This document shows, piece by piece, positions 1-64,000 of a DNA stretch of 64,000 nucleotides (the first letter of the stretch is position 1; the number at the start of each line of letters is the position of its first letter). The notes under the pieces were generated by a model, which made no database searches, had not been told where the DNA came from, and was given only the letters and a program-made list of their open reading frames with translations. Source of the DNA: Nitrospirota bacterium (GTDB lineage: Bacteria; Nitrospirota; UBA9217); contig DATIZR010000046.1 in the NCBI GenBank assembly GCA_035516965.1, positions 1 through 64,000 of the forward strand, in the 5' to 3' direction. The translations under genes and the position numbers were made by a program.

Positions 1-647
1 CGCTCAAGAACCTGGCCATGGGCTGCGTCAGTTCTCGCCACCGGGAGCACGGCTGGAAGAAGGGACGCGGAAGCATGCACTGCCACGGCGAGGCGGCGCT
101 CCAATGGAACCCCGAGATCTGCAGCTTCTGCGAACAGTGCAAGAGCATCTGCCCCCTCCACGCCATCGACTTCAAGGAAGGCGCCTTCGTCGTGGACCAG
201 AACCTGTGCTGGCATTGCGGCAGGTGCTCCCGGGTGTGCCAGGAAGGTGCGCTCACGCTTCCCGAGGACGACGTGACGTTCCAGAAGAGCCTGGCCGAGG
301 CTGCTGCCGCGGTGCTCTCGACATTCAAGAAGGGCAAGGTCGTGTACGCCAACTTCCTCTACGAGGTCCAGCCCGAGTGCGACTGCATGCCCGTGGCCGA
401 TGTCCCCGTGGTCCAGGACCAGGGCATCATGGTCTCCGATGACCTTGTCGCCATCGAGCAGGCGTCCCTGGACATGCTCAAAGCCGCCCCTCCCCTGCCC
501 CAGTCCGCGGCGGAGGAGGCCGGCGTCAAGCCCGGCGACGACGTCCTGTCCAGGCTGAATCCCCGGCCCATGCAGATCCAGATCGACGAGGCTGAGCGTC
601 TGGGTCTGGGAACCAGGAAGTACGAATTGGTGAAAATCGAACCTTAA
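1..647 (+). CDS. DUF362 family 2x[4Fe-4S] protein, 5' end outside window
   Basis: The frame is open from the first bases of the window, so the start lies upstream. The visible part opens with the DUF362 signature LKNLAMGC (first ATG at 18 falls inside it). Two ferredoxin cluster motifs follow: CSFCEQCKSICP and CWHCGRCSRVCQ, each CxxCxxCxxxC. The tail matches the DUF362 pattern around CDCMPVADVPVVQDQGI and SDDLVAIEQASLD. The family comprises cytoplasmic iron-sulfur proteins of unknown reaction, common in anaerobes. A dispersed repeat lies directly after the stop codon. Confidence 0.85.
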   Translation, partial: LKNLAMGCVSSRHREHGWKKGRGSMHCHGEAALQWNPEICSFCEQCKSICPLHAIDFKEGAFVVDQNLCWHCGRCSRVCQEGALTLPEDDVTFQKSLAEAAAAVLSTFKKGKVVYANFLYEVQPECDCMPVADVPVVQDQGIMVSDDLVAIEQASLDMLKAAPPLPQSAAEEAGVKPGDDVLSRLNPRPMQIQIDEAERLGLGTRKYELVKIEP

Positions 648-649
648 TG

Positions 650-667
650 AACCACGGATGAACACGG
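650..667 (+). repeat. Dispersed AACCACGGATGAACACGG-type repeat
   Basis: AACCACGGATGAACACGG sits directly behind the DUF362 stop codon. Related copies occur near 9201, 43334, 45347 and 54057, always in intergenic or gene-edge DNA. Confidence 0.6.
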
Positions 668-816
668 TTAAACCCAGATAACAGACACGTTTCGGGATAA
701 TCGCAAGACGGAATCCATGAAAATTGATCCGCCTTTCTGTTATACTACGAATACCCGCTGTTGTGGCATTTTTACCGTTTTCATCCGCGGTTAAACAGGG
801 AGCAACGGGAGTTCCC

Positions 817-2244
817 ATGCACAAGCGCACGAAGATCATCGCCACCATCGGACCGGCATCCAGTTCACCCGCCGTCATCGCCAGGCTGATCCACGCCGGC
901 ATGGATGCCGCGCGGCTCAACTTCTCCCACGGAGACCGTCAGGACCACCGAAAACGGATCCGCATGATCCGCGCCGAGGCAACGAAAGCGGGCAAACACA
1001 TCGCGATCATCCAGGACCTGCAGGGGCCCAAGCTGCGCGTGGGCGAGATGCGGGACGGCGCCGTGGCCCTCAGGAAGGGCGCGGAGCTGATGCTCACCAC
1101 CCGCAGGGTCGTCGGGACCGGCGAGCTGATCTCCATAACGTACCCCCGCCTCGCGAAGGACCTCCGGGTCCATGACCGCGTGCTCCTGGACGACGGCAGG
1201 CTTGAGCTCAGGGTCCTGGGCAGGTCCCGCGGCAACCTCGCCTGCAGGGTCGTGATCGGGGGCATGCTGCGCAGCCACAAGGGCGTGAACCTTCCGGGCG
1301 CCCGCCTCTCGCTCCCGTCGCTGTCAGCCAAGGACCGTCAGGACATCTCCTTCGGCGCGGAGCAGGGCGTCGACTACATCGCCCTTTCCTTCGTCCGTTC
1401 GGCCGCCGATATCGTGAACACGCGCCGGTTCCTGCGCACGCTCGGCAGGCAGACGCCGATCATCGCGAAGATCGAGAAGCCTGAGGCCTTGACGAACCTG
1501 GACGAGATCATCGCGGCGGCCGACGGGATCATGGTTGCCCGGGGAGACCTCGGCGTGGAGGTCTCGGCAGAGCAGGTGCCGCTGCTCCAGAAAAAGATCA
1601 TCAGCGCCTGCAACCACTCCGAAAAGCCGGTCATCACCGCGACGCAGATGCTCGAAAGCATGATCGAAAGTCCCCAGCCCACACGCGCCGAGGCCTCGGA
1701 CGTGGCCAATGCCATCCTGGACGGCACGGATTGTGTGATGCTCTCCGGCGAAACGGCCATGGGGAAACACCCGGTCCTGGCCGTGGAGGTCATGGCGCGG
1801 ATCGCGGTCCAGGCCGAAACGTCGCTCAGCCCCATACCGCCCGATGTTCGCGTGTCGAGCGCCGGCGAGAGCGTGGCCCACGCGGCCTGCCGGGCTGCCG
1901 AGGAGCAGAAGGCCGCCGCGATCGTGGCCTTTACCCAGTCCGGTTCCACGGCCCTGCTGGTATCCAAGCACCGGCCGGCAATGAGCATCATAGCGGCCAC
2001 GCCCATGGAAAGGATCGCGCGGCTGGTTTCGCTGTACTGGGGCGTCATGCCCATCCTGGTCAGGACCAAGCGCACGACCGACGACATGATCATGAGCGTG
2101 GAACGGGCGATGCTCCGCCAGAGGATCGTCGGTGCGCGGGACCTGATCGTGATCACCGCCGGCGTGCCGGTCGGCGTCGCGGGCAGCACGAACATGATGA
2201 AGCTCCACCGCGTGGGGGAAGCAAAAAGCCTCGAATCCCTGTAG
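817..2244 (+). CDS. pyk: Pyruvate kinase
   Basis: Catalyses phosphoenolpyruvate + ADP to pyruvate + ATP in glycolysis. All landmark motifs are present: TKIIATIGPAS at the N-terminus, ARLNFSHGD, QDLQGPKLRVG, the catalytic segment AKIEKPEAL, ADGIMVARGDLGVE, and TQMLESMIESPQPTRAEASDVANA in split form. It is 475 residues, the normal size. The ATG at 817 is chosen because MHKRTKIIATIGPAS is the canonical N-terminus and a GGGAG lies just upstream; the frame stays open to 724 but that part has no family match. The C-terminal regulatory domain is complete. Confidence 0.96.
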   Translation: MHKRTKIIATIGPASSSPAVIARLIHAGMDAARLNFSHGDRQDHRKRIRMIRAEATKAGKHIAIIQDLQGPKLRVGEMRDGAVALRKGAELMLTTRRVVGTGELISITYPRLAKDLRVHDRVLLDDGRLELRVLGRSRGNLACRVVIGGMLRSHKGVNLPGARLSLPSLSAKDRQDISFGAEQGVDYIALSFVRSAADIVNTRRFLRTLGRQTPIIAKIEKPEALTNLDEIIAAADGIMVARGDLGVEVSAEQVPLLQKKIISACNHSEKPVITATQMLESMIESPQPTRAEASDVANAILDGTDCVMLSGETAMGKHPVLAVEVMARIAVQAETSLSPIPPDVRVSSAGESVAHAACRAAEEQKAAAIVAFTQSGSTALLVSKHRPAMSIIAATPMERIARLVSLYWGVMPILVRTKRTTDDMIMSVERAMLRQRIVGARDLIVITAGVPVGVAGSTNMMKLHRVGEAKSLESL

Positions 2245-2264
2245 CGTTGGGAACCGTCCTATGC

Positions 2265-2270
2265 TATAAT
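2265..2270 (+). promoter_or_regulatory. -10 TATAAT upstream of the CBS-domain gene
   Basis: A perfect TATAAT lies 60 bases before the CBS gene start, just behind the pyk stop codon. No clear -35 hexamer stands at 16-18 bases, so promoter strength is uncertain. Confidence 0.4.
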
Positions 2271-2329
2271 CGTTACAATTTAGATCCCGTGGGCCGGGGT
2301 GATAAACAGGCAGTACGCGGAGGTGAAGC

Positions 2330-2761
2330 ATGAAGGTCAGGGCTTTGCTTGATACGAAGGGAAAGGACATCGTCTCCATCGACGCCGACAGCTCCGTCGA
2401 GGACGCCATCCGGTCGATGCACGCCCGCAAGATCAGCGCGCTCATGGTGACCGACCAGGGTAAAACCGTCGGCATCTTCACGGAGCGTGACGTCGTGCGG
2501 AGCTATATTGCGGCCGCCGCGAAGAGCTTCAAGGACATAAAGGTGAAGGACCACATGGTCTGCGACCTGATCATCGCCATGCCGGAGGACGACGTGAACG
2601 ACATCTCCGCGATCATGGTTGAAAAGAACATCAGGCACCTGCCCGTGTTCGAGAATAACCGCGTCGTGGGCATGCTCTCGGTCCGAGACATCGTCCAGAC
2701 CCAGGTCAGCAAGCTGCATTCCGAGATCCATTATCTCAAGGACTACATCACCGGTTACTAA
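2330..2761 (+). CDS. Tandem CBS-domain protein
   Basis: This 143-residue protein consists of two CBS motifs (a Bateman module). The first runs about residues 8-60 with GIFTERDVVR, the second about 75-130 with HLPVFENNRVVGMLSVRDIV. Stand-alone CBS pairs bind adenine nucleotides and usually regulate a partner; none can be named here. The start is fixed by GGAGGTG 5 bases upstream. A bidirectional hairpin terminator follows. Confidence 0.92.
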   Translation: MKVRALLDTKGKDIVSIDADSSVEDAIRSMHARKISALMVTDQGKTVGIFTERDVVRSYIAAAAKSFKDIKVKDHMVCDLIIAMPEDDVNDISAIMVEKNIRHLPVFENNRVVGMLSVRDIVQTQVSKLHSEIHYLKDYITGY

Positions 2762-2867
2762 CGGCTGAGGCCGCCATCCCTGCCATGGAACAGGTGCCCG
2801 ATCTCGATCAGACGCCGTAGAGACGTAGGTCGATCGGACGGCCACAGCAGGCCGATCCTGCGAAAAA

Positions 2868-2902
2868 AAAAGCCGGGATCCCTTCAGGGGGTCCCGGCTT
2901 TT
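2868..2902. terminator. Bidirectional intrinsic terminator
   Basis: AAAAGCCGGGATCCC and GGGGGTCCCGGCTTTT pair around a TTCA loop, with an A run before and T-rich DNA after. It separates the convergent CBS gene and zinc-ribbon gene and should work in both directions. Confidence 0.85.
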
Positions 2903-2926
2903 GCATTTTCACGATTTACCGAGCTG

Positions 2927-3229
2927 TCAGTCCAGGTCGTAATTCGGGTTCGACGGCTTGCCGTTCTTCTGCAGGTACTGCTGGCTGAAGGCGGGGATCA
3001 CGCCCTTTTCCCCGTTCTGCGGATGGATCATGAACCGGTAGGAAACCAGCTGACCGACGGTCTCCATCATATGGTTCCAGCCCTTTTTGAACAGGGTACA
3101 GTCATTGTTAAAACACACCCAGAGATAGGGGGAATCCCAGTCCAGGTACCGTGAATCCATCTGCTCCATCACGGAATTGCAATGCGGACAGGTCGGCGCT
3201 TCCGTGACCTTCCAGTCTTTCATGTCCAT
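2927..3229 (-). CDS. Small zinc-ribbon hypothetical protein
   Basis: This 100-residue protein has CPHC at 14-17 and a second pair in WVCFNNDC at 39-44, arranged like a small Ogr/Delta-type or zinc-ribbon metal site. The C-terminus (VSYRFMIHPQNGEKGVIPAF) has no function I recognise. GGAGG precedes the start by about 10 bases. No catalytic role can be assigned; protein or nucleic-acid binding is possible. Confidence 0.7.
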   Translation of the reverse strand: MDMKDWKVTEAPTCPHCNSVMEQMDSRYLDWDSPYLWVCFNNDCTLFKKGWNHMMETVGQLVSYRFMIHPQNGEKGVIPAFSQQYLQKNGKPSNPNYDLD

Positions 3230-3332
3230 GGTGATCCAATCCTCCCTCTAAACAGTGCGATATTATACCCGGGAGGTCAGGCTAATGCAACAGGGAATTA
3301 GCCTGAAAAATGAGGAAAACCGCAACCTCTGC

Positions 3333-3905
3333 TCAATAATTCTCCATCCAGATCTCAAAATAGCTCTTCGGGTGCAGGCAGGTGGGGCACAGTTCCGGTG
3401 CCTCGGTTCCTTCATGATGGTAGCCGCAGTTCAGGCACTTCCACGTGACAGGCTTGTCCCTCTTGAACACCTTCCCGGCTTCCACATTGTCCAGCAGCTT
3501 CCGGTACCGCTTCTCGTGCTCGACCTCGACCTTCGCGATATACCGGAACGCGGCCGCGACTCCCGGGAAGCCTTCCTGTTCCGCGATGTCGCCGAAGCCG
3601 GGATACAGCTTCGTCCACTCCTCGTGCTCCCCTTCGGCGGCGGACTTCAGGTTCTGGGCCGTGGTGCCGATGATGCCCGCCGGGAATAATGCCGTGAATT
3701 CGGCCATGCCGCCTTCCAGGAACTTGAAGAACCGCTTGGCATGCTCCTTCTCGTTGTCCGCGGTCTCGAGAAAAATCGCGGCGATCTGTTCGTACCCTTC
3801 CTTTTTGGCCGCGCTGGCGAAAAAGGTGTAGCGGTTCCTGGCCTGCGATTCCCCGGCAAAGGCCGAAAGCAGGTTCTTTTCCGTTCTGGATCCCTTGATC
3901 TGCAT
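3333..3905 (-). CDS. rbr: Rubrerythrin
   Basis: Non-heme diiron peroxidase that reduces hydrogen peroxide in the anaerobic cytoplasm. The ferritin-like domain carries E19-xx-AR, the E52-K-E-H55 ligand pair and the second EVEHEKRY helix. The C-terminal rubredoxin-like domain has CLNCG and CPTC as the Fe(Cys)4 site. Length (190) and domain order are classical. Fits oxidative-stress protection in an anaerobe. Confidence 0.96.
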
Positions 3906-3974
3906 TACTCCTCCTGATTGAATAGAGCGTGAAGCCCGCTGTGCCGCGACACCGGCGGGCCGGCGCGGCCTTGT

Positions 3975-5102
3975 TTACCGCATGCGCCTTGCAAGCCGGG
4001 AACGCGACAGAAAGATGTCCACCCGCGCCAGAAGGCAGTAGCTGATCCGTTCCATCACTTTCTGGATGAATGGCCTCTTCCTCCATTCCTCGAGCCTGAC
4101 CGGGGCCGACAGTGCGAGGTCTTGCTCGAAATCGGCCCGGGCCTGGGCTGCAAGCGCGGGGTCTTTCACGACCGCCACCAGCTCGTAGTTGAACATGCCG
4201 CTCCTGATGTCCAGGTTGGCCGACCCCGCGATGACGATGTCATCGGCGAGGGCCAGTTTGGCGTGCATCATGGCGGGCAGGTATTCCCAGACCTCGACGC
4301 CGGCCCGCAGTATCCTGCCATAGAGTCCGCGGGCGGCCCACCGGGCGGCAGGCACGTCGGTTTTGCGGGGGAACAGGAGCCGGACACGGACCCCGCGCTT
4401 GACCGCCCGCTTGATGGCCAGCAGCATGCGGCCATGGGGATAAAAGTATCCCATGGCAAGATCAATGTTCGAGACCGCGTTCTGGATCACATGGTGGTAA
4501 ATCCTGCGAACGGGCCGCAGCGGGTTTTCCGGCCCGCTTTCGAGGAACCGGACCGTGCCGGTGGGAATCGTATTGAGGAAGCGCCGCCGCCGGAGGCTGA
4601 AGAAGATTCTTCGCAAAGACGCATCGGCCTTTTTCCACATCCGTGAAAAGGACCGGCGAAGGCGGGCGACCTCGGTCCCGGTGATCTCGAGCATGTTATC
4701 CCGCCACGGCATCGCGCCCTGCGAGCCCCGGTAATATTCATCGGCGATGTTCATGCCGCCGATGTAGGCCTTGCGGTCGTCGATCAAGAGCATTTTCCGG
4801 TGATTCCGGAAGGTCAGCAGGCCTTTGGCGATCGGATGAAACCAGCGCACCATGCCCCCGGCTGCCCGCAACCCGTCCCAGAACGAATCCTGCAGCTGCC
4901 AGGAGCCCCAGGCATCGACAAGGACCATGACCTGAACGCCCCGGCCGGCCGCCCCGAGCAGGTGTTCCCGGAATTCTCTCCCGGTCCCGTCATCCGCGAA
5001 GACATACATCTCCAGCGATATGCAGGACTGCGCCCGATCGACAGCGTCGAACATGGCCGGGAAAGCCTCCACTCCGTTTTTCAGAAGACGCACGGTGGTC
5101 AT
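3975..5102 (-). CDS. Phospholipase D-family protein, cardiolipin synthase-like
   Basis: Two HKD motifs (HxKx4D) mark a PLD-superfamily phosphatidyltransferase: H101-R-K103 with D108, and H280-A-K282 with D287 followed by GSANLD. This is the soluble core of bacterial cardiolipin synthase (two phosphatidylglycerols to cardiolipin and glycerol). At 375 residues it lacks the usual two N-terminal membrane helices, so it resembles the ClsB type. No Shine-Dalgarno precedes the ATG; a TACGAT hexamer ends 8 bases before it, so the mRNA may be nearly leaderless. Confidence 0.9.
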   Translation of the reverse strand: MTTVRLLKNGVEAFPAMFDAVDRAQSCISLEMYVFADDGTGREFREHLLGAAGRGVQVMVLVDAWGSWQLQDSFWDGLRAAGGMVRWFHPIAKGLLTFRNHRKMLLIDDRKAYIGGMNIADEYYRGSQGAMPWRDNMLEITGTEVARLRRSFSRMWKKADASLRRIFFSLRRRRFLNTIPTGTVRFLESGPENPLRPVRRIYHHVIQNAVSNIDLAMGYFYPHGRMLLAIKRAVKRGVRVRLLFPRKTDVPAARWAARGLYGRILRAGVEVWEYLPAMMHAKLALADDIVIAGSANLDIRSGMFNYELVAVVKDPALAAQARADFEQDLALSAPVRLEEWRKRPFIQKVMERISYCLLARVDIFLSRSRLARRMR

Positions 5103-5242
5103 AGGGCAAAATCGTACAGAATACGGTGCAAGGGGTGGATTGATAATTCACGGTATGCGGGAAGGCACGTCGATGCCGGCTGATCGCCCGTGAAAAATAC
5201 AATCTGAAATTTCCCGGTCGGATTGTACCGTTGTGGCAAGCC

Positions 5243-5716
5243 TCATGCGTTCTCGAACGTGTAATCCACCTTCACCTTCATGTCTTTTCTGAGCGAATGG
5301 TAGACGGAACAGTACTTGTCGTGGGACAGGGCGATCGCCCGCTCGATCTTCTTTGCCGTCAGTCCCGCGCCTGATACCGAAATGATCATCTCGATGGAGG
5401 TGTAGTACTGCGGCGGCGTCGGGTTGCGTTCGCCCATGATGTCCATCTTGTAGGTCTTGATCTCGCACTTCATCTTCTTCAGGAACGAGACCATGTCTAT
5501 GCCCATGCACGCGGCCACGCTCAGGAGCAGCGTCTCCGTCGGGGAACAGCCCCACTGCTGCTGCGCGTCGTACTCGACCTCGTATCCCCGGTTCGTCCGG
5601 CCGACAAAGATGAGCTCCTTGTCCCAGGTGAGGGTCGCTTTGTTCACCTGCGAGACCTTCGACTTGTACGTGTCGAGCGATTCATCCAGTTCCTTCACTT
5701 CCTTCTCTTCCGACAT
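5243..5716 (-). CDS. OsmC family peroxiredoxin-like protein (paralog 1)
   Basis: OsmC/Ohr fold with conserved cysteines C70 (SVAACMGIDM) and C136 (KYCSVYHSL), the thiol pair that reduces organic peroxides in characterised members. The 157-residue length is usual. A second, diverged OsmC is encoded at 38409. The substrate cannot be inferred; some OsmC-like proteins in anaerobes are uncharacterised. Confidence 0.9.
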   Translation of the reverse strand: MSEEKEVKELDESLDTYKSKVSQVNKATLTWDKELIFVGRTNRGYEVEYDAQQQWGCSPTETLLLSVAACMGIDMVSFLKKMKCEIKTYKMDIMGERNPTPPQYYTSIEMIISVSGAGLTAKKIERAIALSHDKYCSVYHSLRKDMKVKVDYTFENA

Positions 5717-5794
5717 ATGCAGCTCCTCTGCGAATAGATTATCAGGCCAGGGGCAGGTCGTAAGGGCCGGTTTTAATCCCGCCCCGGATGCTCC

Positions 5795-6145
5795 CTACGG
5801 TTTCTTTTCTTTCAAATATGCGATCGCCTCAGCTTCTTTTCCCGCCTCGACCTTGAGCACATAGGTCTTGATCGCAGCCGGCTCGAGTCCCAGGGAAAAT
5901 GAATCATAGGTCGCCCGTATCCCCCGGGAACCGAGAAAAGAGACGAGATCCAGCATCAGGGAGTCGTCATATCCCCTGCCGGTGTCCGTACGGAGAACCT
6001 CGACGTACTCCACGTCGTTGCCGCTCGCTGTTTCATCAGGCGAACCCTGCTTCCAGGCGTCCCCGTATTCCCAGCCGCTCTCGTCGTCATTGTCGTCGCG
6101 CTTCATGGCAATTTGAATATTAATCGAGAGCGGAAAGCCTGTCAA
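5795..6145 (-). CDS. Small DUF2007-like protein
   Basis: The 116-residue protein has an acidic N-terminal stretch and a C-terminal alpha-beta domain (VEYVEVLRTDTG ... KTYVLKVEAGKEAEAIAYL) resembling DUF2007 putative signal-transducing proteins. The TTG at 6145 is preferred because AAGGA lies about 8 bases upstream; the in-frame ATG at 6106 has no ribosome site. It diverges from the membrane-protein gene next to it. Family match is by pattern only. Confidence 0.6.
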   Translation of the reverse strand: MTGFPLSINIQIAMKRDDNDDESGWEYGDAWKQGSPDETASGNDVEYVEVLRTDTGRGYDDSLMLDLVSFLGSRGIRATYDSFSLGLEPAAIKTYVLKVEAGKEAEAIAYLKEKKP

Positions 6146-6183
6146 ATGAAAAATCCTTTTAACACGCTGTTTTACCCGCGGGA

Positions 6184-6213
6184 TTGACAGGACGGGAAGG
6201 ATTGGGCTATCAT
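6184..6213 (+). promoter_or_regulatory. Sigma70 promoter placed for leaderless transcription
   Basis: TTGACA (6184-6189) and TATCAT (6208-6213) are 18 bases apart. Exactly six bases separate the -10 from the ATG at 6220, so the predicted +1 coincides with the start codon. Confidence 0.65.
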
Positions 6214-6219
6214 GCTGCC

Positions 6220-6417
6220 ATGATCGAACTCGGTTCCTTTCTCTTCGGGCTGGGCTTCAGCATCCTCGTCTATTTCCGTTCCCTCAGGCCTGCGGCACTG
6301 CCGCCCTCCAAGAAGGCCTTTTATTTCCTTATCACGTTCATCGGCATCACGGGCATGCTTTCCCTCTCGGGCGTCCTCATTGCGCATACCCTGCGAAAAC
6401 TGCAGGCGCTGCACTGA
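6220..6417 (+). CDS. Small two-helix membrane protein
   Basis: From the ATG at 6220 the product is 65 residues with two hydrophobic segments (about 3-20 and 34-54) joined by a short basic loop. No family is recognised. The frame is open back to a TTG at 6184, but that overlaps a good -35 hexamer. No Shine-Dalgarno precedes 6220, in keeping with a leaderless mRNA. Confidence 0.6.
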   Translation: MIELGSFLFGLGFSILVYFRSLRPAALPPSKKAFYFLITFIGITGMLSLSGVLIAHTLRKLQALH

Positions 6418-6439
6418 TCCGGCGCCCTGCTGCATCCGA

Positions 6440-6823
6440 TTATTCTATGTCCGAGAGCGCTTCTTGCGCCGCTTCGCGTACCCCGGGATGGCTGTCCTGC
6501 AAACAGGCCTTCAGCGCCTCTCGCGCGGACCCGTCCCTGATGGTCCCCAGCATTGATGCGGCATCCCCCCTGATCGTCGGGTTTTCATGCTTAAGCAGTT
6601 CAATGAGGCCCGGCACCGCGTTCCGAAGCTCCTGGCGATGGTCCTTGACCAGCTCTTCGACCAGCGCAACGGTCCCGAGCCGCACATGGAGGCTCTCTTC
6701 ACCGAGCATGTCCGGAATGAAGCGGTAGAGCGTCCCGTCCTGCCTGAAGAGCGCAATAATGTTGTCGAGGAAGCCCCTGCCCATGTATTCCACGAGCATG
6801 TCCTTCATTTCCCGGTCCTGCAT
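6440..6823 (-). CDS. HEAT-repeat protein
   Basis: The 127-residue protein contains about three HEAT/PBS-lyase-type helical repeats in its second half (for example GLIELLKHENPTIRGDAASMLGTI and ALKACLQDSHPGVREAAQEALSDI in separate repeats). Such repeats are scaffolds for protein binding. No enzymatic motif is present. It converges on the small membrane protein gene. Confidence 0.8.
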   Translation of the reverse strand: MQDREMKDMLVEYMGRGFLDNIIALFRQDGTLYRFIPDMLGEESLHVRLGTVALVEELVKDHRQELRNAVPGLIELLKHENPTIRGDAASMLGTIRDGSAREALKACLQDSHPGVREAAQEALSDIE

Positions 6824-7141
6824 GGTTCCCTAGGTCCAGTCCCCTTACGTGGGGTAATCCTGCGTTTTCCCGGTTCACGGTCCCTCGGCCCGATCAACAG
6901 AACACGGTCGACCACCCGATCTCCCCACTGCTTTCCCCAGCGTACTTTTCGCCGCGATTTGTGACAGTGTATCAAAAGAACGGAAGGAATGTTAGTGAAA
7001 TTTCCTGCCAGGGACCCGACCCGGACACCGCCGGCGGACCGGTGCATCCTCCGCTGCTGCAAAGATCGTCCCGTGGAATTGAAGCGTCTGTTCTGCTAAA
7101 ATAGACTCATCGGTTCATAAACCGTTGCACAGGGAGGATTC
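6824..7141. other. Intergenic, no gene seen
   Basis: This 318-base spacer lies between the divergent HEAT gene and the reductase gene. It has a TAAAAT -10-like hexamer near 7096 and GGGAGG before the reductase start. I see no RNA gene or repeat. Confidence 0.5.
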
Positions 7142-8338
7142 ATGGAATCGGGGAATTCGCCTTATGATGTGATCGTGGTCGGCGCCGGTCCGGCAGGCTC
7201 AACCTGCGCGCGCGCGTGCGCGTTGAACGGGCTCCGCACTCTGCTTCTGGACAAGGCCGTATTCCCCAGGCAAAAGCCCTGCGGCGGCGCGCTCTCCGTG
7301 CACGGCAGGTCCCTTCTGGACTTTCCGCTCCCTGACAGTCTTATTGAGCAGGAGTGCCGCGGCGCACGCATATACTGCAACGGTTCGCGGACCGAGGTCC
7401 GCATGGACAGGCCGATCGCCGTGCTCATCGATCGGGCCCGCTTCGACGCCTATCTTGCCGACCAGGCCGTCGCGGCGGGCGCGCGGTTCCTCCAAGGTGA
7501 GACCGTCATCGAGGTACAGAACACCGGCAGCAATGCAATTGTCCGTACGGAGGCAAACACCTACGAGGCCAGCTATGTGGTCGGTACGGACGGCGTGCAG
7601 AGCAGGGTCGCGCATTTTGTGAGGCCCGCTTTCCGTAAGGATGAAACAGTCCTCGCCCTGGTCACCCCGGTCAAGCCGGACGACGTACGGAGAGACGGGC
7701 TCCCGCGGGATATGATCGGCCTCTATTTCGGGATCGCCGACCTGGGCTACGGGTGGCTGTTTCCTCACCAAGGCCATTATTCGTTCGGTATTGCCGGGCT
7801 GGCTTCCCACCTTGATCATCCCCGGGACGTTCTGGAGGCATTCGGCAGTAACCTCGGAATCAATTTCGGGCCGCCGCAGGGCAGGTTCATACCGCTCGGA
7901 GGCATCAACCGCAGGGTTGCGGCAGGGCGGGTCCTGCTGGCGGGCGATGCTGCCGGATTCGCGGACCCTTTTCACGGAGAGGGGATTGCGCACGCCATCC
8001 TGTCCGGGAAGCTCGCAGCAACAGCGATCGTCGAGGGCATCAGAAAGGGCGGGGATCCGGAGGATACGGCATCCCGCTATGCAGCGGCATGCGAGCGCCG
8101 GATCTGGAAGGACCTGCGAATCGCCTACCGGCTGGCGAGAGGAGTGGACCGTTTCCCGGGACTCTTCATACGGATCTTCTTCGACAATAAGGGCCCCCTC
8201 GAACGATATCTCGAGATAGCCGCCGGCAACTCCGACTATCGCCACTTCGCCCGGTGGATCGCGCCCCGCGTTCCGTACTATCTCCTTTCAAGTTTCCTCC
8301 GAGGCCGGCGCAACGAAGCCCGTAAGGCATACGGATAG
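7142..8338 (+). CDS. Geranylgeranyl reductase family FAD oxidoreductase
   Basis: FAD-dependent reductase of the GGR/ChlP superfamily, which saturates isoprenoid double bonds. The N-terminal dinucleotide fold has GAGPAG at 14-19. The family marker KPCGG (C47) follows, and the second FAD motif LAGDAAGFADPFHGEGI is intact. In anaerobes such enzymes may hydrogenate the menaquinone tail; that role is inference. It has GGGAGG before the ATG and runs opposite to the ATPase operon. Confidence 0.9.
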   Translation: MESGNSPYDVIVVGAGPAGSTCARACALNGLRTLLLDKAVFPRQKPCGGALSVHGRSLLDFPLPDSLIEQECRGARIYCNGSRTEVRMDRPIAVLIDRARFDAYLADQAVAAGARFLQGETVIEVQNTGSNAIVRTEANTYEASYVVGTDGVQSRVAHFVRPAFRKDETVLALVTPVKPDDVRRDGLPRDMIGLYFGIADLGYGWLFPHQGHYSFGIAGLASHLDHPRDVLEAFGSNLGINFGPPQGRFIPLGGINRRVAAGRVLLAGDAAGFADPFHGEGIAHAILSGKLAATAIVEGIRKGGDPEDTASRYAAACERRIWKDLRIAYRLARGVDRFPGLFIRIFFDNKGPLERYLEIAAGNSDYRHFARWIAPRVPYYLLSSFLRGRRNEARKAYG

Positions 8339-8423
8339 GCACGGACCTGGCAACGTGCCATTCCATCATGCCCGGGCTCGGTGGCGTCGGGAGCGACCCT
8401 TCAACGTTTTTTGAGATATGCGG

Positions 8424-9143
8424 TCAGGAGCCGACCGGACTGACCGAAGGGACCGGCGAAGCCGCTGTTTTCTCCGCGCCTGCGGAGATCCTGAGCAGGG
8501 ACTCCTTTACCTGTTCCTCTTCCTTCGCGGTCAGGATGTTCTTCACTCTCTTCAAGCGATAAAAGGATTCCCGTTCGCGCTCGCCGATGTACTGCGTGAT
8601 CGTCTTGATCTGGGACTTGAGGGTGGGAAGCACCATCTCTTCGAGCACCTTGATCCGGCGCGTCGTCCGCATGATCTCGTCGCCCAGCCGCTTGAGCTTG
8701 CTCTCGTACTCAGCGATGTGCAGCATGGACTCGAGCAGCTTTTCGAACAGCAGCGTTCCCTCTTCGAGGTGCGGCGTCGTGGAGTATTCGTCGTACCCCC
8801 GGCTGTCGGCGTCGCGCACCGGGGCATCATGGAACACAATGTCCTTGTACCGCAGGCCCCAGATGCTCTTCTCGATCACGTCGATCTTGAAGTCCCGCGC
8901 CGAGGCCGCGGCAATCGAAGCGACCGTGTCCCGGCCTTCACGCCCGACCGCCACGGCCAGCTCCCGCAGGGCCTTGCCGTAGGATTTGCGGATGTCCTCG
9001 CGGGATCGGAGAAACGGAAGCGTCGCGGTCAGGAACTCCTTGATGAGGGCCTGTTTCCGCGCCTTCAGGATCCCGACGCTGTTGACCACGGACCGGGTCT
9101 TGTCCTTCAGCATCAGGAGATTTGTGCGGGTAGGATGGATCAT
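8424..9143 (-). CDS. atpD: A/V-type ATPase subunit D
   Basis: Central-stalk rotor subunit D. The family start pattern IHPTRTNLLMLKD is present, with long N- and C-terminal coiled-coil helices (about 10-75 and 140-215). The 239-residue length is slightly long; the last 15 residues are Ser/Pro rich. It is the final gene of the ATPase operon. GAGGT precedes the ATG. Confidence 0.94.
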   Translation of the reverse strand: MIHPTRTNLLMLKDKTRSVVNSVGILKARKQALIKEFLTATLPFLRSREDIRKSYGKALRELAVAVGREGRDTVASIAAASARDFKIDVIEKSIWGLRYKDIVFHDAPVRDADSRGYDEYSTTPHLEEGTLLFEKLLESMLHIAEYESKLKRLGDEIMRTTRRIKVLEEMVLPTLKSQIKTITQYIGERERESFYRLKRVKNILTAKEEEQVKESLLRISAGAEKTAASPVPSVSPVGS

Positions 9144-9200
9144 GGGACCTCGTGAGTGTTCAGCCGCTGTCTACGATAGAGGATGCTGAGACCTTGCTTA

Positions 9201-9292
9201 AACCACGGGTCCGCTGCGCGGACACACGGAGAAGGCCGAAGCTTGCTTCTATCCGTAATTCTCTTCGTGATGCGGCGAAGCCGTCCGTGGTT
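9201..9292. repeat. Inverted pair of the dispersed AACCACGG repeat
   Basis: AACCACGGGTCCGC at the left and GTCCGTGGTT at the right (9283-9292) form an imperfect inverted pair between the ATPase B and D genes. It is an extra spacer in an otherwise tight operon. Confidence 0.5.
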
Positions 9293-9315
9293 ACGATAAA
9301 CTTCAGGTTCTTCGC

Positions 9316-10644
9316 TCACTTCACCTCGAGCGAGAATTTCTTCATGAGCTCCAGGCCCGTGTCCAGGGTCTCGAACACGGTCCTGCGCGTCGTCCCCTGG
9401 CCCACGAACTCGTGCTCGAAGGCATTGGCGAAGTCAAGCATCAGGATGTCGCCTTTGGTCATGCCGTCCCTGCCCACGATCGCTTCGAGCCTCCGGAGGT
9501 CCCTTCCCTTGGCGTAGTACTTGTAGAGATGGTTCGATACCTTCCGGTGGTCGGCCCGGGTGAGCCCTTCGCCGATCCCCTTCTGCATCAGCCGCGACAG
9601 GCTGGGAAGCACGTCGATGGGCGGGAAGACACCCTGCTGGTGCAGCTCGCGGGAGAGCACGATCTGGCCCTCCGTGATGTAGCCCGTCAGGTCCGGGATG
9701 GGATGGGTGATGTCGTCCTCGGGCATGGTGACGACCGGCAGCATCGTGACCGATCCCGCCATGCCGTGGATCCTGCCGGCGCGCTCGTACAGGGAAGCCA
9801 GGTCCGAGTACATGTATCCGGGATAGCCGCGCCTCCCCGGCAGTTCCTCGCGCGCCGTAGATATCTCGCGCAGGGCGTCGCAGTAGTTCGTCATGTCCGT
9901 GATGATGACCAGGATGTCCATCCCCTTTTCGAAGGCCAGGTACTCCGCGACGGTCAGCGCGAATCGCGGCGCGAGCAGCCGCTCCATCACAGGCTCATCG
10001 GCCATGTTCACGAAGGCCGCGAACCCCGTCTTCATCTCCTCGAGCACCTTCAGGTAGTACGAGTACTCGTGGAACGTGAGGCCCAGGGCGGCGAAGACCA
10101 CGATGAACCGCTTCGACGGATCGGCGAGCCGGGAGTTCTTCAGGATCGAGGCGACGACCTCCTTCGACGGCAGGCCCGCGGCGGAGAATATGGGCAGCTT
10201 CTGGCCCCGCACCAGCGTGTTCAGGCCGTCGATGGGCGAGAAACCGGTCTCGATAAAGTCGGCGGGCCGGGCGCGCGCCGACGGGTTGATGGGGGCTCCG
10301 GTGATCGGCGTCCATTTCTCGGGGATGAACATGGGCGCTCCGTCCAGCGGCGAGAAGGAGCCGTTGAAGATCCTTCCCACGATGTCCTCGGACAGCGGCA
10401 CCTTCTTGATCGCATCGGTGAAGGACACCGACGTCCGTTCGATGTCCAGCCCCTGCGTGCCGCCGTAAACCTCGACGAGCGCCGTGTCTCCGTCGATCTC
10501 GAGCACCTCGGCCTCCATGTCCCTGCCGTCGGGCGCATGGACCGTTACCACCTCCCCGATGCGGGCGCTGAACACGTTCTGAACGAAAATGAGCGGTCCC
10601 GCCACGGTCGATATGGTACGGTAAGTATGTTCTGAAAGTCTCAT
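9316..10644 (-). CDS. atpB: A/V-type ATPase subunit B
   Basis: Non-catalytic nucleotide-binding subunit of the A1/V1 head. It lacks the Walker A lysine motif, as expected for B (LPIFSAAGLPSKEV in its place). It has VFAALGLTFHEY and ITDMTNYCDALREISTAREELPGRRGYPGYMYSDLA (in parts), all B-subunit signatures. The ATG at 10644 has GAGGTG four bases upstream; a GTG two codons earlier is less likely. Length 442 is normal. Confidence 0.96.
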   Translation of the reverse strand: MRLSEHTYRTISTVAGPLIFVQNVFSARIGEVVTVHAPDGRDMEAEVLEIDGDTALVEVYGGTQGLDIERTSVSFTDAIKKVPLSEDIVGRIFNGSFSPLDGAPMFIPEKWTPITGAPINPSARARPADFIETGFSPIDGLNTLVRGQKLPIFSAAGLPSKEVVASILKNSRLADPSKRFIVVFAALGLTFHEYSYYLKVLEEMKTGFAAFVNMADEPVMERLLAPRFALTVAEYLAFEKGMDILVIITDMTNYCDALREISTAREELPGRRGYPGYMYSDLASLYERAGRIHGMAGSVTMLPVVTMPEDDITHPIPDLTGYITEGQIVLSRELHQQGVFPPIDVLPSLSRLMQKGIGEGLTRADHRKVSNHLYKYYAKGRDLRRLEAIVGRDGMTKGDILMLDFANAFEHEFVGQGTTRRTVFETLDTGLELMKKFSLEVK

Positions 10645-10702
10645 GTTCACCTCGGTGATGAGCGGCCGGGTGCCACTCGTCCCTCGTCCTTGGTCTCCCG
10701 CC

Positions 10703-12316
10703 TTATTTCACGGCCTCTTCCAGCGCCATGCCCTGCTTCAGGTTCTGCGTGGCGCGGTCATGGGCTTCCACGATCCCCCGAATGATCCCGAAGGTCCTGT
10801 CCGGCGGCGAGAAGGCATCTTCGCTGTAGGCGTTCTGCTGCAGGAATTCGGTCCTGATCCGCTCCGCCGTCCGCATCAGCAAGCGGTCCGTGTCCTGGAG
10901 GCCCTCGGCCCCCACGATCTCGGCCACTTCCCTGAGCGCCTCCTCCTGCTGGAGGATCTGCCGGCAGCGCACAAGCTGCGCGTCCCACTCCGCGGAGACC
11001 TTGTCCCGGTAATGACCGGAGACCTCCCGGCCGTAGAGCGAGTAGCTCTGGAACCAGTTGATCGCGGGATAGTGGCGCCTGTGGGCGAGCGACGTGTCCA
11101 GCATGAGAAACGCGCCGGTTGTCCGGAGACATGCCTGGGTCACCGGCTCGGTGAAGTCACCGCCCGGGGGGGAAACGGACAGGATCATGCTGAGCGAGCC
11201 GATCCGGCCATTCATCGTCTCTACCACGCCGGCGCGTTCGAGAAATCCCGACAGCCGTGAGGCAAGATACGTGGGATACCCCTCCTCACCGGGCATCTCC
11301 TCCAGGGAGGCCGAGATCTCGCGCAGGGCCTCGGCCCAGCGCGAAAGGCTGTCAGCGAGGAACAGGACATGGTAGCCCATGTCCCGGTAATATTCGGCCA
11401 TGGTGACCGCCGTATAGATCGATGCTTCGCGGGCCGCCACGGGCATGTTCGACGTGTTCACGACGAGGACCGTCCGCTCCCTGAGCGGCCGTTTGGTCCA
11501 GGGGTCCTCCAGTTCCTCGAACTCGGCGATCATGTCCGCCATCTCGTTGCCGCGCTCGCCGCAACCCACGTAGACCACGATGTCCACGTCGGCGAACTTC
11601 GCCACTGCCTGCTCGAGGATGGTCTTGCCCGTGCCGAACCCTCCGGGGAAGATAGCCGTGCCGCCCCGGGCCAGCGGGAACAGGAAGTCGATGCTGCGCT
11701 GACCCGTCACAAGCGGTTCGGCGGGCGGGAACTTCCTGCGATAGGGCCGTGCGATGCGCACCGGCCACTCGTTGCACCCCGGGATCTCGGTGCCGTCCTC
11801 ATACTCCCCGAGCGGTTCGTCGAGGCTGATGTCGCCGTCTACGATGCGCGCCGCCTTCCTGCCCCGGTAATTTCCGCACATGATGGAATGTTTGAACGGC
11901 CCCTCGTCCACGGTCCCGATGACGGTTCCCATCGACGGCGCTTCGCCCTTTTTCAGCACCGGCGTGAACTTCCACCGCTTCATGTAGTCAAGGGCGTATA
12001 TCTCCTTCCCGTGGGTGATGAAGGGACCCATGTCCTTCCGAAGCCGCTCCAGCGGCCGCTGCAGGCCGTCGAACATGCCGCCGAGCAGGCCCGGGCCGAG
12101 GCGGACCGTGAGCGGCATGCCCACTCCCTTGACCGGCTCTCCCACGGCAAGACCGCGCGTGTCCTCGTACACCTGGATTACGGCCTTGTCCTTTTCGAGC
12201 CGGACGACCTCGCCGGTCAGCATGGCGTGGCCAACGTACACGCGCTCGTAGAGCTTCAACCCCTTAAGGTCGACGGTCACCGTCGGTCCTGATATGGCCT
12301 GTATTCTGCCGCTCAT
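10703..12316 (-). CDS. atpA: A/V-type ATPase catalytic subunit A
   Basis: Catalytic subunit of the A1/V1 head. Its P-loop is GGFGTGKT at 225-232, where archaeal-type A subunits usually have GPFGSGKT. GCGERGNEM and LADSLSRWAEALREIS follow. The non-homologous region typical of A subunits (about 105-190) is present. At 537 residues it is shorter than the common 580-600. AAAGGAG precedes the start. Confidence 0.96.
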   Translation of the reverse strand: MSGRIQAISGPTVTVDLKGLKLYERVYVGHAMLTGEVVRLEKDKAVIQVYEDTRGLAVGEPVKGVGMPLTVRLGPGLLGGMFDGLQRPLERLRKDMGPFITHGKEIYALDYMKRWKFTPVLKKGEAPSMGTVIGTVDEGPFKHSIMCGNYRGRKAARIVDGDISLDEPLGEYEDGTEIPGCNEWPVRIARPYRRKFPPAEPLVTGQRSIDFLFPLARGGTAIFPGGFGTGKTILEQAVAKFADVDIVVYVGCGERGNEMADMIAEFEELEDPWTKRPLRERTVLVVNTSNMPVAAREASIYTAVTMAEYYRDMGYHVLFLADSLSRWAEALREISASLEEMPGEEGYPTYLASRLSGFLERAGVVETMNGRIGSLSMILSVSPPGGDFTEPVTQACLRTTGAFLMLDTSLAHRRHYPAINWFQSYSLYGREVSGHYRDKVSAEWDAQLVRCRQILQQEEALREVAEIVGAEGLQDTDRLLMRTAERIRTEFLQQNAYSEDAFSPPDRTFGIIRGIVEAHDRATQNLKQGMALEEAVK

Positions 12317-12439
12317 ATTCGAGCTCCTTTAATGAGAGAGATGTCTTGTCCTTGACACGGAAACTCGCCCGTCTCAGATACATGACTTCGAGAACCCAAC
12401 GGCCCGCGTCCCTCGGCTCATGGGTCATTTGCTCAGGGA

Positions 12440-12778
12440 CTACAGTTTCAATCTCACGTGGTACCCGATCGCCCGGCGGATCAGCCGCGCTGCGTAGTCC
12501 TCGACCTCGGCCGGCGGCTTCTCGGGGGACGGGAGCACGAGGAGAATGCCCTGCCAGCGGTGCTCCAGTTCGCCCAGACGTTCCTCGGACAGTCCTTTGC
12601 TCTCCCGGCCGGGATTGATGAGCCTCTCGTCCACGATCACCAGCCCGTTCTCGGTCTCCTCCATGGTTTTCTTGAGCGTTTCTTCCATTTCCAGCGGCTC
12701 GGCGATCTGCTGCGCAAGACCGGTCAGGCTGAATCCGTGTTCGACGTCCCGGGGGGTTATGAAGGCTATCTTTCGCAT
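12440..12778 (-). CDS. atpF: A/V-type ATPase subunit F
   Basis: Small rotor-associated subunit F, 112 residues, with the Rossmann-like pattern IAFITPRDVEHGFSLTGL and GLVIVDERL. Position between C and A matches the standard operon order. GAGG lies ahead of the ATG. Confidence 0.92.
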   Translation of the reverse strand: MRKIAFITPRDVEHGFSLTGLAQQIAEPLEMEETLKKTMEETENGLVIVDERLINPGRESKGLSEERLGELEHRWQGILLVLPSPEKPPAEVEDYAARLIRRAIGYHVRLKL

Positions 12779-12867
12779 GCGGGCCTCAGAAATGTCTGCT
12801 CAATCCGAAAATCTCAATTCAAAATACTATCAAATAGCAATAACAGAACATGCGTTGGATTTGCTCC

Positions 12868-13836
12868 TCACTGCACCAGCTCCGCCGTCACCAGGTCCCG
12901 TTCGATGTCCTTGCCGGCGAACAGGATGCTCAGGTTCGTCACTTCCAGAGAGCATCGCCAGAGATAATCCAGGATGGGTCCGATCCCAAAGGGCTCCCGC
13001 CCCTCTTTTTTCAGGTAGCGGGTGATCCCCTTGTATAAGGCGATCTCCACCTTGGTGGGGTCGGGCGCGTCGATCTTAATTCCGGAGAATTCACGGACCA
13101 GGGAGCAGATGCCGAAGAGGTCCTCCTTCGCGATGATCTCCCGGAGTCGGACTTCCGGCATAGCGCCGCCGGGCAGGAAGGCGGGATGCCTGCCCTGTTC
13201 CTGCCTCATGCTTTTGTACATGCTCAGGATGTTGCGCGAGTCGATCAGACGGGCGAAGAAGCTTTTCATGATGGGGTGGAGCCGCGCATCCATCACGATG
13301 GACAGATACGTGTTCGTCAGTTTCTGCTCCACCGCCCGGAGACCACCCTCGTCGAGGGATTTTGTGAGCCCGGAGAAACGGCCCGAAAGGGAGCAAAAGG
13401 CCTGCTCGATGCCCCCGACTGCTGCCGCCGCATCCGGGCTGAGGGTCAGAACACGCTTGATCGCGTCGGAGAGGAGGCTCAGTTCCAGCAGGTCGGCCGC
13501 GCGGCCTGCATGTTTTTCCCGCACATGCCGGAGGCAGATGAACAGGGTCCGGAGCTCGTTGTACAGGAAGTAAGGCGCGAAAAGCTCCCGGAGCTTTCCA
13601 TTCATCTGCGTGTAGACCCAGCGGTATTCCCTGAGCAGGTTCCTCCAGATGCCCTCGGCCGAGCGTTCCCTCACGAAACCCTGATAGCGGCTCGAGGACA
13701 GGAAGTCCTGCACGGCGGCTTCGAACACGAGCGGCCGCCAGTCAGAAATCAGCCGCGACCGCCTGCCTCGTATCCGTGTCAGAAGATACTCGGCCGGATA
13801 ACCCCGGTCGCCGGGCTGCTGCAGGAGATGCTGCAT
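12868..13836 (-). CDS. atpC: A/V-type ATPase subunit C
   Basis: AC39/C-type subunit that docks the central rotor on the membrane ring. YPAEYLLTRIRGRRSRLIS near the N-terminus is the family's opening motif, and PFGIGPILDYLWRCSLEVTNLSILFAGK near the C-terminus is its closing motif (seen in two parts). GAGGTG stands before the ATG at 13836. That start lies 95 bases inside the upstream E gene, so the two genes overlap in different frames. Confidence 0.93.
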   Translation of the reverse strand: MQHLLQQPGDRGYPAEYLLTRIRGRRSRLISDWRPLVFEAAVQDFLSSSRYQGFVRERSAEGIWRNLLREYRWVYTQMNGKLRELFAPYFLYNELRTLFICLRHVREKHAGRAADLLELSLLSDAIKRVLTLSPDAAAAVGGIEQAFCSLSGRFSGLTKSLDEGGLRAVEQKLTNTYLSIVMDARLHPIMKSFFARLIDSRNILSMYKSMRQEQGRHPAFLPGGAMPEVRLREIIAKEDLFGICSLVREFSGIKIDAPDPTKVEIALYKGITRYLKKEGREPFGIGPILDYLWRCSLEVTNLSILFAGKDIERDLVTAELVQ

Positions 13837-14401
13837 TGTTCACCTCGCGGTAGGCATCACGGATCATGTCCGGCTGCATGTCGACCCACGCCCGTTCAAG
13901 CCTCTTTTCGAAGGTGTTGACAACCCTGATCGATCCGTCCCGGGCGGACACCTCCATGCCGCCCGAAATCGCCCCGTCAACGACGATCTCAGCGCCCGGG
14001 AAATGCTTCCGCGCCAGCGCGCCATCCGCGGGATTCACCCGGACGGATTGCCAGGTGAGGGGAGGTAACTCCTTCGTCATGGCTGTGAAGACCGCCTCGT
14101 ACGCACTGTTCCTGAGCGAAGGGAGGGAGGCCAGCGCGGCCTGGTAAAGCCGGTCGGAGAGCTTCTTTTCCGCGGAGAGCTTCACGATCCGCGCCTTGCT
14201 GTTCGCCTCGGAAACGGCCCTGTTGATCCGGTCCCCGGCCAGGATCGCCTTCTTCTTTTCCATATCGGCGCGCAACTGCTCCGCCCCGAGGGTGACGCCG
14301 GCCTTGATCTTCGCGGCCTCTGCCTCCGCATCCTGCCAGAGCTTCCGGATGCGCTCGTCAGCCGCTTTTTTGAGCGAGTCGATCAATTCTTTGCAACTCA
14401 T
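13742..14401 (-). CDS. atpE: A/V-type ATPase subunit E
   Basis: Peripheral-stalk subunit E, 219 residues, with a long charged N-terminal helix (to about residue 100) and a C-terminal alpha-beta head containing GGMEVSARDGSIRVVNTFEKRLE. The last 30 or so residues (SPAAARRPGLSGRV onward) are encoded in the overlap with subunit C and look like a non-conserved extension. Start ATG overlaps the upstream stop region of subunit K. Confidence 0.92.
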   Translation of the reverse strand: MSCKELIDSLKKAADERIRKLWQDAEAEAAKIKAGVTLGAEQLRADMEKKKAILAGDRINRAVSEANSKARIVKLSAEKKLSDRLYQAALASLPSLRNSAYEAVFTAMTKELPPLTWQSVRVNPADGALARKHFPGAEIVVDGAISGGMEVSARDGSIRVVNTFEKRLERAWVDMQPDMIRDAYREVNNAASPAAARRPGLSGRVSSDTDTRQAVAADF

Positions 14402-14402
14402 G

Positions 14403-14627
14403 TTATTTCACCGTAAAGAGGATCATCGTGGCGACGACAAAGCCGAGGATGACCATGGTTTCAGGAATGGCCACGAGGATCACGATGGTTCCGGTCAGCT
14501 CCGGTTTTTCCGCGAGCGACCCCGCTCCCGCAGCGCCTATCTTGGACTGGGCCCAGGCCGTGGCAAAGGCCGGAAGCCCGATCGCCATTGCCGCACAAAA
14601 CGCGATGAGTACCTTTTCGAGATTCAT
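14403..14627 (-). CDS. atpK: A/V-type ATPase subunit K (rotor ring proteolipid)
   Basis: A single two-helix hairpin of 74 residues. The second helix holds the ion-carrying carboxylate E56 in IPETMVI, followed by T57; the first helix carries Q27. Gln in helix 1 with Glu-Thr in helix 2 resembles sodium-coordinating rings, but proton use cannot be excluded. GGGAGG precedes the ATG. Confidence 0.93.
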   Translation of the reverse strand: MNLEKVLIAFCAAMAIGLPAFATAWAQSKIGAAGAGSLAEKPELTGTIVILVAIPETMVILGFVVATMILFTVK

Positions 14628-14754
14628 AGAAACCTCCCTGGTGTAAGATTATTAAACCCGCTGCCGCAGATGAACACGGAAAGACCCGATCAAAGCACGT
14701 CCCTGCTTTTCTCTTCGCCCTCTTGTGCACTCTGCTGCAGGCTGTCTCTGTTTA

Positions 14755-16635
14755 TTATGTCTTCTTCAGCGGTTCGAACCGACGCCCGCCCGGCTCGATG
14801 AACTTACTGAAGAACTCCACATAGTGGAGCCTGAGCGAGTGTATGGTCGGCGAGAATACTCCAAGGACGATGTTCAGCAGGTGAATCAGGCCCGCGACCA
14901 GGAGCCCCGTAACGATGTCACCGGTCTCGCCGCCCAGACGGTTCGCGACAAAGGCGAGCAGCACCGAGGTGAGACCGATGGCCATGATACGGACATAGGA
15001 GATGATGTTGCCGATGCTCTTCAGGAGTTCGAGCGGGGCCAGCAGCCCGCCCGTGAAGAACAGGATGGGGGTGAGGAACAGGATCGCGATGACAATTGGC
15101 CGTGTCAGCAGCGCCGGAAGAACGCCGAAGAACGTAGCCAGGACCGCGATCATGCCGAGAATGATCACGACACTCAGGACCTTGTAGGTAGCTTCCTTTT
15201 TCTCACCGTGCTTGAAACCGGTGACGGCGCCCAGGACGAGGCCCAGCAGGATGTGGGCCACGCCCACGCTCAGGGCAAAATAGATCATGGGGATCACTGC
15301 TTCGCGCCGCTCCACGCACAGGGGTTTCAGGTGGAAAAGCCGCTCCGGCAGGTCGCCGAAGAACTCTCCGAAAAGGACGCCGAAGAACAGGGAGTAGAGC
15401 GAAGCGACCATCAGGATTTTGGAGCCGTCCCGGACCATGCCCGGCTTCCGGAACTTTTTCATCAGGAAGAAGGCGAGGATGCCGAGGACCAGGCCATACC
15501 CCGCATCGCCCAGTATCATGCCGAAAAAGATCGGGAAAAAGATGCCGATGAACGGCGTCGGATCATAGGAGGTGTAGGCTGGGAGCGGAAGGATGCTCGT
15601 AAAGATCTCGAAAGGCTTGAAGTAGGCCGGGTTCTTCAGGATAATGGGGACGCGCTCGAGGTCTTCTTCGCGCATTTCCTTCTCGTCAACTACGACCTTG
15701 CTGTCGTAGGTATCCGCGATCCTTTTCCGGAGCCGTGCAAGGTCGCTGGTGGGCATCCACCCATTGATGAAAAAGCACATTCGCGTCTCGAAGGTGGCCG
15801 TGGTCGTCGTAAGGAGGGAAAGCCGGTCGTCGATCCAGTTCCTGACGCTCGTGTAGATGGGCATCCAGCGTGTGGCCAGCCTGGTCAGCTCCGTGTCGAT
15901 ATACTCGATCCCGGCCGCCGCCTCGGCGATCCGGTTCCTGACGAAAACGACCTTCTCGGAAAACGTGAGCGTACTGAAACTGGCCGGAAAGATCAGCTCC
16001 GGCACATGTTCATCGCTCAAAGCCTTCTTGACCCGCTCGGACAGGTCCTTTTCGACCGTAATGAGCCCCACGAGGGTGCCATCCGCGGCGGTCTCGGTCA
16101 TGAATTCGAACTTCCAGTCGGTGATCCTCGAGATCGCCTCCCGCAAGTGGTCCACCATCTCCGGCTCCCGGATCGTGAGGCCGATAAAGTCAAGGTCAGG
16201 AGTCTCTTTCGTGGATTCAACGAGAGAGGCCAAGGCGCTGAGAAAGACCGCGTACCGGTCCAGCTCCGCCCGCTCCTGTTTCAACACGTCCCGCCGTTCG
16301 GAAAGCTCCTTGGCTGCAGCGATGTGCCGTTCGATAGTCTTGGCAATGGTGTCGATGATCGACCGGGGCTCAATATAGCTTTCCCGGACCTGTTTTTTCG
16401 GAAGGAAGGAAAAGAGCTCGTCTATCTTCTGGCGAAGGTTCTCGAGGAAAAGACGCTCGAACATGCTTTTCTCGTCGGGCATGAAGGAACGGATATCTTC
16501 TTCCCGCCCTTCCTCAATGAACCCCACGGCGGCAGGCTCGATCTGGAATATGCCGAGTTCACGCAACAGGCCCAGCGTCTCCTGGAGGAGATCCTTGGCC
16601 CCCACGATCTCGACCTTTGACATCCTTACTATCAT
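14755..16635 (-). CDS. atpI: A/V-type ATPase subunit I
   Basis: Membrane stator subunit (a/I type) forming the ion half-channels, 626 residues. The N-terminal half is soluble with coiled coils. From about residue 330 there are seven or so hydrophobic helices, including GYGLVLGILAFFLMKKF and SYVRIMAIGLTSVLLAFVANRLGG. The last holds the conserved arginine region. Starts at ATG 16635; an ATG four codons in (16623) is the alternative. Confidence 0.94.
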   Translation of the reverse strand: MIVRMSKVEIVGAKDLLQETLGLLRELGIFQIEPAAVGFIEEGREEDIRSFMPDEKSMFERLFLENLRQKIDELFSFLPKKQVRESYIEPRSIIDTIAKTIERHIAAAKELSERRDVLKQERAELDRYAVFLSALASLVESTKETPDLDFIGLTIREPEMVDHLREAISRITDWKFEFMTETAADGTLVGLITVEKDLSERVKKALSDEHVPELIFPASFSTLTFSEKVVFVRNRIAEAAAGIEYIDTELTRLATRWMPIYTSVRNWIDDRLSLLTTTTATFETRMCFFINGWMPTSDLARLRKRIADTYDSKVVVDEKEMREEDLERVPIILKNPAYFKPFEIFTSILPLPAYTSYDPTPFIGIFFPIFFGMILGDAGYGLVLGILAFFLMKKFRKPGMVRDGSKILMVASLYSLFFGVLFGEFFGDLPERLFHLKPLCVERREAVIPMIYFALSVGVAHILLGLVLGAVTGFKHGEKKEATYKVLSVVIILGMIAVLATFFGVLPALLTRPIVIAILFLTPILFFTGGLLAPLELLKSIGNIISYVRIMAIGLTSVLLAFVANRLGGETGDIVTGLLVAGLIHLLNIVLGVFSPTIHSLRLHYVEFFSKFIEPGGRRFEPLKKT

Positions 16636-16641
16636 AGAGAT

Positions 16642-16956
16642 TTATCCCGGAAGGATTCCGGGGACCCTCTGCTCCACGATGGAGCGCAGGACCTCCGGGT
16701 TCAATTGCCCCAGATGCTCAGCAGCAGCCGTAGCCTCGCGGATGATCTCTTCTGCCTTCTGTGCGGCCTGCCTGTCCGCTTCGGCCAGCGACTGCTCCTG
16801 CATTTCCTTGATCTTCCGCTGCTCCAGCAGCATCGCCTCTTCCGCCTCTTTGTTCGCTCGTTCAAGCCATTCCCGGGCTTTCACCCGTTCGGCCTCAAGG
16901 CATTGCTGTATCTCTTTCTCAGCATCGATCACCTGGCTCAGGATGTCTTTTTCCAT
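16642..16956 (-). CDS. atpH: A/V-type ATPase subunit H/G (peripheral stalk)
   Basis: A 104-residue, almost entirely helical, Glu/Lys/Ala-rich protein with coiled-coil periodicity (KEIQQCLEAERVKAREWLERA). It matches the H/G stalk subunit that pairs with E. It is the first gene of the operon. No Shine-Dalgarno is visible; an extended -10 (TGGTACAAT) ends six bases before the ATG. Confidence 0.9.
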   Translation of the reverse strand: MEKDILSQVIDAEKEIQQCLEAERVKAREWLERANKEAEEAMLLEQRKIKEMQEQSLAEADRQAAQKAEEIIREATAAAEHLGQLNPEVLRSIVEQRVPGILPG

Positions 16957-16962
16957 AGACTT

Positions 16963-16971
16963 ATTGTACCA
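16963..16971 (-). promoter_or_regulatory. Extended -10 promoter of the ATPase operon
   Basis: On the minus strand TGG precedes TACAAT (16963-16968), an extended -10. Six bases separate it from the subunit H ATG, which would give a leaderless first cistron for the whole operon. No -35 consensus is seen. Confidence 0.5.
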
Positions 16972-17123
16972 AAAAATAAATGCGCATGTTGTACATTCTT
17001 AGTTTTACAACAAAGAAGGTTTAAAAAGCACCTTTGTTGCCGTTGAAGCTGAAAATGAAAGGTATGTCATAGGGCTTTATGAGAAAAAGGCCCTTCCTTT
17101 CCCACAGTTGCCGAAGAAGAAAA

Positions 17124-17483
17124 CTATACTACATTTGTTCTATCCGGTCGATCCGGGTCGACCTCGATCGAGAAGAGCGGTTCATGAATTGATTCTCCCC
17201 TGCAGGCCGGGCATTTGCCGGGCTTCTTGAGCCGTTCCCTCTTGGTGAAAAGGAACCCGCACTTCTTGCATTCAGCCGGCGTCACCATGAGGTGATGGCC
17301 GGTCTTGCTCAAAGACCGCCTGACATGCTCGAGATGATCATAGACCTCCTTCTCCGGGATGCCGATCTCGGACGAAAGAACCTTAGCCGAGCGCTGCCTG
17401 CCGATCAGGAGGGAAACGATGGCGTGGCGGGGCGTATCGGACATCGCTGAAGGAACCGCAGCTTCTTTCGGTCGCTTCTTCAT
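17124..17483 (-). CDS. Winged-helix / zinc-ribbon transcriptional regulator-like protein
   Basis: From the ATG at 17483 the product is 119 residues. An N-terminal helix-turn-helix-like region (AIVSLLIGRQRSAKVLSSEIGIPEKEVYDHLEHV, in parts) is followed by a zinc ribbon with CKKC and CPAC. This layout matches ArsR-like HTH plus rubredoxin-type ribbon proteins of archaea and sulfate reducers. TATAAT on the minus strand lies 17 bases before the start. It diverges from the methyltransferase gene; the regulon is unknown. Confidence 0.8.
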   Translation of the reverse strand: MKKRPKEAAVPSAMSDTPRHAIVSLLIGRQRSAKVLSSEIGIPEKEVYDHLEHVRRSLSKTGHHLMVTPAECKKCGFLFTKRERLKKPGKCPACRGESIHEPLFSIEVDPDRPDRTNVV

Positions 17484-17567
17484 GGCCTGCCTCTGCACTA
17501 TTATAGCCGAACGGGACAGTACCGACGGCTTTCCATTTTGTGTTCGCCCCGCCATGCCCCGTTGTGT

Positions 17568-17573
17568 TATACT
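17568..17573 (+). promoter_or_regulatory. Extended -10 placed for leaderless mRNA
   Basis: TGTTATACT (TGn plus TATACT) ends six bases before the ATG at 17580. There is no Shine-Dalgarno and no good -35. Confidence 0.5.
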
Positions 17574-17579
17574 CCGGCC

Positions 17580-18407
17580 ATGCAGCAGAACAGCCCCCAC
17601 AACCCGCTGACCGGAAAGGACAACGCCACGATCAGGCGCCTGCGCTCCCTCCAACAGCACAAGTTCCGGAAAAAAGAAAAAACCTTCCTGATCGAAGGCG
17701 TCAAGATGGTTGAGGAGGCGCTTCGGGACGACGCCGGAGTTACCATGGTCGTCGCGGCACCGTCCCTTGTCCAGCATCATGGTCGTGGCCTGATCAAGCT
17801 GGCCGAACGCCGGCAGGTGGACATTGTCTGGATTGCAGAAAACCTGATGCAAAGCGTGTCGGAAAGCATAACTCCCCAGCCTGTCCTGGCCGTCGTGCGC
17901 ATGCGGAACCACTTGGAGGAATCCCTTCTTGGCGGTGCGGCCGGCTTGATTGTCGTTGCATACCAGCTCCAGGACCCCGGCAACCTGGGGACGATCATAC
18001 GAACGGTGGAAGCCGCGGGCGCGTCGGGACTGGCAGTAACGCCGAATACGGTCGATCCCTACAATGCAAAAACGATCCGCGCTTCGATGGGCAGCATCCT
18101 TCGCGTCCCTGTGGTCCTGGTTCAGGACATGGCAGGATTCGTCCAGTCCTGCAGGCGCAAAGGGTTCCAGACAGCGGCAACGGTCCTGGCAGGCGGCCGG
18201 ACACACTTTGAGACCGACCTGAGGAAGCCTACCGTCGTCATTGTGGGGCAGGAGGGAGCAGGCCTGCCGAAGGACATGATGGCCGACATCGACCTTCACA
18301 TCAGGATCCCGATGACCGAAACGATCGACTCATTGAATGTCGCTACTGCAGCAGCGGTCATTCTGTACGAAGCGGTAAGGCAGCGGTCCCACGCTGATAC
18401 TCAATGA
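17580..18407 (+). CDS. TrmH/SpoU family RNA methyltransferase
   Basis: SPOUT-fold RNA 2'-O-ribose methyltransferase. An N-terminal substrate-binding domain (KFRKKEKTFLIEGVKMVEEAL) leads into the knotted domain with QDPGNLGTIIRTVEAAG (motif 1), VIVGQEGAGLP (motif 2) and IPMTETIDSLNVATAAAVILYE (motif 3, in parts). The rRNA or tRNA target is not determinable. The ATG at 17580 is chosen since residues before it match nothing. Confidence 0.92.
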   Translation: MQQNSPHNPLTGKDNATIRRLRSLQQHKFRKKEKTFLIEGVKMVEEALRDDAGVTMVVAAPSLVQHHGRGLIKLAERRQVDIVWIAENLMQSVSESITPQPVLAVVRMRNHLEESLLGGAAGLIVVAYQLQDPGNLGTIIRTVEAAGASGLAVTPNTVDPYNAKTIRASMGSILRVPVVLVQDMAGFVQSCRRKGFQTAATVLAGGRTHFETDLRKPTVVIVGQEGAGLPKDMMADIDLHIRIPMTETIDSLNVATAAAVILYEAVRQRSHADTQ

Positions 18408-18510
18408 AAACAGACGGCCCTTCTGCGACCAGGAACCGTGCGATCGTATCATCACTCGGTCGGGGGGGAACCTGTATATATCGGGAGATCCTGCCCTTGG
18501 GAATGAACGC

Positions 18511-19275
18511 TTGAGTGACAACAACCCTGACATGATTATCAGGGAGATACAGGCAAAGAGCATCTTATCCAAGTCCCGTGTCTCTGATTACGCTTTAAAC
18601 GCCTACATCGGGTGCCAACATAATTGCGTCTACTGCTATGCGAAATTCATGAAGCGGTTCACCGGCCACCAGGAGCGCTGGGGGGCCTTTGTGGATGTAA
18701 AAATCAACGCTCCCGACCTCCTGACCCATGAGGTGACAAAAAAGCCGGCCGGGAAGGTCTGGATAAGCGGTGTGTGCGATGCCTATCAGCCTCTGGAAAG
18801 AAAGTTTGCGCTCACGAGGAGATGTCTCGGCATCCTCGTGGAAAACGGCTGGCCGGTCACGATCCAGACCAAATCCCCGCTTGTCCTGAGGGACGTCGAC
18901 ATCCTGAAACAGGCATCCGGATCCCAGGTCGGATTCACCATAACCACGGCGGATGAGAAGATAAGAAGGATCTTTGAACCGGGGGCGCCGCCGATCCAGC
19001 AGAGGGTTGACGCGCTGGCCGTTCTTCGGTCGCAGGGGATCAGGACGTTCGTCATGATAGCACCGATCCTTCCCGGTGCCGAAGGGCTGGTGAGCATGCT
19101 TCAGGGGAAAGTCGACGCGGTGCTCCTGGACAGACTGAACTATCATTACGCAGACTGGGCATACAGAAAACAGGGAATGCAGTGGGCCATGGAAAGCAGC
19201 TTCTTTTCGCGAAAGGGAGAGGAACTGCACATGGCCTTTGAACGGGAAGGAATTCCCTGCAAAGTGCTTTTTTAA
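18511..19275 (+). CDS. Radical SAM protein, SplB-like
   Basis: Carries C35, C39 and C42 in GCQHNCVYC, a CX3CX2C site for the [4Fe-4S]-SAM cluster. The following YAKFMKRFTGH and KVWISGVCDAYQPLE resemble the SplB/Rv2578c group of uncharacterised radical SAM proteins related to spore photoproduct lyase. The substrate is unknown. The TTG at 18511 has weak upstream GGGAA; ATG at 18532 is a plausible alternative start. Confidence 0.85.
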   Translation: MSDNNPDMIIREIQAKSILSKSRVSDYALNAYIGCQHNCVYCYAKFMKRFTGHQERWGAFVDVKINAPDLLTHEVTKKPAGKVWISGVCDAYQPLERKFALTRRCLGILVENGWPVTIQTKSPLVLRDVDILKQASGSQVGFTITTADEKIRRIFEPGAPPIQQRVDALAVLRSQGIRTFVMIAPILPGAEGLVSMLQGKVDAVLLDRLNYHYADWAYRKQGMQWAMESSFFSRKGEELHMAFEREGIPCKVLF

Positions 19276-19417
19276 TGCTTCCCCACGCGGACGGGCTCTT
19301 CTTCCGGCAGCGGAGAGGGACCGCTCTCCCAACGGGGTTGTCAACCGGCCTTACGCTCGTCCGAAGGAAGCGTCGAGGTTCTGCTGCTCTTAAATTTTCT
19401 TATCGGAGGGAAACCAC

Positions 19418-20155
19418 ATGATTGAACGAGAAACCAGAACGGTGCTGATCGTGGACGGGAGCCCGACCATGCTTTACTATCACGGGATCCTGCTGAAACG
19501 ACTGGAGTACGCCGTCATCACCGCGGCCGCTCCCGAAGACGCCTTGAAGATCATGGAGCAGCGGGTCCCGTCCCTGATCCTTACGGCGACCTTCTTCCCC
19601 TCGATGAACGGCGTCGACTTCATCAAAACAGTCAAGGGAAAGGACCGCACAAGGGCGGTCCCCATAATCGTGCTCACGGCAGAGGATCATGCCTCGGTCA
19701 AATCCGCATGTCTGAATGCAGGCTGTGTCGCCTATTTTTCCAAACCCGTTGACCCGAACGCGCTCTATCGGGCGATTCAGGCCGCGACGGAACCCACGCC
19801 GCGCGAGAATATCCGGATCAACACTTCGCTGAAGACTGTTTTGGCGAACAAGGACAGACACCGCGCCGGGGATCGTATAGAATATGCAACGGCTATTTCA
19901 GAAAAGGGAGCATACATACGCATGCTTGACCCCGAGCAGACGAATGAGCTCATACCGATCACGATCCATGTCACGGACCGGGAGATCAGGGCAAAAGCCA
20001 TCGTGCTCTACACCCATTCGATCAAACAGGGCACATTTCAGGAGCCTGGAATGGGCCTAAAATTCGTGGAGATCTCGGATGAAGACCGGGCATACCTCCG
20101 GAACTTCATTAAAGCTCAGCTCACATCCGATATCCTCATTGACCCCTCATTATGA
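19418..20155 (+). CDS. Degenerate receiver domain fused to a PilZ-like domain
   Basis: Residues 1-122 form a receiver fold (TVLIVDGSPTM, PIIVLTAEDHAS, YFSKPVD). The phosphoacceptor Asp is replaced: counting back from the conserved Pro61, residue 57 is Ala in LTATFFP, and the acidic pair is only VDG. Residues 130-240 resemble PilZ (ISEKGAYI, PGMGLKFVEIS), but the RxxxR c-di-GMP arginine motif is not clear. It is probably a phosphorylation-independent protein-interaction adaptor, perhaps linked to motility. GGAGG precedes the ATG. Confidence 0.85.
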   Translation: MIERETRTVLIVDGSPTMLYYHGILLKRLEYAVITAAAPEDALKIMEQRVPSLILTATFFPSMNGVDFIKTVKGKDRTRAVPIIVLTAEDHASVKSACLNAGCVAYFSKPVDPNALYRAIQAATEPTPRENIRINTSLKTVLANKDRHRAGDRIEYATAISEKGAYIRMLDPEQTNELIPITIHVTDREIRAKAIVLYTHSIKQGTFQEPGMGLKFVEISDEDRAYLRNFIKAQLTSDILIDPSL

Positions 20156-20207
20156 CCGTTTTTCTGTCGGGCGCCGGCGGCCGAATCGATCTGCAGCGGA
20201 GGTGACC

Positions 20208-20681
20208 ATGAAATCCTTCTGGTTCTCAGCCTATACATTCATTCTTGCCCTTTGGGTCGGGGGAATGGCCCTCTTTACCTTCATGGTCACTCCACTGATC
20301 TTCAGATCATACACCAGGGATATTGCCGGCGATATCGTCGGCAAACTGTTCCCGGGCTACTTCCCGTACAACCTAGCCCTTTCAGCCCTGGCGCTAATTC
20401 TGCTGTATGTTGCTTCCGGTAACCATGCTCAAACGTCCTACCGCGCCTCTCTCATCCTCGTCGTCCTGGCGCTCATCGTCAATATTTTCATAACCGTAAA
20501 GCTCTATCCTGAAGCGGTACGGGTGAAACAGAAAATCACCTCGTTCGAGCGTGAGCCGGCGGACTCGATAGTACGGAGAGAATTCGCGTGCCTGCATGCC
20601 CTCAGCGCGTCGCTCAACATTCTGCTTCTCGGTGACGGCATCGCGCTCCTTCTGGTAAGTCCCTTCATAACAAGGCGATAG
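20208..20681 (+). CDS. DUF4149-like integral membrane protein
   Basis: From ATG 20208 (GGAGGTG just upstream) the protein has 157 residues and four transmembrane helices. Its start WFSAYTFILALWVGGMALFTFMVTPLIF matches the DUF4149/TMEM205-like family. Function is unknown. It has a conserved Gly-rich first helix and a cytoplasmic charged loop before the last helix. Confidence 0.8.
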   Translation: MKSFWFSAYTFILALWVGGMALFTFMVTPLIFRSYTRDIAGDIVGKLFPGYFPYNLALSALALILLYVASGNHAQTSYRASLILVVLALIVNIFITVKLYPEAVRVKQKITSFEREPADSIVRREFACLHALSASLNILLLGDGIALLLVSPFITRR

Positions 20682-20965
20682 TTCCGGCCTTCTGACAGCC
20701 GTAACAGCCAGCACTGCAGGGCGCCCTGTTGCAGCCGGACGACACGGACGTTAAACATGTCCGGCGGCTGACTTGAGATGGCCCCGCTTGCACTATGTCC
20801 CTCGAACGTTGTTTTTCCCCCGTTTCCATCTACAGTCAGATTCTCTCATTTCCCGAAATACAGATACCCTAAGAAATGGTGCTATAATTCAATCAAGATT
20901 AGTTGCATTTGTTTGAAACAGCGCAAGAAGGGGCGGTCTGAGTGCTTTTTGAAAGGGGTGATGAC

Positions 20966-21340
20966 ATGCTGGTAGATACCGTAAGAGCCGAGTTGAAGCG
21001 TTTTGGCCAGGCAGATGAGGTAAGAACGTTTCCCTACGGGAAGGTGGAATTGGTAAAGATCGGCGGAGCAACGATCGGGCGGGCCACGTTTGAGCCAGGC
21101 TGGAAGTGGTCAACGTCGGTGCAGCTGCTAGTGAAGACAAAAAGCCGTGAAGCGCCGCACTTCCAGTACCACATAGCGGGTACGATCATGGTATTGATGG
21201 ATGATGGCACGAAGCTTGAGTGCAAGCCAGGAGACGTATCACTTCTGCCGACCGGACATGATGCCTGGGTGGTAGGGAATGAGTCTGCCGTGGTCGTGGA
21301 CTTTCAAGGCATGCTCGATTATGCAAAGAAGCCTTTGTGA
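20966..21340 (+). CDS. Cupin-domain protein
   Basis: A 124-residue single-domain cupin. The first motif region (GWKWSTSVQLLVKTKSREAPHFQYHIAGTIMVLM, in parts) and the second (LECKPGDVSLLPTGHDAWVVGNE) outline the beta-barrel; potential metal ligands include H in APHFQYHIAG and H in TGHDAW. Start ATG 20966 is preceded by AAGGGGTGATG. Substrate not determinable. Confidence 0.8.
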   Translation: MLVDTVRAELKRFGQADEVRTFPYGKVELVKIGGATIGRATFEPGWKWSTSVQLLVKTKSREAPHFQYHIAGTIMVLMDDGTKLECKPGDVSLLPTGHDAWVVGNESAVVVDFQGMLDYAKKPL

Positions 21341-21489
21341 GCTACCCGAGGCCTGGCAAGCATCTCTGTGTGGTCATGGCCATCTCTGAGCGGCCGTCTT
21401 ATCAGGTATGTTCACGAATGCATTATTTATACGCGGGCTGGAGGAAGGCGATATGCAGCATCGATCGTTGCGGAAGGGAGGTGGCGACC

Positions 21490-21654
21490 ATGGCGGAAAA
21501 GCTGAAAAAGGTTGAATGCGATCCAAAATGTGGCTTCCTCATTCAAAGCCACGAAGAGAAGGAGATCGTCGAGATAGCCATGCAGCACGCGAAAAAAGCG
21601 CATAGTATGGTTATCACGGAAAAGGACGTCAGGGCAATGTTGAAAGATGCATAG
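21490..21654 (+). CDS. DUF1059 small metal-binding-like protein
   Basis: A 54-residue protein: KKVECDPKCGFLIQSHEEKEIVEIAMQHAKKAH, which is the DUF1059 pattern with CxxxCGF and a C-terminal HxxxxH. Start ATG 21490 follows GGGAGGTG. The family is uncharacterised. A hairpin terminator lies 28 bases after the stop. Confidence 0.82.
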   Translation: MAEKLKKVECDPKCGFLIQSHEEKEIVEIAMQHAKKAHSMVITEKDVRAMLKDA

Positions 21655-21681
21655 AGTGGAAGAAGGTATGTTTCGGACGTT

Positions 21682-21710
21682 GAAAGGGCTTGGCAGTTTC
21701 AAGCCCTTTC
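21682..21710 (+). terminator. Terminator-like hairpin
   Basis: GAAAGGGCTTG pairs with CAAGCCCTTTC around a 7-base loop, ending in TTTCTTACG. The T tract is short, so efficiency is uncertain. Confidence 0.6.
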
Positions 21711-21801
21711 TTACGACAGTTACTCAATGCGGCATGCACCCGTTCCAGAAGGTGCCGATCGTGCCCGTCCTTTCGTGACAGCCTGCGTGCCGAGATTGCT
21801 C

Positions 21802-22296
21802 CTATCTTCCCGTTTCCAACCCGAACTTCTTCTGCAGCTTCCCCACCACCAGCTTCGGCACGAGGCTGGACACATCCCCGCCGTAGCTCGCCGCTTCCTT
21901 CACGATCGTCGAGGTTATGAAGGAATACGCCTCGTTCGGCATCAGGAACACCGTCTCGATATCATCGTCGAGCCGGCGGTTCATGAGGGCCATCTGCATC
22001 TCGTACTCGAAGTCCGAGACAGCCCGGAGGCCTCGGATGATGGCGACGGCCTTCTTATGCCTCACGTAATCGACAAGGAGGCCGTCAAAGCCCTCGATCA
22101 TCACCCTGCGGTATCTCCTGGTCACGGCCTTGAACATGGCGAGGCGCTCCTCGAGCGAAAAGAGCGGTGCTTTTTTGGGATTCTCCGCAACCGCTACGAT
22201 CACCTCGTCGAAGATGGTGAGACTCCGCTCCACGAGGTCAATATGTCCGTTCGTCACGGGATCGAATGTTCCGGGATAAACAGCGACATGTTTCAT
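21802..22296 (-). CDS. coaD: Phosphopantetheine adenylyltransferase
   Basis: Fourth step of coenzyme A synthesis: ATP + 4'-phosphopantetheine to dephospho-CoA. The N-terminus AVYPGTFDPVTNGHIDLV holds the T/HxGH nucleotidyltransferase motif. AIIRGLRAVSDFEYEMQMALMN and YSFITSTIVKEAASYGGDVS (in parts) are CoaD signatures. Length 164 is normal. Start ATG 22296 has AAGGAG upstream. rsmD lies directly upstream, a common pairing. Confidence 0.97.
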   Translation of the reverse strand: MKHVAVYPGTFDPVTNGHIDLVERSLTIFDEVIVAVAENPKKAPLFSLEERLAMFKAVTRRYRRVMIEGFDGLLVDYVRHKKAVAIIRGLRAVSDFEYEMQMALMNRRLDDDIETVFLMPNEAYSFITSTIVKEAASYGGDVSSLVPKLVVGKLQKKFGLETGR

Positions 22297-22358
22297 AGTA
22301 TCTCCTTGATCGATGAGGGACCTGGGGACGGGGGCCTGGACCAAGCAAGCGGTTCAAA

Positions 22359-22946
22359 TCAGGACGCCGCCGATTTGTCCGACTGACTCCTCACCACCGG
22401 CTCCTGACTTCGTGCCTTATAGAAAGCAAGCACCGTGTCCCCGTACCGGGCCTCCCGGTATAACGCAAGTCTTCCCGCCTGCCCCGGAGACGTCTGCTTC
22501 TTGAAGTGCTCGAAAACGACGACACTGCCATCCTGCAGGACCGGGGAAGCACTGACCAGTTCGAGCAGTGGTCCCTGTTCCACCGAGTAGGGAGGATCCA
22601 GGAATATGATATCGAACTGCTCTTCGGTCCTGGCGAGATAGGCCTCCGCTTTCGAGGCAACAAGGCGGGCCCGGCCGCTCAATCCTGCCTGATCGATATT
22701 CAGCCTGATGGCTTTCAGAGAATCTCCCGCATCATCCACGAAAGAGACGCTGGCGGCTCCCCTGCTGAGCGCCTCGATGCCGACACCGCCCGTCCCGGCA
22801 TAGAGGTCAAGGATTCGCGCATGCTGGACGCTCTCGCCCAGGATGTTGAACAGGGCCTGTTTCACCTTGTCGGATGTTGGCCGCACCCGTGATCCGGAGG
22901 GCACCTTCAGCTTCCTGCCCCTGCCTGTACCACCCGTTATCCTCAT
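22359..22946 (-). CDS. rsmD: 16S rRNA (guanine966-N2)-methyltransferase
   Basis: SAM-dependent methyltransferase acting on 16S rRNA G966. Motifs: MRITGGTGRGRKL and RPTSDKVKQALFNIL at the N-terminus, SAM motif LDLYAGTGGVGIEALSRGA, and catalytic DPPY in IIFLDPPYS. From ATG 22946 it is 195 residues, normal for RsmD. No Shine-Dalgarno; a promoter places transcription start 3 or so bases before the ATG. About 20 C-terminal residues are low-complexity Ser/Arg-rich. Confidence 0.94.
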   Translation of the reverse strand: MRITGGTGRGRKLKVPSGSRVRPTSDKVKQALFNILGESVQHARILDLYAGTGGVGIEALSRGAASVSFVDDAGDSLKAIRLNIDQAGLSGRARLVASKAEAYLARTEEQFDIIFLDPPYSVEQGPLLELVSASPVLQDGSVVVFEHFKKQTSPGQAGRLALYREARYGDTVLAFYKARSQEPVVRSQSDKSAAS

Positions 22947-22956
22947 GATTTTTTCG

Positions 22957-22985
22957 ATGCTACAGAATTCGTCCTGTGAAGTCAA
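22957..22985 (-). promoter_or_regulatory. Sigma70 promoter of rsmD-coaD
   Basis: On the minus strand TTGACT (22980-22985) and TAGCAT (22957-22962) are 17 bases apart, ten bases before the rsmD ATG. It is back to back with the nfeD promoter; the two -35 boxes are 7 bases apart. Confidence 0.65.
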
Positions 22986-22992
22986 GGGTTTC

Positions 22993-23022
22993 TTGACACT
23001 CCGCTCCGCCACGGTATATACT
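22993..23022 (+). promoter_or_regulatory. Sigma70 promoter of the NfeD-slipin operon
   Basis: TTGACA (22993-22998), then TATACT (23017-23022) after 18 bases; TATATA at 23015 gives spacing 16. A leader with GGGGAGG follows before the ATG at 23045. Confidence 0.75.
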
Positions 23023-23044
23023 TGCAGCATCGGGGAGGACCATC

Positions 23045-24373
23045 ATGCGCAGATATGCCATCGTTTTGCTGTTCGCTGTTCTGCTTCTTGTCTTTGCTGG
23101 TCCGCCTTTGGTTTTGAGCCGGCCTTCGTCCGGGCAATCCCCTCAGCCGCACCCGGACGGCGCCAGGACCGTGTATCTCATCACGGTCGATGCCCCGATC
23201 ACACCGGTGGTCTCCGAATATATAACGAGGTCGATCGACACTGCATCCCGGGACAATGCCGAGGCGATCATCATTCAGCTTGACACGCCGGGCGGGCTCG
23301 TTGACTCCATGCGGGAGATCGTGAAAAAGATGATGGCAGCCGAGGTCCCGGTGGTGGTATACGTCGCGCCCCCGGGGGCCAGGGCCGCCTCGGCCGGCGT
23401 TTTCCTCACCATGGCGGCCCACATCGCCGCGATGGCGCCGGGCACCCATATCGGTGCGGCTCACCCGGTGACCATGGAAGGCAAGATGGACAAGACGATG
23501 GAGACCAAGGTCGTGAACGATCTGGCGGCCATGGCCCGGAATGTCGCCGAGCAGCGGGGAAGGAATATGAAATGGGCCGACGACGCGGTTCGGAAGAGCG
23601 TCTCCATTACGGATACCGAAGCGGTCAGGGAGCATGTTGTTGACCTCATCGCGAACGACGTGCCTTCACTGCTCAGGGAAATCGATGGCAGGACCGTTGA
23701 CCTGGTCCTCCGGAAAAAGACGCTCCAGACGGCGAACGCCGAGGTCCACCGGATCGACATGGGATTCCGGTACCGGCTGCTCGAGATCATCAGCAATCCC
23801 AACATCGCCTATATCCTGATGATCCTCGGGTTCTATGGTCTCTACTTTGAGCTCTCGAATCCCGGGGCGATTTTCCCGGGAGTGGCCGGCGCCATCTGTC
23901 TCATCCTCGCGTTCTATGCCCTGCATACGCTCCCGATCAACTACGCGGGTCTCATGCTCATCCTGCTCGCGATCGGCCTGTTCATCGCCGAGGCATTCAT
24001 CACGAGCCACGGTGTCCTCGGCGTGGGCGGCGTCATTGCCATGGCCATCGGCTCGGTCATGCTGATCAATTCTCCCATCCCCTCGCTCAGGATATCATGG
24101 ACGGTCATTGTGCCGGTCGTGGCTCTTTCCGCCCTCCTGTTCATCGTGACGGTCACCCTGGCCGTTCGTATCCAGAGGGAAAGGGCCGACACGGGCAAGG
24201 AAGGCATGATCGGTCTCGAGGGAGAGGCAAGGACCGACATTCACGCCAGCGGTCAGGTGTTCGTGCACGGTGAATATTGGAATTGCTGGAGCGACACCCC
24301 CATCCCGAAAGGCGCGCGGGTGAAGGTCATGGCTGTGGAAGGTCTGAAACTCAAAGTCGAACGGACCGGCTGA
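23045..24373 (+). CDS. nfeD: NfeD-family membrane serine protease
   Basis: A signal segment (1-25) precedes a ClpP/S49-type protease domain with IIIQLDTPGG and the nucleophile Ser116 in RAASAGVF; a lysine near 155 is placed as the general base of the PH1510-type dyad. Four or five transmembrane helices follow (about 255-380). The C-terminal NfeD OB-fold domain contains GLEGEART and GARVKVMAVEGLKLKVE. Long NfeD proteins cleave or control partner stomatins; the slipin gene follows 46 bases later. Confidence 0.93.
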   Translation: MRRYAIVLLFAVLLLVFAGPPLVLSRPSSGQSPQPHPDGARTVYLITVDAPITPVVSEYITRSIDTASRDNAEAIIIQLDTPGGLVDSMREIVKKMMAAEVPVVVYVAPPGARAASAGVFLTMAAHIAAMAPGTHIGAAHPVTMEGKMDKTMETKVVNDLAAMARNVAEQRGRNMKWADDAVRKSVSITDTEAVREHVVDLIANDVPSLLREIDGRTVDLVLRKKTLQTANAEVHRIDMGFRYRLLEIISNPNIAYILMILGFYGLYFELSNPGAIFPGVAGAICLILAFYALHTLPINYAGLMLILLAIGLFIAEAFITSHGVLGVGGVIAMAIGSVMLINSPIPSLRISWTVIVPVVALSALLFIVTVTLAVRIQRERADTGKEGMIGLEGEARTDIHASGQVFVHGEYWNCWSDTPIPKGARVKVMAVEGLKLKVERTG

Positions 24374-24419
24374 CCGGTCTTGACGACTTCGGTTTGAATA
24401 ATCCTAAGGAGGTCCACCC

Positions 24420-25196
24420 ATGCTTCAAACAATCGGTATCGGCGTCATGGTTGCTGCTCTCATCCTCGTCTGGTTCTTTTTCAATACGATCAAGATCCTG
24501 AAGCAGTACGAACGGGGCGTCATCTTCACGCTCGGCAAGGTAGCCCTGGAAGGCGGTGTAAAAGGACCGGGCCTTATCATCCTGCTCCCCGGCATTCAGA
24601 AGATGGTGCGGGTAAGCCTTCGTACGGTCACGATGGATGTCCCGGCACAGGATGTGATCACCAAAGACAACGTGACCGTCAAGGTGAACGCGGTCGTCTA
24701 TTTCCGGGTCATCGATCCTAAAAAGGCGGTCGTCGAGGTAGAGGACTTCTACTACGCCACGTCGCTCATCTCCCAGACCACGCTCAGGAGCATCCTCGGA
24801 CAGAACATGTTCGACGACCTGCTCTCCAATCGCGAGGCCATCAACGCTGAGCTCCAGAAGGTCATCGATCAGCAGACGGAACCGTGGGGTGTAAAGGTGA
24901 CCACGGTGGAAGTACGAAATGTCGACCTTCCGGCGGAGATGCAGCGGGCCATCGCCATCCAGGCTCAGGCCGAACGGGAACGGCGTGCCAAGATCATTCA
25001 TGCCGAAGGCGAGCTCCAGGCATCGGCGAAGCTGTCCGAGGCGGCAGGGGTCATCAGCAAGAACCCGATGGCGCTCCAGCTCCGGTACCTCCAGACGCTT
25101 ACCGAGATCGGGACGGAGAAGAACACGACGATCGTGTTCCCGCTTCCCATCGACCTCATAACCGCGTTTCAGAAGTTTGTCGAGAAGAAGGATTGA
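24420..25196 (+). CDS. Slipin / stomatin-like SPFH protein
   Basis: One N-terminal membrane helix (3-25) and an SPFH (Band 7) domain with [35 protein letters not shown] (in parts) and a coiled-coil tail rich in Ala/Glu. Length 258 matches bacterial slipins. With the upstream NfeD protease it forms the classic nfeD-slipin operon, thought to handle membrane organisation and quality control. Confidence 0.95.
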
Positions 25197-25225
25197 TCCG
25201 TTACCAGAAGGGAGTTGGAAATGAG

Positions 25226-25257
25226 AAAGGGGACCGTCAGTGTGACGGTCCCCTTTT
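25226..25257. terminator. Bidirectional intrinsic terminator
   Basis: AAAGGGGACCGTCA and TGACGGTCCCCTTTT form a perfect 14-base stem with a GTG loop between the convergent slipin and ferredoxin genes. Confidence 0.9.
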
Positions 25258-25280
25258 GTTGATGAGATCGATCGTATACG

Positions 25281-25466
25281 CTATATTTCGTTGACGGTTA
25301 TGGCCTGCTGCGGGCAGTTCTCCACACAGGTCTGGCAATTGATGCACTCGGACATGTTCACCGGGTCAGCCTTGCCGCCTTCTACCTTGAATACCGACTG
25401 GGGGCAGACGTTGACGCAGGTGCCGTCACCATCACATTTGTTCTTGTCAACTGTTACCATGTACAT
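25281..25466 (-). CDS. 7-Cys [3Fe-4S]/[4Fe-4S] ferredoxin, copy 1
   Basis: A 61-residue dicluster ferredoxin. Site 1 is C11-xx-D14-xx-C17-xxx-C21-P, with Asp in place of the second Cys; site 2 is the full C41-xx-C44-xx-C47-xxx-C51-P. The Asp14 pattern matches Desulfovibrio africanus ferredoxin III, whose site 1 interconverts between 3Fe and 4Fe forms. It differs from copy 2 (32484-32669) at only five residues. It has its own promoter and is separated from dsrP by a terminator. Confidence 0.95.
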   Translation of the reverse strand: MYMVTVDKNKCDGDGTCVNVCPQSVFKVEGGKADPVNMSECINCQTCVENCPQQAITVNEI

Positions 25467-25515
25467 GTGGCTGTTTCCTCCTCATTCGAGAAAATAATTT
25501 GCAAAAAGGTTCGTA

Positions 25516-25544
25516 ATAGTACCAGCCCTCCGGGATAAAATCAA
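25516..25544 (-). promoter_or_regulatory. Sigma70 promoter of ferredoxin copy 1
   Basis: Minus-strand TTGATT (25539-25544), 17-base spacer, TACTAT (25516-25521), about 50 bases before the ATG. GAGGAGG follows in the leader. Confidence 0.6.
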
Positions 25545-25562
25545 CAGAAAATACAAAGGATC

Positions 25563-25600
25563 AAAAAAAAGGGCCCACCCCTTCTCAGGGCGGACCTTTT
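25563..25600 (-). terminator. Intrinsic terminator after dsrP
   Basis: A GC-rich hairpin (AAGGTCCGCCCT with AGGGGTGGGCCCTT, slightly imperfect) followed by eight T on the minus strand. It ends the dsrMKJOP transcript before the separate ferredoxin unit. Confidence 0.8.
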
Positions 25601-25636
25601 CATAATACATTGTTTTCTTGGCAGAATTACACGTCT

Positions 25637-26809
25637 CTAATGTTCGATCTCAATGCCCTCGGTTTCCTCCCTCACCGTGATCGCGATCTTGTAGAGGAGG
25701 GAAAGGATCAGAAACCCGATGGCCCAGACGCCAAGGGTGATGATTGACTCCTGTCTGGTCGGCCAGTAGGTCCTTACCTGATTCAGCATGTTCGGCACAA
25801 AGCCGCCGATGATCAGGCCGAAGCCCTTGTCGATCCAGAGAGAGATGAACAGCATGACGCAGGCCAGAGCGAGCGTCGTCTCGTTCCTGCGAACACGCGG
25901 GATCACGAGCATGAGGAGCGATGCCGCTGCAAAGATGCTAGAGACCCACATCAGGGGAACGAGCTCCCGGTGTCCGTCAAGCCCTACGTACAGGTACTTG
26001 AACGACTCCATATGGCCCGGGATATTGCTGTAGAAGGCAGTGAAGAACTCCAGGCCAAGGAGGAAAACATTGGCGAACATGGCATAGGCCACAATCGTTC
26101 CGAGCGTTTGTATCTGCTCCTTCCCGGGATCGAACTTCGTTACTTTCCGAACGATCAGGGCAAGAAGGATCAAAAGCGACGGACCGCCGGCAAAGGCCGA
26201 GGCCAGGAAGCGGGCCGCCATCACGGCGCTGAGCCAGAAATGCCGCCCCGGGAGACCGGCATAGAGGAACGCCGTGACGGTGTGGATGCTGACTGCCCAG
26301 GGCACGGACAGATAAATGAAGAACTTGATCCACTTCGGAGGCGCAACGCCCTTGCGGTCGGAGCTCAGGGTCACCCACCCGACCAAAAGGTTGATGAACA
26401 GATAACCCGAGAGCACCATTGAATCCCAGAACATGACGGAATTGAGTGTTGGATGGAGGACCACGTTCATGATCCTCATGGGCTGGCCCATGTCGACGAA
26501 GATGAACAGGATGCACATGGTGACCGCCGCGATCGCAAGGAACTCTCCCAGGATCACGATCTTGCTGAACTTCTTGTAATCGTGCAGATAGTGGGGAATG
26601 ACGAGCATCACGGCCGATGCTGCGACGCCGACGAGGAACGTGAATTGGCCGATGTAGAGACCCCACGAAACGTCCCGGGAGAGGCCAGTAAGACCCAGAC
26701 CGTAATTGAACTGCTGGAGGTAATAGTAGACTCCTGACACGGCAAGGGCGCTCAGGAAGATCAACCATGCCCAGTACTTTTTACTTCCTACCAATGCTTT
26801 CTCAAGCAT
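25637..26809 (-). CDS. dsrP: DsrP, NrfD-type quinone-interacting membrane subunit
   Basis: A 390-residue integral membrane protein with ten or so helices, of the NrfD/PsrC family. It exchanges electrons between menaquinone and the periplasmic DsrO/DsrJ arm of the Dsr complex. Early motifs SWGLYIGQFTFLVGVAASAVML and GLPGRHFWLSAVMAARFLASAF (in parts) fit NrfD. GGAGGT lies seven bases before ATG 26809, which overlaps the end of dsrO; ATG 26815 is too close to the site. Confidence 0.95.
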   Translation of the reverse strand: MLEKALVGSKKYWAWLIFLSALAVSGVYYYLQQFNYGLGLTGLSRDVSWGLYIGQFTFLVGVAASAVMLVIPHYLHDYKKFSKIVILGEFLAIAAVTMCILFIFVDMGQPMRIMNVVLHPTLNSVMFWDSMVLSGYLFINLLVGWVTLSSDRKGVAPPKWIKFFIYLSVPWAVSIHTVTAFLYAGLPGRHFWLSAVMAARFLASAFAGGPSLLILLALIVRKVTKFDPGKEQIQTLGTIVAYAMFANVFLLGLEFFTAFYSNIPGHMESFKYLYVGLDGHRELVPLMWVSSIFAAASLLMLVIPRVRRNETTLALACVMLFISLWIDKGFGLIIGGFVPNMLNQVRTYWPTRQESIITLGVWAIGFLILSLLYKIAITVREETEGIEIEH

Positions 26810-27629
26810 GTTCATTACCTCCTATCAGATAGTAAACACTCGGCCCGGTCCCGAGCTCGGGCTTGCGCCGTATGGTGTAACTCGTCTCGATGACTTTCCG
26901 GACCTCGGAATTCTTGTCCGCGAGGTCGCCGAAGATCAGGCCGCCCTTGGGAGCCGCCTCGACACAAGCCGGCAGTTTCCCGAACGCGAGCCGTTCGGTG
27001 CAGAAGGTGCATTTTTCCACCACGCCCTTGGTTCGCGTCGGATATTCCCGGTTCTCGCTCTTGATGAAGGGGCGCGGATCGCGGTAGTTGAAACTCCTTG
27101 CGCCATACGGGCAGGCGGCCATGCAGAACCGGCAGCCGATGCAGCGGTGCATGTCCATCATGACGATGCCGTCCTGCTTTCGCTTGAAGGTCGCCTGGGT
27201 GGGGCAGACCCGCACGCAGGCGGGGTTCTCGCAATGATTGCACAGCACGATGAACGGCATTTCCTTGATCTTCTCTTCCATGTAGGGATTGTCCTGGTCA
27301 GGGAACGCGTTCTCGTACTTCGCCTTCCAGATCCACTTGATCTCATCCTTGATGTCGACGCTGCCGTCGGGATTCCGGAAATCAGGAACATTGTGGGTCG
27401 TGTGGCACGCGCTGATGGTTTTCTGGAAGTCTTCCTCGGTCTTGAACTTGCTCATGTCCACGACCATGGCCCAGTGCTGCGCCGTCAGCGCCTCCTTATT
27501 CGGCTCCACCTGGGGCGGCTTGAGCCCTCTGACCCAAACGTTGTCCACTGCTGTTGCCGCAGTCGCGCCAAGCCCCAGGATGGAGGATATGCCTGCTATC
27601 TTTAAGAATTTCCGTCTGTCCATGCTCAT
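26802..27629 (-). CDS. dsrO: DsrO, periplasmic iron-sulfur subunit (Tat-exported)
   Basis: The N-terminus has a twin-arginine signal (DRRKFLKIAG), so the folded protein is exported. The mature part carries ferredoxin-type motifs CNHCENPACVRVCP, CIGCRFCMAACPYGA and CTFCTERL, as in PsrB/NrfC-like subunits. It links DsrJ hemes to DsrP. The start overlaps the dsrJ stop by four bases, indicating translational coupling. Confidence 0.95.
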   Translation of the reverse strand: MSMDRRKFLKIAGISSILGLGATAATAVDNVWVRGLKPPQVEPNKEALTAQHWAMVVDMSKFKTEEDFQKTISACHTTHNVPDFRNPDGSVDIKDEIKWIWKAKYENAFPDQDNPYMEEKIKEMPFIVLCNHCENPACVRVCPTQATFKRKQDGIVMMDMHRCIGCRFCMAACPYGARSFNYRDPRPFIKSENREYPTRTKGVVEKCTFCTERLAFGKLPACVEAAPKGGLIFGDLADKNSEVRKVIETSYTIRRKPELGTGPSVYYLIGGNEHA

Positions 27630-28042
27630 GACTTGTCATCCTCCTTCGGGGCGATATGGCAGTCCCAGCAATAGGGCTTCACAGCCATATAGTTGTGGCA
27701 TTCGTCGCAGAACTTTTTCTTGTTCGAATGGCAGCGCATGCATTGATTCTGCAGGCTCATGTTGTAATGCTTGCCCGTCGTTTCGCTGACGTACTGACGG
27801 TAGCCGTCGCGCACAACGGAATCGCGCCAGTTATTAATGAGCTGCATGTGCTCGGTCCGCATGAATGCCTTTGACTCCACGCATTTTCGGTCCTGCTCCG
27901 GCAGTTGAAGAATGGCCGGGGTGTCGAGCTTCGGCTCCGGCTTGGCGTTCACCTTCCCGATATTGTAGTAGAACGGAAACAGGGCAACTGCCAGAAGCAC
28001 AACAAGCCCGACGAGTATTTTGCCGCCGTCATAGAGTTTCAT
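27626..28042 (-). CDS. dsrJ: DsrJ, triheme cytochrome c
   Basis: An uncleaved N-terminal membrane helix (9-27) anchors a periplasmic domain with three heme c sites: CMRCH 101-105, CDECH 112-116, CWDCH 125-129. The only other cysteine is C54; DsrJ of Allochromatium has a heme with unusual His/Cys ligation, so C54 is the candidate ligand here. The ATG overlaps the dsrK stop codon. Confidence 0.95.
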   Translation of the reverse strand: MKLYDGGKILVGLVVLLAVALFPFYYNIGKVNAKPEPKLDTPAILQLPEQDRKCVESKAFMRTEHMQLINNWRDSVVRDGYRQYVSETTGKHYNMSLQNQCMRCHSNKKKFCDECHNYMAVKPYCWDCHIAPKEDDKS

Positions 28043-29661
28043 TAGGCCTTTTCCTCCTTCACTTGGGCTGACGGAAGAGGCTCACCGCGCAGGTCGGTCG
28101 TGCGCTCCTTCTCGCCGGTCATGACGAGGGCGTTCGCCACCAGTTCGTGGAGTCCGCAGACGCCCACGCTGGGCACCCAGTAGTCCATGAGGGCCTTGAG
28201 CGTGGCCCGGTCGATGGCGCAGACGTTGGCCAGCATGTTCACCCCGTGGTGATCGGCGACGAACTTGACCGCGTTCGCGCGCGGGAACCCGCCCTTCATC
28301 CTGAGGTCCATATCCTCCGAGGCGTTCAGGCCCGTGCCGCTGCCGCAGCAGAAGGTCTTTTCGCGGATCGTGTCCTCCGGCATTTCGTAGAAGTGGTTTA
28401 CGACATTCTTGAGCACATAGCGAGGCTCGTCCAGCATTCCCATGCCGCGCGACGTGTTACAGGAATCGTGCCAGGTGACCCTGAGGTGGTCGTTTCGCTT
28501 CGGGTCGAGCTTGAGCTTCTTGTTCTTGATCAGGTCGGCGGTGAACTCCGCGACATGGACCATCTTCATGGACTTCGCGTTCTCGAAGACCGTGCCGGTG
28601 ATCGGCGATTTCGGGACTTCGAGGAAATCGGCGGGACCGTTCCAGGTGTCCATGTACTGGGAGAGGACGCGCCACATGTGGCCGCACTCTCCGCCGAGGA
28701 TCCACTTTACGCCGAGCCGCTTCGCCTCCGCGTAGATCTTGGAATTGAGCCGTTTGGCCATCTCGTTCGAGGTGAAGAACCCGAAGTTGCCGCCTTCCGA
28801 CGCATAGGTGCTCCAGGTGTAATCGAGGCCGAGCTCCTCGAACAGCATGAGGTAACCCATGCACGTGTAGGTGCCCGGGTCGGCGAACAGGTCGCCCGAC
28901 GGCGTCACGAACAGGATCTCGGCGCCCTTCCGGTTGAAGGTGGGCTTGATGCGTTTGCCGGTGACGGTCTCGATGTCGTCCAGCATGTATTCGAGGTTGC
29001 CGACGATGGTATGGGGCTCGAGGCCCAGGTGGTTGCCTTTCATATAGCAGTTCGAGACCGGCCCCGCGATCCACTCGATATTCAGGCCAAGGAGGTTGAG
29101 CAGTTCCCGGCCGATCATGGTGATCTCCGCCTGGTCGATGCCGTAGGGGCAAAAGACGGAGCAGCGGCGGCACTCGGTGCACTGGTAGAAGTAGTACCAC
29201 CACTCCTTCAACACGTCGACCGTCAGCTCCCGCGCGCCGGCCATCCTGCCGAAAAGCTTCCCGGCCAGGGTAAATTCTTTTCTGTAGACGGAGCGGATGA
29301 GCTCGGCCCGGAGGACCGGCATGTTCTTGGGATCGCCGGTGCCGATGAAGAAATGGCATTTGTCCGCGCACGCTCCGCAGCGCACACAGATGTCCATGAA
29401 CAGCCGGAAGGAGCGGTATTTTTCAAGGCGCTCCGCGATCCCCTTGAGCAGGATCTCCTTCCAGTCTGCCGGGAGTTTCCAGTCAGCATCAGCCGGCCGC
29501 CAGTCCCGCGGGTTCGGGAAACCGACGAGTTCCAGGCTTTTCGGCTTCGAGCCGTGGCAGAACATGCCCTCCTTGAACACCACGGGCGTATCCAGCCATT
29601 CCGTTTTGGGCAGCGTATAGTCGATCTTCGCTAGTTCTTCTGGTTTCGGAAGTTTCGCCAT
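28042..29661 (-). CDS. dsrK: DsrK, HdrD-like catalytic iron-sulfur subunit
   Basis: Cytoplasmic subunit that reduces the DsrC trisulfide. Two ferredoxin motifs (CVRCGACADKCH; CTECRRCSVFCPYG) lie at about 90-170. Heterodisulfide-reductase CCG-type elements follow: HDSCNTSRGMG and the CCG of TFCCGSGTG, for the special catalytic [4Fe-4S] cluster. Length 539 is normal. GGAG precedes the ATG, two bases after dsrM. Confidence 0.96.
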   Translation of the reverse strand: MAKLPKPEELAKIDYTLPKTEWLDTPVVFKEGMFCHGSKPKSLELVGFPNPRDWRPADADWKLPADWKEILLKGIAERLEKYRSFRLFMDICVRCGACADKCHFFIGTGDPKNMPVLRAELIRSVYRKEFTLAGKLFGRMAGARELTVDVLKEWWYYFYQCTECRRCSVFCPYGIDQAEITMIGRELLNLLGLNIEWIAGPVSNCYMKGNHLGLEPHTIVGNLEYMLDDIETVTGKRIKPTFNRKGAEILFVTPSGDLFADPGTYTCMGYLMLFEELGLDYTWSTYASEGGNFGFFTSNEMAKRLNSKIYAEAKRLGVKWILGGECGHMWRVLSQYMDTWNGPADFLEVPKSPITGTVFENAKSMKMVHVAEFTADLIKNKKLKLDPKRNDHLRVTWHDSCNTSRGMGMLDEPRYVLKNVVNHFYEMPEDTIREKTFCCGSGTGLNASEDMDLRMKGGFPRANAVKFVADHHGVNMLANVCAIDRATLKALMDYWVPSVGVCGLHELVANALVMTGEKERTTDLRGEPLPSAQVKEEKA

Positions 29662-29663
29662 GA

Positions 29664-30656
29664 CTACTCCTTTTCTACCGGCAGGCCGGCTTCTTTCATC
29701 TTAGCCCTGAAATCGTTCTCGTACTCTTCATAGGTGTGAACGTGGACGGGATAGTTCCAGGGATTGACATGCCGCTTCACGCGGCTGGTGTTCGCCAGGA
29801 CCCGGGTCGGGCTCATGAACACGCCGCCCATGTGCACGAGCTTGCTGAAGGGAAAATAGGCGAACAGCGTGCAGATGAGGAAAAGATGGGTGTAGAACAG
29901 CGGACCGATCCCCTGGGGAATCGACGGGTTGAAGCTGACGAGGCCCATAGCCATCATCTTGACGCTCACGATGTCCGTCTTGGTGAAGTAACGCATGAGT
30001 ACGCCGGTGACCCCGATGCCGAGGATCAAGAAGAGCGGAAAGTAATCGCTGATGAGAGAGATGTACCGCACCTGGGGTATGCCGATCCTCCTGAGGAAGA
30101 GGTAGAACACAGCAGCAAGCAGCACGACGTCGGTTATGTAGAGCAGCGGCGTCCCGATCTGGAGGAAGCTGTCGAGCCCTTCTGCCATCTTCACTGCCGC
30201 GGGCACCTTCTCGGTAAAGAACCGGAGGTGCCTGATCAGGATGATGAGGAAGGACCAGTGAAACGCCATGCCGGCCGCCCAAAGCCATTTGGCCTCGCCG
30301 TACGCGAGCTGCGTTCCCTTATGCGTCTGCAGCTTCAGATTTCTGAAGAGGGAGCGGAAGAAGAAAACTTCGAGGGCCATCCTTCCCGCGACCCCGAGGA
30401 GGTTCGAAGGATTTTCCAGTTTGCTGTGCTTGATCCAGGGAAGGGATTTCTGTTGTCCGCAGGTCGTGGGAATGCGGAAGGGGTTCGGCGAACTGCCCCA
30501 CTTCAGAATGCGTGCGATCATGAAGATGACGAAGGTGACAACGGCCAGATAGGGAATAATTACGCCGAACAGGAACTGCATGTTCCCCATTGCCACCCCC
30601 GCATAGGCTATCGCCGCGAGGACAAGCACTGTAATGAAAGAAATTATGGCTTTCAT
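29664..30656 (-). CDS. dsrM: DsrM, NarI-like cytochrome b subunit
   Basis: A 330-residue membrane protein with five or six helices related to NarI. It oxidises menaquinol via two heme b groups and passes electrons to DsrK. Histidines inside hydrophobic segments, such as GMAFHWSFLIILIRHLRFF and KLVHMGGVFMSP, are the likely heme ligands. GAGGTAAC precedes the ATG. First gene of the dsrMKJOP block. Confidence 0.95.
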   Translation of the reverse strand: MKAIISFITVLVLAAIAYAGVAMGNMQFLFGVIIPYLAVVTFVIFMIARILKWGSSPNPFRIPTTCGQQKSLPWIKHSKLENPSNLLGVAGRMALEVFFFRSLFRNLKLQTHKGTQLAYGEAKWLWAAGMAFHWSFLIILIRHLRFFTEKVPAAVKMAEGLDSFLQIGTPLLYITDVVLLAAVFYLFLRRIGIPQVRYISLISDYFPLFLILGIGVTGVLMRYFTKTDIVSVKMMAMGLVSFNPSIPQGIGPLFYTHLFLICTLFAYFPFSKLVHMGGVFMSPTRVLANTSRVKRHVNPWNYPVHVHTYEEYENDFRAKMKEAGLPVEKE

Positions 30657-30712
30657 TTCGTTACCTCTTTTCGATTAAGGTTGGCAGCCCGAGCAATCGT
30701 GCAGGCCCCGTG

Positions 30713-31234
30713 TCAATCCTGGTTGTCAACGATGAGCTTCGCCTGCTGCAGAAGCCTGAAAGTCATATTGCGAGCTTCATTTGCCTTGAGCTCGTAGATC
30801 TTTTCCCGGCATTTCATGTAGAGGTCAAAAGCGTAGAGTGCCAGATCATCGACGGATGAGTCAAAAGCGGCCAGCTCGTCGCGGAGCCGCTGCTGCGCCA
30901 GGGTCTCGCTCCCGAGCTCCTGCCGCACGATCTTCTTCAGCAGGAAGACGAACGAAACAGCCTCGGAGGGAGAGAACTCCTGGATCGCGCGGATCCTGAT
31001 GATGCTGTCGAGAAAGGTCGCGACCGCATCGGGGATGACCCCCTTGAGCAGTGCCTCGAACAGACCCTCCAGGCCCTCCGAGAGGGTATACCCGACGGGA
31101 TTGGTGAACTGGGCCTTTTGTTTCTTCAGAAAACTGGATGTGTTGTCCGGATAGGTATCAGCGACCGCGTCGAACCATTTTTTCAGGATCGTCGATTTCT
31201 TCGCCCTGAGCAGATTTTTGAGCTCCATATCCAT
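30713..31234 (-). CDS. RsbRD N-terminal-domain sensor protein in the dsr operon
   Basis: An all-helical 173-residue protein. LRAKKSTILKKWFDAVADTYPD at the start and DLALYAFDLYMKCREKIYELKANEA at the end match the RsbRD N-terminal domain, a globin-like sensor fold. It lacks STAS or other output domains. Such genes often precede dsrM in sulfate reducers, but their role is undefined; binding a redox or sulfur signal, or a partner in the Dsr complex, is conjecture. ATG 31234 is preferred, with GGTG 9 bases upstream. Confidence 0.8.
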   Translation of the reverse strand: MDMELKNLLRAKKSTILKKWFDAVADTYPDNTSSFLKKQKAQFTNPVGYTLSEGLEGLFEALLKGVIPDAVATFLDSIIRIRAIQEFSPSEAVSFVFLLKKIVRQELGSETLAQQRLRDELAAFDSSVDDLALYAFDLYMKCREKIYELKANEARNMTFRLLQQAKLIVDNQD

Positions 31235-31255
31235 AGCGTGGTTCACCAAAAGCCG

Positions 31256-31277
31256 CCCTGCAGCACGTGCTGCAGGG
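31256..31277. promoter_or_regulatory. 22-bp perfect palindrome inside the dsr operon
   Basis: Half-site CCCTGCAGCAC meets its exact complement GTGCTGCAGGG with no spacer. It lies in the 61-base gap between the DsrF-like and RsbRD genes. It may be a protein-binding operator or an mRNA hairpin; no T tract follows. Confidence 0.5.
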
Positions 31278-31295
31278 GTTCCGGCAGAATAGCTC

Positions 31296-31709
31296 CTAGA
31301 AGAACAGGAGATGCTGTACCGCTTCCATTTCCTTCTGGATGTCGGCGAAGGAAACGAACTTGGTCTTGAGATCGGCGCCCATATCCTCGGCGTTGGTGAT
31401 CATCTTGTCTTCCTTCAGGCCGAGCCGATCCATGTCTTCCTTGCACACCCACACCGGCAAATCGATCATCAGGCAGCTCTTGATGTGGTTCTCCGTGCTC
31501 GTCACCCCGTATATTTTCATTGCCTGCTGGTCCTTCACCGCGTTGAGTACACCATCACCGACGAAGACCACCGTCGGGACGACGGAATCTCCGTCATCCA
31601 TGTAGATCTCGGCGGTCTGGCTTGCGATCGCGTGGGTGAGCGCCAAGCGGGGGTTCTCGCTCTTATAGGGCGGTCGCTGCACAACGAACAATAATTTTAC
31701 GGCACCCAT
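31296..31709 (-). CDS. DsrE/F-superfamily protein (DsrF/TusC-like)
   Basis: A 137-residue DsrE-fold protein starting KLLFVVQRPPYKSENPRLAL, with ENHIKSCLMIDLPVWVCKEDM in the region of the family cysteine; cysteines are C79 and C89. DsrE/F/H proteins are sulfurtransferases acting with DsrC/TusE. It overlaps the upstream DsrE-like stop by one base. Assignment to the F branch is tentative. Confidence 0.75.
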   Translation of the reverse strand: MGAVKLLFVVQRPPYKSENPRLALTHAIASQTAEIYMDDGDSVVPTVVFVGDGVLNAVKDQQAMKIYGVTSTENHIKSCLMIDLPVWVCKEDMDRLGLKEDKMITNAEDMGADLKTKFVSFADIQKEMEAVQHLLFF

Positions 31710-32068
31710 TATTCGCCTCCTATATGAAGCAGTCTGTCGGTCTTGACCGTCTTCGCCAGGTACCAGTCCATGCTCGCGCGCTTCATCCCCTCGGGCGTGT
31801 CTTCCTTGTGGTACCCCCGGGCCTCGGCGCAGGCTTCACAGACCGTGATCTCCATGCCTTTTGCCATGAGTTCCTTCATCTTCTTTTCGTTGTGCGAATA
31901 ATCTTTGAATGCTTTTTGTCCCTTTTTGGCCATCATCACGGCATTGCCGGAAAGCCACATGTTCACCTTGTGCCCCTTGGCCATCCCGGCCTCGGCAAGC
32001 TTGAAAGCAAAGTCGAGCGACATCGAGCCGACCAAAGAAGGGAATACTCCCAATGTTAACTCAGCCAT
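31709..32068 (-). CDS. DsrE-like sulfurtransferase
   Basis: A 119-residue DsrE-fold protein with a CxxC: C77 and C80 in EITVCEACAEARGY. C77 aligns by position with the persulfide-carrying Cys78 of Allochromatium DsrE. A Gly-Asn loop (WLSGNAVMMAKKG) also fits. Expected to relay sulfane sulfur to or from DsrC. Middle gene of the DsrH-, E-, F-like trio. Confidence 0.78.
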   Translation of the reverse strand: MAELTLGVFPSLVGSMSLDFAFKLAEAGMAKGHKVNMWLSGNAVMMAKKGQKAFKDYSHNEKKMKELMAKGMEITVCEACAEARGYHKEDTPEGMKRASMDWYLAKTVKTDRLLHIGGE

Positions 32069-32092
32069 GTTATCCTCCCTGTTGGAATCAGA

Positions 32093-32392
32093 TTACAGCC
32101 AGGCCGTCTTCTCATAGTCGTTCATGATGAGATCGACGATGTCACCGTAGCCGATGACCTTGACCTTGGAATTGACGTTCGCGGCGGTATATCCCCTGGT
32201 CTCGAGATCGTCAGACAACACATAAAAGCTGGCTCCCGCCTTCGAGAGCACCGGTGAATCCTTGCCGCCTTCCTTCACGACGGCATGATAGATGCCGTTG
32301 CCCACCAGGATAACGCCCATCTTTTCGGCCTTCATCCTCTCGAAGGTGTCCTCGGTCCTTCTCCAATCGCTCAAAAAAACAGCCAGTTTCAT
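32093..32392 (-). CDS. DsrH/TusB-like protein lacking cysteine
   Basis: From ATG 32392 (GGAGGTG upstream) the product is 99 residues with DsrH/TusB features: FYVLSDDLETRGY and an aromatic C-terminus (EKTAWL). It has no cysteine at all, so the catalytic Cys20 of DsrH is absent. It may be a structural partner of the two neighbouring DsrE-fold proteins. Confidence 0.72.
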   Translation of the reverse strand: MKLAVFLSDWRRTEDTFERMKAEKMGVILVGNGIYHAVVKEGGKDSPVLSKAGASFYVLSDDLETRGYTAANVNSKVKVIGYGDIVDLIMNDYEKTAWL

Positions 32393-32422
32393 TGTTTCAC
32401 CTCCCCGGGGCTTGATTGTAGT

Positions 32423-32457
32423 AAAAAAACAGGGGATTAGTTGTTCAACTATCCCCT
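32423..32457 (-). terminator. Internal terminator between ferredoxin copy 2 and the DsrH-like gene
   Basis: Minus-strand AGGGGATAGTTG and CAACTAATCCCCT form a stem with one bulge, followed by G and seven T. It would limit read-through into dsrEFH-like and dsrMKJOP genes. A TACAAT (32415-32420) just after it could restart transcription. Confidence 0.75.
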
Positions 32458-32483
32458 TTGTATGGTGATGCTGTATGAGCGCA

Positions 32484-32669
32484 TTATATCTCGTTGACCG
32501 TGATTGCCTGCTGCGGGCAATTTTCAACACAGGTCAGGCAGTTGATGCACTCGGACATGTTCACCGGATCTGCCTTGCCGCCTTCAACTTTGAATACCGA
32601 CTGGGGGCAAACATTCGCGCAGGTTCCGTCGCCATCGCACTTGCCCTTGTCGATCGATACCATGTACAT
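32484..32669 (-). CDS. 7-Cys [3Fe-4S]/[4Fe-4S] ferredoxin, copy 2
   Basis: 61 residues, 56 identical to the ferredoxin at 25281-25466. Same sites: C11-xx-D14-xx-C17-xxx-C21 and C41-xx-C44-xx-C47-xxx-C51. GAAGGAGG lies 11 bases before ATG 32669. The frame stays open upstream, but those residues are Arg/Ser-rich and match nothing. It is 274 bases downstream of dsrC and ends at an intrinsic terminator. Probable electron carrier for DsrAB or associated enzymes. Confidence 0.95.
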   Translation of the reverse strand: MYMVSIDKGKCDGDGTCANVCPQSVFKVEGGKADPVNMSECINCLTCVENCPQQAITVNEI

Positions 32670-32943
32670 GGTGCCGCGTTCCTCCTTCTCGTAAATTCCG
32701 TCAGAGAACAGGTCCCCGAATGCAATCCCTGCCGGGATGCCGCCTTGACTCTGCTTCCGATCGCCCTCCCTCAGGATGACCACCGGAGAACCAGAAGCCA
32801 GCTGCCGCCTCGGCAGGATTTCTGCCGAAGAATGCTCCTCGAACGATAGCGTGAAGGCGGACTCTCCCCGCAGAAAGAGCTTTCGTGCGAACGCAGTCCG
32901 GCACGCGCCGCGCTGCCTTGCTGTTCGAGTTGGTGGCGAGGTG

Positions 32944-33279
32944 CTAGACGCAGCCCGTCGGTTTCGGAAGGCCGGCGATCTTGCAGGCCTGCTTTGCCGG
33001 GCCGCCCGGGTAGAGCTCATAGAGATACTTGGTGTTGCCCTTCTCGGGCCCGAGCTTCTTGCCGATCTCCTTGACGAGGATCTTGATCATCGGCGCGATC
33101 TGATACTGTTTGTAGTAGTCGCGCAGGAAGTTCACCACTTCCCAGTGCTGGTCGCTCATCTCGATGCCCTCTACCTGGGCGAAATAGTTCGCCACGTCCA
33201 TGCTCCAGTCATCCAGGTTCGCCAAGAAACCATCTTCATCCACTTCAATTGTCTTGCCTTTTACCTCTATCGTTGCCAT
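32944..33279 (-). CDS. dsrC: DsrC, sulfur-carrier protein
   Basis: A 111-residue DsrC. The C-terminal arm ACKIAGLPKPTGCV keeps both redox cysteines (the penultimate residue and the one 11 positions earlier), so it can form the trisulfide made by DsrAB and reduced by DsrK. It is therefore a true DsrC rather than a single-Cys TusE or RspA-type homolog. ATG 33279 has AAAGGGG upstream. Confidence 0.97.
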   Translation of the reverse strand: MATIEVKGKTIEVDEDGFLANLDDWSMDVANYFAQVEGIEMSDQHWEVVNFLRDYYKQYQIAPMIKILVKEIGKKLGPEKGNTKYLYELYPGGPAKQACKIAGLPKPTGCV

Positions 33280-33348
33280 TTTTTGTTTCCCCTTTCGTGC
33301 ATTATAATCGGGTACTGCCCTGAGCATCCCGGTGAATATTCCCGTTCC

Positions 33349-33714
33349 TCACCCACTCTTCTTTCTGACCTTGATGACATACAGCCGGCCATGGCCATCC
33401 ATAAAACCCTTCGGCTCACCCGGAGAGCGATGGGTTCGCCAGTCATAGCTCAGCACCCTATCATCATAATCTTCTCCCGCAATCATCGCGGATAATTCCT
33501 TGGACAGCCTGTCGGCTGCCATCCCCAGACCCTGCATCATCAGTTCCCCTACATTCTTGCCTGTCGGGTCCATGATATACAGGGCCTCGCAGGTGCTGCA
33601 CGTTCCGCCAAGAACGACCTCGGCAGCGCTTATCCGCATCTCAGCCGGTCTCGCCAGTGGCGTCCGGCAGAAGGGGCACACCAGTTCGACGCCTTCCCGA
33701 GCTCCAGATCTCAC
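33349..33714 (-). CDS. Zinc-ribbon hypothetical protein of the dsr operon
   Basis: A 121-residue protein with CPFC (13-16) and CSTC (39-42), a likely zinc or iron site, then YIMDPTGKNVGELMMQGLGMAADRLSKEL in an alpha-helical middle part and a basic C-terminus. I do not recognise a family. It lies 23 bases after dsrN and before dsrC on the same strand, so it is probably co-transcribed and may serve Dsr maturation or regulation. Confidence 0.7.
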   Translation of the reverse strand: MRSGAREGVELVCPFCRTPLARPAEMRISAAEVVLGGTCSTCEALYIMDPTGKNVGELMMQGLGMAADRLSKELSAMIAGEDYDDRVLSYDWRTHRSPGEPKGFMDGHGRLYVIKVRKKSG

Positions 33715-33737
33715 GGTAAATACCTGCCTTCCCTACC

Positions 33738-35129
33738 CTACCCCTTGTTTTTCCGGTATTCACGCGCCTTTCTGCACAGGGCCGGAGCCCACTCGGGCGT
33801 GCCCAGCGCATGGATATGGGTATAGGCGGCCAATACATTCTTGTACACGATTCCGTCACTCTTGCCGTCGATCCCGAAGCCGCGATTGACCTCATACGCG
33901 AACGGAGCAAGACCGAGGGTATCTACTATCCGCGAATAATGGAACTCGTGACCTTTTATTATAACATCTTTTTCAAGGAACGTACTGTTCTCGCCTGCAG
34001 TCAGAACAGCGTAACCGTGAGCCTGCGGCTTCTTTTCCAGAACAAAGTCGATCGGCAGGACCCCGCTCATGGGATAGTTCCGGTTTCCCACCTGCAGACT
34101 TCTGCCAAGATAGATCAGGCCTCCGCACTCCGCGTAGATCGGCAGTCCTCTGTCGGCCGCCGCCTTGATGGACCGGCAGAAACCCTCATTCGCAGCAAGT
34201 TCCGCCGCCTGCGTTTCAGGAAAGCCTCCACCTATGTAGAGAGCATCGATCTCGGGCAAAGCGCTGTCCGTGAGAGCATTCACGATCTCCAGCCGCGCCC
34301 CGTGCTGCTCCAGTGCTTCTAAATTATCAGGATAATAGAACTGAAATGCCCTGTCCCTGATAACGCCGACGACCGGCGACGGGTCCTTTCCGCGCGATCC
34401 GATGGCGCTGCATTCCGTTTTTCCAGCAGCCACTTCCCCGGAACCGCATGCGATATCCCACAAGGTTTTCAGATCGAGATATCGTTCGGCCGCCGCGGCC
34501 GCCGCGGCAATCGCCTGTTCCACCTCGGGATGCTCATGGAACGGTGTGAGCCCCATATGGCGTTCGGGGAACTCGCCTTTTCTTTGACGCGGCACGGCTC
34601 CGACAACGCGAAGGCCGCTGCTCTGCTCGATCGCCTTCCGGATGACTGATTCATGACGGCCGGCCGAGACATTATTCAGAATGACACCCCTGAGATCCGT
34701 ATCAGGGTCATAATTTCTGCATCCGAGGACAACCGCGGCCACCGTGCTTGAGGACTTGGTGCAATCCACAATCAGCACGACCGGACAGGCCAGCAGCTTT
34801 GCCAGCCGGGCAGTACTGTACGTGCCGACCTCATCGACGCCATCGTAGAGTCCCCGGTTCCCCTCGATCACTGCCGCGTCAGCATCCGCGGTGTGCTGAA
34901 GGAAGGAGCCCCGGATCGTCTCGGGTGTCATTATGAAGGGATCAAGATTATAGCACGGTCTGCCTGCTGCCGCACCAAGCCATCCGGCATCGATGAAATC
35001 CGGCCCCTTCTTGAAAACCGCCACCCGTCGGCCCGTCTTTTGCCAGGCGCTGATAATGCCCAGGGAGAGGGTCGTTTTGCCCAGCCCCCCCCGCGTGGCT
35101 GATATCACGAGCCTCGGGATGTTCGACAT
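33738..35129 (-). CDS. dsrN: DsrN, cobyrinate a,c-diamide synthase-type siroheme amidase
   Basis: A CbiA/CobB-type glutamine amidotransferase of 463 residues. The ATP-binding domain begins RLVISATRGGLGKTTLSLG. The C-terminal type-1 GATase domain has the nucleophile in YAECGGLIYLG and a distal His in KGHEFHYSR. In dsr operons DsrN is held to amidate siroheme to siro(heme)amide for DsrAB. Six bases separate it from dsrD. Confidence 0.94.
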   Translation of the reverse strand: MSNIPRLVISATRGGLGKTTLSLGIISAWQKTGRRVAVFKKGPDFIDAGWLGAAAGRPCYNLDPFIMTPETIRGSFLQHTADADAAVIEGNRGLYDGVDEVGTYSTARLAKLLACPVVLIVDCTKSSSTVAAVVLGCRNYDPDTDLRGVILNNVSAGRHESVIRKAIEQSSGLRVVGAVPRQRKGEFPERHMGLTPFHEHPEVEQAIAAAAAAAERYLDLKTLWDIACGSGEVAAGKTECSAIGSRGKDPSPVVGVIRDRAFQFYYPDNLEALEQHGARLEIVNALTDSALPEIDALYIGGGFPETQAAELAANEGFCRSIKAAADRGLPIYAECGGLIYLGRSLQVGNRNYPMSGVLPIDFVLEKKPQAHGYAVLTAGENSTFLEKDVIIKGHEFHYSRIVDTLGLAPFAYEVNRGFGIDGKSDGIVYKNVLAAYTHIHALGTPEWAPALCRKAREYRKNKG

Positions 35130-35135
35130 ACGAAA

Positions 35136-35372
35136 CTACTGCTGGGGGTTTGCCGATCCCTCGACGTGCGGGACCTCGATGAAGCTCCCGCCAAAGTAGG
35201 AATAGACCAGCTTGCCGCCGTCAACGAGCTCGCGAATCGCCGCCTTGACCTCGTCCTCCGTGGCTCCTTCCGCGACCATGGCTTTTTTGATGTCGCCGGC
35301 CTTCATCTTCTTCTTACCCATGTTCTTTTCAACCAGTTCATATACTTTTTTCTGAAGTTCTGCCGCGTCCAT
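35136..35372 (-). CDS. dsrD: DsrD, DsrAB activator
   Basis: A 78-residue winged-helix protein: LQKKVYELVEKNMGKKKMKAGDIKKA and a beta wing GGKLVYSYFGGSFIEVP. DsrD is a marker of reductive-type dsr systems and has been shown to activate sulfite reduction by DsrAB allosterically. It follows dsrB after a 90-base gap holding a strong hairpin. Confidence 0.95.
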   Translation of the reverse strand: MDAAELQKKVYELVEKNMGKKKMKAGDIKKAMVAEGATEDEVKAAIRELVDGGKLVYSYFGGSFIEVPHVEGSANPQQ

Positions 35373-35408
35373 AATCGCTCCCCTCCAGGTAAATTATTCA
35401 CATCCTGA

Positions 35409-35440
35409 GAAAACCGGCCCCGGCATCATACCGGGGCCGG
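35409..35440 (-). terminator. Attenuator-like hairpin between dsrB and dsrD
   Basis: CCGGCCCCGG and CCGGGGCCGG form a perfect 10-base stem around a 7-base loop, followed on the minus strand by only TTTTCTC. Strong stem with weak T tract suggests partial termination or 3'-end protection of a dsrAB mRNA. Confidence 0.7.
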
Positions 35441-35461
35441 CGTACAGACTGTATCGCGATG

Positions 35462-36535
35462 CTACTCCCACTTGAAGGTCGGGGTCATGCGGAATGTGTC
35501 GCGAGCAAAGGTGAAGTCGTCGATGTGCTGGTACGTGAACGGAAGACCGGTCAGCTTGAAGAACCGCTCCCAGCCGATCCGCTCGATCCACTCGCCCATG
35601 CGCTCATGCTTCTTGGCGTTCTGCGCATAGACTTCGACAAGGTGCTTCACGGCCTTCACGGTTTCGGGCCAGCGCGGCGGATTGTTCGGGAGGAACGGGA
35701 TGACCAGCTTGGACATGCGTGCCGGGCCGCGGGCGTTCGAAACCTTGCCGCCCACGTAGATCGAGATGCCGTCGCCGGAGCCGTCCGCGATCGGGAGCGA
35801 GGGGCACATCGTGTAGCAGTTGCCGCAATACATGCAGCGCTCAGCCTTGATCTTCACGGACTTCGTTGCCGGGTTCGGGCTGATTGCGCCGGTCGGGCAG
35901 GAAGCGATGGTCGTGGGGATCTCGCACTGGTTGCCGAGCGTGGCCTCGTTTACCTTGGGAGGCAGGCGATGGATGCCGAGGATGGCGATATCGGAGCAGT
36001 GCACGGCGCCGCACATGTTGAGGCAGCAGGCGAGCGCAATGCGGACGCGCGCCGGAAGGCTTTTCGAGGAGAAGTATTCATGAAGTTCGTCCATGACCGC
36101 CTTCACGACGCCGGAAGCGTCCGTTGCGGGGGTATGGCAGTGGATCCAGCCCTGGGTATGGACCACATTGCTGATGCCGTACCCGATGCCGCCGACGAGA
36201 TGGCCGCGTTTCTTCAGTTCAGCCTGGAGCGCGTCGACCTGCGCTTTCTCAGGGAAGAACTCGACGTTATGGCGCGTCGTCCAGCGCAGGTAGCCGCCGC
36301 TGAACTTCTCGGATATGTCGCACATCTCACGGATGTAATCGGTGCTCACGAGGCGCGGAGTGGCAATGCGCACCGTGTAAAGCTCGTCGCCGGTCTCGGA
36401 AACGTGCTTCATCGTGCCCTTGTTGATGTATTCATGGTACTTCCATTTCCCGTAGTTCTTGGCGATCACGGGAGGCAGGAATTTATGATAATCAGGTGAA
36501 CCAAGGTCTGTTATGCGCTTCGGTTTATCAGCCAT
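35462..36535 (-). CDS. dsrB: Dissimilatory sulfite reductase beta subunit
   Basis: Beta subunit of siroheme sulfite reductase (sulfite to DsrC-bound sulfur). The cysteine-rich cluster/siroheme region is [17 protein letters not shown]. The inserted ferredoxin domain is [14 protein letters not shown], and CPTGAIS precedes it. 357 residues, normal. GGAGGAAT-like site before the ATG. Follows dsrA by 41 bases. Confidence 0.98.
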
Positions 36536-36576
36536 TATAGGTATTCCTCCTTGGAATTATTCTCGTTAGTCTAGCG

Positions 36577-37755
36577 TTACTTCACTTCGCCCGGAGCCCA
36601 GAACACGTAGGGGTTGGTTCTCGGCGCCTTTACCATCTGCGGTACGGGCGGGAGTCCTGTTGCTTCAAGCATGGACCTCATGCCCATGCGGTCAACGAGC
36701 TCGCCGATACGCTCACGGTTCTTTCCGTGCTCATCCCACCATTCCCACAACTTGCGGATGAGTTCCTCGAGGTTGTCATAGGGGGCTTCAAGCTTCATGA
36801 ACGGAACGAGGACCCAGCTCATGAGAGCACCGGTCACGATCGGTGCCTTGCCGCCGAGCATGATGGTAGCGCCCTTCTCCTTGCCGGGGCGCAGGGCCTT
36901 CGGCATGCGGTTGATGCAGTGCATGCAGCGGTTGCAATCCTTGTCATTGATCTTGAGGGTGTTGCCGTCCCAGCTCATGCAATGGGTCGGGCACATATCG
37001 GTGACTTCAGCCTTGATGTCCATGTCCTTTGCGGCGTTCTTCACTTCGGCCTGGTCAATCCGGATGTTGTCCTTCCAGGTGCCGATGATGGACATATCGG
37101 CGCGGGCGACCGCAGCGGTGCAGTCGTTGGCGCAGCCGGAAACCTTTATCTTGAACTTGTAGGGGAATGCGGGACGATGCAGCTCGTCCTGGAACTTCTG
37201 GGTCATGGTGTGGCAGATCGACATGGTGTCGATATTCGAGAATTCGCAGCGGGCCATGCCGACGCAAGAGCTGGGGGTGCGGAGGCAGGATCCGGAACCG
37301 CCGAGGTCCCAGCCCTTTGCCGTAATCTCGGCGAAGATGGGCTCGAGCTTGTCGGTCTGGGTGCCGAGCCAGATCATGTCGCCTGTTGAACCGTGCATAT
37401 TCGTCATGCCGCTGCCGTGCTTGTCCCAGATGTCGCACAGTTCTTTCAAGGCGCTGGAGGTGTAAAAGAATCCGGACGGCGGGTTGATGCGGACCGTGTG
37501 GAAGTGCGCCACACCGGGGAATTCTTCGGGCAGGTCGCAGTAGCGGCCGATAACGCCGCCGCCGTACCCGAGGACACCGACGATGCCGCCGTGCTTCCAG
37601 TGGGTAACCTTGTCCCGGTACGATCGTTCAAGGATGCCGAGCAGATCTTGAGCCGTGTTGCTCTTCTTTGCGGCCTTCTTGATCTCTTTCACGAAACTCG
37701 GCCACGCGCCTTTTTCCAAGTCGTCAAGCATGGGTGTCTTAACATCTTTGCTCAT
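36577..37755 (-). CDS. dsrA: Dissimilatory sulfite reductase alpha subunit
   Basis: Alpha subunit, 392 residues. The siroheme-[4Fe-4S] ligands are in GSCLRTPSSCVG and KVSGCANDC (CX5C and CX3C). The ferredoxin domain has MCPTHCMSW and CNRCMHCINRMP. Together with dsrD this is a reductive-type arrangement. AAGGAGG stands before the ATG. First gene of the locus; a 5' leader of about 165 bases is predicted. Confidence 0.98.
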   Translation of the reverse strand: MSKDVKTPMLDDLEKGAWPSFVKEIKKAAKKSNTAQDLLGILERSYRDKVTHWKHGGIVGVLGYGGGVIGRYCDLPEEFPGVAHFHTVRINPPSGFFYTSSALKELCDIWDKHGSGMTNMHGSTGDMIWLGTQTDKLEPIFAEITAKGWDLGGSGSCLRTPSSCVGMARCEFSNIDTMSICHTMTQKFQDELHRPAFPYKFKIKVSGCANDCTAAVARADMSIIGTWKDNIRIDQAEVKNAAKDMDIKAEVTDMCPTHCMSWDGNTLKINDKDCNRCMHCINRMPKALRPGKEKGATIMLGGKAPIVTGALMSWVLVPFMKLEAPYDNLEELIRKLWEWWDEHGKNRERIGELVDRMGMRSMLEATGLPPVPQMVKAPRTNPYVFWAPGEVK

Positions 37756-38344
37756 TAGGAAATCCTCCTTATAGAATTGTTTCGCATTGTTGTGTGGGTC
37801 TGTTCACGTCGTAAGAACGCATTGGCGTCAGAAGCAATGCGCTTTCTGGAATCCATACCCGTCGGGTAGCAACGGAATGTGAGAGCAGGCTATCTTCACT
37901 CCCCCTTTCTTTCAAAAAGGTCTAAAAATTATAATGAAGTAACTTCGGCAGGAAAGAACACAGCTGTCTCAGTGAACAACTTTCTGATGGAGACATGAGA
38001 TTGTATGTTTACCGACCATTTTAGTCAAATAAAAAAAACTAATTGCACCATAACCATGCATAATCAGGGCGATCAAGACGGGGACGAAGCATTCTTGAAA
38101 AAACAGGCAGTTATGAACATGACGCTTCATCAATCCTGCAATAACAGTATCGGGGACCCGCCCTTTCTGAGACCCTTATTTTCCGCAATCTATTTATAGA
38201 AGAATCTATCATTCAAACAAGAGAATCTCGTGCGACCCCTTCGGGCAAATAAACGGAGCCTCCTTTGGGAACCTGTAAGCGATCGATTCCCTTCACCGCA
38301 CGTTCCTGACTTATGGTCGCCAGGCTTGAGACGACCACGCCACA
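37756..38344. other. dsrA upstream region, no gene
   Basis: This 589-base AT-richer stretch separates dsrA (minus) from the second osmC (plus). In the dsrA leader CGCATTG (37818-37824) pairs with CAATGCG (37835-37841), a small hairpin. No protein-coding frame with a ribosome site is convincing. It is the natural place for control of the whole dsr locus. Confidence 0.5.
37928..37933 (-). promoter_or_regulatory. -10 TATAAT candidate for dsrA
   Basis: Minus-strand TATAAT about 170 bases before dsrA. No TTGACA-like -35 stands at 16-18 bases, which would fit activator dependence. Candidate only. Confidence 0.35.
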
Positions 38345-38374
38345 TTGACAGTGCACCGGTCTTTTTGCTAAGAT
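38345..38374 (+). promoter_or_regulatory. Sigma70 promoter of the second osmC
   Basis: TTGACA (38345-38350), 18-base spacer, TAAGAT (38369-38374), 34 bases before the ATG with GAGGT in the leader. Confidence 0.7.
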
Positions 38375-38408
38375 GGGCCAAATTGAACGGGAAACGAGGT
38401 AATCACGA

Positions 38409-38837
38409 ATGTCTATGATAGTTGAAGCCAGAGTAACACTGATGAAGGAAATGCAATTTACGGGAACGGCGTCATCTGGTCATACCCTGATCATGGACGC
38501 CGATGACGAGGCGGGAGGCCGCAATGCGGGCTTCCGTCCCATGGAACTCTTGCTCGTGGGCTTCGGCGGCTGTTCAGGCATGGATGTAATGTCCATCCTC
38601 CGAAAGAAACGACAGGCCGTCACCGGCCTCGAAGTCAACGTGAAGGGCGAGAGGGCCGACTCTTATCCCAAAATCTATAAAGCAATCCATATCGAGTATG
38701 TCGTAAAGGGCAACAGCGTTGAAAAGGAAGCTGTTGAACGGGCGATCAGCCTTTCGGTGAACAAATACTGTTCGGTGGGGGCTACCCTGGCGAAAGCCGG
38801 AGCTATCACCCATAGCTACAGGATCATTGAAAGCTGA
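38409..38837 (+). CDS. OsmC family protein (paralog 2)
   Basis: A 142-residue OsmC/Ohr-fold protein with conserved C55 (GFGGCSGMDVMSIL) and C121 (NKYCSVGATL). It is clearly diverged from the OsmC at 5243. Thiol-dependent peroxide reduction is the family role; the substrate is unknown. GAGGT lies eight bases before the ATG at 38409, which favours it over the ATG two codons later. Confidence 0.9.
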   Translation: MSMIVEARVTLMKEMQFTGTASSGHTLIMDADDEAGGRNAGFRPMELLLVGFGGCSGMDVMSILRKKRQAVTGLEVNVKGERADSYPKIYKAIHIEYVVKGNSVEKEAVERAISLSVNKYCSVGATLAKAGAITHSYRIIES

Positions 38838-38888
38838 TGACAGATTGACGATGCAGGCTCCTGGAGAACGCGGACGCATGAGTGTGTA

Positions 38889-39548
38889 TCAAACTTTTGT
38901 TTTTTTTATGCCCTCCAGCTCTTTTTTCAACGCATCGATCTGGAGTTGGAGTTCTATCAGGCGGTCGGCAATCGGGTCAGGGATATGGACATGGTCCATG
39001 AGCGCGTCCTCCGCGACCCGCTCATCCTTGATCCTCACGATCCTTCCCGGAATCCCGACAACCGTGGAATGGTCCGGCACGTCCTGCAGGACCACGGAAT
39101 TTGCTCCGATCTTCACAAAATCGCCGATCATGATCGGACCGAGGACCTTGGCGCCCGCTCCCACGACGACATGGCTGCCCAGCGTCGGGTGGCGCTTGCC
39201 CCGCTGCTTGCCCGTCCCTCCCAGCGTCACTCCCTGAAAGAGGGTCACATTATCCCCGATCTCGGTTGTTTCGCCGATCACGACACCCATACCGTGATCG
39301 ATGAACAAGCCCGAGCCGATGGCCGCCCCCGGATGGATCTCAATGCCGGTTATGAAGCGCGCAAGCTGGGACAGGGCCCGGGGGATGAAGGGAACGCGCC
39401 GCATCCAGAGCCAGTGCGCAAGACGGTAGATCAGAAGCGCATGAAAACCCGAGTAGGTCAGAAGAACCTCGACCTTGCTCGTGGCTGCCGGGTCCATGGA
39501 GAGGGCGGCGTGAAAATCCTTTTTGATTTTTTGGACCGTTTCACGCAT
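38889..39548 (-). CDS. cysE: Serine O-acetyltransferase
   Basis: First step of cysteine synthesis: acetyl-CoA + serine to O-acetylserine. The left-handed beta-helix hexapeptide repeats run from [28 protein letters not shown] (in parts) to [25 protein letters not shown]. The catalytic His is in FIDHGMG. 219 residues, the short form. The C-terminal helix ([17 protein letters not shown]) looks coiled-coil. Confidence 0.95.
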
Positions 39549-39649
39549 AGTGAGTTACGGATCGCCGGTTACCGTTCGCAGACCAAAGATCATGCCGCGC
39601 CGACGCTACAATGATCCCGCGTTCCCGGCTCGTTTCTTGAGAGGTCCGT

Positions 39650-40222
39650 CTATTCCCTCAGCCACCCGGGCGGCACGCCTGCCTTCCGCGCTTCTTCGGG
39701 AATGACGTTCTGGATCATGTTTCTCGCGGCATCGATCTCCGCCTTTACGTCCTTCATCTGCTGCTCAATCTGTTCTATTTTGATCTGGTTCTCCATCGGC
39801 ACGACGAGCGGCGGGACCCACGCCCCCGCCAGTTCCTTTCGCTCGTTCTCGAGCCCCTGATAGCGCCTTTCCGCATCTGCCAGGCGTTTATTCCAGTCAT
39901 GCATGCGTTGCTGCCACTCGGCTTTGGCGTCGGCTTCGGCCTGTTCTGCTTCTTCGGCTGATGAAGAATCTTTTTCTTCCTGCAGCTGCCGCTCGGGAGC
40001 GGCCGCCTGCTCATGTGCTGCTTCCCTTTTTCTCACCTGGGACCGGTATTTTTCGGGCACACTGTTCAGACTGTCGGTGATATGCACCGTACCCTTGCTG
40101 TCGGTCCACTCATAGAGGGAGCTCTTCCGCGCGTCCTTCCCGTCGGGAGCAGCCTCGGTTTGGGCGAAGGCGGCGCAACAAGCTATCATCAGGATGACGA
40201 TGACCCCAGTGACCGTTCTCAT
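39650..40222 (-). CDS. DUF4124-type exported protein with coiled coil
   Basis: A signal peptide (cleavage near AFAQ, residue 21) precedes a DUF4124-like motif YEWTDSKGTVHITDSLNSVPEKYR, then a long Glu/Ala/Gln-rich coiled coil (65-180). The periplasmic function of DUF4124 proteins is unknown. 190 residues. Confidence 0.82.
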   Translation of the reverse strand: MRTVTGVIVILMIACCAAFAQTEAAPDGKDARKSSLYEWTDSKGTVHITDSLNSVPEKYRSQVRKREAAHEQAAAPERQLQEEKDSSSAEEAEQAEADAKAEWQQRMHDWNKRLADAERRYQGLENERKELAGAWVPPLVVPMENQIKIEQIEQQMKDVKAEIDAARNMIQNVIPEEARKAGVPPGWLRE

Positions 40223-40271
40223 ACGTTCGCCCCTTCATCGATACGGGTCAAATCCCACGCGGCGTGCATAG

Positions 40272-40742
40272 TTATTCCGTGATCGTACAGACGGCGTACG
40301 CCGCGATCCCTTCGCCCTTGCCGGCGAATCCAAGGCCTTCGGTCGTGGTTGCCTTGACGTTGACCGCCGACGGCACGGCGCCCGCGGCCGACGCGATGTT
40401 CGCTACCATGGCCGCAATGTGCGGCGTCATCTTCGGACGCTCCGCAACGATCGTGGCATCGATGTTGTTCACGCGGAATCCTTCCCGCGCCAGCAGCCGG
40501 CGCACCTCGGCAAGCAGTACCAGGCTCGAGATGTCCTTGAATTGGGACGAGGAGTCCGGAAAATGCCTGCCGATGTCGCCGAGTCCGGCGGCGCCGAGCA
40601 GCGCATCGCAGATCGCGTGCAGCAGAACGTCCGCGTCGGAATGGCCCAGCAGGCCCTTTTCGTGAGGGATCTCGACCCCGCCGATCACGAGCTTTCGACC
40701 TTCTACCAGCCGGTGGACATCGTACCCGGTGCCGATCCTCAT
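40272..40742 (-). CDS. ispF: 2-C-methyl-D-erythritol 2,4-cyclodiphosphate synthase
   Basis: MEP-pathway enzyme. It begins RIGTGYDVHRLVEGRKLVIGG, with the zinc ligands Asp and His in GYDVH and the H in LLGHSDADVLLHAICDALLG. 156 residues, normal. It starts one base after the ispD stop, so the two are translationally coupled. Confidence 0.97.
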   Translation of the reverse strand: MRIGTGYDVHRLVEGRKLVIGGVEIPHEKGLLGHSDADVLLHAICDALLGAAGLGDIGRHFPDSSSQFKDISSLVLLAEVRRLLAREGFRVNNIDATIVAERPKMTPHIAAMVANIASAAGAVPSAVNVKATTTEGLGFAGKGEGIAAYAVCTITE

Positions 40743-40743
40743 G

Positions 40744-41433
40744 TCATTTTCTCTTCAGGATCTCTTCCGCCAGGATGAGATCCTCGGGAGTGGTGATCTT
40801 GATATTCTCATAGCTGCCCATGATGACGCGCACAGTGAAGCCCGCCCGCTCGGCCAGCATGGCATCGTCGGTGCCGTACACGTTGTGCTTGTACGCCTCT
40901 TCGTAGGCGCGCTTCAGCGTCTTCGCCGGAAATGCCTGCGGCGTCTGGATGGCCCAGAGCCTGCTCCGCTCCAGGGTGTGGCGGACCTGCCGCCGGTCAT
41001 CCACTTCCTTGATCGTGTCCTTGAGCGGGACCCCGACGGCCACACACTCGCCCTTTTTCGCGTGCTCGACGCTTTCCCTGATCATCTCCGCCGTGACGAA
41101 CGGCCGCACCCCGTCGTGCACCAGCACGATGGACACGTCCTTCTCCAGCTTCTGCAGTCCGTTCATCACCGAATCCTGCCGTTCCTTCCCGCCTACCACG
41201 AGCGTCCGCACCTTGGTGATGTGAAATTGTTCGATCACGTCCCGCAGACAGCTTTCCATGTCTTCCTGCGAAAGGATCGGGATGATGTCGTCGATCTCCG
41301 ATGCCCGCTGGAACATCAGAAGCGTATGGGCCAGCATGGGCTTGTCGCCGAGCGGCAGGAATTGTTTGGCCACCTTCCGGCCCATTCTCCTGCCCATGCC
41401 GGCAGCCGGTATGAGCGCCGTCACTTTTACCAT
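40744..41433 (-). CDS. ispD: 2-C-methyl-D-erythritol 4-phosphate cytidylyltransferase
   Basis: MEP-pathway CTP transferase. The nucleotide loop is ALIPAAGMGRRMG, then KQFLPLGDKPML, VLVHDGVRPFVT and QTPQAF, all IspD signatures. 229 residues. Upstream partner of ispF; together they feed isopentenyl diphosphate for menaquinone and undecaprenol. Confidence 0.97.
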   Translation of the reverse strand: MVKVTALIPAAGMGRRMGRKVAKQFLPLGDKPMLAHTLLMFQRASEIDDIIPILSQEDMESCLRDVIEQFHITKVRTLVVGGKERQDSVMNGLQKLEKDVSIVLVHDGVRPFVTAEMIRESVEHAKKGECVAVGVPLKDTIKEVDDRRQVRHTLERSRLWAIQTPQAFPAKTLKRAYEEAYKHNVYGTDDAMLAERAGFTVRVIMGSYENIKITTPEDLILAEEILKRK

Positions 41434-41483
41434 AGGATATCCCGAAAAGGATGAATGCGCCCCGGGATGCGCCTGCTCAGTCC

Positions 41484-42401
41484 CTACTTCTTGAAATTCT
41501 TCACCACGATTTTGAAGCGCCTGGCGAGCGGGGCCTTCATATCGATCGAGACGCGGAGCTGGAACTGGTCCTCCCCTTGCTGACTCAGCATCCCGAAGGG
41601 AAGGATGATCTGTCCATCCTCCATGAAGGCCCTGCCCAGGTTCACCTTGACCCCCGCATCAACGGCCTGCTCCAGTGCGGCCATTTCCGGCTTCGCTTCC
41701 GCCATGGGAGCCCCGGGCATCGACGGTTCGGCCGGAGGCGATTCCTGCTCCGTCTGGGACGGCGGCTGTTCATTGACGCCCCTCCCGATGTCACCGAGCG
41801 TGAAGTTGTGGCGTTCGGGATGTTTCTGCATGTCCTGCAGCACGAGCTTGGAGATGCCCGTAAAGGTCTTAAGAACGCCCTCGCCGGTCTTCGCGACCGC
41901 CTCGAAGGAGGGCACGCCGTGCGGGTTCAGTGCCGCGTTTAGTTCTTCCACGGGCATGACGTCAGGCAGGTCCCGCTTGTTGAACTGCAGGACCAGGGGA
42001 AAATCGTCGAGGTTGACCCCCTGCTCGTCGAAGTTGTCATAGAGGTTTTTAAGGCTTTCCACGTTGGCGTCCAGCATGTAGCGCTGCGAATCGGCCACGA
42101 AGATCACGCCGTCGGCCCCTTTGAGCACGAGCTTTCGCGTCGCATTGTAGAACACCTGGCCCGGCACCGTGTACAGGTGGAAGCGCACTTTATAGTTCTT
42201 GATGGTTCCGAGCTCTACCGGCAGAAAATCGAAAAAGAGCGTCCGGTCGGTCTCGGTCGCGAGCGATATGAGCTTGCCGCGCTGACCCGGAGCGATGCGA
42301 TGATAGATGAGGTGGATATTCGTCGTCTTCCCGCAGAGGCCCGGACCGTAATAGACGATCTTCGCATTGATCTCGCGGGTGGTGTGGTTCACGAGCGCCA
42401 T
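41484..42401 (-). CDS. MglA-like small GTPase with C-terminal extension
   Basis: Ras-like GTPase of the MglA/Arf type: P-loop GPGLCGKTT, switch region ETDRTLFFDFLPVELGTI, Walker B-like LYTVPGQVFYN and NKRD. Typical MglA is about 195 residues; this has 305. After a Pro/Gln/Glu linker (about 210-240) comes a conserved-looking tail with VKVNLGRAFMEDGQIILPFGM. MglA controls polarity and motility; no MglB is in the window. The mRNA may be nearly leaderless. Confidence 0.9.
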   Translation of the reverse strand: MALVNHTTREINAKIVYYGPGLCGKTTNIHLIYHRIAPGQRGKLISLATETDRTLFFDFLPVELGTIKNYKVRFHLYTVPGQVFYNATRKLVLKGADGVIFVADSQRYMLDANVESLKNLYDNFDEQGVNLDDFPLVLQFNKRDLPDVMPVEELNAALNPHGVPSFEAVAKTGEGVLKTFTGISKLVLQDMQKHPERHNFTLGDIGRGVNEQPPSQTEQESPPAEPSMPGAPMAEAKPEMAALEQAVDAGVKVNLGRAFMEDGQIILPFGMLSQQGEDQFQLRVSIDMKAPLARRFKIVVKNFKK

Positions 42402-42409
42402 AAGGACTC

Positions 42410-42438
42410 ATAATTACACAAAATCCGGAGCCTGTCAA
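42410..42438 (-). promoter_or_regulatory. Sigma70 promoter of the MglA-like gene
   Basis: Minus-strand TTGACA (42433-42438), 17-base spacer, AATTAT (42410-42415), then eight bases to the ATG, with no Shine-Dalgarno. The inverted-repeat element lies 15 bases upstream. Confidence 0.65.
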
Positions 42439-42444
42439 TACTGA

Positions 42445-42497
42445 CGACTCACGGGTAGTGTCTCAGTTTGGTCAAACTGAGACACTACCGACTCACG
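42445..42497. repeat. 35-bp inverted-repeat element flanked by 9-bp direct repeats
   Basis: Between two copies of CGACTCACG (42445-42453 and 42489-42497) lies a 35-base insert. It is almost wholly one inverted repeat: GTAGTGTCTCAGTTTG and CAAACTGAGACACTAC with a two-base centre. The right direct repeat covers the stop codon of the inositol-phosphatase gene. The layout is that of a minimal insertion: terminal repeats plus a target duplication. No T tract supports a terminator role. Confidence 0.65.
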
Positions 42498-43311
42498 AGT
42501 TCCCCGGGGTGAGCAGGTTCAGCGCCGCCACATGCGTCGCATCGTTCTTGCTGGCGAGCAGGGGCACGGTGCGCTCCAGTCCCACGACAATATGGTCGAG
42601 CGCCGTCCCCGTGAGGTCGGTTATCACGCCGTCAGCCTCTTCGAGGATCAGCATTCCCGCGGCATAATCGAAAGCCCGTGAGGAAGTTGCCGTAGCAAAC
42701 ACGCTGAGCGCTCCCGACGCGAGATACGAGAGGTCGAGAGCGGTGGACCCGAAGCACCGGATGCGTTTTGTCTGCGCGAGGAGCGGCATGATCCTCGGGA
42801 TGTCCGTCGCCGGCGAGGAGGCTTCGATCGCCACGATCGTGATGCCCTGCACGGCCGACGTCCTGATCCTTGCGCCATTCTTGTACGCCCCCTGCCCTCG
42901 CATGGCCCAAAACTCGTCGCCGCAGGCCAGGTTGATGACGTAGCCCACGGCCAGCGTGGAGAGGGTGTTCCCGTTCAGGAGCGCCAGGGATGTGGAAAAG
43001 AACGGGATGCCGGACTTGGCGTTGTTGCTGCCGTCGATCGGGTCCACGAGGACGATCTTTTCGCCGTCGCCGAACTTTCGGATGCCCAATTCCTCCGAGA
43101 TGAGCGTGAAGGACTCGCCCTCCCGGTGCGCCCGTTCGAGCGCAGCGATGACGATGTCCTCTGCCCACTTGTCAACGGGAAAGGTCTTGTCCCCCCCCGC
43201 CCCCTTGCCGAGCGGGACTGTGCCGCCTTCCCTGCTCAGGATAATGGACAATCCCCCGCGCATCTTTTTGCCGATCTGTTTGAACAGGTCGAGCCATTGT
43301 TCGTTTGTCAT
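42493..43311 (-). CDS. Inositol monophosphatase family protein
   Basis: Mg-dependent sugar phosphatase fold. Metal-site motifs: EELG near residue 73 and DPIDGSNNAKSG (DPxDGT/S type); the C-terminal motif DYAAGMLILEEADGVITD (normally WDxAAG) is also present. It may be inositol monophosphatase or an archaeal-type fructose-1,6-bisphosphatase; the sequence alone does not decide. 272 residues. Its stop codon lies in the flanking repeat of the small inserted element. Confidence 0.9.
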   Translation of the reverse strand: MTNEQWLDLFKQIGKKMRGGLSIILSREGGTVPLGKGAGGDKTFPVDKWAEDIVIAALERAHREGESFTLISEELGIRKFGDGEKIVLVDPIDGSNNAKSGIPFFSTSLALLNGNTLSTLAVGYVINLACGDEFWAMRGQGAYKNGARIRTSAVQGITIVAIEASSPATDIPRIMPLLAQTKRIRCFGSTALDLSYLASGALSVFATATSSRAFDYAAGMLILEEADGVITDLTGTALDHIVVGLERTVPLLASKNDATHVAALNLLTPGNS

Positions 43312-43333
43312 GATGTCACTCCTTACGTTGTGG

Positions 43334-43366
43334 AACCATAGATGAACACGGATGGACGCGGATAGG
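43334..43366 (+). repeat. Dispersed AACCA-GATGAACACGG repeat
   Basis: AACCATAGATGAACACGG then ATGGACGCGGATAGG, behind the 5' end of the phosphatase gene. Related to copies at 650 and 45347. Confidence 0.55.
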
Positions 43367-43493
43367 AATAAAGGAATTAAACGATTCTCGGGCGACAGCG
43401 CCCGTGAAAGCAGTCATTCCCCCAAAGACGACGTCAACCCTCGCGTCGCAGAAAATTCCTGCAAAAGCGTACAGCATCGTCAGAGTGTGTGCA

Positions 43494-45332
43494 TTACCTC
43501 GACGCGGTGACCTTGTTCTTGAAGTGCTCAACGACCTTTTCCGCTGCCCCCCTGTTCAAACCTCCGACTCCTGCCAACTCCTCAACGCTCGCCTCACGCA
43601 CCTTCGCTACGCTCCCGAAGTGCCGGAGCAGCGCCTTCTTTCGTGCCTCGCCGATCCCGGGGATGTCATCGAGCTCCGAATGGACCGCCCGTTTTTCCCG
43701 CAGTTTCCGGTGATAGGCAATGGCGAAGCGATGGGCCTCATCGCGCACCCGCGCCACCAGATGGGTCGTTGCGCTTGCCGGGTCGAGAATGACCGGTTCT
43801 TCCACGCCGGGAAGGAACACCCGCTCGAACTCCCGGTCGGCACCCTCGTTGCCGCTCCGCGCCTTGGCAAGCCCGATGACATCGGGCTCTTCGACGCCGA
43901 GCTCGCTCAACACGTCGAGCGCGGCATTCAGCTGGCCCTTGCCGCCGTCTATCAGGATCAGGTCAGGCAGAATTCCCTCCTCCTTCGCCTTTGCATAGCG
44001 CCGTCTGACAACCTCCGCCATGCTCGCGAAATCGTTAGAACCTTCCACGGTCCGTATCTTGAACCGCTTGTAATTCCGCTTGTCCGGCAGGTTGTCCTCG
44101 AAGCTCACCATGCTCGCGACCGATTCCGTACCCTGGATGTTCGAGATGTCGAACGCCTCGATCCTGCGCGGCAGGTTCCTGAGCCCGAGCTCCTCCTGGA
44201 GCCGCGCAAGAATGCGCTCCTTGCTCCTGCGCGAAAGCAGGTGCTCCCGCAGCGACTGGGCGGCGTTGTCCGAGGCCATCTGGACCAGTTCGCGCTTCCT
44301 GCCGCGTTGCGGCACGGCAACTTCGACCTTCGCTCCCCGCTTCTCCGTCAGCCAGTTCTCGAACAGAGGGCGATCGTGCACCTCGATCGGCAGCAGAACT
44401 TCCGCCGGCACGATCATTTCCTTGGCATAGAACTGGTGCAGGAAGTCGGCGAGGACGTCCTCGTTCGCCATGCCGCGGACCTCGGCAAGATGAAAATCCT
44501 TCCGGCCGAGCAGCATCCCGTTTCTGATGAACAGTACCTGGATGTCCGCGTGGCCGCCCTCGGCAGCGATGCCGATCACGTCCTGGTTCTCGAACCCCGG
44601 CGAGATGATCTTCTGCCTCTCGAAGGCGCCCTCGATCTTCGCGATCCGATCCCTGAGTTCGGCGGCGCGCTCGTATTCCATCCTTTCGGAAGCCTCTGCC
44701 ATGCGGCGCTTCAAGATGTCGAGCAGGTCGCGGTTCTTGCCTTCGAGGAACAGCCGCACCTGGCTCACCATGTCCTGGTACGCCGCAGGCTCGATGTCCG
44801 TGGAGCAGGGCGCCAGGCACCTGCCGATCTGGTGCTGCACACACGGCCGCTCCGGCCGGTCCTTCCTGAATTCCTTCTTGCACGTGGCAAGTGGAAAGGT
44901 GCGCCGGATGAGCGACAACAGTTCCCACATGCCGCCCGCCGGGACATAGGGCCCGTAGTACGTCGCGCCGTCCTTCTTCAGCCTGCGCACCACCTCGATC
45001 CGCGGGTATTCGGACTTCAGGTCGAATCGCAGGTAGGGATAGTTCTTGTCGTCGCGCAGGCTGATGTTGTACTTGGGGTGGTGCTTCTTGATCAGGTTGG
45101 ATTCCAGGACGAGCGCGTCAAGCTCGGTGTGCGTCACGATGGTCTCGAGGTCGGCGATGTTGCGTACCATCATCTCGGTCTTTTCGCCCTTGGCCCCCTT
45201 CTGGAAATAGGAGTTCACCCGGTTCCAGAGGGACAGGGCCTTGCCGATGTAGATGATGCGCCCCTTCTCGTCCTTCATGAGGTAGACGCCCGGCTCATCG
45301 GGAAGGTTATGCAGTTTTTCCTCGAGGGTCAT
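43494..45332 (-). CDS. uvrC: UvrABC excinuclease subunit C
   Basis: Makes both incisions in nucleotide excision repair. The N-terminal GIY-YIG domain has GVYLMKDEKGRIIYIGKA. A UVR motif follows near 205-240, the RNase H-like 5' nuclease has FDISNIQG and LPDLILIDGGKGQLNAA, and the tail is a helix-hairpin-helix (DDIPGIGEARKKALL). From ATG 45332 it has 612 residues. An extended -10 (TGGTACAAT) ends nine bases before the ATG, with no Shine-Dalgarno. Confidence 0.96.
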   Translation of the reverse strand: MTLEEKLHNLPDEPGVYLMKDEKGRIIYIGKALSLWNRVNSYFQKGAKGEKTEMMVRNIADLETIVTHTELDALVLESNLIKKHHPKYNISLRDDKNYPYLRFDLKSEYPRIEVVRRLKKDGATYYGPYVPAGGMWELLSLIRRTFPLATCKKEFRKDRPERPCVQHQIGRCLAPCSTDIEPAAYQDMVSQVRLFLEGKNRDLLDILKRRMAEASERMEYERAAELRDRIAKIEGAFERQKIISPGFENQDVIGIAAEGGHADIQVLFIRNGMLLGRKDFHLAEVRGMANEDVLADFLHQFYAKEMIVPAEVLLPIEVHDRPLFENWLTEKRGAKVEVAVPQRGRKRELVQMASDNAAQSLREHLLSRRSKERILARLQEELGLRNLPRRIEAFDISNIQGTESVASMVSFEDNLPDKRNYKRFKIRTVEGSNDFASMAEVVRRRYAKAKEEGILPDLILIDGGKGQLNAALDVLSELGVEEPDVIGLAKARSGNEGADREFERVFLPGVEEPVILDPASATTHLVARVRDEAHRFAIAYHRKLREKRAVHSELDDIPGIGEARKKALLRHFGSVAKVREASVEELAGVGGLNRGAAEKVVEHFKNKVTASR

Positions 45333-45346
45333 GGCATGATCATTGT

Positions 45347-45368
45347 ACCACGGATGAACGGGGATAGG
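45347..45368 (+). repeat. Dispersed ACCACGGATGAAC repeat
   Basis: ACCACGGATGAACGGGGATAGG at the uvrC 5' edge, overlapping its putative promoter. Same family as the copies at 650 and 43334. Confidence 0.5.
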
Positions 45369-45641
45369 CATGAGTACTTTGAAGAGGATGCAGACAATCG
45401 GATCACCCAGAGGCAAAGTCTTCCCGAGGCATGCGGAGCGACGGATTGCGAACGGCATCAGGACACGGACAAGACCTGCTCAACAATTAGTTCCACGTTT
45501 TTCCATACGTGACAGCATCGCCGTCCCTCCGCGCGAATAGGGGAATAAAAATCTCAGGGAACCTGCCGAGACTATTTTTATATGCTACACTTACTCCTAC
45601 TATCACCGGCCGAAATGTTGACATGCTCTGGGAGGCTACAC

Positions 45642-46220
45642 ATGAGATGGTCCACTGAGGGTGGCAAACTGCTCATCAAGAATCTCATTTATACCATCTT
45701 TTTTCCAGGCAACGTGGCCGTCCTGGTCCCCTCCTGGCTCCTGGCCCGCAATGCGAATACCATGCCGCACCATTGGGGATTTTTGCAATACCTGGCGCTC
45801 TTGTCAACGTCGGCCGGAATTGTGATCTACTTCCAGTGCGTCCGCGATTTTGCCATTGCCGGGCGCGGAACTCCGTCACCCTTTGATCCCCCCTTGAACC
45901 TGGTCGTTCGAGGTCTTTACCGTTTCGTCCGAAACCCGCTCTATCTCGCTGTCCTGATGATGCTGCTGGGCGAGACCGCTTTTTTCGAATCCTGGTCGCT
46001 GCTGCGCTACACTACCGGCTATATTGTCACGGTCCATCTGATCGTGGTTCTCTATGAGGAGCCCAAATTGCGCCGCACCTTTGGCGCTTCCTATGACCAC
46101 TATCGTCAGTGCGTTCGGAGATGGCTGCCCGGGAAGAATCTGCCGGAGGAACACCGGGGAATCGAATCTCATCTTTTAACGGCAGATGGAAATGCAGGCA
46201 ACAGGGGGCAATGTTCATAG
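45642..46220 (+). CDS. Isoprenylcysteine carboxyl methyltransferase-family membrane protein
   Basis: A 192-residue membrane protein with four or so helices. The C-terminal PEMT/ICMT signature reads VRGLYRFVRNPLYLAVLMMLLGE and LYEEPKLRRTFGASYDHYRQCVRRWLP (in parts), the SAM-binding part. It likely methylates a lipid or a small molecule; the substrate is unknown. ATG 45642 has GGGAGG upstream. Confidence 0.88.
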   Translation: MRWSTEGGKLLIKNLIYTIFFPGNVAVLVPSWLLARNANTMPHHWGFLQYLALLSTSAGIVIYFQCVRDFAIAGRGTPSPFDPPLNLVVRGLYRFVRNPLYLAVLMMLLGETAFFESWSLLRYTTGYIVTVHLIVVLYEEPKLRRTFGASYDHYRQCVRRWLPGKNLPEEHRGIESHLLTADGNAGNRGQCS

Positions 46221-46234
46221 ACCGCAGCATGATG

Positions 46235-46265
46235 GAAAAAACCCTGCGCATGCTTTCGCAGGGTT
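46235..46265 (-). terminator. Intrinsic terminator
   Basis: AACCCTGCG and CGCAGGGTT pair around an 8-base loop; on the minus strand a run of T follows. It serves the small minus-strand gene at 46382. Confidence 0.7.
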
Positions 46266-46381
46266 CGTGTTGATCATTTCATCGCAGAGGCCGCGAACCG
46301 AATTCACTCAGGGAGCGCCTTGAAGCGTCTCGGCTCTCCTGTCACTTCATATCATTGCTCGGCCCTTGCGATACGACGGCA

Positions 46382-46642
46382 TCATGTTTCAACAGAGCAC
46401 AGGTCATTGTCGCCGAACTGACAATCATCGGGCATGACCATTTGCTCACCATGTCCCTTGATCATGCTCTTGATCTTCAAGAATGCTCCCTCCTCTGCAT
46501 GGGGAATCTCGGGAGCACCCGGTTCCCCCGGTTCCAATACGGAGATCGCCTCGTCCTCATCCCTGAACGCCCTCACTTCATAAGCCTCGGTCAATGTTTC
46601 CCGAACCCTCGGAGCCTTCGCCCTCTCCATAAGCCCTTTCAT
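46382..46642 (-). CDS. Small hypothetical protein
   Basis: An 86-residue acidic protein of unknown function; AAGGAGG lies 8 bases before the ATG and a terminator follows, which supports a real gene. Two cysteines are near the C-terminus (PDDCQFGDNDLC). No domain recognised. Confidence 0.55.
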   Translation of the reverse strand: MKGLMERAKAPRVRETLTEAYEVRAFRDEDEAISVLEPGEPGAPEIPHAEEGAFLKIKSMIKGHGEQMVMPDDCQFGDNDLCSVET

Positions 46643-46872
46643 TTCCCTCGCCTCCTTCCGAACCTGTTTTGCTCTTCTTTAATTATAACATCTATAACAT
46701 TGAAAGCGTGTCATTCTTAAGCATGATGAAAAGTTTACAGAACGTACTGAAGATGAGCGAAGCGAATAGGTTCTCATGCGACGAATGACATTTTTTTATT
46801 GAAGTTTCAACTGGCGAGGATAACGCAATTGAGCGGCTGGAAGGAATATGAAGGCTGGCAGCATGGCACTAT

Positions 46873-47139
46873 TTATGTCTGGACCTTAGACGCTCCCGAC
46901 TCCCGCATAACGATGGGGGCGCAACGGGTGCCGATTAAGAGGGCCTTTTCTTCATCGATGAAGAGGGCCACGATCTTCTGGACCTTTTCGCACGCCTGGG
47001 CAGCGGTGACTTTCCCCGATGACCAGTCTTCGAGGATACCATCGACCCGTTTGAGAAACATCGGGCTCGGGGCCTCTCCGAGTACGGCGATGATCTCCCT
47101 TCGTATCTGGTCGATCTTTTCTTTTTCTACAGGCTTCAC
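46873..47139 (-). CDS. Small helical hypothetical protein
   Basis: An 88-residue, mostly helical protein (KIDQIRREIIAVLGEAPSP, CEKVQKIVALFIDEEKALLIG). GTG start overlaps the stop of the upstream membrane-protein gene by four bases, so the pair is translationally coupled. Function unknown. Confidence 0.65.
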   Translation of the reverse strand: MKPVEKEKIDQIRREIIAVLGEAPSPMFLKRVDGILEDWSSGKVTAAQACEKVQKIVALFIDEEKALLIGTRCAPIVMRESGASKVQT

Positions 47140-47432
47140 AGTCCGATGTCCTCGACGATCTTAAAGAAGAGCTTGATGACGATGACAACGAAGATGGCAC
47201 CGGCAAGGAAGATCACACCGACGAGAACATCCTTGAGTGCCGGATCCAGCAGCCGAAAGAAAGGCGTGGAGAGATATCCGACCGAAAACATCACTATCAG
47301 GCCGGATAGAATGTTCCAGGTTGACTTGACCTTGCCTCCCGGAACCCTGCTACTCAGAACGAGTGCGCTGTACAAAGCATAAAACATGACCACGATGGAC
47401 GAAATGCTCAGAAAGAGAAAAATTGTATCCAC
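47136..47432 (-). CDS. Small three-helix membrane protein
   Basis: From the GTG at 47432 (GGGAGG nine bases upstream) the protein has 98 residues with three hydrophobic helices (about 3-26, 43-60, 73-92). An ATG at 47468 is upstream but lacks a ribosome site. It is coupled to the following 88-residue gene. No family recognised. Confidence 0.65.
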   Translation of the reverse strand: MDTIFLFLSISSIVVMFYALYSALVLSSRVPGGKVKSTWNILSGLIVMFSVGYLSTPFFRLLDPALKDVLVGVIFLAGAIFVVIVIKLFFKIVEDIGL

Positions 47433-47502
47433 GTATGACGACCTCCCTACCCAAAATAAGAAAAGCAATCTTCTACCATTTTAACATAGGAACCGTCATA
47501 CG

Positions 47503-48099
47503 TCAAAAGGTGGACGACTTCTTTGATCGTTCCAATGGGCGATGGGTCACCGCCGCGCTCTTGCCATCAAAGAAACGGAGCAGTCTGTTCTTCCATTCAC
47601 CGGCATACTCCACACCGATCCTCTTCGCCCGCCTGACCCGCGGCCGGTGATCGGGATCGCGCACAAGATACAATGTGTCCCCGGTCAGGTCCATGCCGTT
47701 CGCGGAGCGGGTGATCCTGAGGCCGCGAGTGAATTTCCCCGGGCCCGAGAGATCGGCCTCCCAGCCGCCGAGCGGCTCGGCCGCGCGGATGAGCACGGCC
47801 TGGCCGCTCCCGGTTTTTCCCGCCACGATGTTGAACATCTCGTACATCCCATAGATCAGGTACACGTAGGCGTGGCCGGCAGGGCCAAACATGACCTCCG
47901 TGCGCTTCGTGCGGCCCTTGGAGGAGTGGGATGCAAGGTCATGAGGGCCGATGTAGGCCTCGGCCTCAACGATGCGGGCGCGGTATTCATTGCCGCGGCT
48001 CCGATGGACGAGGATCGCGCCGATGAGGTCCCGGGCGAGCGTTTCGGCATCACGCCGGTAGAATTCATGAGTGAGTTTCTTCAAGATGGCAATAGGCAC
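47503..48099 (-). CDS. mpg: 3-methyladenine (alkyladenine) DNA glycosylase
   Basis: AAG/MPG-type base-excision glycosylase. Motifs RIVEAEAYIGPHDLASH (catalytic Glu in EAEAY), MFGPAGHAYVYLIYGMYEMFNIV (in parts), AVLIRAAEP and GPGKFTRGLRI are diagnostic. 198 residues, normal. Removes alkylated purines. Confidence 0.95.
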   Translation of the reverse strand: MPIAILKKLTHEFYRRDAETLARDLIGAILVHRSRGNEYRARIVEAEAYIGPHDLASHSSKGRTKRTEVMFGPAGHAYVYLIYGMYEMFNIVAGKTGSGQAVLIRAAEPLGGWEADLSGPGKFTRGLRITRSANGMDLTGDTLYLVRDPDHRPRVRRAKRIGVEYAGEWKNRLLRFFDGKSAAVTHRPLERSKKSSTF

Positions 48100-48188
48100 A
48101 AGGAGCGCGGCCTCCTCAGGGACTGACCGTCAATGCAACGGCTGCCTCGACAGCTCTGCGGCAACGGCCGTTGCTCCGTGCGCGACGC

Positions 48189-49424
48189 TCACTTCTCCAA
48201 GGCGAGGACCAGGACGCCGATCGCGATGGTCGCGGCCGTGATCAGAGCGCCGACGCGGAAGTATTCCATGAAGCTGATCTCTACCCTGCGCCTTGCCTGC
48301 TGCGCAACGATCAGGTTCGCAACGGATCCGATCAGAGTAAGGTTTCCCGCCAGGGTGCTGCTCATGGCCAGCGCAAGCCAGAAAAAATGGCCGTTCCCGA
48401 GCGATTGCGTAAGCGGCTTCAGAAGCATCACCGCAGGCACGTTGCTCACGAGATTGGAAAGGATCACGGATACCGCTGACAGCCCGGCTATCTTGCCCAG
48501 GGAAGAGTATGATGCAAGATCGCCCGTCCCCCCGATTACAAATGCCGCCAAACCGGAGACCTCGACTCCGTGCATCACGACGAACAGGCCGGAGAAGAAC
48601 AGGAGGAGCGTCCAGTCAACGCCTTCAAGGATCCGTTCCGTGCTCACTCCGCCGATGAGCAGGAGCGCGACCGCGCCGCAGGCAGCAACGAGCGCGTAAG
48701 GATATCCCAGCGAAAAGGCGGCGAGCACCGCTGCGCAGACGAGGAGCGCCTTCACGAGCAGCGGTTTTCTGACCTGATACCCCGGCAGGGCTGGTCTTGA
48801 CGTGAATGCGTCCGCATTCATATCCTTTCGATAGACCAGCCAGATGACCGCAGCGCTTACAACAAGCCCGGCGATCGCGACGGGAAAGAGTGCGCCCAAG
48901 AAGGCAAGATAGGGGACCTTCGAGTAAATGCCGATGAGCATGTTCTGCGGATTGCCTGTCACGGTCATGACGCTTCCGATGTTCGACGACGTGGCGAGCG
49001 CAAGCAGATAGGGCATCGGGTTGATCCCGAGCTGGACCGTCACTTCAAGGACGATCGGCGTATAGATAAGGCAGATCGTATCATTCACGAACAACGCCGA
49101 GAGCAGGCCTGACGAGAGGACGATGAATACGAGAAGCTGCACCGGCGTACGGGAGAGGGAAAGGATCTTGTCCGCCATGAGCTCGAAGAACCCTGCGGCC
49201 CTGAGGTAAACGGTGATGATCATCATGCCGAGGAGGAGCAGGAGCGTATGCATGTCGATCGCGGCAAAGGCCTCATCGAGAGTGAGCACGCCGAAGACGA
49301 TCGTGAGCACTGCGCCCACCAGCGCTCCCGCCGTCCGGTCGACGTGCACCCGCGGGATCTGGCGCAGACCGATGAAGACGTAGGTGATGATGAAGATGAC
49401 GAGCGCGGTGATCACGAGCAACAC
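48189..49424 (-). CDS. ArsB/NhaD (IT superfamily) ion transporter
   Basis: A 411-residue transporter with 11-12 helices. The repeated signature TSSNIGSVMTVTGNPQNMLIG and its counterpart MSSTLAGNLTLIGSVANLIVA in the C-terminal half are characteristic of the ArsB/NhaD/SLC13-like superfamily. Substrate (Na+/H+, arsenite or a carboxylate) is not determinable. GTG start without a clear ribosome site. Confidence 0.88.
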   Translation of the reverse strand: MLLVITALVIFIITYVFIGLRQIPRVHVDRTAGALVGAVLTIVFGVLTLDEAFAAIDMHTLLLLLGMMIITVYLRAAGFFELMADKILSLSRTPVQLLVFIVLSSGLLSALFVNDTICLIYTPIVLEVTVQLGINPMPYLLALATSSNIGSVMTVTGNPQNMLIGIYSKVPYLAFLGALFPVAIAGLVVSAAVIWLVYRKDMNADAFTSRPALPGYQVRKPLLVKALLVCAAVLAAFSLGYPYALVAACGAVALLLIGGVSTERILEGVDWTLLLFFSGLFVVMHGVEVSGLAAFVIGGTGDLASYSSLGKIAGLSAVSVILSNLVSNVPAVMLLKPLTQSLGNGHFFWLALAMSSTLAGNLTLIGSVANLIVAQQARRRVEISFMEYFRVGALITAATIAIGVLVLALEK

Positions 49425-49558
49425 TGTAACACAGAACGCCGCGACAGTTCAAGAGAACAGAAAGTGACGTCAGCAAGGATGCACCGGCAGAGATGTGATA
49501 TACATCATACCGTGGCGTTCGCAGCGTGGGGTATCATCACGCGAAGAAGGACACCACA

Positions 49559-49714
49559 ATGCTTGCCTGCCCTTTCTGTGATGCACAACTGCAGACGAAG
49601 ACGTCCGACGGCTGGGTCTGCCGATGCGGAGAGATGATTCCCTTCGGCTTGGAAAAAGACGACGAAGAGAATTGCGCCCGCTGTCCGGTCATGAACTGCC
49701 CGAGAAGGAAATAA
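49559..49714 (+). CDS. 51-residue cysteine-rich zinc-binding protein
   Basis: A tiny protein with eight cysteines in CPFC, CRCG, CARCPVMNCP, suggesting two zinc-ribbon-like or iron sites. AAGGA lies seven bases before ATG 49559, which supports translation. Function unknown. Confidence 0.65.
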   Translation: MLACPFCDAQLQTKTSDGWVCRCGEMIPFGLEKDDEENCARCPVMNCPRRK

Positions 49715-50260
49715 GGGAAGCTTCGGCTTCGCGGGGATGCCGACACAAAAGGACATGCCTCGACTTTCTCAGAACAATTCTCAGAACAATAATTCAATTC
49801 TCAGAACAATACTGAAAAGAGCGCTGATTGGTAACAGGGGCATTCCGGATTTATCGACCTTGCATGGTAGACAGGTTCGGCGCCGGGAGTTATTATGAAA
49901 AAAGAGGAGCGGAAGAGGGAGCGATCACCAGACCGTTCGCGGGCGATAGCCATCTCCTGGCAACAGGGATTGAGTTATAGCGGTGGTCCCCTCAACCGTT
50001 CCTCCTCATTTTCGATCAGGGTATTCCCGTGAAGCTTCGCACATTATTCCCTCTTTAAAATGCTCCGCCTCACCCTTCTCCGTACAAATCACGGATAATA
50101 CTTTGTGCCTGCAAAAGTCATTGTGGGACACAGCCATTTTCTTCCTCTCCTCGATGGCAGCAGTGACTTGGTGCAGTCAATGGAGATTCAAACTTATAGA
50201 ATTGTACTTGCATTGCAAAGGGGGGGGGTAGACCACGCACATCTTAATACTTTCATCACA
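49715..50260. other. AT-richer intergenic stretch
   Basis: No convincing gene. It holds three copies of TTCTCAGAACAAT (see repeat) and a run of nine G near 50220-50228. Base composition is lower in GC than its surroundings, suggesting an insertion or regulatory region ahead of the lactonase-like gene. Confidence 0.5.
49766..49810. repeat. Triple TTCTCAGAACAAT repeat
   Basis: Copies start at 49766, 49778 and 49798 (12- and 20-base spacing). Each contains TTCTCAGAA, which is itself a short dyad. Resembles an iterated protein-binding site. Confidence 0.55.
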
Positions 50261-50289
50261 TTGACATATCGTCAATCTGTCATTTTAAT
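50261..50289 (+). promoter_or_regulatory. Sigma70 promoter with TTGAC/GTCAA dyad
   Basis: TTGACA (50261-50266), 17-base spacer, TTTAAT (50284-50289). TTGAC and GTCAA (50261-50275) form an inverted repeat over the -35 box, a possible operator. Confidence 0.6.
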
Positions 50290-50349
50290 TAAATTGTCAG
50301 GGGCGTTCTATGGATAACAGCATTTGTTTTCTGAAGGGAGGAATGGATC

Positions 50350-51354
50350 ATGAAGATATATTCTCTTCATGTTGGAGACACGAAAGTTCCGTATGGACAG
50401 TTCTACGGAGGCTTGGCCGGGTGGACGGGTATGCGCGGGATGTGGAGATTCGCCACTGATAAGAGCCACTATATCATCGTGCCTATTCATGCCTATTTGA
50501 TCGATCATCCACAGTCAGGATTGGTCCTGGTCGATACGGGCATCAATTGGGAACAGGCCCACGAACATGACCGCTATTACAGGGGGGTCCTGCACTACGT
50601 GCTGGATGCAGACGAGTACCTTCTCACACGGGAACAGGAACTGCCGGCGCAGGTAGAGCGGCTAGGCTACCGGTGCGAGGACATTCGGACAGTGATCCTG
50701 ACCCATTTCCACGAGGACCACGTCGGCGGGCTCCGGTATGTCCCCGAGGCGAAGGTCGTCGCGGCACAGGCGGAGTGGCAAGCACTCAAAATGAAGGCGT
50801 TCGGATTTGTCCCCATCGTGTATCGAAAGTCTATCGAGGGAGTAAAGGTATGGGGGCCGGTCTCCTTCACATCAGGGCCATTCCACAGCTTCGACACGAG
50901 CCAGGACTTGTTTGGTGACGGAAGCGTGATGCTGCTGCCAACACCCGGCCACGATCCGGGCCATCTGTGCGTCCTGGTACGGATGGATGGTTACGACATC
51001 CTGATCACCGGAGACATCATGTACACCTTGCGACATCTGGCCGTGGACGAAGTGCGCGCCATTCTGTTTGGCGGGAAGTTTCTGGATCAACAGCAGATCG
51101 ATTCCATAAGGCGTATCCAGCGGCTGCGCCAGGCACTCCATGGTCTGGTGATCGTGCCGGGGCATGATCACACCGACTACCAGTACCTGTTCCTGGAACC
51201 GTTTCTGGCTGACGGGGTTCTCTCCCTTGAAGAGAGGGAGCAGATCAAGGCCTACGAAACGCGCCTGTTCCGTGACCGTGGACACCTCGTGCCGGGCGCG
51301 ATGCCTCATTTCGTTCCACCCGTGCCAGGTGAGCGAGTGGGCAAAGCCGCATAA
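50350..51354 (+). CDS. MBL-fold hydrolase, N-acyl homoserine lactonase-like
   Basis: A metallo-beta-lactamase-fold protein of 334 residues with the dinuclear zinc motif HFHEDHVGG, further ligands in PTPGHDPGHLC, ITGDIM and VPGHDHTDYQ. The early VDTGINWEQ region is as in AHL lactonases. Lactone hydrolysis is a family inference only; other MBL substrates are possible. GGGAGG precedes the ATG. Confidence 0.88.
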   Translation: MKIYSLHVGDTKVPYGQFYGGLAGWTGMRGMWRFATDKSHYIIVPIHAYLIDHPQSGLVLVDTGINWEQAHEHDRYYRGVLHYVLDADEYLLTREQELPAQVERLGYRCEDIRTVILTHFHEDHVGGLRYVPEAKVVAAQAEWQALKMKAFGFVPIVYRKSIEGVKVWGPVSFTSGPFHSFDTSQDLFGDGSVMLLPTPGHDPGHLCVLVRMDGYDILITGDIMYTLRHLAVDEVRAILFGGKFLDQQQIDSIRRIQRLRQALHGLVIVPGHDHTDYQYLFLEPFLADGVLSLEEREQIKAYETRLFRDRGHLVPGAMPHFVPPVPGERVGKAA

Positions 51355-51397
51355 TTTGGCCCTGTGATCGCTCGCCTCGCTGAGAAAGGAACTTGAA

Positions 51398-51565
51398 ATG
51401 CCGGACATCCTGCATCGCATTGGGATCAAAGCATCACAGGAGCAGGTCTATGGCGCTGACCGAACAGGAGGGTCTTGCGGGTTGGTGGACGAAGGAGACG
51501 AAGGCCACGCCCAGTTGGAGCTGTTTTGCAATTCCGGTTCGGCGATCAAGGAAGAGGCGCCTGAC
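51398..51565 (+). pseudogene. Truncated, frameshifted SRPBCC (AHSA1-like) gene
   Basis: The start MPDILHRIGIKASQEQVY matches SRPBCC/AHSA1 proteins. The match then moves to a second frame (ALTEQEGLAGWWTKETKAT) and a third (QFRFGDQG) within about 170 bases, after which homology stops. The family is normally 140-160 residues, so more than half the gene is missing. A relic beside the lactonase gene. Confidence 0.7.
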
Positions 51566-51646
51566 CGGATGATAGAGACACCGACATTTGATCCGGTGAT
51601 CGCCGTACTGGCCGGAACTTGAGAAAAATAAACAGAGGATGATCGT

Positions 51647-51955
51647 ATGGCAATATACCAGATAGCTCAATATCAGGTTAATGCGCGAGCCGTAGATAAG
51701 GTCAAACGGGCAATTGAAGAGTTTGTCCGTTATGTTAAAGCGAACGAAGCCGGCACCCGGTTGTATGTGGCATGGCAGCAGAAAGATGATCCGACCCGCT
51801 TTGTACACTTCTTCATCTTTGCTGATGAGACAGCGCATACCATCCATGGCGAATCGGAGGCCGTAAAACGCTTCGAGTCGATTTACTCTCCCGAGCTTGT
51901 CGGCGGAGATGTTGTCTTCACCGATTATGACCTCGTGGCTACGAACAGCAAGTGA
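51647..51955 (+). CDS. Antibiotic biosynthesis monooxygenase (ABM) domain protein
   Basis: A 102-residue ferredoxin-like-fold ABM protein: AIYQIAQYQVNARAVDKVKRAIEEFV (in parts), GTRLYVAWQQKDDPTRFVHFFIFADETAH. Such proteins are cofactor-free quinol monooxygenases or uncharacterised. Substrate unknown. It follows the SRPBCC relic and precedes an NTF2-like gene, in a detoxification-like group. Confidence 0.85.
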   Translation: MAIYQIAQYQVNARAVDKVKRAIEEFVRYVKANEAGTRLYVAWQQKDDPTRFVHFFIFADETAHTIHGESEAVKRFESIYSPELVGGDVVFTDYDLVATNSK

Positions 51956-52005
51956 CCCGACTGGCTCGACACAAAACAGGATGAAACGACGGAAGGAGTA
52001 TGCTC

Positions 52006-52377
52006 ATGCAAAATGCAGGAGAGATCCTCAAGAAGTTCTACGTAGCCGTCGCAAAAAAGGACATTACCGCGGCGCGTGCCTATCTGAACGACGACCTTGT
52101 ATTCGTCGGGCTCTTTGAGACATATCCGAACGCTGAAGCCTATCTTAAAGCCCTGACAGGTCTTTTATCGATCACGGTGCGGCTGGACGTGAAGAAGATC
52201 ATTGCGGAAGGCAACGACGCTGCCGTGTTCTTCGAACTGGAGACCGGGGCCCCGGCCGCCGCCACGACGCTGGTGGCCGAGTGGCACCAGATCAGGAACG
52301 GAAAGATCTCCCGTGTCGAGTCGGCCTTCGATGGCCGGCCCTTCGATGCCATGTTCGCGAGTGGCAAGCGGACCTGA
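52006..52377 (+). CDS. NTF2-like / SnoaL-family protein
   Basis: A 123-residue cone-shaped alpha-beta fold protein: ILKKFYVAVAKKDITAARAYLNDDLVF, WHQIRNGKISRVESAFDGRPFD. NTF2-like folds cover isomerases, hydrolases and ligand carriers. ATG 52006 has GGAAGGAG seven bases upstream. Confidence 0.82.
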   Translation: MQNAGEILKKFYVAVAKKDITAARAYLNDDLVFVGLFETYPNAEAYLKALTGLLSITVRLDVKKIIAEGNDAAVFFELETGAPAAATTLVAEWHQIRNGKISRVESAFDGRPFDAMFASGKRT

Positions 52378-52909
52378 CCGGGGGAGCTGCTGGGTGATGT
52401 TGTTGCCTGTATCGCATGACGCTGCCGCAGTCTCTGGACGTATGCACTCAGTGCATTGACATCCCGAGCGCCCCCCGGTCATCCTGGGGTGCGATGCGGC
52501 ACCCTCGGCCGGCTTGGCTTCATCAGAGACGCTCAGTGGAGCTTCCTCGGGCAGGAAGCCGGAGGCTCCCTCTCGTAACGCAAGCTCCCGCCTGCACCCA
52601 GCGTTTACGAGTGTGCTCGCTCGAGTGCAGGGCGCGGTTTACGGAGCATTACCCCCGGCGGAGCCGGGGTATTGCAAGTCGCGGGATTCAGCATCAAGAT
52701 GCTTCCCTGAATTCGTCCGGTTTGCCTTGATAATTCCCCGGCCTCGTGCTAATCTTTTCGCAGCAGGGAAACACTGCAGCCGTTTCGCAGGGATCCCCGC
52801 AGTGCGAACGGAAAAAGGTCAGCTCCACAGAAGCCGGAGTTGTCCCGCGTGCTGTACCGGGCATGAGCCGCGCACGCATCCGCAACCCGGTATCGGAGTT
52901 ATTGCAGAC
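52378..52909. other. Intergenic, no gene seen
   Basis: A 532-base spacer before the RND operon. A frame stays open through much of it and into the next gene, but its composition is biased and matches no family. A GC hairpin TACCCCCGGC / GCCGGGGTA lies near 52650-52671. Confidence 0.5.
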
Positions 52910-54028
52910 ATGAAGAAGCGATTGATGCTCACTATCGGCGGCTTGGCCATTCTCGTCGCCATACTCGTCGGGGTAAAGGCCCTGCAGATCAGTGCTATGA
53001 TCGACCAGGGCAAAAAATTCGTACCGCCGCCCGAAACCGTGACCTCTGCGACAGTACAGGCCGACACCTGGGAGACCGCCCTGACAGCCGTCGGCACGCT
53101 GAACGCCGTGCAGGGGGTCACCGTAGCCGCCGAGCTGGCGGGCAAGGTGGTCGAGATCACGTTCGAAGCAGGCACGCGGGTGCAGAAGGGCGACATCCTG
53201 CTGCGTCAGGACACCTCCTCGGAAGAGGCCCAACTCCCCGGCGCCATTGCCCAGGTGAACCTGTCAAACATCAATCTCGAGAGAATGAACCAGTTGTTCT
53301 CGAAGCAGCTGATCTCGCAGGCCGACCGTGATAACGCCGTGGCAGGCGCAGAGCAGGCGCAGTCCCAGGCAGAGAACATACGGGCCACCATTGGCAAGAA
53401 AACGATCCGCGCCCCCTTCAGCGGCCAACTCGGCATCCGCCAGGTCAACCTCGGCCAGTTGCTCCGCGAAGGGGATCCCATCGTCACCCTGCAGTCCCTC
53501 GACCCGATCTATGTAGACTTCACCCTGCCCCAGCAGCAGCTCTCGCTCGTGCGGCAGGGCCTGACGGTGCAGGTGACCTCCGACGCCCTGCCGGGCGAGA
53601 CGCTGAAGGGGCGGATCACGGCCATCAATCCCCTGGTCGACGCCGATACCCGCAGCAACAAGATTGAGGCGACGGTGGCCAACCGCGGGAACAGGCTGCG
53701 CCCCGGCATGTTCGTCAACGTGGCGGTGGGGCTCCCCGCGCGGCAGACGGTCCTCTCCATACCCGCAACCGCCGTCCTGTACGCCCCCTACGGCGACTCG
53801 GTCTTTATCATCGAGGACGCCGGGGATAAAAAAGGGAAGGTGCTGCGCCAGCAGTTCGTTCGCTTGGGCGTCAAGCGGGGCGACTTCGTCGCCGCCACGA
53901 GCGGCATCAAGGAGGGAGAAACGGTGGTCAGCACCGGCGTCTTTAAGCTGCGAAACGGCCAATCGGTCGTAGTAGACAACAAACTGGCCCCCGACTTCCA
54001 GAAAGCGCCCAAGCCGGAGAATAACTGA
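52910..54028 (+). CDS. RND efflux membrane fusion protein
   Basis: Periplasmic adaptor (HlyD/AcrA type), 372 residues from ATG 52910. One N-terminal membrane anchor (4-24), lipoyl half-motifs AAELAGKVVEITFEAGTRVQKGD and IRAPFSGQLGIRQVNLGQ, a coiled-coil hairpin between them, then beta-barrel and membrane-proximal domains. Pairs with the following pump gene. No TolC-type channel is in the window. Confidence 0.94.
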   Translation: MKKRLMLTIGGLAILVAILVGVKALQISAMIDQGKKFVPPPETVTSATVQADTWETALTAVGTLNAVQGVTVAAELAGKVVEITFEAGTRVQKGDILLRQDTSSEEAQLPGAIAQVNLSNINLERMNQLFSKQLISQADRDNAVAGAEQAQSQAENIRATIGKKTIRAPFSGQLGIRQVNLGQLLREGDPIVTLQSLDPIYVDFTLPQQQLSLVRQGLTVQVTSDALPGETLKGRITAINPLVDADTRSNKIEATVANRGNRLRPGMFVNVAVGLPARQTVLSIPATAVLYAPYGDSVFIIEDAGDKKGKVLRQQFVRLGVKRGDFVAATSGIKEGETVVSTGVFKLRNGQSVVVDNKLAPDFQKAPKPENN

Positions 54029-54056
54029 CCTTTGATGCAAGACGAAATCCACCCTG

Positions 54057-54165
54057 ACCACAGGGGGCACGGAGGTCGCCGGGAAAGTCAAAATCCCTGC
54101 TTTTGCGGTTAACCTCGAACTGGTTTTTACCTTGGTTTCCTCTGTATTCACTGTGTCCTCTGCGG
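54057..54165. repeat. Inverted pair of dispersed CACGGAGG-type repeat
   Basis: ACCACAGGGGGCACGGAGG (54057-54075) and the reverse-type CCTCTGTATTCACTGTGTCC (54139 onward) face each other in the gap between the fusion protein and pump genes. Such repeats lengthen an intergenic space that is usually short in these operons. Confidence 0.5.
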
Positions 54166-54179
54166 CCGAACCGAATTTT

Positions 54180-57100
54180 ATGAACATCACCGACCTCTTC
54201 ATACGCCGCCCTGTGCTGGCTCTCGTGGTCAGCCTGGTCATCATCATAGCCGGCCTGCAGGCGGTCCGCACGCTCAACGTGCGCCAGTACCCGCGCAGCG
54301 AGAACGCCGCGGTCACCGTCACCACCGTCTACGTCGGCGCCGATGCCGACCTGGTGCGCGGCTTCGTTACCACGCCGCTGGAACGCTCCATCGCGGCCGC
54401 GGACGGCATCGAATACATGGAGTCTCAGAGCACCCTCGGCCTTTCCACCATCAGCGTGCGGCTCAGGCTCAACTACGACTCCACCAAGGCCCTGGCCGAG
54501 ATCAGCTCCAAGGTCGACCAGGTGCGCCGCGACCTGCCCCCTGAGGCCGAGGTGCCGGCGATTAACATCGTCTCGGCCGACAGCCAGTTCGCCTCGGCCT
54601 ACTTGAGCTTCACTTCCAGCATCCTGCAGCAGAACGAGATCACCGATTATCTCTCGCGCGTCGTCCAACCGCGCCTGTCGGCCATCGCCGGGGTGCAGCG
54701 GGCCGACATCCTCGGCGGCCGCACCTTTGCCATGCGGATCTGGCTCAAGCCCGAGCGGATGGCCGCCCTCAACGTCAGCCCGGCCCAGGTGCGCCAGGCA
54801 CTGGCCGCGAACAACTTCCTGTCCGCCCTCGGCATGAGCAAGGGGGCGCTCATCCAGGTCAACCTGACCGCCAATACCAACCTGCGCACCGTGGATGAGT
54901 TCAAGCTCCTGGCGGTGCGGGAACAGAACGGCGCAATCGTGCGCCTGGGCGACATTGCCGACGTGGTGCTGGGCGCCGAGGATTACGACTCCGAGGTGCA
55001 CTTCTCGGGGCAAACGGCCGTGTTCATGGGGATCTGGCCCCTCCCCAATGCCAACTCCATCGACGTCATCAGGCGCGTGAGCACGGAGATGGCGGCGATC
55101 CAGAGAGACCTTCCGAGCGGCATGCAGGCCCGAGTGGCCTATGACGCCACCAACTACATCAACAACGCGATCCGCGAGGTGCTCAAGACCCTCGGCGACA
55201 CCCTGCTCATCGTCGTGGTCGTCATCTTCCTGTTCCTCGGATCCTTCCGCTCCGTGATCGTCCCGGTCGTGGCGATCCCGGTGTCGCTCATCGGCGGCGT
55301 CTTCCTGATGCAGGCCTTCGGCTTCACGGTTAACCTGCTCACCCTGCTGGCTATCGTCCTCTCGGTCGGCCTCGTGGTGGACGACGCCATCGTGGTGGTG
55401 GAGAACGTGGCACGCCACATAAGCGAAGGCAAGTCCCCGCGGGAAGCGGCCCTGATCGGCGCCCGCGAGCTGGTCGGGCCGATCATCGCCATGACCATCA
55501 CCCTGGCTGCGGTCTACCTCCCCATAGGCCTGCAAGGGGGTCTGACCGGCGCGCTCTTCCGGGAATTCGCCTTCACCCTGGCAGGGGCGGTCACCATCTC
55601 GGGGATCGTCGCCTTGACCCTGTCTCCGGTCATGTCGGCCACGCTGCTCAAGCCCGGAGCCGGGGAGCGCGGCCTGGCAGGCCGTATCTCCCGCGACTTC
55701 GAGCGCATCAAGGGAGCCTACGGACGTCTGCTCGACGCCACCCTCCGGGCCCGTCCGGCGGTCTACACGGTGTGGATCGTGGTAAGCCTGCTCACCATAC
55801 CGATGTTCATCATGTCCGCCAAGGAGCTGGCTCCCCTTGAGGACCAAGGGGTCATCTTCGGCATCCTCGACGCCTCGGCCAACTCCACCCTTGACCAGAC
55901 CAAGCGCTACGCAGCGGCGGCCAACCAGGCCTTCATGAGCATCCCCGAGACCGAGTTCACTTTCCAGATCACGTTCCCCAACTCAGGCTTCAGCGGCATG
56001 GTGACCAAGCCGTGGGCCGAACGCAAGCGAACCGTCTTCCAGATCATGCCCGAAGTGCAGCAGAAGCTGCAGGCAATCCCCGGCATCCGGATGTTCCCGG
56101 TCGCCCCGCCCGCCCTTCCCGGCGGCGGCCAGTTTCCGGTCGAGTTCGTCCTGGCGTCCACGGCCGAGACCGGGCAGATCCTCGAGTTTGCCCAGAAGCT
56201 GCAGCTGAAGGCGATGCAGAGCGGCATGTTTGCCTTCCCGCCGCTGATCGATGTCAAGATCGACCAGCCGCAGACCGAGTTCGTCATCGACCGCAACAAG
56301 GTGGCCGACCTTGGTCTCAGCCTGGAACAGGTCGGCGCCGATCTGGGGGGCATGGTGGGTGGCGACTTCGTCAACCGCTTCGACATAGCAGGGCGGAGCT
56401 ACAAGGTCATTCCGCAGATCCAGCGCATTGACCGCCTCAACCCGGACCAACTGAAGAACGTCTATGTCACCGGCCCCAACGGAAAGCTGGTACCGCTTTC
56501 CACCGTCGCAACCCTCAAGGAGACAGTGGTCCCCCGCTCGCTCAACCGCTTCCAGCAGCTCAATGCGGTCAAGATCAGCGGCGTGGCAGTGAGGCCGCTG
56601 GACGAAGCCCTGCGTTTCCTTGAGGACGAGGCAAGGAAGATCCTCCCCAAGGGCTATGTCCTCGATTACACCGGCGAGTCGCGCCAGCTGCGCACCGAGG
56701 GGAACAAGTTCCTTCCCGCCTTCACCCTGGCCGTTATCCTGATCTTCCTGGTGCTGGCTGCCCAGTTCAACAGCTTCCGCGACCCCTTCGTCATCCTTGC
56801 CGGCTCCGTGCCGCTGGCGATCTTCGGCGCGCTCATTTTCATCTTCCTGAAGATCCCCGACCCGAACACACCGTTCTGGACCCACGGCTGGACCACCACC
56901 CTCAACATCTACTCTCAGGTCGGCCTGGTGACCCTGGTAGGGCTCGTATCGAAGAACGGCATCCTGATCGTCGAGTTCGCCAACAAGCTCCAGCTTCAGG
57001 GCCTTGCCAAGCTCACCGCCGTACGCGAAGCGGCCCTGACACGCCTGCGGCCGATCCTGATGACCACCGCCGCCACCATCGCCGGCCACTTTCCGCTGAC

Positions 57101-57275
57101 CCTCGTCACCGGCGCAGGTGCCGCTGCCCGTAACTCCATAGGCCTCGTCCTGGTTGGGGGCTTGTTCGTCGGCACGCTCTTCACCCTCTTCGTCGTCCCT
57201 TCCATCTACATGCTTGTCGCCCGCGACCACAGCAAGGACCGCGAGGCCGAGGCAGCCATGACGCCTGCATCCTGA
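54180..57275 (+). CDS. RND (HAE1-type) multidrug efflux pump
   Basis: A 1031-residue inner-membrane pump with the RND layout: helix 1 at 10-30, a large periplasmic loop, helices 2-6, a second periplasmic loop and helices 8-12. Helix 4 carries the proton-relay pair in VGLVVDDAIVVVENV. Exports drugs or lipids by proton antiport. The start ATG 54180 (MNITDLFIRRPVLA) is canonical for the family but lacks a Shine-Dalgarno. Confidence 0.96.
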   Translation: MNITDLFIRRPVLALVVSLVIIIAGLQAVRTLNVRQYPRSENAAVTVTTVYVGADADLVRGFVTTPLERSIAAADGIEYMESQSTLGLSTISVRLRLNYDSTKALAEISSKVDQVRRDLPPEAEVPAINIVSADSQFASAYLSFTSSILQQNEITDYLSRVVQPRLSAIAGVQRADILGGRTFAMRIWLKPERMAALNVSPAQVRQALAANNFLSALGMSKGALIQVNLTANTNLRTVDEFKLLAVREQNGAIVRLGDIADVVLGAEDYDSEVHFSGQTAVFMGIWPLPNANSIDVIRRVSTEMAAIQRDLPSGMQARVAYDATNYINNAIREVLKTLGDTLLIVVVVIFLFLGSFRSVIVPVVAIPVSLIGGVFLMQAFGFTVNLLTLLAIVLSVGLVVDDAIVVVENVARHISEGKSPREAALIGARELVGPIIAMTITLAAVYLPIGLQGGLTGALFREFAFTLAGAVTISGIVALTLSPVMSATLLKPGAGERGLAGRISRDFERIKGAYGRLLDATLRARPAVYTVWIVVSLLTIPMFIMSAKELAPLEDQGVIFGILDASANSTLDQTKRYAAAANQAFMSIPETEFTFQITFPNSGFSGMVTKPWAERKRTVFQIMPEVQQKLQAIPGIRMFPVAPPALPGGGQFPVEFVLASTAETGQILEFAQKLQLKAMQSGMFAFPPLIDVKIDQPQTEFVIDRNKVADLGLSLEQVGADLGGMVGGDFVNRFDIAGRSYKVIPQIQRIDRLNPDQLKNVYVTGPNGKLVPLSTVATLKETVVPRSLNRFQQLNAVKISGVAVRPLDEALRFLEDEARKILPKGYVLDYTGESRQLRTEGNKFLPAFTLAVILIFLVLAAQFNSFRDPFVILAGSVPLAIFGALIFIFLKIPDPNTPFWTHGWTTTLNIYSQVGLVTLVGLVSKNGILIVEFANKLQLQGLAKLTAVREAALTRLRPILMTTAATIAGHFPLTLVTGAGAAARNSIGLVLVGGLFVGTLFTLFVVPSIYMLVARDHSKDREAEAAMTPAS

Positions 57276-57430
57276 ACCGGACAAGCACACAAAAGCAGAA
57301 CATGTCCCCGCAGCATGCATAAGGAAATTCAAGATGAACTCAGGGTGCGGACTTCAGGATTTCGGGCGAGATGCACAAGACTGGATTGGCACTGATTCGC
57401 GATCATCGCTGATTTGCAGGATTCCCGGGG

Positions 57431-58762
57431 TCACGCTGCTTTTTTTAGCTCCGACGCGTCCGGCTGACAGGTTGGTTGTCGGACTATTTCATTTACATCG
57501 CCGGTAATGAGCCGCGCACTGCGCTCGTGCGTGAAGTACGCCCAGACCCATTCACTGAAGACCGCCAGCCTGTTGCGAAAGCCGATCAGCAGGAATATGT
57601 GGACAAAGGCCCACAGGATCCACGCGAGAAAGCCCGACACGTGCCTCCCCCCGATCATGGCCACGGCCCGGTGGCGGCCGATCGTTGCCAGGGTGCCCCT
57701 GTCCTTGTATTTGAAGGGCACGCGCTTTTCTCCACGCAGGTCCCGAAGAATGTTCTTTGCAGCCGCCCTTCCTTCCTGCGTTGCAGCGGCCCCCAGTGCC
57801 GGTACGGGCTTTCCGGCTGCGTCGTTCAGCGCGGCCATATCGCCGATGACGAAGACTTCCGGGTTGCCAGGAAGGCTCTGGTCCGGTTCGACCAGCACGC
57901 GGCCTGTTTTGTCGACCCTTGCCCCAAGCTGGCTGCCGAGCGGAGATGCGGCTATGCCGGATGCCCAGAGCGCCACGCTGACGGGTATCCACTCCCCTCC
58001 CACTTTGATCCGTCCCGGCTCGACTTCCGTCACGATGCTGTCCGTGCGGACCTTGACGCCCAGCTCCGCCAGCTGCTTTTCGGCCTTTTGGGAAAGGTCT
58101 TCCGGGTAGGTGCCCAGGATGCGACCAGAGCCCTCATAGAGGGTAATGCGCGCCGCTGTCGTATCCACTGCCTTGAAGTCATGGGCCAGCGCTCGAGTCG
58201 CGATGTCGGCGATCGCCCCGGCAAGCTCCACGCCCGTGGGCCCGCCGCCGATGACGGCGAAGTCCAGGGGCTTGTGAGTGCCTGACACAAGCGCCGACCC
58301 TTCGGCAAGCTCGAATGCCAGGAGGATCCGACGGCGGATCTCCAGTGAGTCCTCAATCGTCTTGAGCCCCGGCGCGTCGTGCTCCCACTCGTCGTGTCCA
58401 AGGTAGGAATGTCGCGCCCCGGCAGCTGCTACCAGGTAGTCGTAGGGTAATGCCGCCCCATCCTTTAATGTGACACGCCGGCCGGCCAGGTCGAAACCAG
58501 TGACCTCGCCCAGAATGACCTCGACATTCGGATAGCGGTACAGGATACGGCGCAGCGGCTGGGCGATCTCGCCCGGTGAAAGCACGGCCGTCGCGACCTG
58601 GTACAGGAGCGGCTGAAAGGTGTGGTGGTTCTTCCGGTCGACAAGCGTAACATCGACAGGCTGCCCTGCCAACGCCTTCGCCGCATAGAGGCCGCCGAAT
58701 CCGCCTCCCACGATCACCACCCTTGCTCTTTTGGAATCTATGGAAGAGTATGCGTTAGTCAC
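57431..58762 (-). CDS. ndh: Type II NADH:quinone oxidoreductase (NDH-2)
   Basis: Single-subunit FAD enzyme oxidising NADH to reduce menaquinone without ion pumping. First FAD motif VVIVGGGFGGLYAAKAL, NAD motif FAVIGGGPTGVELAGA, second FAD motif EVFVIGDMA. A C-terminal hydrophobic pair (SGFLAWILWAFVHIFLLIGF) anchors it to the membrane. 443 residues. GTG start has GAGGTG upstream. Confidence 0.94.
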   Translation of the reverse strand: MTNAYSSIDSKRARVVIVGGGFGGLYAAKALAGQPVDVTLVDRKNHHTFQPLLYQVATAVLSPGEIAQPLRRILYRYPNVEVILGEVTGFDLAGRRVTLKDGAALPYDYLVAAAGARHSYLGHDEWEHDAPGLKTIEDSLEIRRRILLAFELAEGSALVSGTHKPLDFAVIGGGPTGVELAGAIADIATRALAHDFKAVDTTAARITLYEGSGRILGTYPEDLSQKAEKQLAELGVKVRTDSIVTEVEPGRIKVGGEWIPVSVALWASGIAASPLGSQLGARVDKTGRVLVEPDQSLPGNPEVFVIGDMAALNDAAGKPVPALGAAATQEGRAAAKNILRDLRGEKRVPFKYKDRGTLATIGRHRAVAMIGGRHVSGFLAWILWAFVHIFLLIGFRNRLAVFSEWVWAYFTHERSARLITGDVNEIVRQPTCQPDASELKKAA

Positions 58763-58841
58763 GGTTCTCTCACCTCATATTTTTTTCGGCCACAACGTGC
58801 CTCTCTTCTCTAACGCAAATATGCGGCCGGAGTAACACTAA

Positions 58842-58883
58842 AAAAAGTAGAGGAGAAGCGATCACCGGATACGCTTCTCCTCT
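58842..58883 (-). terminator. Intrinsic terminator after the VOC gene
   Basis: AGAGGAGAAGCG and CGCTTCTCCTCT form a 12-base stem with an 11-base loop; on the minus strand TACTTTTTTT follows. Confidence 0.85.
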
Positions 58884-58922
58884 CCCTCTGAGCTCACGCT
58901 TCATGCTCTCTCCGGCATTTAC

Positions 58923-59308
58923 TCACTTCATTGAATGGAGCGCCAGCCGGTTTCCCTCGATGTCTTCGAAATGCGCAATGAACCCGCATTCTCCGATACT
59001 TGTTTTCGGCATAAGCGCCTTCCCCTTGTTCGCGTGTATTCTCCTCAAGGTTTCAACGATATCGTCGACGCTGAAATAAACCACCGTTCCTGCATGGGAC
59101 GGTTCATAGGCCTCTCCCTTGACGAGCGCACCAGCTGATGCCGGTGCTTCCTTCGTATCGGGAAACATCGCCATTTTCATCCCCCCATGTCTTGGGGGGA
59201 CAACTTTACATCGTGCACTTTTCGTAATATTTAATGGCTCTTCCCGGTCCCTGACCGGAATCTCGAACCAGTTTGCTATATTGATCTGCGTGACAATGAC
59301 TGTCCCAT
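58923..59308 (-). pseudogene. Glyoxalase/VOC-family gene broken by several -1 frameshifts
   Basis: The 3' two thirds reads as an 85-residue open frame (KMAMFPDTKEAP to EDIEGNRLALHSM), a typical VOC C-terminal half. Upstream the N-terminal half is readable in pieces: INIANWFEIPVRDRE, then AIKYYEK, then KLSPQDMGG, each in a different frame. A start ATG at 59308 has GGAAGGAGG before it. About four single-base losses, mostly near G or A runs, would restore a standard 125-residue VOC protein. Either a young pseudogene or assembly errors. Confidence 0.8.
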
Positions 59309-59398
59309 GCGCCTCCTTCCTCCTGAATCTCCCCTTGCTATTCAGGCGGTGCTCTTGTCAGCGACGCGGCACCAGCCTCCAACGCTGTCTCGCTTAAA

Positions 59399-59407
59399 TT
59401 ATAACAC
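59399..59407 (-). promoter_or_regulatory. Extended -10 of the VOC gene
   Basis: Minus-strand TGT plus TATAAT (59399-59404), about 90 bases before the VOC start. No good -35. Confidence 0.45.
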
Positions 59408-59692
59408 CGGAGCCAGGTGGGCAAGATTTTCCGCTCTCCGCCTCTCACACCTTAGTATGTGCGGTTTTGACAAACGTTAATGAGGTTAATTTCGACGTGC
59501 TGGACAAGGCCTTCCCTGCGGGGAAGTGAACAGGCCCTGAAGGTGTTTGCAAACGAGCAGGAACGGAATACGGTCATGCCCTTTGCGTACAAAAGGACGA
59601 CCAAGAGAGTCGCTCGAATTGTTCTGGTATGAATCGTCCGAGGCGGAGGGCCGGTAATAAAGGTATCAGTGGCGGGGCATGTCCAGATACAA
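59408..59692. other. Intergenic, no gene seen
   Basis: The stretch between the VOC promoter and the next gene has no convincing frame, RNA or repeat. Confidence 0.4.
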
Positions 59693-60184
59693 TCAGTCCG
59701 ATGTCCTGACCGGCTCGCTTCCGATGTTGCTGAAGCCTTCGATGACCGCAAGGTTGGCAATGCCCTTGCTTGAGAATTCCTGCATATACCGATGCCGGAT
59801 GGGTCCTTCCACCGCCAGACGATCGCTGTCGCTCAGTGCGTTGAGACGATCGCGCCCTCCGGCATGCCGCGCCGCGTCCCGCTCCGTTAATCGGTTGATC
59901 AGCTCATCCCAGAAGAGGTGCTCGCCGAACTCATTGACCGCCACATGGGCGAGGGTGTTTTGCTCGAATTCATCGGTGGGGGCATAGACCTTCTCGCCCT
60001 CATTATACCTGATCAGATGGTCAAGCCCTTCTCCCTTTGCGAGGGAATAGAGCCTGTGAATGAGCGCGTGGTGCCGCACGCTGCGCGGGTCCGCTCCCCT
60101 CCGGTGTCCGGACAGCACCACGTCGGCGATGTGCAGGATGTCCAGCAGGTCGCGGTATTCTTTCGCAGAGATTTCGATGTTCAT
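59693..60184 (-). CDS. Hypothetical soluble protein
   Basis: A 163-residue, His/Arg/Glu-rich helical protein (EYRDLLDILHIADVVLSGHR, FEQNTLAHVAVNEFGEHLFWDELINRLTERDA in parts). GAGGAGGGG stands before ATG 60184. No family recognised. The four or so histidines could bind metal, but no clear motif is seen. Confidence 0.7.
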   Translation of the reverse strand: MNIEISAKEYRDLLDILHIADVVLSGHRRGADPRSVRHHALIHRLYSLAKGEGLDHLIRYNEGEKVYAPTDEFEQNTLAHVAVNEFGEHLFWDELINRLTERDAARHAGGRDRLNALSDSDRLAVEGPIRHRYMQEFSSKGIANLAVIEGFSNIGSEPVRTSD

Positions 60185-60764
60185 GGCTAGTGACCCCTCC
60201 TCACGTTCGGCCCGGCGATACAACCCTTTAGGGACATTGATATGTCAAAGGTTACTCTTCTCATGTATTGCTACTCTCTTCGATTGCAATGGAAAAACCA
60301 TTTGAGACGGCCGTTCTCCTTTTTTACGAATGGACTGACACACTGTCTGCAGTCCCCTATCCCTGCTTGAGAATCGAACAGGACCCAGCAGTTTAAACCA
60401 TCCATGATCTTCTGGCCCTTTACCGGGATTTTATCATAGGCCGCGGTCTTACGCCATGAGGAATACGAAAGGCTCGGTTTCTTTGTTACGGATTTTTTTG
60501 ATCAACAGGGGATGCTTCTTGTCCCGTGCCCGATTTTATTATGGGACTTTTATTTCCGTCTCAGCATAGAGGTGACATCTTTTATCGCCTCTCACAATCA
60601 TCGCATGCCGTTGCCTTGATCTAAGTCTACATATGAATGGTCCATTGTCCTTCCTGCCGCATCCGGCGTCCCGAAAGTAACGAGGGGCCCGGATATTTCG
60701 CAGGGCCACTCTGAGAATGTGCCGGGGGGGATGACCAGCGGAAAAGGCGAAACGGAGTCCCGGC
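60185..60764. other. Intergenic, no gene seen
   Basis: A 580-base spacer between two minus-strand genes. Frames here mostly shadow the edge of the LysE gene. No RNA gene, terminator or repeat was found. Confidence 0.4.
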
Positions 60765-61385
60765 TTACCACTCCAGGCTCAGGAGGGCCAGGAGGCCCGA
60801 GGCAATGATGATGCCGCCGGAGATGAAGTTCACCCAGCGAAGTTGATCGGAATGGAACCGCTTGCGGTAAATGCTGAAGATGCCGACGAGGAACAGCCAC
60901 CAGAGCGCCGAACCGAGGAAGACGCCGAGGATAAGGACGCCGGCGGAAAAGGCGCTTCCCTTGATCTCGGCGAGCCCGAACCCGGCGAAGACAGCGCCGA
61001 AGGAGAAGATGGTCATGGGATTGGTCAAGGTCAGGATAAACGTGGACGAGTACATGCCTGCGAATTTTTTGAGGGTCTTGGGGTAATCTCGTTTCGGGTC
61101 CGTATCCGCAAACAGTGCCTTGACGCCCAGAGTGCACAAGAGCGTGCCGCCCACGATCCTGAGAAAAACATTGTGGCCGATGAGGAAGTTCGACACGAGC
61201 GTCAGGCCGAAGGCAGCCACAAACCCGTAGATGGCGTCGGCCGTCGCCGCGCCCATGCCGGAAAAGAACCCGGCACGCCTGCCGAACAGGAGCGTGCGGC
61301 GCGCGCAGAGGACGCCGATCGGGCCGACCGGTGCAGCGATGACAAAACCGATGATGAGCCCCTTGAGAAAAAAGATCGTATCCAT
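60765..61385 (-). CDS. LysE family exporter
   Basis: From ATG 61385 a 206-residue membrane protein with six helices, starting FFLKGLIIGFVIAAPVGPIGVLCARRTLLFGRRAGFFSGMG (in parts). PVGPIG is the LysE/RhtB signature; LTLTNPMTIFSF is the second. Exports amino acids or related compounds; the substrate is unknown. The frame is open upstream to 61454 but begins at the promoter. Confidence 0.9.
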   Translation of the reverse strand: MDTIFFLKGLIIGFVIAAPVGPIGVLCARRTLLFGRRAGFFSGMGAATADAIYGFVAAFGLTLVSNFLIGHNVFLRIVGGTLLCTLGVKALFADTDPKRDYPKTLKKFAGMYSSTFILTLTNPMTIFSFGAVFAGFGLAEIKGSAFSAGVLILGVFLGSALWWLFLVGIFSIYRKRFHSDQLRWVNFISGGIIIASGLLALLSLEW

Positions 61386-61403
61386 ATCGAAAATGTGGGG
61401 ACC

Positions 61404-61432
61404 ATTGTACCCAGCCGGGATGACTTTGACAA
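61404..61432 (-). promoter_or_regulatory. Sigma70 promoter of the LysE-type gene
   Basis: Minus-strand TTGTCA (61427-61432), 17-base spacer, TACAAT (61404-61409), 18 bases before the ATG. It overlaps in-frame upstream codons and so supports the later start. Confidence 0.6.
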
Positions 61433-61796
61433 CGAAATATTTCGCATTCCTCAAGCAGAGGTGAAAGAATGGACAGGGAAACCAAAGGCGTTATTTCATT
61501 CCCCTCTAGCATGAATCGGGCACAGGCCCGGATTAGTTCATGAGATCAGATGTGACGGCAATCCGTAATAATCGTACTCGATGCCGAACGCAATGCACTG
61601 AAGCAACTTTAAGCCGGATTTGTCCATCAAAAAGCTCGAAAGGGAGAATAAAATGCCGCCTTCAGAGTGGCCAAGACCGTCCTCGCCGGGCTTCCCCTCG
61701 CGTGCTTCTTGTATAGCCGCTCTACGGCGACAGAAGGCGCCATTTCTTTGCGGTCAATATTCCTCACATGGTGCGTAGAATCTGATTCTCTCGTTA
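61433..61796. other. Intergenic, no gene seen
   Basis: No supported gene or structured element was seen in this 364-base spacer. Confidence 0.4.
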
Positions 61797-62183
61797 CTAG
61801 AATGCCCCATCCTCATTCGGTGAATCCAAGGGCACGGACTGGCCGATGTCCCACAATTCCACGATCCTGTCGCTATGGAAGCGGAACAAGTGCACGGTTG
61901 ATATGCCTGTCTCGCCTGGATGCAGCACGATGTGGGAGTGCACGGCCACCAGGTCGCCATCACCGAGCATGTTCTTGACGGTGAGCTGCTTGCCCGGGAA
62001 CTGGACATGATTCTTGATCATCGCCTTTTTCAGCGCGGGGAAACCTGCAGCAAAGAAGGGATTGTGGTGCTTGCCTCCCAGGTCCACGTGCTTCTGGTAG
62101 GCATCATCGATGCGGCCTGCCACGACGAGTTGGAGGAATTCTACGGCTGCTTGTTTGCGAGCCCGGGTGTTGTTGTCTCGCAT
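61797..62183 (-). CDS. NTF2-like / SnoaL polyketide cyclase-family protein
   Basis: A 128-residue SnoaL-like protein: AAVEFLQLVVAGRIDDAYQKHVD, DLVAVHSHIVLHPGETGISTVHLFRFHSDRIVELWDIGQ (in parts). The HxHxVLHP segment is common in the family. Substrate unknown. Second NTF2-like gene of this accessory region. Confidence 0.85.
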   Translation of the reverse strand: MRDNNTRARKQAAVEFLQLVVAGRIDDAYQKHVDLGGKHHNPFFAAGFPALKKAMIKNHVQFPGKQLTVKNMLGDGDLVAVHSHIVLHPGETGISTVHLFRFHSDRIVELWDIGQSVPLDSPNEDGAF

Positions 62184-62451
62184 AGGGATTCCCTCTTTTT
62201 TACGACCGCATTGTCAAATTCTCACGACACCCTGTTCTTGCGATATGCGGGAGCAGGAAGAGGATACAGAGCAACATCTGTATTCCGGCCGGAAAAACTA
62301 ACATTGCTTTTCAGTCTTTCCCCAACCCACGCGTGTTCCCGGAACGGCCCTACGAAATTACTGGGCACCCGTCTTTATCACTGTCCCTACCTGCTCCCTG
62401 GAAAAAAGGCCTGCTCGGAACCGGTCCGGAGTCTGTCAATTTCGTCCTCGC

Positions 62452-62736
62452 CTATTTGAACGCAACAGCCGGGTGGAGCTCTCCTGTTTCGAATTCGATC
62501 AGCCCGGCCCGGGCGAGAGGGTCCTGGTTCACCACCCTGTCGGCTTCCTCCCTGGTCGTCGCCTTGATGACGATCATGCCGCCGTGATCGCCCCACTTGC
62601 CGGCCTGCACCAGTACCCCTGCTGCGAGCTGCTGTTTCGCCCAATCCCGGTGCAACGGGACCGTCTTGTTGATCTGCGCCCGGTCGGAGTCGGGCCTGAA
62701 TTTATTGATCGACATGAAGTACCTTGTTCTCTCCAT
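62452..62736 (-). CDS. YciI-like protein
   Basis: A 94-residue YciI/DGPF-type ferredoxin-like-fold protein: FMSINKFRP, LHRDWAKQQLAAGVLVQAGKWGDHGGMIVIKATTREEADRVVNQDPLARAGL (in parts). Catalytic-type His-Asp pair (HRDW) present. Function unknown in most members. Confidence 0.82.
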   Translation of the reverse strand: MERTRYFMSINKFRPDSDRAQINKTVPLHRDWAKQQLAAGVLVQAGKWGDHGGMIVIKATTREEADRVVNQDPLARAGLIEFETGELHPAVAFK

Positions 62737-62968
62737 GAGACGAGCGTACTACAGCCATTCGTAAATTGCAAGGCATTATGCGTGTGTGCATTATGCGTGT
62801 GCAAAGAGACAGGGAGCAGGTGACAGAACAGTATACAGCACGGGAATAGGGAACAGGGATCGCCGCGTGCGGAATTCGGAGGGCGGAGCAGCTTGAGAAG
62901 GCAATTTGGAAGCAGCCTCCGTACAACGCTAGGATTGCAGCAACCGGACAACAACGAGAGTGTTGTCT

Positions 62969-64000
62969 TTACTCCACCTTCACCCCAACGGCCATTTCCT
63001 GCTGCCGGAGGGACCGGATCTTGTCCCGGAGCCCGGCCGCGGCCTCGAAGTCCAGCACCTTTGCCGCTGCACGCATCTGCTTCTCGAGCGATGCGATGAG
63101 CTGCGGGATGTTCACGGTCGGAACATATTCGCCCGCATCCTCAGCGGCGATCGGTACCGTGAAGTAGTCCTGCTCGTACACGGTCCTGAGCGCGGCCTGG
63201 ATGTTTTTCTTGATGGAAATGGGCGTGATGTTATGCCTGACGTTGTATTCCTCCTGTACCGTGCGCCGCCGGTTCGTCTCATTGATCGCGTTCCGCATGG
63301 AGTCGGTGATCTTGTCGCCGTACAGGATCACCTCGCCGTTCACGTTCCGCGCCGCCCGTCCCATGGTCTGGATGAGGGAACGCGTCGAGCGCAGGAAGCC
63401 TTCCTTGTCCGCGTCCAGGATCGCGACCATCGAGACCTCGGGGATGTCGAGGCCCTCCCGCAGGAGGTTGATCCCGATCAGCACGTCGTACTTGCCCATG
63501 CGCAGGTCGCGGATGATGTCCACGCGCTCGAGCGTCTCGATGTCGGAGTGGAGGTAGGCCACCTTCACGTTGAGCTCTTTGTAATGCTCGGTCAGGTCCT
63601 CGGCCATGCGCTTCGTGAGCGTCGTCACCAGCACGCGCTCATGCGCCTCGGCGCGCTTTCGCACCTCGTTCAGCAGGTCGTCCACCTGGCCCTTGACCGG
63701 CCTGACCGTGATCGTCGGGTCCGTGAGCCCCGTCGGCCTGATCACCTGCTCGATGATCCTGCCCTCGGACCGCTCGACCTCGTAGTCCGCCGGCGTCGCC
63801 GAAACGTACACGATCTGGTTCGTGCGCGCGTTGAACTCCTCGAAATTGAGCGGCCGGTTGTCGAGCGCCGACGGCAGCCGGAACCCGAACTCGACGAGCG
63901 TCTGCTTGCGCGCCCGGTCTCCGTTGTACATGCCGCCGATCTGCGGGATCGTCGCGTGGGACTCGTCAATGATCAGGAGATAGTCCTTCGGGAAGTAGTC
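62969..64000 (-). CDS. uvrB: UvrABC excinuclease subunit B, 5' part outside window
   Basis: The C-terminal 343 residues of UvrB, the damage-verifying helicase-like subunit. Visible: the DESH Walker B motif ([14 protein letters not shown]), [11 protein letters not shown], helicase motifs [13 protein letters not shown] and [35 protein letters not shown], and the C-terminal UVR domain ([28 protein letters not shown] in parts). The frame runs off the window end; about half of a typical 660-residue UvrB is missing. Confidence 0.97.

Follow-up and report, generated by a model that had tools for sequence, protein, structure and literature searches.

Nearly precise excision is the closest known process to the one considered here. 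It is treated in work on Tn10 (excerpts of PMC5991714 and PMC12524634), and it was reported for Tn10 and Tn5 by Collins, Volckaert and Nevers in 1982, as cited in an excerpt of PMC5576700. In this process, the interior of the element is lost and short ends remain in an otherwise intact target, and inverted repeats promote the event. Its classical form uses short direct repeats. The Tn10 remnant is one fixed product of about 50 bp, formed at internal repeats. IS1-family elements encode a PF03400 transposase, generate 8-bp target duplications, and have ends that begin with GGT. Miniature inverted-repeat elements (MITEs) carry terminal inverted repeats (TIRs) and a target duplication and have no coding capacity. 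REP or GTAG-tagged palindromes are short intergenic sequences of high copy number with a tag at one end, and they are linked to tyrosine transposases (excerpt of PMC3733652).

The window, the whole stretch of 64,000 nucleotides analysed from a Nitrospirota contig, contains a short palindromic unit between two genes (Table 1). Direct reading gives 42446-42497 as GACTCACG + GGTAGTGTCTCAGTTTG-GT-CAAACTGAGACACTACC + GACTCACG, and an inverted-repeat search returned arms of 17 nt each (42454-42470 and 42473-42489) with 100% complementarity and a spacing of 2 nt. The initial annotation had described an inverted repeat between direct copies, and the palindrome at 42454-42489 is indeed perfect, with GACTCACG on both sides. 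It had also proposed a 35-bp unit with a 9-bp duplication. Both copies of the 9-bp CGACTCACG are present (42445-42453 and 42489-42497), but the first C of the second copy is the last base of the palindrome and is counted twice in this parse. A 36-bp unit flanked by the 8-bp GACTCACG is the better parse, because the TIR of related elements begins with GGTAG and their duplication is 8 bp.

Table 1. Features of the palindromic unit and its neighbourhood in the window
Feature	Coordinates	Strand	Evidence or remark
Target-site duplication, left copy, GACTCACG	42446..42453		8/8 match to right copy; present once in L009, where the site is empty
Left terminal inverted repeat GGTAGTGTCTCAGTTTG	42454..42470	+	Equals ends of IS1-like elements
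Centre GT, fusion point	42471..42472		1-2 bases outside TIR consensus
Right terminal inverted repeat, exact reverse complement of left	42473..42489	-	Inverted-repeat search
Target-site duplication, right copy, GACTCACG	42490..42497		Includes phosphatase stop codon 42493-42495, minus strand
Inositol-monophosphatase-family gene, upstream neighbour, intact	42493..43311	-	Pfam PF00459, E 2.3e-29
Small Ras/Arf-like GTPase (MglA-like) gene, downstream neighbour, intact	41484..42401	-	Pfam Ras PF00071, E 6.5e-6
Sigma-70-like promoter of GTPase gene (TTGACA, 17 nt, AATTAT), undisrupted	42410..42438	-	Both parts conserved in family-relative alignment

The unit lies on the stop codon of the phosphatase gene and 15 bases from the -35 element of the MglA-like gene, as had been noted from the sequence; the -35-like TTGACA is at 42438-42433. 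The phosphatase gene is intact because the right duplication contains its stop codon. The alignment of the family shows conservation of a promoter-like AGTATTGACA ... AATTAT at 42410-42442, ahead of the MglA-like gene. At five places in the window, this one among them, perfect inverted repeats have arms of 14 bp or more, and at one place the arms are 17 bp long; in five mononucleotide shuffles, no inverted repeat had arms of 11 or 12. Symmetry alone is little proof, since other palindromes occur in the window. What makes the case for an insertion is that the unit is flanked by a duplication, that a relative has the site empty, and that the arm is identical to a recurrent TIR.

The empty site is found in a genome of the same genus (G001, locus L009), which has the same gene order and one uninterrupted copy of the target, CGAATCACGAG. 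Its GTPase is 84% identical to that of the window. The comparison with relatives proposed in the initial annotation thus finds the target uninterrupted in this genome. The phosphatase also lies upstream in six of the ten aligned family relatives, the same-genus one among them, and the palindrome is absent from all ten. The same annotation had named conservation of the unit as a terminator in distant relatives as the result that would speak against an insertion, and such conservation was not observed in the aligned family relatives. The unit is an insertion and not a conserved terminator, because the target of the same-genus relative is uninterrupted and the palindrome is lacking in every family relative aligned.

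The arms are identical to a TIR that recurs outside this genome (17/17 in both arms). In viral contigs, GTAGTGTCTCAGTTTG is common (at least 120 stretches), and most of its copies, among the matches listed, run on as GTTTGAA. These viral-contig loci include at least 37 inverted TIR pairs with 8-bp duplications, 183-3838 bp long, a few of which are one site seen on different contigs; among the matches listed, the duplication is 8/8 in 36 of the 37 pairs and 7/8 in one. In two elements, L058 (1323 bp) and L120 (1365 bp), the TIRs enclose a transposase of 289-300 aa. Against Pfam PF03400 (DDE_Tnp_IS1), these proteins score 37.2 bits (L058) and 30.4 bits (L120), above the curated cut-off of 24.1, with E values of 4.5e-9 and 5.8e-7. 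Against the NCBIfam IS1 equivalog (NF033558), the L120 protein reaches 64.4 bits where 100 are needed, and the family is named only "IS1-like" because this cut-off is missed. Judged by these matches, GGTAGTGTCTCAGTTTG is the TIR of a widespread IS1-like family. Its elements resemble IS1 in the PF03400 transposase, the 8-bp duplications, and ends that begin with GGT. They differ in falling below the NCBIfam cut-off, in the length of many copies, which contain other open frames, and in having a TIR whose sequence is not that of IS1. Among the matches listed, many other TIR pairs enclose other open frames or none. The GGTAGTGTCTCAGTTTG-ended elements of 183-3838 bp in viral contigs (L038-L157) hold very different open frames. 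In many viral contigs, then, members of the family seem to include passenger genes.

The initial annotation had also suggested a search of the genome for these ends and for a full IS, and had named the lack of other copies and of a matching IS as evidence against its reading. Inside the window's genome both are lacking: a whole-genome search within one mismatch found no second TIR copy, and no family-type transposase was found there (G000), nor in 13 family relatives. Across other DNA the outcome is the opposite, since matching elements exist and a family-type transposase is present in 24 of the 148 genomes searched, often beside the subtype GGTAGTGGGTCAGTTTGAA. Rfam gave only chance matches below the gathering threshold (mir-5880, 23.2 of 97 bits; elsewhere, aceE-II, 20.4 of 100 bits), and the plasmid collection gave only half-arm matches (n=3).

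Fused TIRs of the same kind were found with the pattern GGTASTGTCTCA-N(0-30)-TGAGACASTACC, which matched 4 viral and 39 genome stretches; the reversed control pattern had no match in viral contigs. Together with four other units from the window's phylum and the window's own, and with L160 and L161 counted as one, there are 47 distinct fused units of 24-54 bp in many phyla. A duplication of at least 7/8 flanks 25 of them (8/8 in 21) and is absent from the other 22, and the chance of such a duplication is about 3.8e-4 per unit by arithmetic. Hosts with 8/8 duplications include Acidobacteria, Anaerolinea, Ignavibacteria, Rokuibacteriota, Deltaproteobacteria, Flavobacteriales, a Nitrospirae MAG, and the isolate Methylocystis sp. 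B8 (L196, 26-bp unit); most other fused units come from MAGs. The four other units of the window's phylum were found in scans of 395 genomes, sampled evenly from a larger set, and three of them have an 8/8 duplication and one has none. For the genome loci, 37 of 39 were taken (L172 and L194, which share their MAGs with L163 and L187, were omitted). A family transposase match at E 0.001 or better is present in 18 of these 37 genomes and a TIR within one mismatch in 26, which in some is the unit itself.

Further loci stand outside the count of 47. A short-arm scan of 71 viral contigs gave L158, L330 and L316, with 7/8 or 8/8 duplications and, in two, other TIR letters. A further viral scan (9 stretches) gave L349 with an 8/8 duplication, L348 with the 9-bp duplication GATGGTAGC, and L350, L351 and L352 with none; L350 and L352 are identical in unit and flanks. 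L136, a 30-bp unit with an 8/8 duplication, was spotted by eye among the viral TIR loci. Flavobacterium and Chryseobacterium isolates (L173, L179 and L195) have near-palindromes of 37-41 bp beginning GGTAGTGTCTCACTAA, without target duplication, which may represent a further TIR subtype or repeats of some other kind. The occurrence of similar scars in unrelated bacteria suggests that the family loses its interior in this way repeatedly.

How such units form is indicated by one genome, the Nitrospirae MAG nDJH15bin8 (G167), which contains a 167-bp MITE with these TIRs, read in six copies. The 54-bp unit L182 of this MAG is the 167-bp MITE without its middle, with 40 bp retained at one end and 14 at the opposite end, a blunt joint, one changed base, and an 8/8 duplication GATAATAC. 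At least this unit is therefore a deletion derivative, and it shows interior loss in the family. Among the six 167-bp copies (L337-L340 and L342), the 8-bp duplication is perfect in one and 7/8 in two. The size distribution has two groups: fused units measure 24-54 bp, and elements measure at least 167 bp. No unit of 55-147 bp was found in viral contigs, and one of 55-85 bp was found in the 395 phylum genomes. This 68-bp unit (L336:1501-1568) is of the GGG subtype, has a 7/8 duplication and arms that are complementary well beyond the TIR, and is perhaps a snap-back product. The shortage of intermediate sizes indicates that breakpoints favour the TIRs, where the joints of the fused units lie. 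TIRs probably guide the breakpoints, because random deletions in an element of 1-3 kb would not cluster at 24-54 bp.

The joints of 26 units were analysed with assumed inner TIR tails, and 10 of the 26 needed filler or have a variant TIR. In the 16 joints without filler, microhomology shows no excess (observed mean 1.13 bp, expected 1.28 bp, P 0.71), and slippage driven by microhomology was rejected for this reason. The window unit has no microhomology at its joint and 1-2 unexplained bases at its centre.

Taken together, the unit is probably a transposable-element scar: an IS1-like element or MITE inserted, and its interior was then lost by TIR-dependent deletion. The duplication itself and the empty site show that an element with GGTAGTGTCTCAGTTTG ends, either IS1-like or a short non-autonomous derivative, entered the DNA immediately beyond the stop codon of the phosphatase gene and produced the 8-bp target duplication. 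Later, the whole interior would have been lost with breakpoints in or beside the 17-bp TIRs, which were thereby fused. The TIRs may have paired as a hairpin or cruciform, or the ends may have been held by transposase, before cutting and joining near the stem. Pairing as a hairpin or cruciform, as in nearly precise excision of Tn10 and Tn5, which does not depend on RecA, seems the most likely route. No genome with the full element at this very site was found, so the deletion is not seen at the locus. Also counting against this explanation are the lack of a second TIR copy and of a family transposase in the genome, the joints without a microhomology excess, and the 22 units that have no duplication of at least 7/8. 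Full elements with these ends and 8-bp duplications, two of them with an IS1-type transposase, support the earlier idea that the terminal repeats of an IS were fused when its interior was lost, and this main reading is essentially right.

The window unit agrees with nearly precise excision in that both copies of the duplication are intact and the interior is gone. In contrast to Tn10 and Tn5, the fused units are natural scars of another IS family, and their joints lie within TIRs of 17-21 bp at varied positions; no short direct repeats are evident. In the titles and abstract openings of literature on IS1-family passengers, excision footprints and IS-derived palindromes, no description of such scars was found, and the TIR letters matched one paper, an unrelated cancer study. 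Like REP sequences, the window unit is a short intergenic palindrome with GTAG near an end, but it is single and symmetrical, is flanked by 8-bp duplications, and has the ends of a DDE element. A REP reading was rejected on copy number, symmetry and duplication.

Paired TIRs, either bound by transposase or folded as a hairpin, might shield the outermost 12-20 bp on either side as the interior is excised and the stubs are joined without homology; we offer this version tentatively, as possible but rather doubtful. If true, this IS1-like family would be erased in its own way, leaving a signature scar of 24-54 bp across many phyla.

Abortive transposition is an unlikely source of the unit. Here both ends would be joined to the target, the 8-bp gaps filled by repair synthesis that reached only a few bases beyond them into the TIRs, and the stubs then cut off and joined, so that the whole element was never at the locus. 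This would also yield a duplication with two TIR stubs, place the joints in or near the TIRs with no need for microhomology, and explain the scarcity of intermediate sizes. The 54-bp unit of the Nitrospirae MAG, however, retains sequence on its longer side far past the TIR, and the literature searched offered no precedent.

A still less probable origin is insertion of the 36-bp unit as such, with transposase supplied in trans. Its ends and duplication are perfect, and it shares with MITEs the TIRs, the target duplication and the lack of coding capacity; the family does have real MITEs of 167 bp. One Acidobacteriaceae MAG has an identical 26-bp fused unit at two places (L187 and L194), with an 8/8 duplication at one only, so that this pair speaks partly for and partly against such movement. 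Against it, the window unit is a single copy in a genome where the family transposase is absent and has not spread as a unit, which leaves the suggestion of a tiny MITE moving as such unsupported. Unit lengths and centres vary from genome to genome, and a unit of 24 bp has ends of 12 bp each. Two different TIR subtypes (L176 and L262) show the recurring 25-bp type, which therefore arose more than once.

It is highly improbable that an assembler jumped from TIR to TIR over a full element. The window does come from a 120-contig draft, and most other units come from MAGs. However, the two central bases, GT, do not both belong to the TIR consensus and would need to come from reads, the Methylocystis isolate has its unit with a full duplication, and the genome has no family transposase elsewhere. 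Equally improbable is a native terminator or regulatory hairpin of the phosphatase-GTPase pair: as RNA the unit forms a strong hairpin directly after the stop codon (-29.4 kcal/mol, z -4.84), but it is missing in every aligned relative, neither strand of the locus has a terminator-like site, and the unit is flanked by a duplication and identical to a TIR.

The locus itself is ordinary debris, and no function of the unit is indicated. The 36-bp remnant is probably inert, as both genes and the downstream promoter are spared and no T-run follows the stem, and for the organism these 36 bp are probably of no consequence. The recurrent class of scars is a new observation, if a modest one. When bacteria lose an IS, the event usually goes unseen, since nothing remains after precise excision. 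Here the loss leaves a scar that can be read together with its duplication, so that past element sites can be counted. These scars also allow a natural test of how inverted-repeat elements lose their interior, and the absence of a microhomology excess together with the few intermediate sizes argues that TIR pairing, and not chance direct repeats, sets the breakpoints.
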